Both the position numbers and the translations under genes were made by a program. A stretch of DNA of 40,476 nucleotides from an uncultured Burkholderiales bacterium (GTDB lineage: Bacteria; Pseudomonadota; Gammaproteobacteria; Burkholderiales; Burkholderiaceae_C): positions 1 to 40,476 of the forward strand of contig CAIOTD010000014.1 of NCBI GenBank assembly GCA_903861115.1, given 5' to 3'. Positions 1 through 40,476 of this stretch are shown in pieces; the stretch's first letter is position 1, and the number at the start of each line of letters is the position of its first letter. The notes under the pieces are model-generated. The model had not been told where the DNA came from and did no database searches. It was given only the letters and a program-made list of their open reading frames with translations.

Positions 1-93
1 GGTCATGAAGAAGAGCACAAAATTGTGAAAACATCCCCTCCAAAGGACATGGAACAAATCAAAAATTTGGTCCAATGGATTTTGTCTTTATAA
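1..93 (+). CDS. C-terminal fragment of a probable class I c-type cytochrome (5' truncated by window)
   Basis: Frame 1 open from base 1 to TAA at 91-93: GHEEEHKIVKTSPPKDMEQIKNLVQWILSL*; the 'LVQWILSL' ending resembles the C-terminal helix of cytochrome c5/c551-type proteins. Heme motif is outside the window. Confidence 0.5.
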   Translation, partial: GHEEEHKIVKTSPPKDMEQIKNLVQWILSL

Positions 94-117
94 ATATCAA
101 AAAAAAGTGAGATCGCT

Positions 118-1101
118 ATGAAGCCAACTAAATTTCTCCTCATCGTGTTATTCATGCTCAGTGCAAGTGGATTCAACATGGGGTATGCGCAATCCCCGCA
201 ATTGCCAAATTTAGGTGAAACGATTTCAAGAGAAATCATAGCGAAGGAAGCTTTAAAAAAGGATGCTGTTTGCACCAAGTGTCACGATGAAAGCGAAACG
301 GCACCTGTGTTGTCCCTCTACCAAACCAAACACGGTTTAAGGGGTGACAGCCGAACCCCCACGTGCCAGTCCTGCCATGGCAGCAGTGAAAAACACGTCA
401 AAGGAGACCCCGTCACAAAAGTGCGAGTGGCACCAGACTTTGTGTTCAAGAAAGGCGCCTTCCCTGTCTCAGACGACAAAGAAAGGTCCTCTCAATGTTT
501 GAATTGCCACACGGGTACAAAACGCAACAACTGGGATGGCGCAGCTCACCAAAACAATGGAGTTGCTTGCAACAGTTGCCACACCGTGCACAAACCACAA
601 GACAAAGTGCTCAGCAAAGTCACACAGCCTGAGGTTTGCTTTAATTGCCACAAAGAGCAGCGCGTCGACACCAAAAAAATCTCCCATCACCCCATTCTAG
701 AAGGCAAAGTCTCCTGCTCGGACTGCCACAACCCACACGGCTCTTCTGGTCCTAAATTGATGAAGAAAAACACGGTCAACGAAACCTGTTTCCAATGCCA
801 CGCTGAAAAACGCGGTCCCTTCCTCTTTGAACACCAACCCGTGGTGGAAGACTGTGCCAATTGCCACAACCCGCACGGCTCCAACATCTCGCCTTTGCTC
901 AAATCACGTCCACCCTTCATGTGCCAAGAGTGTCACGACGGCCCTCACGCCAGCCAAAGCCCAGTGGGTCCCTCTGCTGCAGGCAAGCAAGCTGGTTTGA
1001 CAGTGGCACCCAACAAAAATGTGGTTGGCCGAGCTTGCATGAACTGTCACTCCATGGTCCATGGCTCCAACAGTCCTGCTGGCGGCTATTTGCAACGGTA
1101 A
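118..1101 (+). CDS. DmsE/MtrA/PioA-family decaheme c-type cytochrome
   Basis: 327 aa, signal peptide, ten CXXCH motifs (CTKCH, CQSCH, CLNCH, CNSCH, CFNCH, CSDCH, CFQCH, CANCH, CQECH, CMNCH); followed by an MtrB-like barrel. Confidence 0.93.
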   Translation: MKPTKFLLIVLFMLSASGFNMGYAQSPQLPNLGETISREIIAKEALKKDAVCTKCHDESETAPVLSLYQTKHGLRGDSRTPTCQSCHGSSEKHVKGDPVTKVRVAPDFVFKKGAFPVSDDKERSSQCLNCHTGTKRNNWDGAAHQNNGVACNSCHTVHKPQDKVLSKVTQPEVCFNCHKEQRVDTKKISHHPILEGKVSCSDCHNPHGSSGPKLMKKNTVNETCFQCHAEKRGPFLFEHQPVVEDCANCHNPHGSNISPLLKSRPPFMCQECHDGPHASQSPVGPSAAGKQAGLTVAPNKNVVGRACMNCHSMVHGSNSPAGGYLQR

Positions 1102-1119
1102 AGGAACAGGTGAAATATC

Positions 1120-3462
1120 ATGAGAAATCTAAATTCAAACCAACTCTTCAAAAAAAGTGCGATCGTTCTGGCATTGGCCGCCTTTCAAACCGCTGTCTTG
1201 GCCGATGACGAGGAGACCGCTTTAAAGCAGCCCACCAATACCATCGAGATCGGTGTGCTCAACACCTCTCAAGATTCCTCAAAATTTGGTGAATACAATG
1301 GGTTGAGCAAATCAGGACCGCACTTTATCGGCAACGTTCTCATCAAAGGTGGGGATGGTTACAAGAACAATGAAAACGGTGGCATTCGCCGCTGGACGAT
1401 CAATGGCGAAAATTTGGGGTTATCCAATCGCTCATTGAATTTGTCTGTGGGTGATCAGGGGGATTGGACCTTCGGCAGCAAATACGATGAGTTGCACCAC
1501 AGTTTGTCTGACACCTATCAAACGCCCTATTCTGGCGCCATGGGCGGAAATCAGTTTTATTTGAATAAAAACACAGCCGATACAACGGTATTGAGTTCAC
1601 TGCCCCCATTGACCACCATGGGCATTGAAAGCATTCGAAAAAACTCGAACATTTATGGCACCAAAGTGATTGATCATTTTTGGGACATGAATTTTGACTA
1701 CAACCACTTGGAGCAGTCAGGTGCCAAGCTGATGGGCTTTGGATCGGCCAAAAATGGCAGCGAAAAGGGGCAAGGCGTCTCTATCCTGCCCAACCCCACA
1801 AGCTCTAGAACGGACACCTTGAATCTGGGCTTGAATTACAAGCTGGATGACAAGTTCTTGACCTTTGGCTACTTTGGATCATTTTTTAGAGACAACTTTG
1901 ATCGCGTGACCTTTAGCACCTTTAACGGTGCAAACGACACCCAGAACATGAGCACCATGCCCAGCAACAACTTCAACCAATTGCTGCTCTCAGGTGGCAT
2001 GAAGGTGGCACCAAAGACCAAGTTGTCCAGTTCTCTTTCTTACGGCTACAACACCCAAAACGACCCCTTTGTCGTGGACTCCTTCTCCATGGTCAACCCC
2101 AACCTAGCGGCCCTTCCCAGGCAATCCTTGGGCGGCGTTGTAGAGACTTACCATGCTGATCTTAAATTAAGCAATCAGTATTCCAACGATTTGAACCTCA
2201 CGGGTGGCGTCAAGTTTGATGAGCGCAACAATAAAACGCCATCCAGCATGTACAACTTTCACTCCATCGATGGTGGCAACGATGCCTATTACCCCAACAC
2301 ACCCATCAGCAACAAAAAAGGCGCCTTCGATCTGGCCTCAGACTACCGGGTGAACAAGGGTGAGTATGTAAGGCTGGCCTTCAACCACGAAAACATCGAT
2401 CGCTGGTGCAACAACTACGCAACTGGCGTAGGGTACCCCGCAGGCTCAAACTGCGTGACGGCCAAGCAAAGCAAAGAGGATAAGATTGACGCCACTTATC
2501 GTTTCAGCGATGGTGGGGGGTTGAGCTACAAAGTGGGTGCTGGCTACGCTGCCAAGCAAGCCACCTTTGATCCCAATGCCATCGCTGCGTTCATTGGTCA
2601 GTTGGGCAGTTACAACTACACCAACACCTTCAACAACACGGCCGCCTTGTACACCAAGGGCTTGAACGGCGGAGACTTCCCCGGGTTTTATCCTTTCTTT
2701 GAGGCGTCCAGAAAACAGCAGTTCGTCAAAGCCGGTACCAACTGGGAGGCCAATCAAAACTTGACCTTCGGCATCAACGGGAAAATCTCCAAAGATGCCT
2801 ACAACGACTCCACCTATGGCGTTCTTGGGGGCAACTCACTCAGCATCAACTTTGACTCCGCCTACAACTACAGCGAATCGGGTCAGGTCAACATCTATTT
2901 GAGTCACCAAAAACGCAGCCGTGACATGACCGACTACTTCTATTCTTATAGAGCTGTGAGCAGCACCAATCCGACAGCGTACTTGGGCGGTAAAGGCTCG
3001 TGGAGCAACTCGCTCACCGATGCCGACGACTCATTGGGCATTGGATTTAAGCAAGGCAACTTGATGGCGGGCAAATTGGAGCTTTCTGGCGACTACTCGT
3101 ACACGGTTTCCACCAGTACCTACAACACCGTGGTTGGCAGCGATTACGTGGTTTATGCAAATGCCGCAGCCCAAGCATCCAACACCAGCACGTCGTGCTC
3201 ACTGGCCAGCGTACTGTCTTGTGGTGCACTGCCTGACATCAAAACGGTCATCGCACAACTCAAGCTCTCTGGGGTGTACGCCGTCGACAAAGAGACCAAA
3301 GTCTCTGTTCGGTACATGTACAGCAAATTGAACAACACGGACTACTACTACAACGGCTATCAAACGGGCATGACGCCCACCACTTTGATGCCCACCAATC
3401 AGCAACCCGGCAATTACAGCATCAATTTGATTGCTGTGAGTTTGATTCACAGTTTCAATTGA
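1120..3462 (+). CDS. MtrB/PioB-family decaheme-associated outer membrane beta-barrel
   Basis: 780 aa, signal peptide (..FQTAVLADDEE), alternating amphipathic beta-strand pattern, directly downstream of the decaheme cytochrome. Confidence 0.9.
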   Translation: MRNLNSNQLFKKSAIVLALAAFQTAVLADDEETALKQPTNTIEIGVLNTSQDSSKFGEYNGLSKSGPHFIGNVLIKGGDGYKNNENGGIRRWTINGENLGLSNRSLNLSVGDQGDWTFGSKYDELHHSLSDTYQTPYSGAMGGNQFYLNKNTADTTVLSSLPPLTTMGIESIRKNSNIYGTKVIDHFWDMNFDYNHLEQSGAKLMGFGSAKNGSEKGQGVSILPNPTSSRTDTLNLGLNYKLDDKFLTFGYFGSFFRDNFDRVTFSTFNGANDTQNMSTMPSNNFNQLLLSGGMKVAPKTKLSSSLSYGYNTQNDPFVVDSFSMVNPNLAALPRQSLGGVVETYHADLKLSNQYSNDLNLTGGVKFDERNNKTPSSMYNFHSIDGGNDAYYPNTPISNKKGAFDLASDYRVNKGEYVRLAFNHENIDRWCNNYATGVGYPAGSNCVTAKQSKEDKIDATYRFSDGGGLSYKVGAGYAAKQATFDPNAIAAFIGQLGSYNYTNTFNNTAALYTKGLNGGDFPGFYPFFEASRKQQFVKAGTNWEANQNLTFGINGKISKDAYNDSTYGVLGGNSLSINFDSAYNYSESGQVNIYLSHQKRSRDMTDYFYSYRAVSSTNPTAYLGGKGSWSNSLTDADDSLGIGFKQGNLMAGKLELSGDYSYTVSTSTYNTVVGSDYVVYANAAAQASNTSTSCSLASVLSCGALPDIKTVIAQLKLSGVYAVDKETKVSVRYMYSKLNNTDYYYNGYQTGMTPTTLMPTNQQPGNYSINLIAVSLIHSFN

Positions 3463-3478
3463 TCACGAAGGCAAAAAC

Positions 3479-4072
3479 ATGTCTGAACCCACTGGCCGCA
3501 TTTCTAGATTCATCGCTTTTATCAGAAAGCCAAGCGCCAAGTATTCGATCTTGGCGATATCAAGTGTTGCATTTTTTGCAGGCATCATCTTTTGGGGGGG
3601 ATTCAACACAGGGCTTGAGATGACCAACAGTCTTGAGTTTTGCCTCTCCTGCCACGAGATGAGAGACAACGTCTACGCAGAATACAAAGAGACCATCCAC
3701 TACAGCAACCGCACGGGTGTGCGTGCCGTTTGTTCAGATTGCCATGTCCCAAAGGACTGGACACACAAGATGATCAGAAAGTCCAAAGCCAGTTTCGAGG
3801 TGTTGGGCAAGCTCATGGGCAGCATCGATACACGCGAGAAATTTGAGGCCAAACGAATCGAACTCGCAACCCACGAGTGGGACCGCATGAAAGCCACCGA
3901 TTCTCGCGAGTGCAGGAACTGTCACAGCTTTGAAGCCATGTCGCCAGAGTTGCAAAAGCAAACCCCCTACAAGAAACACATGAAAGCACGCGACGAAGGC
4001 AAAACTTGCATTGACTGCCACAAAGGCATTGCTCATCACTTGCCCAAAGAGTACGAAGATCCAGACGAGTGA
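3479..4072 (+). CDS. NapC/NirT (CymA-like) tetraheme quinol-linked cytochrome c
   Basis: 197 aa, single N-terminal TM anchor (YSILAISSVAFFAGIIFWGGF), four CXXCH (CLSCH-EM, CSDCH, CRNCH, CIDCH). Confidence 0.93.
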   Translation: MSEPTGRISRFIAFIRKPSAKYSILAISSVAFFAGIIFWGGFNTGLEMTNSLEFCLSCHEMRDNVYAEYKETIHYSNRTGVRAVCSDCHVPKDWTHKMIRKSKASFEVLGKLMGSIDTREKFEAKRIELATHEWDRMKATDSRECRNCHSFEAMSPELQKQTPYKKHMKARDEGKTCIDCHKGIAHHLPKEYEDPDE

Positions 4073-4116
4073 AGTTTTTTGTGGTGCGGGAACTGTTTGC
4101 TCAACCAGGAGCTTGA

Positions 4117-4656
4117 ATGATGAAAAATTTGACCCCTCCCCTTGAAATGTTTGAATTTCTTGATGAGACTCACAAAGAGATTCAAATCCAACTCGCTCAA
4201 CTCAAAGACATGGTTCTACTCGTGACCCAGGGCCGTAGACAGGAGCTTGACACCCAGCGGCTCAAAGCCATTTGTGACTTCTTTGATTGCGCCGTCAGAC
4301 AGCATCACTTGGATGAGGAGCGCCACGTGTTTCCCGCTTTGATCGCCTCCAGCGACGACACGTTGATTGCCATGACCCGACAACTTTACCAAGATCACGG
4401 CTGGCTGGAGAGCAATTGGGTGGAACTGGCTCCCATGCTCAAGGGCCTTGTTCACAATAACATTTGGTTCAACGAGGCAGAGTTGCAGCACTCTTTTGAT
4501 GTTTTTTCAAACTTGAACTTAGAGCACCTCCAACTCGAGGAGTCCATTGCCTACCCCAAAGCAAAGGCTTGCGTCTGGACGTGGGATTCACCGGGCATTG
4601 GACGAGAAATGCATCTGAGGCGGACCCTTCGAAACAACACAACCCAGCCTGCTTGA
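4117..4656 (+). CDS. Hemerythrin HHE-domain protein
   Basis: His/Glu-rich four-helix pattern: DETHKEIQ..., RQHHLDEERHVFPAL, DHGWLE, LEHLQLEESIAYP. Confidence 0.85.
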   Translation: MMKNLTPPLEMFEFLDETHKEIQIQLAQLKDMVLLVTQGRRQELDTQRLKAICDFFDCAVRQHHLDEERHVFPALIASSDDTLIAMTRQLYQDHGWLESNWVELAPMLKGLVHNNIWFNEAELQHSFDVFSNLNLEHLQLEESIAYPKAKACVWTWDSPGIGREMHLRRTLRNNTTQPA

Positions 4657-4678
4657 ACTCAGTGTGCCCCTTTGCAAA

Positions 4679-4704
4679 GCGCCAGTGATTGGCGCATTTT
4701 TTTT
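4679..4704 (+). terminator. Rho-independent terminator downstream of the cytochrome/hemerythrin genes
   Basis: GCGCCA-GTGAT-TGGCGC stem-loop followed by A then T8, 23 bp after the hemerythrin stop. Confidence 0.85.
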
Positions 4705-4823
4705 AAATCACCCATTTCAGTGTTGAGCGGTATGCACCGAATAGCAGGGTCTGGCAAGCACTCTCTTTGAGCGCTCAAGCATGAAATACAATGCTTAACC
4801 TCAGTTCACTCAATCCTTCAAGC

Positions 4824-5465
4824 ATGAAACTAACACTTGCCTACTGCCCCATCGCTTGCTCCATGGTGCCCTACATCCTATTGAACGAAGTCAATGCAAC
4901 GTTTGAGACCCAGGTGATCAATTTGGGCAAGGGTGAACACATGAGCAAAGCGTACCTTCAAATCAACCCCAAAGGCAAGGTTCCAACGCTGATCGTGGAT
5001 GGCTTAGCTTTGAGTGAAAACTTGGCCATCCAAGTCTGGATTGCCCAACAATTCCCAGCCTTCAATCTTTTGCCATCCAACCCCATGAATGCGGCCCAAG
5101 TGCTCTCTTTCATGTCCTGGTGCAGTTCAGCCATCCACCCCAAACTCACCCAACAAGCCCGTCCCGAGCGCTATTGCGACCTTCCCGACTCGGCTGAGCG
5201 TGTAAAAGCATTGGGTTCTGACGCCTTGCTAGATCTGTTTGAAATTGCAGAGCACCAGATCAAGGACCGAGAGTGGTTTTTCGATGACTTTTCTTGTGCA
5301 GATGCTTATTTTTACTGGTGCTTTAAAAGGGGCTCCATGTTCAAAGGCGACACCTCAATTTTCAAGAACTGTGTGCGACACATGCACCAAATGGAACAAA
5401 GACCCAGCGTTCAAAAACTCTTGGCTTTTGAAAAAGAGGTCTTGCATTCATTTGAAACACATTAA
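4824..5465 (+). CDS. Glutathione S-transferase family protein
   Basis: Thioredoxin-fold N-terminus MKLTLAYCPIACSMVPYILLNE...GKVPTLIVDGLALSENLAIQVWIAQQFP; ORF can start upstream at 4791. Confidence 0.85.
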   Translation: MKLTLAYCPIACSMVPYILLNEVNATFETQVINLGKGEHMSKAYLQINPKGKVPTLIVDGLALSENLAIQVWIAQQFPAFNLLPSNPMNAAQVLSFMSWCSSAIHPKLTQQARPERYCDLPDSAERVKALGSDALLDLFEIAEHQIKDREWFFDDFSCADAYFYWCFKRGSMFKGDTSIFKNCVRHMHQMEQRPSVQKLLAFEKEVLHSFETH

Positions 5466-5555
5466 CGCCAAGCCTTGCTGACCCTCAACCTCATGAGGTC
5501 CAGCGCAAAAGACTTGCCCACCTTTCAGCCCCAAGGAACACACAAAGGAGCCCCC

Positions 5556-6035
5556 ATGTCGATAGGCATCAGAAGAGTCATCACTGGACACGACAAAAAC
5601 GGTCGCGCCATCGTTCAAATCGATGAAGACATCACCAACGCGAGCTCGGGTCGCGTGGGCGTGACGTCCTCAGTCGCTTGGTCAACAAAGGGCTTTCCCG
5701 TTGACAATGAAGGCAACATCGATCCAACCAGTGGCGTCTACAAAACCACTTTGGACAATGGAAGTATTTTTAGAATTGTTCGCTACCAACCTGGCGTCTT
5801 GCCTAGAAACCACCGCACTGACTCCATTGACTACGCGGTCGTGATGTCGGGACAAATCGATATGGAGCTTGACGACGGCGTGGTCGTGACACTCAGGACG
5901 GGTGACGTGTTGGTACAAAGGGGCACGGTGCACAATTGGAACAACCGCTACGCAGAAGACTGCATCATCGCCTTTGTCCTGATCAGTGCCAAACCCGTCA
6001 CGCTCAACGGTCAAACCTTGAGCGCGCACGGGTGA
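5556..6035 (+). CDS. Cupin-domain protein (group A, 'RRVITGHDxxG' N-terminus)
   Basis: MSIGIRRVITGHDKNGRAIVQIDE..., cupin core HRTDSIDYAVVMSGQIDMELDDGVVVTLRTGDVLVQRGTVHNWNN; ORF 5475-6035 with probable start at 5556 after 'AAAGGAG'. Confidence 0.88.
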   Translation: MSIGIRRVITGHDKNGRAIVQIDEDITNASSGRVGVTSSVAWSTKGFPVDNEGNIDPTSGVYKTTLDNGSIFRIVRYQPGVLPRNHRTDSIDYAVVMSGQIDMELDDGVVVTLRTGDVLVQRGTVHNWNNRYAEDCIIAFVLISAKPVTLNGQTLSAHG

Positions 6036-6041
6036 ACCGAA

Positions 6042-7010
6042 TCACATAGGCTCTATTTTTGCAGCCCTAAAGGGCTCCTTCATTCTCAGGACTTCGTTTT
6101 TGAAAAAAGCGTTGGTCTCTTGCGCGTTGCGGTTGTCTGGAAAGTAGCCATCGCGCTGCAACAAACTGGCCACATTGCCCACTTTCACCGCTTCACGAAT
6201 CGCGGCGTTGAGTTTATCAATCACCTCATTGGGTGTTTTAGCCGGTGCGAAAAAAATCCCCCAAGAGCCTATCGGATCAAAGCCTGGGTAGACATCTTTG
6301 AGCAACGGCACCTCGGGCAAGGGTCCAAAACGCTTGCTGCCGGTAAAGGCGATGGGCCGGACCTTGCCTTCCAGCACCAAGTTCAAAACAGAGGGTGGCG
6401 TTGCGACCATGACTTGGATGCTGTCGCTCAACAGGCCCGTCATGACTTCAGAGGTTCCCTTGTAGGGAATGTGCTCCATGCTGATGCCCGCATTGAGGTT
6501 GATGGACTCACTGGCCAAGTGGATGATATTGCCAACACCAGGTGAGCCATACATGATGCGCTCTTTTTTAGCTTTTTCGATCAAATCGCTGAGCGTATTG
6601 ATGGAGGACTTGGCGTTGACCAAGACCAGCATACCATCCAAAATGCCAACACTCGCAACGGCACGCAAGTCTTTCAACACATCAAAACCAGGATTCTTGT
6701 ACACATAGGGGGTCGAGGAGATGGAGGAGCTGGAGAACAAAAGTGTGTAGCCATCGGGGCTCGACTGGGCCACTGACTTGGCAGCAATGGTGCCATTGGC
6801 CCCCATCCTGTTCTCGATATAAATGGCCTGATTGAGCTGAAGGGATAGCTGCTGCGCCACCGTGTGGGCCTGAATATCAGGACCACTGCCTGCAGCAAAA
6901 CCCACCATCACTTTGATGGTCTTGTTGGGGTAGTTTTGTGCAAAACTCAAACCCACCCAACCCAAAAACAGACTGATGAAAAAACAGATGCGAACGGCTT
7001 TCATGCTCAA
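6042..7010 (-). CDS. Bug/TctC-family tripartite tricarboxylate-type solute-binding protein
   Basis: Signal peptide then YPNKTIKVMVGFAAGSGPDIQAHTVAQQL..., IENRMGANGTIAAKSVAQSSPDGYTLLF. Confidence 0.95.
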   Translation of the reverse strand: MSMKAVRICFFISLFLGWVGLSFAQNYPNKTIKVMVGFAAGSGPDIQAHTVAQQLSLQLNQAIYIENRMGANGTIAAKSVAQSSPDGYTLLFSSSSISSTPYVYKNPGFDVLKDLRAVASVGILDGMLVLVNAKSSINTLSDLIEKAKKERIMYGSPGVGNIIHLASESINLNAGISMEHIPYKGTSEVMTGLLSDSIQVMVATPPSVLNLVLEGKVRPIAFTGSKRFGPLPEVPLLKDVYPGFDPIGSWGIFFAPAKTPNEVIDKLNAAIREAVKVGNVASLLQRDGYFPDNRNAQETNAFFKNEVLRMKEPFRAAKIEPM

Positions 7011-7049
7011 CTCCTAGGGTCCATTGAAAATCACGGGGCCAGCTGGCCT

Positions 7050-7622
7050 TTACTCAAGTCTCTTTTTAAGATCCTCATCAAATTGTCCATCAATGAGAAT
7101 AAAGGCCACCAAACACGGCTCCTTTGAACGGTTGGTCCAGGCATGATTGGTTCCACATTGCACCAAGATGTCACCGGCTTTGAGCAAGACCTCAGAGTCG
7201 TCAAGCAGCATGGTGACTTCCCCTGAAAGCACAATGGCGTAATCAATGGTCTCGGTTTGGTGCATCAAGGGATGGCGACCGTTTTGAGCAAACGTACTGC
7301 CCGCTTTGTTGCCCAGCGAGGCAAACAATTCTTGGGATGCGTTGGCGTCCAACTTGTCCAGACCTTCATGGTCAGGGGGAAAGCAATTGACGCGAAGCAC
7401 TGTACCGTGCTTCTCAGGCAACTGCCGCCTTGGACCACTCGTGGTCTCGGCAGTTTGCGCACTGACCACCGCTGGGGATTCATTCGTTCTAAAGATGTCG
7501 GTGGAGAAGTAGTTGGGTCTCAAGGGAACTGTGTGGACGAAGGGCGCAGGGCCATCCGAGATCACAACCGCTTTGCCATGTTCGTCATGACCTGTCACGA
7601 CTCTTCTAACGATTCCATTCAT
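7050..7622 (-). CDS. Cupin-domain protein (group A)
   Basis: MNGIVRRVVTGHDEHGKAVVISD..., cupin core HQTETIDYAIVLSGEVTMLLDDSEVLLKAGDILVQCGTNHAWTN. Confidence 0.88.
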   Translation of the reverse strand: MNGIVRRVVTGHDEHGKAVVISDGPAPFVHTVPLRPNYFSTDIFRTNESPAVVSAQTAETTSGPRRQLPEKHGTVLRVNCFPPDHEGLDKLDANASQELFASLGNKAGSTFAQNGRHPLMHQTETIDYAIVLSGEVTMLLDDSEVLLKAGDILVQCGTNHAWTNRSKEPCLVAFILIDGQFDEDLKKRLE

Positions 7623-7656
7623 GTTCTATCCTTTTGTTGCATATCTGATTTCAATG

Positions 7657-8619
7657 TCAATCCAGTGCGATGTTCTTTTCTTTGATCAACTTGGACCAGA
7701 TCGCCGTCTCGGAATTGATCATGTTCGTGAAACTTTGTCCGCTGAGTACCAGAGGAACGGCTCCGGCCTCGGCCAATCGTTTTTTAAAGTCTTCGGTTTC
7801 AAAGGACTTGCCGATCGCTTCTGCTATTTTTTGTGCATTTGCTTGTGAGATGCCCTTGGGACCCATGATGGCAAACCAGGGCAAGATCTCAAGCCCTGCA
7901 TACCCTTGTTCCGCGATGGTGGGCACGTCAGGCAGCAACGCACTCCGTCGACCGACCACAGCAATCATTTTGACCTTTCCAGCTTGCACGGACGGCCTGG
8001 CCAAGCCCACACTGATGAACATGCCCGAGATCTGACCACCCAATACATCTGCATAGGACGGTGTGGCGCCTTTGTAAGGCACATGCAACAGATCGATATT
8101 GGCCACATCCTTTAACAATTCAATGTAGGCGTGAAGGATGTTGCCCTTGCCCGCTGAACCAAATGACAATGGCGCGCTAGAAGTCTTGGCCAAGGCCACC
8201 AATTCCTTTAAATTATTGGCTGCAATGTTTTTTGCAACAATCACGCCAATTTCTGTTTGAGCAATGCAAACAATGGGCACCAGATCTTTGGCCGGATCGT
8301 AGGGAATGGACTTGTCGATCAGGGGGAAAAAGGTAATCATTCCGGAACTGGCAAAGAGCAAATTGCTGCCATCGGATGGGCCTTGTTTTAAAAGATTAAC
8401 GCCAACAGCACCATTGCCACCGGCGTGGTTCTCGGTGACAACCGTGGCCTTGAGGTTCGCGCGCAAGGCCTCGGCGGCCAGTCGACCATAAATATCTGTG
8501 GGTCCGCCTGCGGCCAACGGAATGATGATGCGCATATTGGTGGAGAGGTTTTGTGCACCCACTTTAAGTAAGAGCAGCGCAAAACCCAACAACACCCCAC
8601 ACCGAATCACTCGATTCAT
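7657..8619 (-). CDS. Bug/TctC-family solute-binding protein
   Basis: MRIIIPLAAGGPTDIYGRLAAEAL..., NHAGGNGAVGVNLLKQGPSDGSNLLFAS, LLHVPYKG. Confidence 0.94.
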   Translation of the reverse strand: MNRVIRCGVLLGFALLLLKVGAQNLSTNMRIIIPLAAGGPTDIYGRLAAEALRANLKATVVTENHAGGNGAVGVNLLKQGPSDGSNLLFASSGMITFFPLIDKSIPYDPAKDLVPIVCIAQTEIGVIVAKNIAANNLKELVALAKTSSAPLSFGSAGKGNILHAYIELLKDVANIDLLHVPYKGATPSYADVLGGQISGMFISVGLARPSVQAGKVKMIAVVGRRSALLPDVPTIAEQGYAGLEILPWFAIMGPKGISQANAQKIAEAIGKSFETEDFKKRLAEAGAVPLVLSGQSFTNMINSETAIWSKLIKEKNIALD

Positions 8620-8637
8620 TGAGATCCCCTTTTTAAC

Positions 8638-9192
8638 TTAATCTTTTGGCAATGGCGTCGCGCCTTCGGGAATGGGCTGTCGAATGGCATTCAAAATGAC
8701 CGAGACAAAACCAAAGTAACCAATGGTGGACAACAAGTCCAAGGTGGTCAGCTCACCAAATCTTGAGATCGCTTTTGCGTAAGTGGCGTCGCTCACATCC
8801 TTGTCAAACAAAATTTCATGCGTGAAAGCATAAATCAGCGACAAATCCGCGTTTTCTAAAGCGGGCTTTTCTCCGTTGCGAATGGACTCAATGATCACGG
8901 GATTCAATCCCAGTTCCAAGGCCAATTTACTGTGGGCATACCACTCGTAATCGGCAGACCAAAATTTTGCGGTGATCAAAATTGCAAACTCGCGGTGCAA
9001 GGGCTCCAGAGTGCTTTCAAATCGAATGCTGTCGCCCAAGAGACGAACGCGGTCCGTGAGTGTTGGGTTTCTCAGCAGTGCATTGAAAGGGCCGCGAAGC
9101 CCCTTTCTCGGGCCATTGATCAGCGCCTGAGCCGCAGCTTGTTGCTGCTCGTTCATTTCTTCCAAAGGAATGGGTTTGAATCTTTGAGTCAT
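8638..9192 (-). CDS. Carboxymuconolactone decarboxylase (CMD/AhpD-like) family protein
   Basis: MTQRFKPIPLEEMNEQQQAAAQALINGPRKGLRGPFNALLRNPTLTDRVRLLGDSIRFESTLEPLHREFAILITAKFWSADYEWYAHSKLALELGL; typical family layout (often EWxxH-like). Confidence 0.88.
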   Translation of the reverse strand: MTQRFKPIPLEEMNEQQQAAAQALINGPRKGLRGPFNALLRNPTLTDRVRLLGDSIRFESTLEPLHREFAILITAKFWSADYEWYAHSKLALELGLNPVIIESIRNGEKPALENADLSLIYAFTHEILFDKDVSDATYAKAISRFGELTTLDLLSTIGYFGFVSVILNAIRQPIPEGATPLPKD

Positions 9193-9200
9193 GGGGCACC

Positions 9201-10877
9201 TTAAGTGGGTAACCAAGCCATCTGCGCTTGGTAAGCAAATTCTGTTTTTACATCAATCACCGTGGGCAACTGGCTTTGAAGGGCTTGTTCAAAGGCCTGC
9301 TCGAAATCTTCCGCCCGCTCGACAGTCAGACCTAAACAGTTGTAAGCTTGCGCAATTTTTGCAAAGTCTGTTTTTTCGTAAACATAGCATTCGGATTTTT
9401 TACCTTCCTCGCGACCTGCATAAGCGATGTTGAGGTTCTTGAGACCCTGTGAGAGGCACTCGTTGTTGTTCACAATCACGATCACATTCAGACCCATTCG
9501 CTTGGCGGTCTCAAGTTCAGGCAAATGGTAGGCAAAGCCCCCATCTCCTGTAAAACAAACCACGGTTCTGTGTGGTGCAGCGGCCTTCGCACCAATGGCC
9601 GCAGGGAAAGACCAACCCAAAGAACCCGCGGCCCTGATGTATGTTTGGTCCTCGTGCGTGAACTCCACATAGTTGCCCGTCCACAAAGCTGAATAGCCTG
9701 TATCGGCCACCAAAATGGCATCTTTGGGCAGCAATCTTGTCAATTCAGCACAAAGTCGCTGAGGTCTGATAGGGGTTTGAGCTCGGCTCAAGTCGGCTTG
9801 TATGTCTTGACGCCACTGCTCAAGAAGAGACGCCGAATGACTCAACCATTCGGTGTGTTTGAGAGATTCCATGACCGCACTCAGGTCCGTTAAAAAGTGC
9901 CGGATATCGCTTTGAACCGCAATCGTTTGGGTGTAATTTCGACCAAGCTCTACAGGATCCATGTCCACTTGAATAATGGGCGTACCCATGCGAGGCAGTT
10001 TCCAATTGCCCGTGGTGTGATCGCTCGTATTGCTGCCCAAATAAATCACCAAATCCGACTCGTCCACAATTTGATTGGTGCAACTGCGCCCATACAAACC
10101 CACCGTTCCACGGTAATAAGGATCGCGCTCGATCATGATGGATTTGGCATCCAAAGTGGTCACGACGGGCGCATCGATTTTGGCTGCAAACGTTTTCAAG
10201 GCCTCGCGAGCGCCAGAAATGACCGCACCGCGGTCCACCACGATGACGGGCTTGCTCGACTTTTTGATCGCCGCTTTGCATTGCTCGATCACGGCCAAAT
10301 CAGGCCTGGGTCTAAAGGCGGGAAATTGAGCATGCACACGATCAACAACAATCTCCTCACTCATGTCAAGAGGCGTGATGGCGTCCCCCGTGAAACCAGC
10401 CACATCAATGTGAACAGGCCTTGGCGTGGTGGTCGTCGCTTCTCTGAAAGCTTGCCTGATCAAATGGGGCATTTGTTCAATGACCTCCATTTGTGCACTG
10501 AACTTGGTCACGGGTCTGAACAGCGGTGTGTGCTCCACCTCTTGGTATGCATTCTTGTATTGCATGGCAGCCACATGGCGACCCGTAAAAGCAATCACAC
10601 TGGAGTGTCCCAAATAGGGATCTTGCAGGGAGGCTGCCAAATTGGCTGCGCCCACCGATTGGGCCATGCAAATGCCTGGCTTGCCAGCAATTCGAGCATA
10701 GCCATCCGCCATGTAACCCACACCCTTTTCCGAGTGGCCGAGCACGCGGACAATGGACGTGTCCTCAATCTCAGCCAACATGCGACGCAAAATCGCATCC
10801 ATGAAAAAAATATGTGTCACACCGTATGCTTGAAGCATCTGCGCGAAAAATTTCGCACCTGTTCTCTTTGAGCTCAA
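9201..10877 (-). CDS. ThDP-dependent enzyme, acetolactate synthase-like (cytoplasmic)
   Basis: 558 aa; N-terminal Glu region GHSEKGVGYMADGYARIAGKPG; ThDP motif GDGGFAYHLPELETAKRMGLNVIVIVNNNE. Confidence 0.92.
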   Translation of the reverse strand: MSSKRTGAKFFAQMLQAYGVTHIFFMDAILRRMLAEIEDTSIVRVLGHSEKGVGYMADGYARIAGKPGICMAQSVGAANLAASLQDPYLGHSSVIAFTGRHVAAMQYKNAYQEVEHTPLFRPVTKFSAQMEVIEQMPHLIRQAFREATTTTPRPVHIDVAGFTGDAITPLDMSEEIVVDRVHAQFPAFRPRPDLAVIEQCKAAIKKSSKPVIVVDRGAVISGAREALKTFAAKIDAPVVTTLDAKSIMIERDPYYRGTVGLYGRSCTNQIVDESDLVIYLGSNTSDHTTGNWKLPRMGTPIIQVDMDPVELGRNYTQTIAVQSDIRHFLTDLSAVMESLKHTEWLSHSASLLEQWRQDIQADLSRAQTPIRPQRLCAELTRLLPKDAILVADTGYSALWTGNYVEFTHEDQTYIRAAGSLGWSFPAAIGAKAAAPHRTVVCFTGDGGFAYHLPELETAKRMGLNVIVIVNNNECLSQGLKNLNIAYAGREEGKKSECYVYEKTDFAKIAQAYNCLGLTVERAEDFEQAFEQALQSQLPTVIDVKTEFAYQAQMAWLPT

Positions 10878-10934
10878 AACCGATTCTCCGTTTTTTTAAA
10901 TTTTTGAGGCTTGCTGGTTGTTCTTTGAAGATCA

Positions 10935-10956
10935 TGCAGCGCTTTAAAGCGCTGCA
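10935..10956. promoter_or_regulatory. 22-bp perfect palindrome upstream of the ThDP-enzyme operon (candidate operator)
   Basis: TGCAGCGCTTTAAAGCGCTGCA, 58 bp upstream of the ATG at 10877 (minus strand). Confidence 0.5.
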
Positions 10957-10972
10957 ATCGACGAAAACCCAC

Positions 10973-11012
10973 AAAAAAGCGAGATCACTCAGCCCTGCAG
11001 CAACCTCGCTTT
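10973..11012 (-). terminator. Probable rho-independent terminator of the Tat-ThDP/cytochrome c operon
   Basis: On minus strand AAAGCGAG ... CTCGCTTT followed by a T-run (A-run at 10973-10978 on +). Confidence 0.65.
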
Positions 11013-11027
11013 AACCCCTCAGATGCG

Positions 11028-11061
11028 TTTTCAGAAAGACTGGATGTTCAGTCTCTGAAAA
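11028..11061 (-). terminator. Stem-loop directly after the cytochrome c gene
   Basis: TTTTCAGA-aa-GACT ... AGTC-TCTGAAAA imperfect inverted repeat; lacks a long T-run, so may be mRNA-stabilising rather than terminating. Confidence 0.4.
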
Positions 11062-11073
11062 GAGAGCGTCCCT

Positions 11074-11466
11074 TTATTTCACCTGTAGCAAAGGCAAGGT
11101 TTTGGGGTCAGGCGCCGCTGGAATGCTCTCAAGATAGGCATGGATGTTGGCCAAATCTTCAGCCGAAAGAATTTTTTCGGAATACGGTGGCATGGGACCG
11201 ACCGTGTTGCGAATAAAAGCATTCAAATAGGCCAAAGGTTTGGGGTTGGGTGCCAACTTGAGACCGGCAATCCCGCCCTGACCCTGTGTGCCATGACACT
11301 GCCAACAGCCATTTTTCATAAAGGCGGCCTCGCCCTCCTTGGCCGTTGCAGCGTGAGACCACTGGGCTGCAGACAAGACCACCACGGCACCTAAAGAAAA
11401 TGCAATGGATTTCATTTTTTTAACAGATACTTTCATCAATAATTCCTTCATTGGCTTGCGTTGCAT
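11074..11466 (-). CDS. Class I monoheme cytochrome c, periplasmic
   Basis: Signal peptide (..AVVVLSAAQWSHAATA), CWQCH heme motif, Met-ligand region VGPMPPYSEKILSAEDLANIHAYLESI; ATG overlaps the preceding stop (TAATG). Confidence 0.9.
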   Translation of the reverse strand: MQRKPMKELLMKVSVKKMKSIAFSLGAVVVLSAAQWSHAATAKEGEAAFMKNGCWQCHGTQGQGGIAGLKLAPNPKPLAYLNAFIRNTVGPMPPYSEKILSAEDLANIHAYLESIPAAPDPKTLPLLQVK

Positions 11467-13469
11467 TATCTAGGTTGAGTCCACACATTCAAAAGTGCTG
11501 GGTGGCCAGACTTGACCACTTCCACCGCCTCCTTGAGCGCTGGGCCCAAATCCTCTGGGCGCTTAATGGGCCCCTTGGCCCACCAGCCCATTGACTCGGC
11601 CAATTTGTGGTATTCAATGTCAGGGTTTTGAATGCTCGTCCCAATGGGTCCCATGTCGTTGCCGTTGTTGACTTTTCTATTTCTAAAGTTGGCCAACCTT
11701 TGTAAATGCATCACCTCTTGGTGATAGCCTCGGTTGTTGTGCATCACCGACAACAAAGGAATCTTGTGGTGAGCTGCGGTCCATAAAACACCAGGCGCGA
11801 ACATCAAGTCGCCGTCGGACTGAATGCTCACAGAGAAGCGACCCAAGTCGCGATTGGCAAGTGCGGCCCCCACTGAAGCCGGCGCACCATAACCCACGCC
11901 ATAGCCACCTGAGCGACCCAACCACTGATAGTGTTTCTCAAAAGGCCACAAACGATTGGGCCAATTGCTGACATTGCCTTCAGAGGCAACGAGCGACCAA
12001 TCCAAATGCTTGATGGCGTGATAAATCTCCATCGAGAAACGCGCCGTGCTGATGGGACTTGCATTCCATGCCACGGCGGCTTGGGCTTGGGTTTTGGTCC
12101 ATTCCTCGGCATAGGCCTTCTTGGCGTTTTCGCCGCGCTTGGCAATTTGGTCTTTTTTGTCGTTGGGAATGGCCGACTTGAGCGCCTCAATCAAGGCGGG
12201 CATGGTCGCCTCTGCATCGGCGGGCATGGAGACGTCGATCTCTTGATAGCGCTGGAAATCTTGGTAATTGGCTTTGGTGATCAACTCCGCCGCATTGATG
12301 CTGATGAGCTTGGTGCCAGGCTTGACCTTGGAGACCTGCGTGCCGGTTCCCTCGTGCAAGCCGTTGTCGGTGTATTGATTGACCGTGGCCCAAAAGTCAG
12401 ACAACTCCAAGCCCAAAATCACATCCGCACCGGCAACCACAGCTGCAGGACTGTTGAGATAATGCGTCCGTGGGAAGTTCATGCGACTGCCTTGATCCAC
12501 CACACGCGCTTGCAAAAGCTCTGCCAACTCAACGAGCAAACCCACCCCTTTGGGTGTTCTTGCACTGCGATCGACCACGATCACAGGGTTTTGAGCTTGG
12601 GCCAACAAGCGAGCGGCCTCTTTGACTGCACCCGTGTCACCTTGGGGAGGCGTGCTGGGGATGTAGCGAGGAATGGTGGGCATGAAGCCCCCCTTCTCTT
12701 TGACAGGCTCAGACTGCAGGGCCGCATCCAGAGAAAACGCGACAGGCCCAAAAGGCGGGGTCATGGCAATTTTGTAACCTCTGACCATGGACTGCGCAAA
12801 ATGCTGCAAGGACACCGGTGCGTCGTCCCATTTGGTGTAGTCACGCACAATCGCGCAAATGTCCTGCGCCGAGTGGAAAGTGGGCACACCAGGGGGACGG
12901 TACGCTGCATCGGTGTCGTTACCGCCCACCACAATCACGGGGACGCGGTCACACCAAGCGTTGTACATCGCCATGGTCGCGTGCTGCAAACCGACTGTGC
13001 CGTGACACAAAGACATCAATGGCTTGCCTGAAGCCTTGAAGTAGCCATGCGCCATGGCAACGCCCGATTCTTCGTGCATGCAACTGATGTATTCGGGCAT
13101 GACATTTTGACCATAGTCAATCAAAGACTCATGAATCGCTCTGAAGCTAGAGGCGCAATTGGACGGAATGTATTTGATGTCCAAGGTCTTGATCACGTCG
13201 ACCATGAAGTCGGATCCTGCCTTGCCATGCACTCGACCCCCAAGATCAGGGGGCATGCCACTTTCATTTTGGATGCCATGGCCAGAAGGAGGCAACGCAG
13301 AGGGCTTCTTTGGCTCAGCTGGCGCTTTGTCGGCGGCTTGTGCAACGCCAGCGGCCGACGCGCTCATCACGCCTACGGCGCCACTTGCCACCACGCTGTT
13401 CAAAAACTGTCGCCTGGCCAAAGTATTTTGGGGTTCTTGCTTAGGCGCTTGTTTGGGCTCTTGCTTCAT
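11466..13469 (-). CDS. ThDP-dependent enzyme with twin-arginine (Tat) signal peptide
   Basis: 667 aa; N-terminus NTLARRQFLNSVVASGAVGVMSASAAGVAQA-AD; ThDP-enzyme motifs CMHEESGVAMAHGYFKASGKP and QSDGDLMFAPGVLWTAAHHKIPLLSVMHNNRGYH. Confidence 0.9.
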   Translation of the reverse strand: MKQEPKQAPKQEPQNTLARRQFLNSVVASGAVGVMSASAAGVAQAADKAPAEPKKPSALPPSGHGIQNESGMPPDLGGRVHGKAGSDFMVDVIKTLDIKYIPSNCASSFRAIHESLIDYGQNVMPEYISCMHEESGVAMAHGYFKASGKPLMSLCHGTVGLQHATMAMYNAWCDRVPVIVVGGNDTDAAYRPPGVPTFHSAQDICAIVRDYTKWDDAPVSLQHFAQSMVRGYKIAMTPPFGPVAFSLDAALQSEPVKEKGGFMPTIPRYIPSTPPQGDTGAVKEAARLLAQAQNPVIVVDRSARTPKGVGLLVELAELLQARVVDQGSRMNFPRTHYLNSPAAVVAGADVILGLELSDFWATVNQYTDNGLHEGTGTQVSKVKPGTKLISINAAELITKANYQDFQRYQEIDVSMPADAEATMPALIEALKSAIPNDKKDQIAKRGENAKKAYAEEWTKTQAQAAVAWNASPISTARFSMEIYHAIKHLDWSLVASEGNVSNWPNRLWPFEKHYQWLGRSGGYGVGYGAPASVGAALANRDLGRFSVSIQSDGDLMFAPGVLWTAAHHKIPLLSVMHNNRGYHQEVMHLQRLANFRNRKVNNGNDMGPIGTSIQNPDIEYHKLAESMGWWAKGPIKRPEDLGPALKEAVEVVKSGHPALLNVWTQPR

Positions 13470-13673
13470 GTGCTTCCTATTTTTTTGAGACTAAAAAATC
13501 GGGCTCAACCAAAAGCCCACTTCTAAGGATCGAACCATACCGAAAAGAAAGCCCATTGACCACACGCATTTACCCTAGCCAAGACCGACTTTCCCTACAA
13601 TGGGGGATGACTTTTATTCACAGCCCCCAAGAGCAGCGCTGTAGATTTGCACTTTTAAACGCTCAACAGAAAG

Positions 13674-15092
13674 ATGCGCATGAACTTTGAATTTGAGGCG
13701 ATGAACGCTGTCTTTGCTTTACAAAAGGATTTATCCCGCAAAACCCCACCCACATCTCTATTGCAACGACGCGCCCAACTGCTCAAATTACTGGACTTTC
13801 TTGGCAGCAAAAAAGAGGCCCTTCAAGCGGCGATCAATGCCGATTTCCAAACACGAAGTGCGCATGAAACGTTGGCCGCTGAGATCATGGCCAGCATGCA
13901 AGAAATTCAATACACGCTCAAACACTTAAAAAAGTGGATGAAAGACACGCCTGTCAAAGTGCCTTATTGGCTCCAACCTGGGCGCGCCAAGATCAAACCC
14001 CAAGCCTTGGGATGCGTTGGCATCATCGTGCCTTGGAATTACCCCTTGTACTTGGCGGTCTCCCCGCTTTGCGCAGCACTTTCTGCCGGCAACCGCGTGA
14101 TGATCAAAATGTCTGAGCAAACCCCAAATTTTTCCGCCTTTTTCAAAGATGAAATTGACAGCATTTTTTCAAATGAAGAGGTGCATGTGGTCAACGGTGA
14201 GAGGTCCTTGGGGGTTGCCTTTTCTACATTGCCCTTTGACCATCTGTTCTTCACTGGATCGAGCGCCGTGGGCATGGAAGTGATGAAAGCCTGCGCGACA
14301 AACCTCACGCCTGTTACTTTGGAATTGGGGGGCAAGTCCCCTGCGTTGATCACCCCAAACAACGACCTGAAAGATGCCGCTCAAAAAATCATCTACGGCA
14401 AACTCTTCAACGCCGGTCAAACCTGTATCGCGCCCGATTACGTCTTGGTGCCCAAAGCACAGCGCGAGGACTTGATCACGCAACTCAAAGCGGCCTGCGA
14501 AAAACTCTACCCCAGTCTTGAAGCCAATCCAGACTTTACCGCCATCATCAACCAAGCACATCGCGCTCGTTTGCAAAATTTACTGCTTGAAGCAGAGATG
14601 CACAAGGCCTCAATCATTGCCCTTCATCCTGAAAAATTGAACGCCTTGAGCCGCAAATTCGCACCCACAGCAGTCTTTTTGGACAAGGGTTCACCGCTTG
14701 CATTGATGCGAGAGGAAATCTTTGGCCCCGTCTTGCCCATCGTGACTTATGACAACTTGGACGAGGCCATCGCCTTGATCAATGCAAAGGACAGACCCTT
14801 GGCTTTGTATGTGTTTGGACAAGACCCTTTGCTGATCGAGCACGTGCTCAACAACACGGTCTCAGGCGGGGTCACAGTCAATGGCGTCTTTCACCACCTG
14901 CTGACCCATGAACTGCCTTTTGGGGGCGTTGGCCAAAGCGGCATGGGCGCCTACCACGGCAAAACGGGATTTGACACGTTTAGCCAACAAAAAAGCGTTT
15001 TCACGCAAAGCCCTTGGTCTTTGGCGTTCCTACTTTATCCCCCCTATGGTTGGCTGTTCAAAAAGGTCATGCAATTCATCATGGGCAAATGA
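13674..15092 (+). CDS. Aldehyde dehydrogenase family protein, coniferyl-aldehyde-dehydrogenase-like
   Basis: IVPWNYPLYLAVSPLCAALSAGNRVMIKMSE, TLELGGKSPALI, FNAGQTCIAPDYVLV, EEIFGPVLPIVTY. Confidence 0.92.
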   Translation: MRMNFEFEAMNAVFALQKDLSRKTPPTSLLQRRAQLLKLLDFLGSKKEALQAAINADFQTRSAHETLAAEIMASMQEIQYTLKHLKKWMKDTPVKVPYWLQPGRAKIKPQALGCVGIIVPWNYPLYLAVSPLCAALSAGNRVMIKMSEQTPNFSAFFKDEIDSIFSNEEVHVVNGERSLGVAFSTLPFDHLFFTGSSAVGMEVMKACATNLTPVTLELGGKSPALITPNNDLKDAAQKIIYGKLFNAGQTCIAPDYVLVPKAQREDLITQLKAACEKLYPSLEANPDFTAIINQAHRARLQNLLLEAEMHKASIIALHPEKLNALSRKFAPTAVFLDKGSPLALMREEIFGPVLPIVTYDNLDEAIALINAKDRPLALYVFGQDPLLIEHVLNNTVSGGVTVNGVFHHLLTHELPFGGVGQSGMGAYHGKTGFDTFSQQKSVFTQSPWSLAFLLYPPYGWLFKKVMQFIMGK

Positions 15093-15238
15093 AGTCTTTT
15101 TTTTGCTTCATCCAATTGAGCTCAGGGTTCGTCTTTTAGCTCTAGCGTTAACCCTGATCAGCATCTCGAGAATTTGCGGTTCAATAGGGGGTCTTAAAAA
15201 CTTCAGCGTTGTGAATTTTTATGTCACCCGATTTTTCT

Positions 15239-15269
15239 AAAAGTCCTCTTACTACAGAGGACTTTTTTT
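15239..15269 (+). terminator. Rho-independent terminator
   Basis: AAGTCCTCT-TACTAC-AGAGGACTT followed by T5 (AA before the stem also pairs into the T-run), downstream of ALDH. Confidence 0.85.
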
Positions 15270-15298
15270 AAACGATCTTCAGCAGCCTTCAACTTGAT

Positions 15299-16315
15299 TT
15301 GCCTCTTATGCCTTGTTTTTCTCGATCGACTCCAACCGTGCGAACGGCCGCGTATTGCTTAAGTGCGTTGCTCTCACTCTCCTGGGCTTTGAATGTCTGC
15401 GCGCAAAGTCCAGCCAATTATCCCAATAAGCCCATTCAAGTGATTGCGCCCTCGACGGCTGGGGGTGGCTTTGATTTGGTGGGCAGAGTCCTTGGCATGA
15501 AACTCTCTGAGCAATTGGGCCAACAATTTGTCGTGGAGAACAAACCTGGCAGCGGCACCTTGGTGGGCACACAAACCATTGCCAAAGCGCAAGCCGATGG
15601 ATATCACATCTTGGTCGGTGGTTTGTCAAACATTGCGCTCAATATGGGCCTGTACAAGCAACCAGGCTATGACCCCATCAATGATTTCATCCCTTTGAGA
15701 TTGGTGGTGAGCCACTCCTACACCTTGATCGGCACCAAAACTTTACCTGCCAACAATTTGAAGGACCTCTTGGCTTACGCCAAGGCCAATCCAGGCAAAC
15801 TCAACATCGGCTCAAGCGGACCAGGTAGCGGACAATTCATTTTGGCAACCCTTGTTCGAAGCTTAGGCAATGTGGACATCCTTCAAGTGCCCTACAAAGG
15901 CGCACAACCGGTTTACATGGACTTGATCTCTGGTCGCGTTGATTTGTTCTTTGACAACTCCACCACCACACGTTCTTATTTAGAGGCCGGTCAAGTCAAA
16001 GGCCTGGCCGTCTCAAGCAAGTCCCGCGCACCGGATGCGCCCGGCATTCCAACCTTGAAGGAAACGGGTGCGATGGATTTGGAAATGGAGACTTGGTTTG
16101 GGTGGTTTGTACCTGCAAAAACACCCGCACCGATTGTTGAAAAACTTCGTGCAGAAATTGACAAAGCCATGACACAACAAGAGGTTCGCTCAAAACTTCA
16201 ACAAGGCAGCGGACGAATTCTGCAAATGAACACCCTTGAGACAGAGACCTTTATTAAAAGTGAAGTACTCAAGTGGACCCAATTGTTAAAGCAAGCCGGC
16301 ATTGTTCCTGAATAA
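15299..16315 (+). CDS. Bug/TctC-family solute-binding protein
   Basis: YPNKPIQVIAPSTAGGGFDLVGRVLGMKLSEQLGQQFVVENKPGSGTLVGTQTIAKAQADGYHILVG. Probable start slightly internal. Confidence 0.95.
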   Translation: MPLMPCFSRSTPTVRTAAYCLSALLSLSWALNVCAQSPANYPNKPIQVIAPSTAGGGFDLVGRVLGMKLSEQLGQQFVVENKPGSGTLVGTQTIAKAQADGYHILVGGLSNIALNMGLYKQPGYDPINDFIPLRLVVSHSYTLIGTKTLPANNLKDLLAYAKANPGKLNIGSSGPGSGQFILATLVRSLGNVDILQVPYKGAQPVYMDLISGRVDLFFDNSTTTRSYLEAGQVKGLAVSSKSRAPDAPGIPTLKETGAMDLEMETWFGWFVPAKTPAPIVEKLRAEIDKAMTQQEVRSKLQQGSGRILQMNTLETETFIKSEVLKWTQLLKQAGIVPE

Positions 16316-16328
16316 AGATCCCTCTACC

Positions 16329-16934
16329 ATGTCAGACACTTTTTATTTTTTAGAAAAATTAAGCATCATTGATGTCGTCCAAAGTTGGGCCTTGTACCGC
16401 GACACAGGCGACTGGGAGGGATTGCGCTCAACGGTTCACCCCGATGCACACATGACCGCCACTTGGTTTGATGGCAACTTTGAAGACTTCATCACCTCCG
16501 TCCAAGCCTCATGGAGAAAGGGCTCAAAGAGTCAGCATTTTTTGGGCGGCAGTGTGGCACAAATCAAAGGCAGCAAAGCCATCGCTCAAACCCGCATGTC
16601 GATCATGGTCAGAGGCACACTTGACAACCAAGAAGTTGACATCACTTGCACAGGCCGCTTTTACGACCGCGTCGAAAAAAGAGATGGCAAGTGGAAAATC
16701 TTAAAAAGAAACGTGATCTATGAAAAAGACCGCATGGACCTCTTGGACCCCAGTGCGAGCTTGCATCTGGACCCTGCTCGCTTAGAACAATACCCTGAGG
16801 GCTACCGGCATTTGGCCTACTTGCAAAGCACACACGGCGCCAATGTCAGCCCCCATTTGGCCACCGGCAGTGGGCCCGCTTTTGATGCCTTGGTGCACGA
16901 GGCCCAGGCGTGGCTCGACACCCCCATCAACTGA
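16329..16934 (+). CDS. NTF2-like/SnoaL-like family protein
   Basis: MSDTFYFLEKLSIIDVVQSWALYRDTGDWEGLRSTVHPDAHMTATWFDGNFEDFI..., RFYDRVEKRDGKWKILKRNVIYEKDRMD; start codon inferred. Confidence 0.78.
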   Translation: MSDTFYFLEKLSIIDVVQSWALYRDTGDWEGLRSTVHPDAHMTATWFDGNFEDFITSVQASWRKGSKSQHFLGGSVAQIKGSKAIAQTRMSIMVRGTLDNQEVDITCTGRFYDRVEKRDGKWKILKRNVIYEKDRMDLLDPSASLHLDPARLEQYPEGYRHLAYLQSTHGANVSPHLATGSGPAFDALVHEAQAWLDTPIN

Positions 16935-17002
16935 TTGAGCAGACCCTACACAAACCCCAAACGCTTTCAAAGCAACCACTTTTACACCAAGGAGAACCCT
17001 TC

Positions 17003-18130
17003 ATGAAACTTTTTTCTTGTGCCTGCAAAGGGCTTGATCATCAAAGCCATGTCTATGCCGGCGAGCAACGCAGCATTGACACCTCAAAACGCGGCTTTTT
17101 AACAGGCTTGACTGGCTTGGCGGGCGTTGCAACCGGTCTGGGTGGAGCAGGCTCCCTCCTTTTGGGATCCATGGACAACGCACACGCCCAAAGTGCGGTG
17201 AAACCTCACCGCATTGATATCCATCACCACGTGGTGCCACCCGCCTATGTGGATGCGGTCAAGGACCGCGAAGGCGTGGCAGCGCCCAAATGGAGCCCAC
17301 AAGCCTCCATTGAGGACATGGACATGAATGGCATCGCAACGTCCGTCGTCGCGCTGATTCAACCAGGTGCCTACTTCAAGGATGTTGAGTTGGATCGCCG
17401 CTTGTCCAGAGAATCCAACGAATACGTGGCCAAAATGGTCCAAACCTATCCAGGTCGTTTTGGCTCCTTTGCCACCTTGCCTTTGATGGATGTACCAGGC
17501 AGCTTGAAAGAAATTGAATACGCCATGGACACACTCAAAGCCGATGGCATTGGTCTGATGACCTCTTACGGCACCAAGTATTTAGGGGACAAGCATTTTT
17601 GGCCGATTTGGGAAGAGCTCAATCGCCGAGGCGCCGCCATTTATGTTCACCCCCTGATGCCCGAGTGCTGCAAAAACCCCTTCCCAGAAGTTCCGCCTTC
17701 TGCGATTGAATATGCAACGGATACCACGCGCACGATCGCCAGCATGCTCTTTGGCGGCGCAGCCAACAAATTCCCCAACATCAAATGGATTTGGTCACAC
17801 AGTGGTGGCACGATGCCTTTCCTTTGGAGTCGCTTTACACGCCAAGAGGTGGACATGAAAGAAAAGGCCAAGGCCGTCTTGCCCAACGGCGTTCTCGCTG
17901 AAGTCAAACGCTTTCACTATGACACGGCCCAAGGTCATCACGAAGGGGCCATGGCTGCACTGAGAGCCCTCATTCCCACTTCACAAATCATGTTTGGCAG
18001 CGACTTCCCTTACAGAAAAGGCGCCGAGGTCAAAGATGGCTTGGCTGCTCGAAGTTTCACGCCAGAAGAGAGAATGGCCATTGACCGGGGCAATGCTTTG
18101 CGCATCATGCCCAAACTTAAAACAATTTAA
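17003..18130 (+). CDS. Amidohydrolase, ACMSD-like decarboxylase family, with Tat-like signal
   Basis: N-term MKLFSCACKGLDHQ...IDTSKRGFLTGLTGLAGVATGLGGAGSLLLGSMDNAHAQS; metal site IDIHHHVVPP, YVHP, SHSGG, FGSDFPY. Confidence 0.88.
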   Translation: MKLFSCACKGLDHQSHVYAGEQRSIDTSKRGFLTGLTGLAGVATGLGGAGSLLLGSMDNAHAQSAVKPHRIDIHHHVVPPAYVDAVKDREGVAAPKWSPQASIEDMDMNGIATSVVALIQPGAYFKDVELDRRLSRESNEYVAKMVQTYPGRFGSFATLPLMDVPGSLKEIEYAMDTLKADGIGLMTSYGTKYLGDKHFWPIWEELNRRGAAIYVHPLMPECCKNPFPEVPPSAIEYATDTTRTIASMLFGGAANKFPNIKWIWSHSGGTMPFLWSRFTRQEVDMKEKAKAVLPNGVLAEVKRFHYDTAQGHHEGAMAALRALIPTSQIMFGSDFPYRKGAEVKDGLAARSFTPEERMAIDRGNALRIMPKLKTI

Positions 18131-18169
18131 TTCGAGCCAAGCCCTCACCGATCAGATCGATCAGGGCAC

Positions 18170-18208
18170 CCAAAGAACAATGCCCTATCATGGGCATTGT
18201 TTCTTTGG
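18170..18208. terminator. Bidirectional terminator-type hairpin between convergent genes
   Basis: CCAAAGAACAATGCCC-TATCAT-GGGCATTGTTTCTTTGG (one bulged T), between stops at 18130 (+) and 18218 (-). Confidence 0.75.
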
Positions 18209-18217
18209 AGACGGCAT

Positions 18218-19261
18218 TTAATCGAGCGTGATTTTTTGACTTTGAATCAACTTGTTCCACTGCGCACGGTCTTTGAGCACAAACTCCTGAAAAGACTCCG
18301 GCGTGCCGCCCCCAGGTTCAGCACCAAGAATCGCCAATTTATCAATCACGTCTTTTGATTTCAGCACCTTGTTCAACGCCTCATTGAGTTTCATCTGAAT
18401 ATCTCTGGGCAGATTTTTGGGTCCATAAAATCCCCACCAATTGACCGACTCGAAATCCTTCAGACCAAAGGGTCCGCCAATTTCTTTCATGGTTGGCGTG
18501 TTGGGCAACAAAGGTGAGCGGTTCTTTCCGAGGACGGCCAAAACAATCAAGTTGCCATCTTGAACATGCGACAAACCCGACACAATGCTGTCAAACAGCA
18601 CATGAACTTTGCCGGAAATCAAATCTGGAATGGACAAACCTGAGCCTTTGTAGGGAATGTGCATCATCTGAACACCCGCTTCGGTCTTGAAAGCCTCGCC
18701 CGTCAAGTGCATGATCGTTCCAGTTCCAGCAGACGAAAAATTCAAGAAATTGGGATTGGCTTTTGCAAACGTCATGAAGTCTTTTAAATTCTTAGCCGGA
18801 AGCGTCTTGGTGATCAAAAAAATGTTGGGGGCCACTGCGCCATAAATGATGGGTGTGAAGTCAGCATCGTAATTGAAAGGTGCATTCTTGTTGAGGATTG
18901 CGCCAATCGAATGCGTGCTCGAGGACGTGATCAAAATGGTGTAGCCATCAGGCACGGCCTTGGCAACAATGTTGGCGCCAATGTTGCCGCCAGCGCCTGC
19001 GTGATTTTCAACAACAACAGGCCTTGCCAGCACTTCAGTTAACTTTTGAGCAATCGCTCTTGCCACAAGATCGGTTGAACCGGCTGCAGGAAAGGGTGTG
19101 ATCAAAGTGATCGGGCGGTTTGGGTAGTCGCTCGCCTGAGCACAGACCCGATCTGTCGCACTCAAAGCCACAAGCAAGCTCAAACTTAACCCACACAGAC
19201 GTTGCCACATCAATGTTTTTATCAATTGTGTTTTCATCATGAAATCCAGCGTTTTATTCAA
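18218..19261 (-). CDS. Bug/TctC-family solute-binding protein
   Basis: YPNRPITLITPFPAAGSTDLVARAIAQKLTEVLARPVVVENHAGAGGNIGANIVAKAVPDGYTILI. Confidence 0.95.
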   Translation of the reverse strand: MNKTLDFMMKTQLIKTLMWQRLCGLSLSLLVALSATDRVCAQASDYPNRPITLITPFPAAGSTDLVARAIAQKLTEVLARPVVVENHAGAGGNIGANIVAKAVPDGYTILITSSSTHSIGAILNKNAPFNYDADFTPIIYGAVAPNIFLITKTLPAKNLKDFMTFAKANPNFLNFSSAGTGTIMHLTGEAFKTEAGVQMMHIPYKGSGLSIPDLISGKVHVLFDSIVSGLSHVQDGNLIVLAVLGKNRSPLLPNTPTMKEIGGPFGLKDFESVNWWGFYGPKNLPRDIQMKLNEALNKVLKSKDVIDKLAILGAEPGGGTPESFQEFVLKDRAQWNKLIQSQKITLD

Positions 19262-19562
19262 AATTATGGATGGATTCGAAAGACAAATCGAATCGCCTCA
19301 CGGTGAGGCAATGCAATTATTGAGCCATGAGACACAATGGACACCTGAACCGTTCGAGTTGCACCCAGTGCAATAGACCTGCCTTTGCCTCGAGGCGGCG
19401 CTCAATTTCTACCGCACTAAAACTGTGCACGGATCAATGGATTGAATTGGATTCATGCATCGCAGTGCACTCAAGCTTTAAATTGGTGCAATCCATTTCT
19501 AACTCACATACAATGTTCGTGAGCTGGCATCCGAGCTACCTCGGGGCAATCGCGAGGGCTGG

Positions 19563-20135
19563 ATGTCGGCTTCTTTTTTAAGCCAGATGATATTGACTGC
19601 AAGCGTTCACAGAGATCTTTTAATTCATGCCCTGCAATGGTTTTGCAGGGGACTCGGCCTTGTCTTGAGCTTGGGCGTGAATGGCGCCACTTTGACAGCT
19701 CAAGCCCCTTCAAACACGCCCCAAAACAACGAGCAATGCATTCCTGCTGCATCGACATACCATGTTGTCAACCCAGCTGTGCTGAAAGCCATTTTGATGG
19801 TCGAGTCGGGCCTCAATGCATGGGAAGTTAGAAAGAACAGCAACGGCACCCTTGATGTGGGAATGGCGGGCATCAACTCCATTCATTTCAAGGAAATTGC
19901 GAAATATGGCATTGCACCTGAACAACTCTTGGATGCCTGCGTCGCGACCTATGTCGCCGCATGGCATTTGAAAAAAGGCATCCGCCAGTACGGCAATACT
20001 TGGTTTGGTATTGCGGCCTACCATTCGGTCACGCCTTATTTGAACAACCGCTATCAAATCATGGTGTACAACCAATTGGTCAAAAACCATTCCATCAACG
20101 GTCAGCTTCTAAGAGTTCCGCCCATCAATCCATAG
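19563..20135 (+). CDS. Lytic transglycosylase (SLT-like domain), exported
   Basis: VNPAVLKAILMVESGLNAWEVRKNSNGTLDVGMAGINSIHFKEIAKYG... catalytic-Glu ES motif and GMAGIN (GLMQIN-like) motif; N-terminal hydrophobic segment. Confidence 0.8.
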   Translation: MSASFLSQMILTASVHRDLLIHALQWFCRGLGLVLSLGVNGATLTAQAPSNTPQNNEQCIPAASTYHVVNPAVLKAILMVESGLNAWEVRKNSNGTLDVGMAGINSIHFKEIAKYGIAPEQLLDACVATYVAAWHLKKGIRQYGNTWFGIAAYHSVTPYLNNRYQIMVYNQLVKNHSINGQLLRVPPINP

Positions 20136-20211
20136 AGGCATGGGACTCGATGGTTGGGTTCGATCAAGTGTTGGGCTCATGCGCCAAGCACGAACAAAGG
20201 GTATTCCCTTG

Positions 20212-20256
20212 ATCAGTGTTTACGGTGGGTACAAAACACTGATTTCAGCGGTAAAC
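20212..20256 (+). promoter_or_regulatory. Overlapping inverted repeats upstream of cupin gene
   Basis: ATCAGTGTTT (20212-20221) / AAACACTGAT (20234-20243) and the mutually exclusive GTTTAC (20218-20223) / GTAAAC (20251-20256). Confidence 0.4.
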
Positions 20257-20299
20257 TTTTAAATTGTTATCTCCTCAAACATGAACATCTGAAGCCGTT

Positions 20300-20776
20300 A
20301 TGACTCAAACTCCATCTAAACCCAAACTTCACAAAGTCACTGCTGAAAATGCAATGCAATCTTTGGGCGACTGGCCAATACAAAAATTCCATGTTTCTCA
20401 CTTGGCGGACGCCGAGTTCAAAGGTGAAGGCCTGCGCCCCTACATCGTTTATAGAGATCTAGGTGCCAAGGAGGCGACCGGAGGGCTTGTCGACGCGCAT
20501 ATCAACGCCAGGGGTCGTCCCTTTGATAAAGAGGCCGTGACAAAACGACACTTCCACGATGTGAAGTTTCAAATGGTTTATGTTTTAAAAGGATGGAACA
20601 GGGTTGAATTCCAAGGACAAGGGGAATTCATGATGAAGGAAGGAAGTTGTTGGATTCAGCCAGCAGGCATCAAACACACGGTGCTTGAATATTCAGATGA
20701 CTTGGAAGTGCTGGAAATCATCATCCCTGGAACGTTTGACACAGTCAATGTTGATGAACCGCCCGGATTTGACTGA
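20300..20776 (+). CDS. Cupin-domain protein (group B)
   Basis: RHFHDVKFQMVYVLKGWNRVEFQGQGEFMMKEGSCWIQPAGIKHTVLEYSDDLEVLEIIIP. Confidence 0.88.
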   Translation: MTQTPSKPKLHKVTAENAMQSLGDWPIQKFHVSHLADAEFKGEGLRPYIVYRDLGAKEATGGLVDAHINARGRPFDKEAVTKRHFHDVKFQMVYVLKGWNRVEFQGQGEFMMKEGSCWIQPAGIKHTVLEYSDDLEVLEIIIPGTFDTVNVDEPPGFD

Positions 20777-20785
20777 TCCGAGCGT

Positions 20786-21562
20786 CTAAGCCGTTAACTT
20801 GGCATCAAACTCTGCGGCAGCTTTGGTGAGCGCACCCAGCAAATAGGAGCCATCGTTACCGCCTGTAAAAATTTTAGCGCCCATCCCTCTGAGTTGATCC
20901 ACCAACTCGTGACCCGCCTCCCCAACCACGAAATGTATGCCTGCTGATTGAGCCGCCTTTGCAGCTTTAAGCGTGGCCTCGATCACGAGAGCGTGATGGG
21001 TTTGACCGGGAACACCCAATTCAAAACTCAAATCCATGGGGCCCATCATCAATGCATTGACACCTGGAACGCTTGCAATTTCTTCTGCCTTCTCTACGCC
21101 CTCTGCATTTTCAATCATTGCAATGACAAAGACACCGTCATCTCGCTCTTGCTTTAACTTTTGCGCAGGCGCCTTTTGATAAAGGGACGCAGCACTCAAA
21201 GCCGCCATGCTTCTTTTACCCAAGGGAGGGTATTTACACAGCTGCACGGCTTTTAAAGCCTCGTGCGCATTGCTGACGTGTGGGAAGATGATTCCATTTG
21301 CGCCAGCATCTAAGATCGGACCGACAAGGGAGACTTGCGCTTGAGGGACTCGGACCCAAGAAATTAAGCCATTTGACTTTGCAGACAATGAAATATCAGA
21401 GATCTCACGCAAAGAAAAGATACCGTGCTCAGCGTCTATATAGAAGCCATCAAATCCCGACTCTTTGACCAAGTAAACAATATCAGCGGTTTTGGATTGT
21501 CTGAGTGAAATGATTTTTAAAAAACCCTTTGTCTTCAGTCGAACATCAAATGTATCGTTCAT
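20786..21562 (-). CDS. HpcH/HpaI aldolase/citrate lyase family protein
   Basis: FDGFYIDAEHGIFSLREISD, VSLVGPILDAGANGIIFPHVSNAHEALKAV, VIAMIENAEGVEKAEEIASVPGVNALMMGPMDLSFELG. Confidence 0.92.
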   Translation of the reverse strand: MNDTFDVRLKTKGFLKIISLRQSKTADIVYLVKESGFDGFYIDAEHGIFSLREISDISLSAKSNGLISWVRVPQAQVSLVGPILDAGANGIIFPHVSNAHEALKAVQLCKYPPLGKRSMAALSAASLYQKAPAQKLKQERDDGVFVIAMIENAEGVEKAEEIASVPGVNALMMGPMDLSFELGVPGQTHHALVIEATLKAAKAAQSAGIHFVVGEAGHELVDQLRGMGAKIFTGGNDGSYLLGALTKAAAEFDAKLTA

Positions 21563-21599
21563 ATCTTTTCAGTTTTAAATTTAGTCAGATGGTAAAAAT

Positions 21600-22394
21600 T
21601 TAAGCGCAGTCAGGGGGTGCATATCCCCTGTTTGCAAATCCAGCGTCAACAGTAATGACATGCCCAGAGATTGCACCGGCCTTTGATGAACAAGCAAAGG
21701 TGACCACATCAGCGACTTCCGCTGGCGCCAGCAAGTGCCCTCGTGGGAATTCCCGCGTCAACTCACGCCAACGCTCCTCATCACCCAACTCTAAGAGCGC
21801 TCGTTTTTTCAAAGACTTTTTAGACTTCTCGGTCTCCACCCATCCGGGATTGACCCCCAACACGCGAACACCATGATCCATGCTGACACTACCAACTGTT
21901 TTGGTGAAGGCCACCAAAGCTGCGTTGCCCATCGAACCGGCCACATACGCGTATTCAAGTTTTTCAGCACCAATCCCAATGACATTCAGAATCACACCTT
22001 TTTGTCTTTGAGCCATGTAGCGGTAAACCTCGCGAGTCAAGTTGATGTAGCCAAATATTTTCAACTCCCAACCATTGCGCCAAGTTTTTTCGTCCAAATT
22101 CAACAACGTGCCTCTTGGTGTATTGCCTGCATTGTTGATCAAAATATCGACTTTTGGACACTCAGCCATCAAGCGTTCAATGGCATCCGTTTGCGTAATA
22201 TCTATCGCATGGGGTGTGACTTGCACACCATAAGCTTGCGCCACCTCTTGCGCAACCGCATTGAGTTTCTCTGGGTCACGGGCAACCAAATGCAAGTCAC
22301 AGCCTTCTTGAGCCATTGATTTCGCAATGGCGAGACCTATGCCTTGCGAAGCACCCGTGATCAAGGCCGTTTTTCCTTTGAGTTCAAGATCCAT
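21600..22394 (-). CDS. SDR family oxidoreductase
   Basis: GKTALITGASQGIGLAIAKSMAQEGC, ILINNAGNTPRG, C-terminal SGHVITVDAGFANRG; the catalytic Tyr position reads YAYVAGSMGNAAL rather than a clean YxxxK, so activity is uncertain. Confidence 0.9.
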   Translation of the reverse strand: MDLELKGKTALITGASQGIGLAIAKSMAQEGCDLHLVARDPEKLNAVAQEVAQAYGVQVTPHAIDITQTDAIERLMAECPKVDILINNAGNTPRGTLLNLDEKTWRNGWELKIFGYINLTREVYRYMAQRQKGVILNVIGIGAEKLEYAYVAGSMGNAALVAFTKTVGSVSMDHGVRVLGVNPGWVETEKSKKSLKKRALLELGDEERWRELTREFPRGHLLAPAEVADVVTFACSSKAGAISGHVITVDAGFANRGYAPPDCA

Positions 22395-22432
22395 TGAAAC
22401 CGTATTCCTTTAAGTTTAAACAATCGATGTCT

Positions 22433-23164
22433 TCAACCGACGACAGGCCTGAGTTCAATCAAATCAGGACAACAGCCGTCCGAGGAAGTCAATGCAAAGA
22501 GCACAGCGTTGGCAACATCTTGTGCAGCAATGGGCTTAAATGTTCGATTGGCAATGGCTTTGAGTACTTCAGGGTGAGTGATCGCGCTGCGCATTTCGGT
22601 GTCCACCATGCCAGGCGCTATTTCAGTGACTTTGATCAGATCTTTTTTCAACTCTAACCTAAAGCCCTTGGCCAATGCAGATAAGGCATGTTTTGTTGCC
22701 GCATAAACGACCGAATGCATGTTCACATTGCGTGCAGAAAGTGAGGTGATAAAAACCAAATGACCTGCACCTCTGTTTTTCATTTGCTCAGCGATTGCTC
22801 TCGTCACATCGTATGCAGCAACCACGTTGATGGCAAACATGTGCTCACACTCGTCAGTTGTGACCTCTAAGACAGGCGCATAGGTCAAAGTACCCGCATT
22901 GTTGACCAAAATATTTGCATTTGAACTCCACTCAACAAGTCTTTTCACAAATTGACGGTCACCTAAATCACCATTCATGTAGGGCGCTTGAACGCCATAC
23001 GATAGGCATTCAGATTGAACCGCTTTTAGCTCGACTTCTTTTCTGCCCGTGAGGTAAACATTCACGCCAGCACGTGCAAGCGTTAAAGCACAAGCTCGAC
23101 CTATTCCTGCGCTAGCACCTGTGATCAAGGCCCATTGGCCTTTTAAATTTGCATGGGTTTGCAT
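22433..23164 (-). CDS. SDR family oxidoreductase
   Basis: GQWALITGASAGIGRACALTLARAGVNVYLTGR, NILVNNAGT, VYAATKHALSALAKGF. Confidence 0.93.
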   Translation of the reverse strand: MQTHANLKGQWALITGASAGIGRACALTLARAGVNVYLTGRKEVELKAVQSECLSYGVQAPYMNGDLGDRQFVKRLVEWSSNANILVNNAGTLTYAPVLEVTTDECEHMFAINVVAAYDVTRAIAEQMKNRGAGHLVFITSLSARNVNMHSVVYAATKHALSALAKGFRLELKKDLIKVTEIAPGMVDTEMRSAITHPEVLKAIANRTFKPIAAQDVANAVLFALTSSDGCCPDLIELRPVVG

Positions 23165-23176
23165 TTTTTCGACTCC

Positions 23177-23677
23177 TTAGTCTGGAATGCCTGCAGGGGG
23201 CTCGTTCAAATTTACAGTATCGTAATTGGCTGGAATGATCACTTCTAAAATTTCTAGATCATCAGAGAACCCAAGGACGGTGTGTTTGATTTTTGGGGGT
23301 TGCAACCAACAACTCCCCTCTTTCATTAAAAACTCGCCCTTGCCCTCAAATTCATTTCTCACCCAACCTTTAAGCACGTAAACCATTTGATAATGAACAT
23401 TGTGAAAGTGTCGATGTGCAATCTCTTTGGCATCATAGGGTTTGGCTCTTTTATTGACATGTACATCAACCATTCCACCGGTTGCCTCAATCATGCCCAT
23501 GTCTCTGGATAAGGCCCAAGGCCTAAATCCATCCGTTTTAAATGAATCTTCTTCCAAATGACTCACGTGAAAGGCTTGCTCTGGCCAATCAGGGTAATCA
23601 CTTGCTTTCTTATCAGCAGGGTAATTTTCTTCTTTATAAACTTTAAATTCGCGATCTTTAGATGTATTCATTACCAA
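23177..23677 (-). CDS. Cupin-domain protein (group B)
   Basis: HRHFHNVHYQMVYVLKGWVRNEFEGKGEFLMKEGSCWLQPPKIKHTVLGFSDDLEILEVIIPANYDTVNLNEPP; close paralogue of 20300-20776. Confidence 0.88.
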   Translation of the reverse strand: MVMNTSKDREFKVYKEENYPADKKASDYPDWPEQAFHVSHLEEDSFKTDGFRPWALSRDMGMIEATGGMVDVHVNKRAKPYDAKEIAHRHFHNVHYQMVYVLKGWVRNEFEGKGEFLMKEGSCWLQPPKIKHTVLGFSDDLEILEVIIPANYDTVNLNEPPAGIPD

Positions 23678-23746
23678 CTTCTCCTCTATACAAAGATGAC
23701 TTGAATATGATAAGGTCCATTGATTAAATTCAAATAGGGGAAGCCC

Positions 23747-24487
23747 TTGTCAATTAAAGATAAAGTCATCATTGTTACAGGCGCCGCTTCGGGGATTGGC
23801 CAAGCGACAGCTGAATTGTTTGCAACTCAAGATGCAACCTTAATTTTGGTCGATCGCGATCAAGTCAAACTTCAGAAATTGGTCTTAAAATTAAAACGCC
23901 CAACGAATAAAGTGACCTCCTACTACTTGGATGTATCCCATTCCAACGAGGTTTCACAGATGGTACAAGCTTGTCACGCTGAATTCGAAAGAATTGATGT
24001 GTTGATCCACGCTGCAGGCATATGTAAACCGGCTCCACTGCTCGACATGAGCGATGAACAGTGGCATGAAACATTATCAATCAATTTGAATGGGGCTTTT
24101 TTCCTCACGCGTGAAGTCGGCAAGGTGATGTCGGCACAAAAATCAGGCACCATGATTTTAATGACCTCTGACAGAGGCCTTTATGGCAGTGCAGACTACG
24201 CGCATTATGCGGCATCAAAGGGCGGGATGATCGCTCTTGTCAAAAGCTTGGCCCTCTACTTGGGAAAATACAAAGTGACCGTCAACGGCTTGAACCCTGG
24301 TATGACCGATACCCCATTGGCACGTGGAGCCAATCCAGACAAGTGGGATGCCAAATTGGCCTTGGATGTTCTTGGTCAAGCCACTTCGCCTGAAGAAGCC
24401 GCTCAAACTCTTTTATACCTCAGTGGCTCTGCAAGCCTCTATACAACAGGACAAATCATTGGCACTCGACTGCGCTACGGTCAATAA
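23747..24487 (+). CDS. SDR family oxidoreductase (TTG start)
   Basis: KVIIVTGAASGIGQATAELFATQDATLILVDRD, VLIHAAGICKPA, YAHYAASKGGMIALVKSLA; preceded by AGGGGAAG. Confidence 0.92.
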   Translation: MSIKDKVIIVTGAASGIGQATAELFATQDATLILVDRDQVKLQKLVLKLKRPTNKVTSYYLDVSHSNEVSQMVQACHAEFERIDVLIHAAGICKPAPLLDMSDEQWHETLSINLNGAFFLTREVGKVMSAQKSGTMILMTSDRGLYGSADYAHYAASKGGMIALVKSLALYLGKYKVTVNGLNPGMTDTPLARGANPDKWDAKLALDVLGQATSPEEAAQTLLYLSGSASLYTTGQIIGTRLRYGQ

Positions 24488-24510
24488 CCCCTTACACAAA
24501 GGAGAGCTTC

Positions 24511-25293
24511 ATGTTACAAGGTAAAGTGGCGCTTGTCACAGGATCTTTGAGCGGTATAGGATTTGAAATTTCTATGGCGTTGGCTAAAAAGGGCTGCGCT
24601 ATCGTTCTCAATGGCCTTGGTGATCCAGCGCTTATTGAGAGCCAACTCCTTAAGCTCAAAGATCTAGGGGTCAATGCGATTTTCATAAAAGCCGATCTCT
24701 CTGTCCCTCACGAAATTGAAGTCTTGGTTTCTCAAGCCATGTCAACCATGGGTTCGATTGACATTTTGGTCAACAATGCAGTCTCAAGGTTTGATGCTGT
24801 CATAGAGAACCTTCCTCCAGAAAAATGGGCGTATGCAATGGCTGTCAACCTCTCAGCCCCCTATCACTTGAGTCGATTGATTTTGCCCTCCATGAAAGCA
24901 AAAAATTGGGGCCGCATCATCAATTTGGCTTCCATCTATGGTGTTGAGGGTGTTGCAGGTCGGACCGATTATGTTGTCACCAAGCATGGCTTGGTTGGCA
25001 TGACCAAGGTGATAGCGCTCGAATGTGCGGAATACAACATCACGTGCAATGCACTTTGCCCTGGCGCAGTAGAGACCCCTTTCATCAAAGAGTTGGTCAC
25101 TCATCGAGCCCAAGAAGCCAGCTTAAGCGTAGAGGCTTACACCAAAGAATTCCTCAAAGCACGCCAGCCCAGCAAGCGCTTTGTACAGCCCTCAAGCGTA
25201 GCGGCATTGGCCCTGTTCTTGTGCTCAGAAGAGGCCAGAGATATGACTGGAACCCCCATTGCGATGGATGGTGGCTGGCAAGCCAGGGCCTAA
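24511..25293 (+). CDS. SDR family oxidoreductase, 3-hydroxybutyrate-dehydrogenase-like
   Basis: MLQGKVALVTGSLSGIGFEISMALAKKGCAIVLNGLGD, DILVNNAVSRF, YVVTKHGLVGMTKVIALECAEYNITCNALCPGAVETP, MTGTPIAMDGGWQAR. Confidence 0.9.
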   Translation: MLQGKVALVTGSLSGIGFEISMALAKKGCAIVLNGLGDPALIESQLLKLKDLGVNAIFIKADLSVPHEIEVLVSQAMSTMGSIDILVNNAVSRFDAVIENLPPEKWAYAMAVNLSAPYHLSRLILPSMKAKNWGRIINLASIYGVEGVAGRTDYVVTKHGLVGMTKVIALECAEYNITCNALCPGAVETPFIKELVTHRAQEASLSVEAYTKEFLKARQPSKRFVQPSSVAALALFLCSEEARDMTGTPIAMDGGWQARA

Positions 25294-25318
25294 AGATCAC
25301 AGGCCCATGGGCATGGGC

Positions 25319-26290
25319 TTACTCGGGTTTGATTTTTGCAAACTTTGCCACGTCCGACCAAACCTGCAGGTCATCACGAATCAAACGCATAAATTTTTGA
25401 GGGTTGCTGTTGCCATCCAATACATTGGCCGTACTTAGCAACTTCTCTTGAACCTCGGCCTTTGCCAAGACTTTATTAAAGGCCAGCGCCAAGCGATCTG
25501 TGATGGGCTGAGGCAAGCCTTTAGGTGCAAAAATACCATTCCAATAGCTTGCATTGAAGTTGGGGTATCCCAACTCTTCCATGGTGGGTATCTCTGGCGC
25601 GATGGCAAGGCGCTCTTTGCTGGTCACGGCCAAGGCTTTCACCCGTCCATCTCGCACCGGCGGTAGTGCAGTGGATGCAACGGCGAAGTGAAACGCAACT
25701 CGCCCAGTGATCTGCTCAAGCATGGCCTCCGGGGAGCCTTTTGTGGGAATCAAAGTGGCTTTGATGCCAGTTCTAGCTCTAAAGAGTTCGGCGACAAAGT
25801 GCGAAGGCGCTCCATAACCAGACGATGCGTAGAACATGTCTCCTTGCTTGGCTGTGGCCATGGCCACCAAGTCTTGCGGTGTTTTAACGTCAAGTGCGGG
25901 GTATGAGACCAATACCATTGGTGAGCTAAAGACGTTGACGATAGGCGTAAACGACTCAGGCATCTTATAGGCCGTTTGGGTACCCATGGCTGCGAGCATA
26001 TTCATTGCCGCCGAGTTGAAAAGCAGTGTATAGCCATCGGCCGGTGCGTTGGCTACAAAAGTGGCGCCCAAGGCCCCAGCCGCACCAGCTTTGTTTTCGA
26101 CCACGATGGTCTGTCCCAACTCTTCCTTTAGGGCATCGACCATCCGCCTCATCACAATATCTATTCCACTCGATGGGGGCCATGCAACAATTATTTTGAT
26201 CGGCTTGTTGGGGTAGTCCGTTTGAGCAAAGCCAAGCAAAGGCCAAACAAAGATCAAAATAAAGATGGTTTTTAAGAAATTAAAAATCAC
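25319..26290 (-). CDS. Bug/TctC-family solute-binding protein
   Basis: DYPNKPIKIIVAWPPSSGIDIVMRRMVDALKEELGQTIVVENKAGAAGALGATFVANAPADGYTLLFNS. Confidence 0.95.
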   Translation of the reverse strand: MIFNFLKTIFILIFVWPLLGFAQTDYPNKPIKIIVAWPPSSGIDIVMRRMVDALKEELGQTIVVENKAGAAGALGATFVANAPADGYTLLFNSAAMNMLAAMGTQTAYKMPESFTPIVNVFSSPMVLVSYPALDVKTPQDLVAMATAKQGDMFYASSGYGAPSHFVAELFRARTGIKATLIPTKGSPEAMLEQITGRVAFHFAVASTALPPVRDGRVKALAVTSKERLAIAPEIPTMEELGYPNFNASYWNGIFAPKGLPQPITDRLALAFNKVLAKAEVQEKLLSTANVLDGNSNPQKFMRLIRDDLQVWSDVAKFAKIKPE

Positions 26291-26406
26291 TTAGCGCTCT
26301 CCCTATGAAATAGATAGCCTGAACTTTGTACCGAGTCAAAGGTCAAGTCAATCGGGATAGCCCCAGAAAAACATAGAAAGATCTGAAAAAAATAAAAAAG
26401 TGGAAA

Positions 26407-26838
26407 TTAACGATTCGGTTTTAGGGGCAAGACCGAGTTCAACGCGAACTTCTCGCCACTCATGATCTTGAAAGTCCTTAAATTCTCAAACTCTCCAAGC
26501 ATGGTGGGCGCCGTCGTGTGATTTTGCGTCAAGGATTGAACCAAGTTTTCAATTTTTTTGGCCAACTCATCCAAATCGCGATGGATCTGTTGTTCATGGT
26601 CCTCAATGGTTGGGATGGGCTTTTTCTTTCCAACAGCATGGTCCACATCATGATCTGCATGCTCGTGACCGCCCTTGCCTTTGTCCGTTTCCTCCAAAAC
26701 CGGCTCGGGAATCCGGGACAAGGCCTCTTGAAGTTGCTGGGTACGCAACTGCTGCACATCATGGAGCTGCGCCTTTAAATCCAAATACACCTCATAGGCA
26801 CTGTAAAGGCTGTGCGCGATTTCTTTCTCAAACGCCAT
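26407..26838 (-). CDS. Hypothetical protein, predicted helical with His/Asp-rich loop
   Basis: 143 aa ORF with helical heptad-like segments flanking GHEHADHDVDHAVGKKK; no family recognised. Confidence 0.55.
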   Translation of the reverse strand: MAFEKEIAHSLYSAYEVYLDLKAQLHDVQQLRTQQLQEALSRIPEPVLEETDKGKGGHEHADHDVDHAVGKKKPIPTIEDHEQQIHRDLDELAKKIENLVQSLTQNHTTAPTMLGEFENLRTFKIMSGEKFALNSVLPLKPNR

Positions 26839-26923
26839 GATCGTTTTTCCAAGCAGGTTAAAAATAACTGGTCTTCTAGGCTCTCAGAATAGCAAAAAAA
26901 ACTGTTTTTTTCTGATAAAAATC

Positions 26924-26961
26924 AAAAACCCTCAAGTTACAGCTGTAACGAGAGGGTTTTT
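26924..26961 (-). terminator. Long hairpin/terminator downstream of the LigW-like gene
   Basis: AAAAACCCTC ... GAGGGTTTTT enclosing the palindrome GTTACAGCTGTAAC; terminates minus-strand transcription from 27050. Confidence 0.7.
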
Positions 26962-27049
26962 AGAGCCTTACAAGGCTTTGATAAGCGCCGTTGGGGTCAA
27001 TGACCCGACTTCAGACGCCTTGGGTGCTGCACTTAAGCAGCTTGGCCGA

Positions 27050-28111
27050 TCAAGGCTTGGCGTGTGGGATCTTGAACACGTGCTCAGCATTGGTCTGGAA
27101 GAACGCCATCCTATCGGCATCGGACATCTTCATGTTGTCCAAAAATCCAACTTCCTCAGGCGCATATTGATAAGGATAGTCCATCGCATAGAGCACGCGA
27201 TCCACGCCCATGAACTCTTGGCTGAATTTAATCGCTGGCTCCCAAGCCACACCACTGTTGGTGATATAGAAGTTGGACTTCAAGTAGTCACTGGGTTTTC
27301 TCAAGGTCGGCTTGATGGCTTCATAGCGCTTGGACTTGACCGTTGCGTTGTGCATGTAATCCAAACGGTAGGCCCAAAATGGCAGCGCCTCGCCCATGTG
27401 ACCGATGACCATTCTCAATTTAGGGAAGCGGTCAAAGACACCCGCAGTGATGATGCGAAGAGCGTGCAGACCCGTCTCAACGCCAAAGCCATAAACAGCA
27501 CCATCAAGACCGGCCTCTAAGAAAGGCTTGATCATCTCTTTGGGCAGTGAGTTGGGGTGCAAATAAATGGGGGTATCGTTGGCTTCAGCTGCTTCAAAAA
27601 TTTCCCAAAACTTTGGATCAGACAAATACTCACCATGGGTGTGTGAGTTGATCACCACTGAATGCATGCCCAATTTGTTCACGCCTCGCTCGATCTCCTT
27701 GGCCGCGGCATGAGGATCTTGAGGAGCAACCGTGATCATGCCCACAAAACGTGTGGGGTGACGCTTGCACGCCTCGGCCAAGATGTCGTTGGCAACAGGT
27801 GTGAATGCAACGGCCGTCTCTTTGTCCATGATCTGTACACCAGGAGATGTCAGCGCAATGACTTGGACATCGACACCCGACTCGTTCATGTGACCCAATC
27901 GAATGTCATCCAAGTCCTCCAAGCAGCGCATGATGTGCTTGGCACGGTCGCTTGGACTGGACATGTAAAAGCCCATCAAATTGGCAAAACCGACATCCGT
28001 ATTGCCTTTGGCCAATATCTTGTTGTAGATGTCAAGCATCTCTTTGGGAGCGAAGGCCTCCTCGGTTGCGATGCGACGATAGGGAACTTTTGCGGGAGCT
28101 GGAATAGACAT
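27050..28111 (-). CDS. Amidohydrolase-family decarboxylase, 5-carboxyvanillate/gamma-resorcylate decarboxylase-like (LigW-like)
   Basis: RRIATEEAFAPKEMLDIY, VIALTSPGVQ, VINSHTHGEYLSDPKF, IYLHPNS, GLDGAVYGFGVETGLHALRIITAGVFDRFPKLRMVIGHMGEALPFWAYRLDYMH, FYITNSGVAWEPAIKF, VLYAMDYPYQY. Confidence 0.88.
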   Translation of the reverse strand: MSIPAPAKVPYRRIATEEAFAPKEMLDIYNKILAKGNTDVGFANLMGFYMSSPSDRAKHIMRCLEDLDDIRLGHMNESGVDVQVIALTSPGVQIMDKETAVAFTPVANDILAEACKRHPTRFVGMITVAPQDPHAAAKEIERGVNKLGMHSVVINSHTHGEYLSDPKFWEIFEAAEANDTPIYLHPNSLPKEMIKPFLEAGLDGAVYGFGVETGLHALRIITAGVFDRFPKLRMVIGHMGEALPFWAYRLDYMHNATVKSKRYEAIKPTLRKPSDYLKSNFYITNSGVAWEPAIKFSQEFMGVDRVLYAMDYPYQYAPEEVGFLDNMKMSDADRMAFFQTNAEHVFKIPHAKP

Positions 28112-28280
28112 TTGATACCTCTTGAAAATTTAGAGCATTCTATGGCATCTGGGGGGTATTTTTCCTGAGGACTGTCCCTGATCTTTCAATTGTGGAACAA
28201 AAAAACATCCTGTTTTAATACCTGTCAAATTTCTCTGGCTTAAAATTTCTGCTATGTAAATCATCCACTGAAGGTTCAAC

Positions 28281-29201
28281 ATGCGTGACTTGCTCTTTGG
28301 CTTTGATGTCGGGGGAACAAAGATAGAGCTCGCCCTCCTCAGCCTTCAAAGTGAGGTGGTGTGGAGAAAGCGCATGCCGACCCCCAAAGAGGACTACGCG
28401 GCAACACTTCAAACCATCAACGACTTGCTTGAAGATGCCCTTCACGCCCTTGACTTGACAACACCGCCCGTCATCGGTTTTGGCATTCCTGGCTGCTTGG
28501 ACCCCAAAACCCAAGTCGTTCGAGGGGCCAACTCTCAGGTCTTGAATGGCAAAGCACTCAAGGCAGACTTAGAAGCGCGACTCAAGACCCGCGTCGTTTT
28601 AGAAAACGACGCCAATTGCTTGACCTTGAGTGAGAGTGTCGATGGCGCAGCACGCGGCATGCAAACCGTCTTTGGGGTCATCTTAGGCACTGGATGCGGC
28701 GGCGGTGTGGTGTTCAATGGGCAGATCTGGACAGGCGCCAATCACCTCGCAGGCGAATGGGGTCACACACCCTTGCCGCTTGCCTTGGAGAAGGAAAAGA
28801 GAAGCAAAGCTTGCTGGTGCAAGCGCGACAACTGTCTTGAGCGCTGGCTCAGTGGGCCTGCGTTCAAAGAGGAGCATGAATTATCAAGTGGCCAAAGCAT
28901 GGCGCCAGCGCTTGTCGTTGAAGCCATGCGGCAAGGCGAGCCCCAAGCGACTTTGAGTTTTGATCGTTATGTGGACCGCTTGGCAAGAGGTTTGGCCCAA
29001 ATCATCAACACCTTGGATCCCAATTGCATCGTGATCGGAGGCGGCATGAGCAATGTGACAGAGCTCTACCCTGCCTTGCGGCGCCAAATCATGCACTACA
29101 CCTTTGCACCCGCTGAGAACACCCAGGTGCTCCAAGCGCTTCATGGGGACTCCTCTGGGGTTCGAGGTGCGGCCTGGCTTGGCCGCTCTGGGCTAGGGTG
29201 A
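28281..29201 (+). CDS. ROK family sugar kinase (fructokinase/N-acetylglucosamine kinase-like)
   Basis: LLFGFDVGGTKIELALL, VLENDANCLTLSE, ILGTGCGGGVVFNG, zinc motif CWCKRDNCLERWLSGPA. Confidence 0.92.
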   Translation: MRDLLFGFDVGGTKIELALLSLQSEVVWRKRMPTPKEDYAATLQTINDLLEDALHALDLTTPPVIGFGIPGCLDPKTQVVRGANSQVLNGKALKADLEARLKTRVVLENDANCLTLSESVDGAARGMQTVFGVILGTGCGGGVVFNGQIWTGANHLAGEWGHTPLPLALEKEKRSKACWCKRDNCLERWLSGPAFKEEHELSSGQSMAPALVVEAMRQGEPQATLSFDRYVDRLARGLAQIINTLDPNCIVIGGGMSNVTELYPALRRQIMHYTFAPAENTQVLQALHGDSSGVRGAAWLGRSGLG

Positions 29202-29250
29202 GGCGGCGCCAGCAAGGCATGGCCTCTCACGCAATGCTTGAGGACACTGT

Positions 29251-29736
29251 TTAACCAAAGGGGCCCAATGTTTTACCACCCGCTTGCACTGAGTTGGCAT
29301 GCACCAAAATCACGGCCATCACACAAGACTCTGTGCCGCGGTTGATCCAATTGTGCACGGTCCCGCGCTGAACCATGACGTCACCAGCCTTCAGGTGCAC
29401 TTCTTCGCCGGCCTCAAGCTCCATGTGAATTTCACCAGACATCACCACAATGTAGTCAACAGAATCGGTGCGGTGAACTCTTTTTTCAACACCGGGTTTG
29501 AAATCTAAAATTCTAAAAACAGATCCGTTTTCGATCATGGTGAATTTGCCGTCGCGCATGCCCATGTCTTTATCGGACGAGTTGTCTGCTGGGGTCGTGT
29601 CTGTCGTCCAAATGTTGCATGAAAATCCGTTCTTGCGCCCTTCTTTAAAGTGCTGGCACGTCTCATCAATTTTCACCACTGCACGGCCCGACTCGTCGTG
29701 CCCTGTGATCACTCGCCTGACTTTCACTGTATCCAT
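29251..29736 (-). CDS. Cupin-domain protein (group A)
   Basis: MDTVKVRRVITGHDESGRAVVKIDE..., HRTDSVDYIVVMSGEIHMELEAGEEVHLKAGDVMVQRGTVHNWIN; ORF extends upstream to 29787 but homology begins at MDT. Confidence 0.88.
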   Translation of the reverse strand: MDTVKVRRVITGHDESGRAVVKIDETCQHFKEGRKNGFSCNIWTTDTTPADNSSDKDMGMRDGKFTMIENGSVFRILDFKPGVEKRVHRTDSVDYIVVMSGEIHMELEAGEEVHLKAGDVMVQRGTVHNWINRGTESCVMAVILVHANSVQAGGKTLGPFG

Positions 29737-30159
29737 TGCTCGCACTCCTAAATGTAGTAAGAAAAGAAAACCAACCGCTCGCCACACTTAAAGCCGCAGC
29801 GAAGCCTTGGAGTCTAAACGCTTACAACATGAGCGTCTGTCAGGACATCTACCAAAGCTTGCGACTTTGAAGCTCGGTGGCCTTAAAATTTTCGGACAAG
29901 AAAACACCTCACCAAAAGTCGGCTCAGGTGGAAAAGAAAACAAGAGAGGCAAGTGACGCGAGCACAGCGCACCGATAGCGACAAAGCGGTGATGGCCAAC
30001 CCCTGATGCTTGCGGCACAAGAAAAGAGGTCAGCTAAAAAGCCCTCCCCGAGTCTGAAGCGACTCCATCGGCACGCGATGCAGGGGAAGCGAGACCCGAA
30101 AAAGAAGACCCCTCAAGCTCCCCGCACGACAGCCATGCAGCGAGCTCTAAGCCGCTCAA

Positions 30160-31326
30160 TCAAGCAGGGACAGCGTCTTTCGCGGGGATGCCCATTTGAT
30201 CCAAGGCTTTGGACAAATGTTCAACGCTTCTAGACACATTGTGCAACTTTTCAAGTCCAAAAAGTCCCACCCTGAAGGTCATGAAGTCTGCAGGCTCATC
30301 ACATTGCAGGGGCACGCCAGACGCAGTTTGAAGACCCATGGCCAAAAACTTCTTGGAACTATGGATCTCAGCATCTTGTGTGTAACTCACCACGACGCCA
30401 GGTGCTTTGAAACCGTCAGCCGCAACGCTCTTGATGCCACGCGACTCAAACAACTGTCGAACCTCAGCACCCAATTTCACTTGCTCGGCTTTGACTTTTT
30501 CAAACCCATAGGCCTTGGTTTCTTGCATGACTTCTCTCAAACGCGTCAATGCATCCGTAGGAAGCGTGGTGTGATAGCTGTGGCTGCCGCTTTCATAAGT
30601 CTCCATGATTTGAAGCCACTTTTTAAGATCACTTGCAAAGCTTGTGCTTGTGGTTTGGTCAATGGCTTTTCTTGCTCGCTCACTGAGCATCACCATTGCA
30701 CAACAAGGCGATCCGCTCCAGCCCTTTTGTGGGGCTGAGATCAAAATATCGACACCCGTTTTCTTCATGTCTACCCACATCGCCCCTGAGGCAATGCAGT
30801 CCAGTACCATCAAGCCACCCACTTCATGCACCGCGGCACTGACTTCAGCCAAATAGTCGTCTGGCAAAATCATGCCCGCCGACGTCTCCACGTGGGGCGC
30901 AAAGACCACATCGGGCTTTTGTTCTCTGATGGTCTTGACCACCTCTTGCACAGGGCATGGAATCCAAGCCGACTGGCTGTCGTTGCTGAGTCGTCTGGCT
31001 TTAAGGACGGTTGACTGAGCGGGAATGTGACCCATGTCGAAAATTTGTGTCCAACGGTAGCTGAACCAACCGTTGCGAATGACCAAGACCTTCTTGCCCG
31101 TTGCGAACTGGCGCGCAACAGACTCCATGCCAAACGTGCCGCTCCCAGGAACGAGGACCGCTGAATGGGATTGATAGACCTCTTTTAAAATGGAGGAAAT
31201 GTCACACATCACGCCTTGGAAGCGCTTGGACATGTGGTTCAGTGCTCAGTCGGTGTAGACAACTGAGAACTCTAACAATCCATCTGGATCAATATTGGGA
31301 AGTAAACCTGGCATTGCGTTCTCCAT
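30160..31326 (-). pseudogene. Class V aminotransferase (alanine--glyoxylate aminotransferase-like) with an in-frame TGA after codon 26
   Basis: Frame from ATG at 31326 reads MENAMPGLLPNIDPDGLLEFSVVYTD-TGA-ALNHMSKRFQGVMCDISSILKEVYQSHSAVLVPGSGTFGMESVARQF...; 357-aa ORF 30160-31233 begins at the internal MSKRF. PLP-Lys region SAPQKGWSGSPCCAMVMLS. Could still be expressed from the internal ATG. Confidence 0.7.
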
Positions 31327-31487
31327 GTGTTTGGCATCAAACTGTGCCAAATGATTGATTTTTAATCACTTATTATGACTGAAGTGACCTTGTTTTGCCA
31401 AATAGGCCACTTAGACGTGAGGCAAATAAGGCCTTTCGGGAGCTCCTTCGTGTCATTTGCACAAAAAAAGCACGAAAAATCAATGAT

Positions 31488-31697
31488 TTACCTGGGTTTA
31501 CCCCAGACAAGAACAATGACCTTTTGACCCCGCAAGCAAAAATAGACGCCCAAGACGCAAAAGATCAAGGACAGCATCAAATGCAGGGCCGTGGGCTTAC
31601 CCGAAGGAGGAAGCACCACAAATTGCACAATGAGCGCCAATGCAAAGCAATAGATGGATAAGAAAAACGAAAAATAATCCCGTGTTTTTTGCTCCAT
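31488..31697 (-). CDS. Small predicted membrane protein (69 aa)
   Basis: Two hydrophobic segments (FFLSIYCFALALIVQFVVL; LHLMLSLIFCVLGVYFCL); GAGG 5' of ATG; 49 bp downstream of the molybdenum hydroxylase gene on the same strand. Confidence 0.5.
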   Translation of the reverse strand: MEQKTRDYFSFFLSIYCFALALIVQFVVLPPSGKPTALHLMLSLIFCVLGVYFCLRGQKVIVLVWGKPR

Positions 31698-31745
31698 GGT
31701 TCCTCGATGTTATAAGTCTGTGGGCGGCTTGTCTTGATCTTGATC

Positions 31746-34067
31746 TTAATCTGAATGGGCGCGTTGATGTTGCAAAGCCGTCCAGACCTTCACGGGTGTG
31801 AAAGGCATGTCCATGCGATCAATGCCGTAGGGCCTGAGTGCGGACATCATGGCATTGGACAAGGCAGGCAATGAGCCCGTACAACCAGATTCACCCACGC
31901 CTTTTGCACCCAACAAATTCCAAGAGGTGTGTACATCCACGGTGTCGTTTCTGATGGTGGGCATGCCACCCGCTCTAGGAAGCGCATAGTCCATCAATGA
32001 ACCACTCAGCAACTGACCTTGCGTGTCATAGACCACTTGCTCACAAAACGCTTGGCCAAATCCTTGAATGACGCCACCGTGCACTTGACCTTGCACCAAT
32101 TGAGGTGAGATCACCGTGCCCAACTCATCCACGGCCACGTAATCAACCACTTCAACCTCACCGGTTTGTGGGTCGATCTCAATCTCCGCCACATGGCAGC
32201 CATTTGGGAAAGTGGAGCCCGACTGTGCTTCCCCCATGCCACTGAGGGTTGCGAGCTCAGACGCTGAGAGGAAAGCCAAGACCTCAGAGGTTTTCAGCTG
32301 ACCCCCCTCGTGCCCCAACCGAGTCCAAACCCCAGATTGAAAACTCACGTCGCTTGCTTCACAAGCCCAGTGCTTGGCCAACAAAGTCGTCAATTGAAGA
32401 CGAATGCTTGCACATAAATTTTTAATGGCGCTGCCCGCTCCATACAAAGTTCGCGAGCCACCCGTGCCGTTGCCAATCAAGGCCAAACCATGTACACCGG
32501 CTTGGTATTTGACAAACTGAGGGCCCAGACCCAATTCGTTCTCGACAATTTTTGCAAAAGAGGTCTCATGTCCCTGTCCTGATGCACCCGTCACACCAGA
32601 GATCACCAGCACGCGCTCAGACGAGAATTGACCATCCACTTGGTCCTTTTGAACATTACCAGCCCCAGACGCCTCAAGGTATGTGGACAGGCCAATGCCA
32701 CGCAATTTGCCTTGGGACAAAGATTGAGCGCGCCTGTGATCAAACCCCTTGTAATCCGACAAGGTCAAGGCTCTGTCCAACACCAAATTGAAATCACACG
32801 CGTCATAGACGGTGCCATTGGCTGTTTTGTAGGGGAAGTCTTGCACCGCAATGAAGTTTTTACGCCGAATGTCGATGGGATCGAAACCGTGTTCATGGGC
32901 GGCAAAATCAATCAAACGTTCAACGGCATACGCAATATCAGGTCGTCCTGCCCCCCTGTAGGCAGAGGTTGGCACCGTGTTGGTGTAAACGATGGTGCTT
33001 TGCATATAAAGGGCGGGCACTTTGTAGACCCCACCCATGGTGATGGAGAGGTTTCTAGACCCAATAAAAGAGGACATGTAGCAGTTGTAAGCCCCCACAT
33101 CGACTTCGTCATCAAAACGAATAGCCAATATTTGACCCGTCTCGTCCAATGCAATGGCACCGTTCAGGCTCAAAGCACGGCCGTGCCAGTCACTCAAAAA
33201 GACTTCTGAGCGAGTTCCCACCCATTTAACAGCCTGATTGAGCAAGCGAGTTGCGATCACCACGCCAACGTGCTCGCTATAGGCGGCAGTGCGCAGGCCA
33301 AAGGAGCCCCCAACGTCTTGGGTGACAATGAGCATTTGCTCGGGCTTGAGTCCCGTGCATTGGCTCAAATAGCCCTGGATGCTCAAGAGACCTTGGGACG
33401 GTGTGTGAATGGTGGTTTGTTGAGTGACGGCATCGTATTTCGCCACCACGGCTCTGGGCTCCATGGGAAAGCCAATCAAGCGTTGACTGTTCACGCACAC
33501 CTGACTGGTGTGCTTGGCAATTGCAAAGGCTTGCTCCACAGACGCTTTGTCACCCGAGGAGAAAACGCACGAGACGTTGTTGGCCATGTCTTTGTGCAGA
33601 ACTGGGGCCTCATGCTTGAGGGCACTTGAGACATCCGAGCAAGCATCCAACACCTCAAACTCAATTTGAGCCAATTCGCTCGCATCTTGCGCTTGAAGGG
33701 ATGTCTCAGCAATCACAAATGCAATCGGTTGCCCCACAAAATGCACTTTGTCTTTGGCCAAAACGGGCATTTTGTTGATTTTCTGAGGCTCCCCCGCGAT
33801 AGAGGTCAAGGTCACTGCATGGGGCAAGTCTTGTGCGCCTTGGGCCATCAAGTCGTCCTGGGTCAAAACCATTTTGACCCCAGGCGCCGACTTCACGGCA
33901 CTCAGGTCAAGGGATTTGATGTTGGCGTGCGCATGAATCGAACGAATCACGACCATGTGCAACATGCCGGGATAAGACTGATCGGCCGTGAATTGCCCTT
34001 TTCCGGTGATCAAGCGCAAGTCTTCTTGCCTTGAAAATGAAGCGGTGTCGAATTGAACTTCGCTCAT
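31746..34067 (-). CDS. Xanthine dehydrogenase/aldehyde oxidase family molybdopterin-binding (large) subunit
   Basis: [99 protein letters not shown]; start at ATG 34067 overlapping upstream gene. Confidence 0.93.
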
Positions 34068-34537
34068 GCTGATGCTCCCATTCGCATTTGAGCGGCGGCC
34101 TTCCTCACCGCCGCCACAATGTTGACATAACCTGTGCAACGGCACAAATTGCCTTCCAAGGCGGTCATGATGTCCTCATCGCTTGGATCGGGATTTTTGC
34201 GCAACAAGTCAACGCTGGACATGATCATGCCTGGGGTGCAAAAGCCGCATTGCAGAGCATGACACTGAGCGAAAGCCACTTGTACCGGGTGCAGTCCATT
34301 TTGCCCCAGTCCTTCAATGGTGGTGATGCTGCTCTCATCGGCTTGCACCGCCAAGGTGGTGCAAGCCTTGATGGAGACACCATCCTTTAAGACCGTACAG
34401 CAACCACACTGAGAGGTGTCACACCCCACATGTGTGCCCGTCAAATGGCAGTGATCTCGCAGCAAATCAACCAGCAAGGTTCTGGGCTCGATGTCAAAGG
34501 ACTGAGGGGTGTTGTTGATCTTGAGAGCTATTTTCAT
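34064..34537 (-). CDS. (2Fe-2S)-binding small subunit of molybdenum hydroxylase
   Basis: Plant ferredoxin site [10 protein letters not shown]; second cluster [10 protein letters not shown] and [16 protein letters not shown] overlap with the large subunit. Confidence 0.95.
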
Positions 34538-34843
34538 AAGAGTACAGTCAGTAGACGCTTAAAGGACAGGATGGCGCTCTACGGGGAAGACGTGCCATGC
34601 ATTTTGTTGTCCCACATTGTAGTGCCAAGAGGTCAGCTTGCGTCAAAACCCCTGCCCTGAACTCGGATGCCCAAAGCGCATAAAAGCAAGGCCAAGAGAG
34701 GCAAAAAATCAAGGCATAACGCCAAGACACACGTAAAAGTTGACAAAGAAATTTAATTATTTGTGTCAACACTTCTATTTCAGCAGCCGTTGTATAGACA
34801 CTCCCAATACGAGGAGTGAACAAAAAACCGAAAGGCTCTCGTC

Positions 34844-35062
34844 ATGAAAAAAATCTTCACCTTATTGACCATTGCTTCTATCGCCTCACTCTCGATGGCT
34901 GCAAGCCCCTCAGCGACCACGGCTGGCAGCGCTGCGCCACTTGAGAGCACTGCACCAGTGAAAGCCAAAGCACCCGATGGCACCGACAAGGCCAAAGGCG
35001 CTGCAGTCACCAAACACAAGAGTGCGACAAGCACTTCACATGCAACAGAGATTAAAAAATAA
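34844..35062 (+). CDS. Small exported Ala/Lys/Thr-rich protein (72 aa)
   Basis: MKKIFTLLTIASIASLSMA-ASPSATTAGSAAP... signal peptide plus low-complexity mature part; followed by a terminator. Confidence 0.65.
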   Translation: MKKIFTLLTIASIASLSMAASPSATTAGSAAPLESTAPVKAKAPDGTDKAKGAAVTKHKSATSTSHATEIKK

Positions 35063-35083
35063 TTTAATCCTGCATTAGCGTAG

Positions 35084-35120
35084 CGCCTGGCTCAGTCTCA
35101 AGAGTCAGGCGTTATTTTTT
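35084..35120 (+). terminator. Rho-independent terminator downstream of small exported protein
   Basis: CGCCTGGCT ... AGTCAGGCG (one G-U pair) then TTATTTTTT; overlaps the end of the convergent CDS. Confidence 0.75.
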
Positions 35121-35633
35121 GGGGGGCGAAGGATTCAAGGCCGTGTGATAAACCGTGTACCGGGATAAGACATCTTGATAGGCCTCAAAGTCAAACTCGT
35201 TCTTATCAATGGACAAATCAGTGAGTTGATCTTGTGCACGGTCGTATCTCGCTTGGACCTTGATCACCCAAGGTGCTTGGTTGCTCACAATCAAACTAAA
35301 GTTTGAAGCAATGACCAAGCTCCAATGCTGTGAATGTGGCGCAGATTGCTCACGAACCACCAGCACATTGATCTCCCCCTCTTTGGCAAAAGACAATAAA
35401 TTTTGAGTCTCTCTAAGGGTCAATGCGTTCTTTAAGGGCCCAGCAAGACGAAAATCCTCCACCAAAGCGATGCTCTTGGCTTGAACGGTGTGTTGCTGAA
35501 GATCATTGACGTGCGAGGTCGAACTCGCAGTCTCAAAATACCCATCAAAATAGGCAGCCAAACTGCTTCGATGCGCCTCAAGGCCTGTCATTCTTAGAAT
35601 GAGTCCAACAAAAGAAACCGGTAAATGATCCAT
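35112..35633 (-). CDS. Hypothetical protein
   Basis: 173 aa ORF 38 bp downstream of the response regulator on the same strand; no family recognised. Confidence 0.6.
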   Translation of the reverse strand: MDHLPVSFVGLILRMTGLEAHRSSLAAYFDGYFETASSTSHVNDLQQHTVQAKSIALVEDFRLAGPLKNALTLRETQNLLSFAKEGEINVLVVREQSAPHSQHWSLVIASNFSLIVSNQAPWVIKVQARYDRAQDQLTDLSIDKNEFDFEAYQDVLSRYTVYHTALNPSPPKK

Positions 35634-35671
35634 AAAAATACAACGTGAGAGGAAAGCGCAAAAAGGGACGT

Positions 35672-36409
35672 TTAATTAGAAATTTCTAGCTTCAAACACA
35701 ATTGATAGCCCTTGCCCCAAACAGACTTGATGGCTGGCTCGGTATCGGCAGGCGTCACCGCTTTGATTTTTTTTCTCAGTCGAGCGATCATCTCCTCCAA
35801 CGCATGTTTGCTCATGATGTCGTCCACATCTTCAGAGGTGAAAAGGTCACTCAAAGAGCCCGAATCAAGGATATTGCCCTTGGCATTGACCAAGGCAATC
35901 AATAGGGTTTTCTCACGACTCGTCAAGCGCAACTTGTTGACGCCATCCGGGGTCACCAAGACCCGGTCTTGGATTTTCAAAGTCCATGCGTTTTCGGTCA
36001 ACAGTTTCTTCACGCGTTTGCCCAAGCCCTGTAAAACCAAAACCAACTCAACTGGTGAGACCGGCTTGGTCAAGTAGACATCTGCCCCGCCATGGCTATA
36101 ACCTGCAATGCGGTCATGAAGATTGGCGTTGGCTGTCATGATGACAATGCCTGCATTGGGCAAGCTTTGACGAATTCTTTTGGATAAACTCAAGCCACTC
36201 TCACCAGGCAAATTCATATCCAGAACAAAGATATCGATGGATTCAGAGATGAGTGAATCATTCAACTCTGAGGCACTGGCTGCAGAGTAAACAATAAAGC
36301 CGTTGGCTTGCAGGTGAGTTTCTACCTCTTGGCGCAAAAGCCTGTCGTCCTCTACAAGCGCGACAACAAATTGATGGGGGTTGTTTAATTTTAGATTCAT
36401 CCTAGACAA
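35672..36409 (-). CDS. OmpR-family response regulator
   Basis: Receiver VALVEDDRLLRQEVETHLQANG, DIFVLDMNLPGESGLSLSKRIRQ, YLTKPVSPVELV; winged-helix C-terminus IKSVWGKGYQLCLK. Confidence 0.92.
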   Translation of the reverse strand: MSRMNLKLNNPHQFVVALVEDDRLLRQEVETHLQANGFIVYSAASASELNDSLISESIDIFVLDMNLPGESGLSLSKRIRQSLPNAGIVIMTANANLHDRIAGYSHGGADVYLTKPVSPVELVLVLQGLGKRVKKLLTENAWTLKIQDRVLVTPDGVNKLRLTSREKTLLIALVNAKGNILDSGSLSDLFTSEDVDDIMSKHALEEMIARLRKKIKAVTPADTEPAIKSVWGKGYQLCLKLEISN

Positions 36410-38327
36410 TCAACTTAAAGACGGCCCGACGCTCACTGATAGAAAATTGAATTTCTCTATTGAGCTTGTCGAGCGCTGTTTTCACAATACTGAGTCCAAT
36501 GCCCATGCCGGGCTTGGTCATCACGTTCTCTTGACGATAATAACGGTTGAAAATTTTCAATTCATCTGGCCTTTGATTTTCCGCAAAGAAGTTTGAAATC
36601 TCAAAAACAACGCGATCTTCGTATTCTGTTGACGCTTTGTTCGCCATGGCGGGCTCGTTGGGCGGGCACTTATAAACAGAGATGGTGATCGGCCCCTCGC
36701 GAGAGTCGTATTTATAGGCGTTGTCAATTAAATTTTTGATCACATGGTTTAAGAGGATGGGGTTGGTGTAAAAACAAATGTCTGGGCTCACGTCAAGACT
36801 GAAGCGACTTTCATCGGCATAGTCACCCATCAACGACTCAATGAAATTCAAAGCCGCAATACGCTCAAGTGGATAGGTAATTTCATGGGTTTCCAAGCGA
36901 TTGGACAATGCAACTTGTTCGATCAAATTCTTCATTCTGTCAACAGATGACTCAATTCGACCCAATCGCTTCAAAGTGGTCTCTTCCTCAGTCGTTGGAC
37001 GCTGCAAGGACGCCAAAGAAAATTTCATGGCGCCCAAGGGATTCATGAGCTCATGCGTCAACAAATCGATCAAAGTGGAACGCTCGCGAAGTCTCTCCTC
37101 GTTCAACTTTGACTCATTTGAGATGACCTTTAACTTCTCTAGCTCCAACTCTGTGTCCAGTTTTTTTCGTCTGGCCTCGTAAATACCAACGATCAAAAGC
37201 AGTGTACCCACAAATGTGCCGTTTAAGTTTGAATAATATTGGACAACAAACGGAGCTGAAATGTTTGTCAGCGCAAAAATATTCGAGATGCCCAACAAAA
37301 ACAAAACAAGGTAGACAAGGGTCGCGACAAGCAACAAGTTCTTGATGTTTTGATGTTTAATCTTGCCCGTAAACAGTCCATAAATTTGGGTCAACACATT
37401 GAACAGATGAATGCCCAACTGAACCTTCAAAGCCAAATTGATGTACCCCAATGGAATCAAAAGAATGTCAATGACTGTCAAAAATCCAATCAAATACAGC
37501 AAGCGAAAATAACCTTTGCTGAGCTCATAGGACTTCAGCAAAGAAAAGACCAATTGAGCAATCAAAATCGCGCGCATACAAGCGACATAGTAGCTGAAGG
37601 ATTTGATCTGCTCTGGCGTGAGAAAATCAATGTAAGAAGTGATCAACCCCGTCGCATAAAAAAGATTGAAGACGATCACAATTTGAAGACAAATGTAGGA
37701 AAAGACCAAGTAACTTGGGCGGTACAGGAAAAAGGCGATCGTGGAGATCAAAAAGATGACGCTCAAGGCGAGTGATGTCGTCGACTTCCTGACTTTTTCA
37801 ATATTAAGAAAAGCCATGTCTTCGGCATGCAGCACATCCACGTGCAAATAAATCACTCCATGCGATTGAACCTTGAGGTAAATCGTGTTGGCAATGGAAG
37901 GGTTGGAGAGCAACTTGAAACAATGTGCATCTTCCGAGCAAGCCTCATTGGTTTCTTTGACGATAGCGCCTTTGACGGCCTTTTCCCAGGTGTGATTGAC
38001 CGATTCGTACTTTTCAATCCAGTCTGTGAAATAAGGACCAATTCTTAGCTTCAAAGGATTGGCTTGAAAAGACAACTGCTCAAACAAAGGTGCGACTTGA
38101 ATTCGAACCCAAATGGGGTGATCAACATAGCCCAGTCGCAACTCATTTTCGTAGTCCTTGAAAGGTTGTTCCAGAACAGTCTCGATGGTCTGAGTGCCTT
38201 CCGTATCAAGAAAATAACTTGTTTTAAAGGCAACACTGCGCTCTGCACCCAAGCACACCGTAGAGACCCAAAAAATAAACAAACAGCGAAAGAGAAAAGT
38301 CATGATTGGCATTTTATGGGCCATCAT
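36402..38327 (-). CDS. 7TMR-DISM-type sensor histidine kinase
   Basis: Signal peptide, periplasmic beta-rich domain, ~7 TM segments, H-box LIDLLTHELMNPLGAMKFSL, N-box VIKNLIDNAYKYD, G-box KPGMGIGLSIVKTAL; 8-bp overlap with regulator. Confidence 0.92.
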   Translation of the reverse strand: MMAHKMPIMTFLFRCLFIFWVSTVCLGAERSVAFKTSYFLDTEGTQTIETVLEQPFKDYENELRLGYVDHPIWVRIQVAPLFEQLSFQANPLKLRIGPYFTDWIEKYESVNHTWEKAVKGAIVKETNEACSEDAHCFKLLSNPSIANTIYLKVQSHGVIYLHVDVLHAEDMAFLNIEKVRKSTTSLALSVIFLISTIAFFLYRPSYLVFSYICLQIVIVFNLFYATGLITSYIDFLTPEQIKSFSYYVACMRAILIAQLVFSLLKSYELSKGYFRLLYLIGFLTVIDILLIPLGYINLALKVQLGIHLFNVLTQIYGLFTGKIKHQNIKNLLLVATLVYLVLFLLGISNIFALTNISAPFVVQYYSNLNGTFVGTLLLIVGIYEARRKKLDTELELEKLKVISNESKLNEERLRERSTLIDLLTHELMNPLGAMKFSLASLQRPTTEEETTLKRLGRIESSVDRMKNLIEQVALSNRLETHEITYPLERIAALNFIESLMGDYADESRFSLDVSPDICFYTNPILLNHVIKNLIDNAYKYDSREGPITISVYKCPPNEPAMANKASTEYEDRVVFEISNFFAENQRPDELKIFNRYYRQENVMTKPGMGIGLSIVKTALDKLNREIQFSISERRAVFKLIV

Positions 38328-38701
38328 CCTATGAAAACTGAGACCCCGGAGAAGTCAAAGAAATAAATTGGTATTGATGTGTATATGTGAGTTTTTGTGG
38401 GTTTTTCGGCTTAAGGGGTGACTATCGCAAAAATCGACGCCAAAAAACCTGAGGAGTTGTGAGTTTGAGGTAAGGAATATGTGGGTTTTATCAACAAGAA
38501 ACCTATCCTAACTCAACCTCTATTTTTTTGTAATACCCGTGCAAATCGCGACTTCTCGTCTTCACACCATGCACCCCCCATTTCAGGGGCAGCGTTGCTG
38601 TGCAAAGAAAAGAAGTCCTACAGACCCCTGCTCCCACAAAACGCTGGGTGTGCACGCAGCCAAGCGAGCGTGCAGCATAGCTCTTTTTGAGGGGGCTTGC
38701 C

Positions 38702-40476
38702 ATGTCTAATGCCTCCCAGGTTCAAAAAGAGTTGAGCAACGTATCAACCGCACACCCCTCTGGCCTCACACCCCACATCATCTTGGTGGCGGCTCTGTTG
38801 TACATGATGTCCACCGATGGGGATTTGGCACCAGAGGAAATCTCAAGACTGCAAGAATCGGTTGGCAAGGACAAGGACGCGATCCCAACAGCAAGAAACT
38901 ACATCAAGAAAAATAAATTTGATAATTTCTTAAGAGACTCAGGCGAAATCTTAGACAAGCCAAGCAAACTTTGCATTCTGGCCAATGTGTATGAGTGCAT
39001 GCTCTCCGATGGTGTTGTTCAAAAAGCAGAAACCAAACTCTTTCAAAAAATTCAGAAGGAATACGGATTCAACGACAAAACTTTTGAAAAAATTTCAAGC
39101 GTTATCCTTACCAAAAACGACGGCGCCGTTTTAGGGAAGTATCAACCCTCTCCAACGGGTCAAAATACGCTCACACCTCACATGATCCTTGCGGCATCCA
39201 TTTTGTACATGATGTCTGCCGATGGTGAGGTCAGCGAAGAAGAAATTGGACAATTGTCTGCGGTGATCAATCCCTACGAGGGTTTGCAAGATGCTGCAAT
39301 GGCCTATGCTGAAAAAGTCAAGCTGCATGAATTCATCATCGGCGCGCAAAAGTCACTCAACCCACAGCAAAAAATTTATGTGCTTCTGAATTTGTGTGAC
39401 TCGATGCTTGCCGACGGGTTTGCTGAACCCCGAGAAGTTGAAATTTTCAATCAATTTTTAGACGTCTTTGGCTACACAGAACACGCGTTCAAGCCGTATT
39501 ACAGTGTCATACACATCAAAAACGTCAAGCCCTTTGAGAGCAAAGATTCAAGCCTTGAAGAGTCTCATGGTTTGTTCAAGAACATCATCAATGACGACAA
39601 AGGTGGTTTTACAGTTGTCGGCTCTGACGGGACCCATTCGTCGGACAAACAAATGCATGAACGAGTGATTCAAGATGACACGGATGGCGAGAAAATCCGA
39701 AGGACCATGGAGGAGAACGCCAAAAATGTGAAAGATGGCTTTGGTTCAAGCGAACACATTGCTGTGGTTGCCGACAATGCCCTCTCAACCAAGAAGCAAG
39801 ACTTCATCTCTCAAGAAAGCAGCGAGCTCAATATACAAAAAGCCTCCGCTGGCGATGGGACTGACAATGTACAAAAGGTCTCAAGTGACGGCCCGGAAGA
39901 CAATGTTCAAAAAATAAACGACGGCTCTACAAGTCTTAACGTACAAAATATTGCCAACAGCAGCACAGACGAGAACACGCAAAAGATCAAGCTTTCAGCA
40001 GACGCCTCCAATGTTCAATCCATCGATGAATCAAAGAGCGTGGACAATGTTCAAACGCTGGGCACCAATCAGTCAAGTGGAAACACTCAAACCATCAGCA
40101 ATGCTGGCAGTGCGGACAACACGCAGACCATCGGCAATGCTGGCAGTTCGGATAACACACAGACCATTGAAAGCGATTCGTCCCTTGAAAACGTTGCAAA
40201 ACTAAACGTCTCCGCCAACGCTGACAACAAAGTTGAAATCTCTTCAGATCAAAGCACAAGCAATCTCCAGTCTCTTGATGAGAGCAACGCTGCCCTCAAT
40301 ACGCAAAAAATCAATTCCGCTGCAACCCTTGACAATGTTCAATCCCTGGCATCCAATGCGACCGATCAAAACAAGCAAAGCATAGATGCCGACGCTGCAG
40401 GTTCGAACAAGGCAAAAATTCAAGCCTCAACCATTGACATCAACATACAGCCTGGCGATAAAAAACAAAGCGCACA
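38702..40476 (+). CDS. Tandem TerB-like domain protein with C-terminal 12-residue repeat tail (3' truncated by window)
   Basis: Open frame from ATG 38702 to window end (591 codons, no stop; absent from ORF track). Domain 1: LTPHIILVAALLYMMSTDGDLAPEEISRLQ...CILANVYECMLSDGVVQKAETKLFQKI. Domain 2: LTPHMILAASILYMMSADGEVSEEEIGQLS...VLLNLCDSMLADGFAEPREVEIFNQF. Then repeat tail. Confidence 0.88.
   Translation, partial: MSNASQVQKELSNVSTAHPSGLTPHIILVAALLYMMSTDGDLAPEEISRLQESVGKDKDAIPTARNYIKKNKFDNFLRDSGEILDKPSKLCILANVYECMLSDGVVQKAETKLFQKIQKEYGFNDKTFEKISSVILTKNDGAVLGKYQPSPTGQNTLTPHMILAASILYMMSADGEVSEEEIGQLSAVINPYEGLQDAAMAYAEKVKLHEFIIGAQKSLNPQQKIYVLLNLCDSMLADGFAEPREVEIFNQFLDVFGYTEHAFKPYYSVIHIKNVKPFESKDSSLEESHGLFKNIINDDKGGFTVVGSDGTHSSDKQMHERVIQDDTDGEKIRRTMEENAKNVKDGFGSSEHIAVVADNALSTKKQDFISQESSELNIQKASAGDGTDNVQKVSSDGPEDNVQKINDGSTSLNVQNIANSSTDENTQKIKLSADASNVQSIDESKSVDNVQTLGTNQSSGNTQTISNAGSADNTQTIGNAGSSDNTQTIESDSSLENVAKLNVSANADNKVEISSDQSTSNLQSLDESNAALNTQKINSAATLDNVQSLASNATDQNKQSIDADAAGSNKAKIQASTIDINIQPGDKKQSA
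39830..40476 (+). repeat. 36-bp-period coding tandem repeat (12-aa units N-x-Q-x-[IL]-x7), 17 complete units plus partial 18th
   Basis: Units begin at 39830 + 36n, e.g. NVQKINDGSTSL, NVQSIDESKSVD, NTQTISNAGSAD, NTQTIGNAGSSD, NTQKINSAATLD; unit 18 starts at 40442 = exactly 17 x 36 after unit 1. Confidence 0.95.

Follow-up and report, generated by a model that had tools for sequence, protein, structure and literature searches.

The 12-residue repeat N-x-Q-x-[ILV]-x7, found as a long array in a TerB protein of a freshwater Limnohabitans bacterium, is a genuine module, kept by selection and so far undescribed, whose function we infer. The window, which is the whole stretch of 40,476 bp analysed here, corresponds to contig C14. 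The repeat protein (family F1) starts with an ATG at position 38702 and is open at the contig end, and 591 residues are encoded within the window. The relevant features are as follows.

35672..36409, minus strand: OmpR-type response regulator that forms a two-component system with the kinase below (Pfam Response_reg 1e-21, Trans_reg_C 9.8e-11)
36402..38327, minus strand: divergent histidine kinase gene (Pfam 7TMR-DISMED2, HisKA, HATPase_c)
38702..40476, plus strand: F1 TerB-repeat protein, residues 1-591 (open reading frame, Pfam TerB 1.1e-13, overlap with contig C197, start of the orthologue in genome G018)
38771..39133, plus strand: TerB domain 1, covering roughly residues 24-144, with two DGx5E loops that are present in 29/29 orthologues (helical in AlphaFold2, pLDDT above 85 for the most part)
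39176..39523, plus strand: TerB domain 2, covering roughly residues 159-274, again with two DGx5E loops that are present in 29/29 orthologues (best Pfam stretch 163-263; AlphaFold2)
39680..39817, plus strand: helical segment, residues 327-372, with an R-x-M-x2-N core before the array (AlphaFold2 pLDDT of about 66-91 for the greater part of the segment)
39830..40474, plus strand: array of N-x-Q-x-[ILV]-x7, 17 complete units and part of an 18th, with two more on C197 (unit table, shuffle test, codon and indel analyses)

The TerB protein and its array

The nucleotides 40203-40476 of the window recur at G000:C197:5581-5854 (274 bp) with four mismatches, which point to strain variation in the assembly. 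The assembly probably broke inside the repeat array because of this variation. Extension of the contig, a step proposed in the sequence-only reading, was thus possible: C197 supplies the rest of the gene, which gives an array of 20 units and a joined protein of 979 aa. The join is sound, because the F1 orthologue in G018 (locus L257) is followed by the same genes as on C197, encoding an ion channel, an outer-membrane protein and a TctC-like protein.

The joined protein consists of two TerB domains, the 20-unit array, a short coiled-coil-like helix, an acidic linker and a weakly hydrophobic segment near the C-terminus. In the helical segment that precedes the array, R334, M336 and N339 correspond to near-invariant columns of the orthologue alignment. 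Nearly all full-length F1 proteins have a hydrophobic segment 27-137 residues before their C-terminal end, and it is predicted to be a membrane anchor. The anchor is likely rather than proven, because the mean hydropathy of the segment is low in the window's own clade (1.27-1.47).

Pfam TerB (PF05099; gathering cut-off 24.4 bits) matches F1 in two stretches with 52 bits. It is the sole Pfam family over its cut-off; no Pfam or NCBIfam model matches F1 outside TerB, and no J-domain was found. The TerB pair is modelled confidently by AlphaFold2, and structure comparison of the whole F1 model recovers a TerB-like fold (2h5n) weakly. The four DGx5E loops are intact, with identical spacing, in all 29 orthologues. 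F1 therefore resembles the PF05099 family in its two matching domains and the complete set of acidic DG...E loops, but differs from it in being a tandem TerB protein with a repeat tract, a helix, a linker and a C-terminal membrane segment. TerB proteins are common and poorly understood, and the family is tied to metal or membrane stress. By analogy with the family, the F1 loops probably serve in the sensing of divalent metals or membrane stress.

The array starts at residue N377 (base 39830). The sequence-only reading had described regular 12-aa units, each starting with Asn, usually with Q at position 3 and an aliphatic residue at position 5. This description holds for the 17 complete units of the window (N1 in 17/17; Q3 in 14/17, the others being A, V and A; I/L/V at position 5 in 16/17), and no indel breaks the phase. 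In the joined array, the 20 in-phase units have N1 in 20/20, Q3 in 15/20 and I/L/V at position 5 in 18/20. Among 20,000 shuffles of the same residues, the best phase had 10/20 Asn.

No repeat family in Pfam or NCBIfam, including RTX, pentapeptide and other named repeats, matched F1, F2 or F3 at E up to 0.1. This agrees with the earlier statement that the unit was not recognised as a named repeat and is distinct from RTX and pentapeptide repeats. Literature searches found no published description of this 12-residue repeat. PADLOC gave no match for the repeat, and a reading as a defence gene was rejected on this basis.

In the codon analysis of F1 against its G018 orthologue, where synonymous sites are at or near saturation, dN was 0.04 at N1, 0.05 at position 3, 0.27 at position 5 and 0.97 at positions 6-12, while it was 0.17 in the TerB domains. 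N1 and Q3 are therefore held more tightly than TerB, and the spacer sequence is almost free. The length of the unit is also selected. Per 1000 residues, the arrays have about 2 to 4 small indels and the other parts outside TerB 10 to 15; small indels are 3 to 7 times rarer in the arrays, as counted over protein pairs that are not independent of each other. The indels in the arrays are mostly whole units. Across the genus, the motif-to-motif spacing is 12 in 123 cases in F1 and 292 in F2, and 13 in 10 and 99 cases, respectively; 0.25 to 0.5 cases are expected in shuffled proteins (0.25 for spacing 12). These data support the earlier proposal that the phase is kept by selection.

That proposal had also set selection against recent duplication, and this part needs a restriction. 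The units of the window share on average 41% of their DNA sequence, and the array is therefore old, apart from units 8 and 9, a recent-looking pair with 86% DNA identity. Near-identical units are seen in some relatives, such as G016. Some arrays have super-periods of two units and others of three units; these are read as block duplication, and recent block duplication also happens in some relatives. A universal two-unit coil was rejected, as the super-periods vary and no general two-unit period is seen.

A second carrier, gene neighbourhood and distribution

Many genomes that carry F1 encode a second protein with the array, F2, of about 360-770 aa. Its N-terminal motif is of the type [IV][IV]RSxxxHxVxVxxGxxNAK. 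Between 5 and 30 units follow, and then a helix at the C-terminus, FHGRxxxIKxxVxxLNxxLDxxE. The array and the helix make up most of F2. No TerB was found in F2, and a hydropathy scan found no membrane-length hydrophobic segment anywhere in it. By these sequence features, F2 is a predicted soluble protein that carries the repeat array of F1. For F2, the A1 profile matches F1 at 4.3e-31, and the helix after the F1 array corresponds to the C-terminal helix motif of F2 without gaps (hhalign probability 94.6). When 30 arrays were fetched by DNA pattern alone, 28 belonged to F1 or F2/F3, one was cut by a contig end and one was unassigned. The array does follow TerB domains in F1, as the sequence-only reading had noted, but the coupling to TerB is not general, because F2 has the array without TerB.

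In a protein search, 30/61 genomes of the genus have F1; several of these, many being draft genomes, lack a detected F2. The repeats of F1 and F2 are more alike within a genome than across genomes (p 0.00065; 0.009 after GC correction) in a comparison of 18 genomes not corrected for phylogeny. The same likeness was not seen for linkers and TerB, and one of the four controls, a composition control, reached p 0.04. This is modest evidence for pairing of F1 with F2 or for exchange between their genes.

A short protein of a flagellar locus, free of the repeat in the window's genome, has an F2-type helix (E 3.6e-7, from a small set that included shuffled controls). In G050, G019 and G012, the gene at the same place of the flagellar locus itself bears the array. 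Limnohabitans, and likewise another genus of the family (L251), has a set of three genes downstream (3') of flhB. They encode a SPOR-domain protein, a coiled-coil membrane protein and a short protein that bears either the N-terminal motif or the C-terminal helix of the F2 type (L249:3444-6687, L251:5114-7851, L199:1456-7263 and L248:2359-3894). In L251, the SPOR position has no Pfam match. Two members of the set lie beside flagellin in the window's genome. Flagellar genes are widespread in Limnohabitans, as FliG_C is present in 28/30 genomes tested (G000 and 29 others).

A histidine kinase gene adjoins F1 in 21/29 loci, and two different kinase types are seen. No kinase gene adjoins F1 in the other eight. 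Of these eight, the four loci that were read from a six-locus clade all have F1 after an HrcA-like gene. An hrcA-like heat-shock repressor gene lies about 1.3 kb upstream of F1 in L008, L009, L019 and L020. In the window's clade, F1 is followed by a voltage-gated-type ion channel gene (Ion_trans, 3.4e-19; L257:3166-4155 and L003:3415-4407), and ion signalling in the same pathway is thus suggested.

DjlA of Escherichia coli is a membrane protein with a TerB-like domain and a J-domain that acts on the Rcs phosphorelay (PMC11709261). It resembles F1 in the tie of a TerB-like domain to the inner membrane and in the link to a two-component phosphorelay, which in F1 is a link by gene neighbourhood. 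DjlA differs in its N-terminal membrane helix, the membrane segment of F1 being C-terminal, and in having one TerB-like domain and a J-domain, while F1 has a doubled TerB and a repeat array without a J-domain. By analogy, the knowledge on the TerB family, together with DjlA and the kinase linkage, suggests a membrane stress pathway. A location in the cell envelope, as proposed in the sequence-only reading, is probable from the predicted C-terminal membrane segment and the neighbouring two-component genes.

True arrays are confined to Limnohabitans among the genomes sampled. A DNA pattern of three consecutive units matches 54/81 Limnohabitans genomes (species) sampled, and a reversed control pattern has no match in the same 81. 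Among 351 genomes of the family, from 141 genera, arrays were found in Limnohabitans only, and G592 has a single unrelated match. Among 349 genomes of the phylum, the window's own genome is the only one with an array, the others having single unrelated matches. A wide distribution was rejected: over these 700 genomes of family and phylum, single unrelated matches are seen in eight other genomes. Some of these lie out of frame or within simple direct repeats, and the reversed control pattern also gave a few matches. A scan of genome collections for F2 returned only records of Limnohabitans, Comamonadaceae, Burkholderiales and Betaproteobacteria. A mobile or viral origin was also rejected. The matches of the DNA pattern in viral contigs are low-complexity tracts and short-period repeats, no relative was found in phages, and the matches in plasmids are to TerB only.

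Possible structure and role of the array

AlphaFold2 models of the arrays of F1 and F2, built on shallow alignments, have pLDDT 30-47 and no strands. The array is thus modelled as disordered in the free protein. The beta-solenoid suggested in the sequence-only reading is unsupported, because these models give the array no structure (pLDDT < 50).

Curlin is a further point of comparison. Its repeat of 22-23 residues consists of two 11-residue motifs, and its defining features are Q7, an X-G-X-X arc, the 11-residue motifs and confident AlphaFold2 solenoids with a mean pLDDT of 83 (PMC10192328). The array resembles curlin (CsgA) in having N1 and an aliphatic position 5 in each strand-sized unit (N in 20/20 and I/L/V in 18/20 units of F1, and the same in F2). 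It differs in several ways. The unit has 12 (13) residues instead of 11, and Q occupies position 3, where curlin has a hydrophobic residue. At position 7, F1 has A/D/S/E/N, and F2 has T/S/N/A, with Q in 10%. The X-G-X-X turn is absent, G being found at position 9 in 12-14%. Curlins are secreted by CsgG with an N-terminal signal, and the hydropathy scan found no membrane-length hydrophobic segment in F2. There is no confident beta-solenoid model. Membership in curlin was rejected on Q7, the turn and the period; we treat the array as one that may work like a curlin rather than as a curlin. The earlier statement that the repeat differs from curlin is correct for Q7, the turn and the 11-residue half-period, but the register of N1 and aliphatic position 5 is common to both.

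The F2 profile matches the curlin R15.5 of Pontibacter korlensis (8c50) at 4e-6. This match is lost in 13/16 within-unit permutations and in 4/4 full shuffles, and it therefore depends on the register and not on composition alone. Single-sequence searches with the F1 and F2 arrays found no curlin.

Four readings of the array can be compared. Tentatively, and at less than even probability, we prefer the array as a multivalent, self- or partner-pairing cytoplasmic tract that connects a membrane-bound TerB sensor with the soluble F2 protein. Pairing of strands in register is suggested by spacers that are free in sequence yet fixed in length, together with three conserved positions on the same face. 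Gene conversion, however, could also yield the within-genome likeness of F1 and F2. A possible but somewhat doubtful alternative is a disordered tether with many copies of a linear motif, NxQx[ILV], bound by a third protein, in which TerB senses and the array recruits. The low pLDDT and lack of strands in both families fit a tether, as do three conserved positions between free spacers. The lengths of the spacers should then drift, but small indels are suppressed in favour of whole units and the spacing keeps to 12 or 13 throughout the genus. The binder might be, for example, a protein of the flagellar locus or of the two-component system.

A curlin-like beta-solenoid or beta-arch stack, possibly polymerising, with N1, Q3 and [ILV]5 as inward ladders, seems unlikely. 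It would explain the fixed unit length, the position of N1, Q3 and I5 on one face of a strand and the register-dependent match to 8c50. Against it are the models without strands from shallow alignments, far below the pLDDT of curlin, the missing Q7 and turn glycine and the single-sequence searches. Block duplications, seen as super-periods of two and three units and in the near-identical units of G016, would be expected if the array were an almost neutral low-complexity tail phased only by unequal exchange of 36-base units. Such a tail is very improbable, as it is contradicted by the conservation of N1 and Q3 above TerB at saturated synonymous sites, and the units of the window share 41% of their bases.

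Under the preferred reading, a pairing tract between F1 and F2, F1 would be anchored in the inner membrane by its C-terminal segment, with the two TerB domains facing the cytoplasm. The short strand-like motifs, disordered when free, would bind in register to motifs in F2 or in other copies, and the coiled-coil-like helix could oligomerise. The soluble F2 scaffold would thereby be held at the membrane under the control of TerB, and the assembly might act in the same pathway as the neighbouring two-component system. A more specific version is less probable still: the TerB sensor and its soluble partner, with 5 to 30 motif copies each, could co-evolve as a genus-specific cytoplasmic tract and, once TerB is triggered, zip together in register to form an ordered and perhaps amyloid-like assembly.

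One abundant freshwater genus, among the genomes sampled, thus has an undescribed and strongly selected 12-residue repeat in two different proteins, and one of the carriers is a predicted TerB membrane protein beside a two-component system. Because F1 joins a TerB head to a conserved multivalent tract and F2 is a candidate for its soluble partner, cultured Limnohabitans allows direct tests of a TerB pathway. Should the tract become ordered on binding, it would represent a register-controlled assembly distinct from curli.
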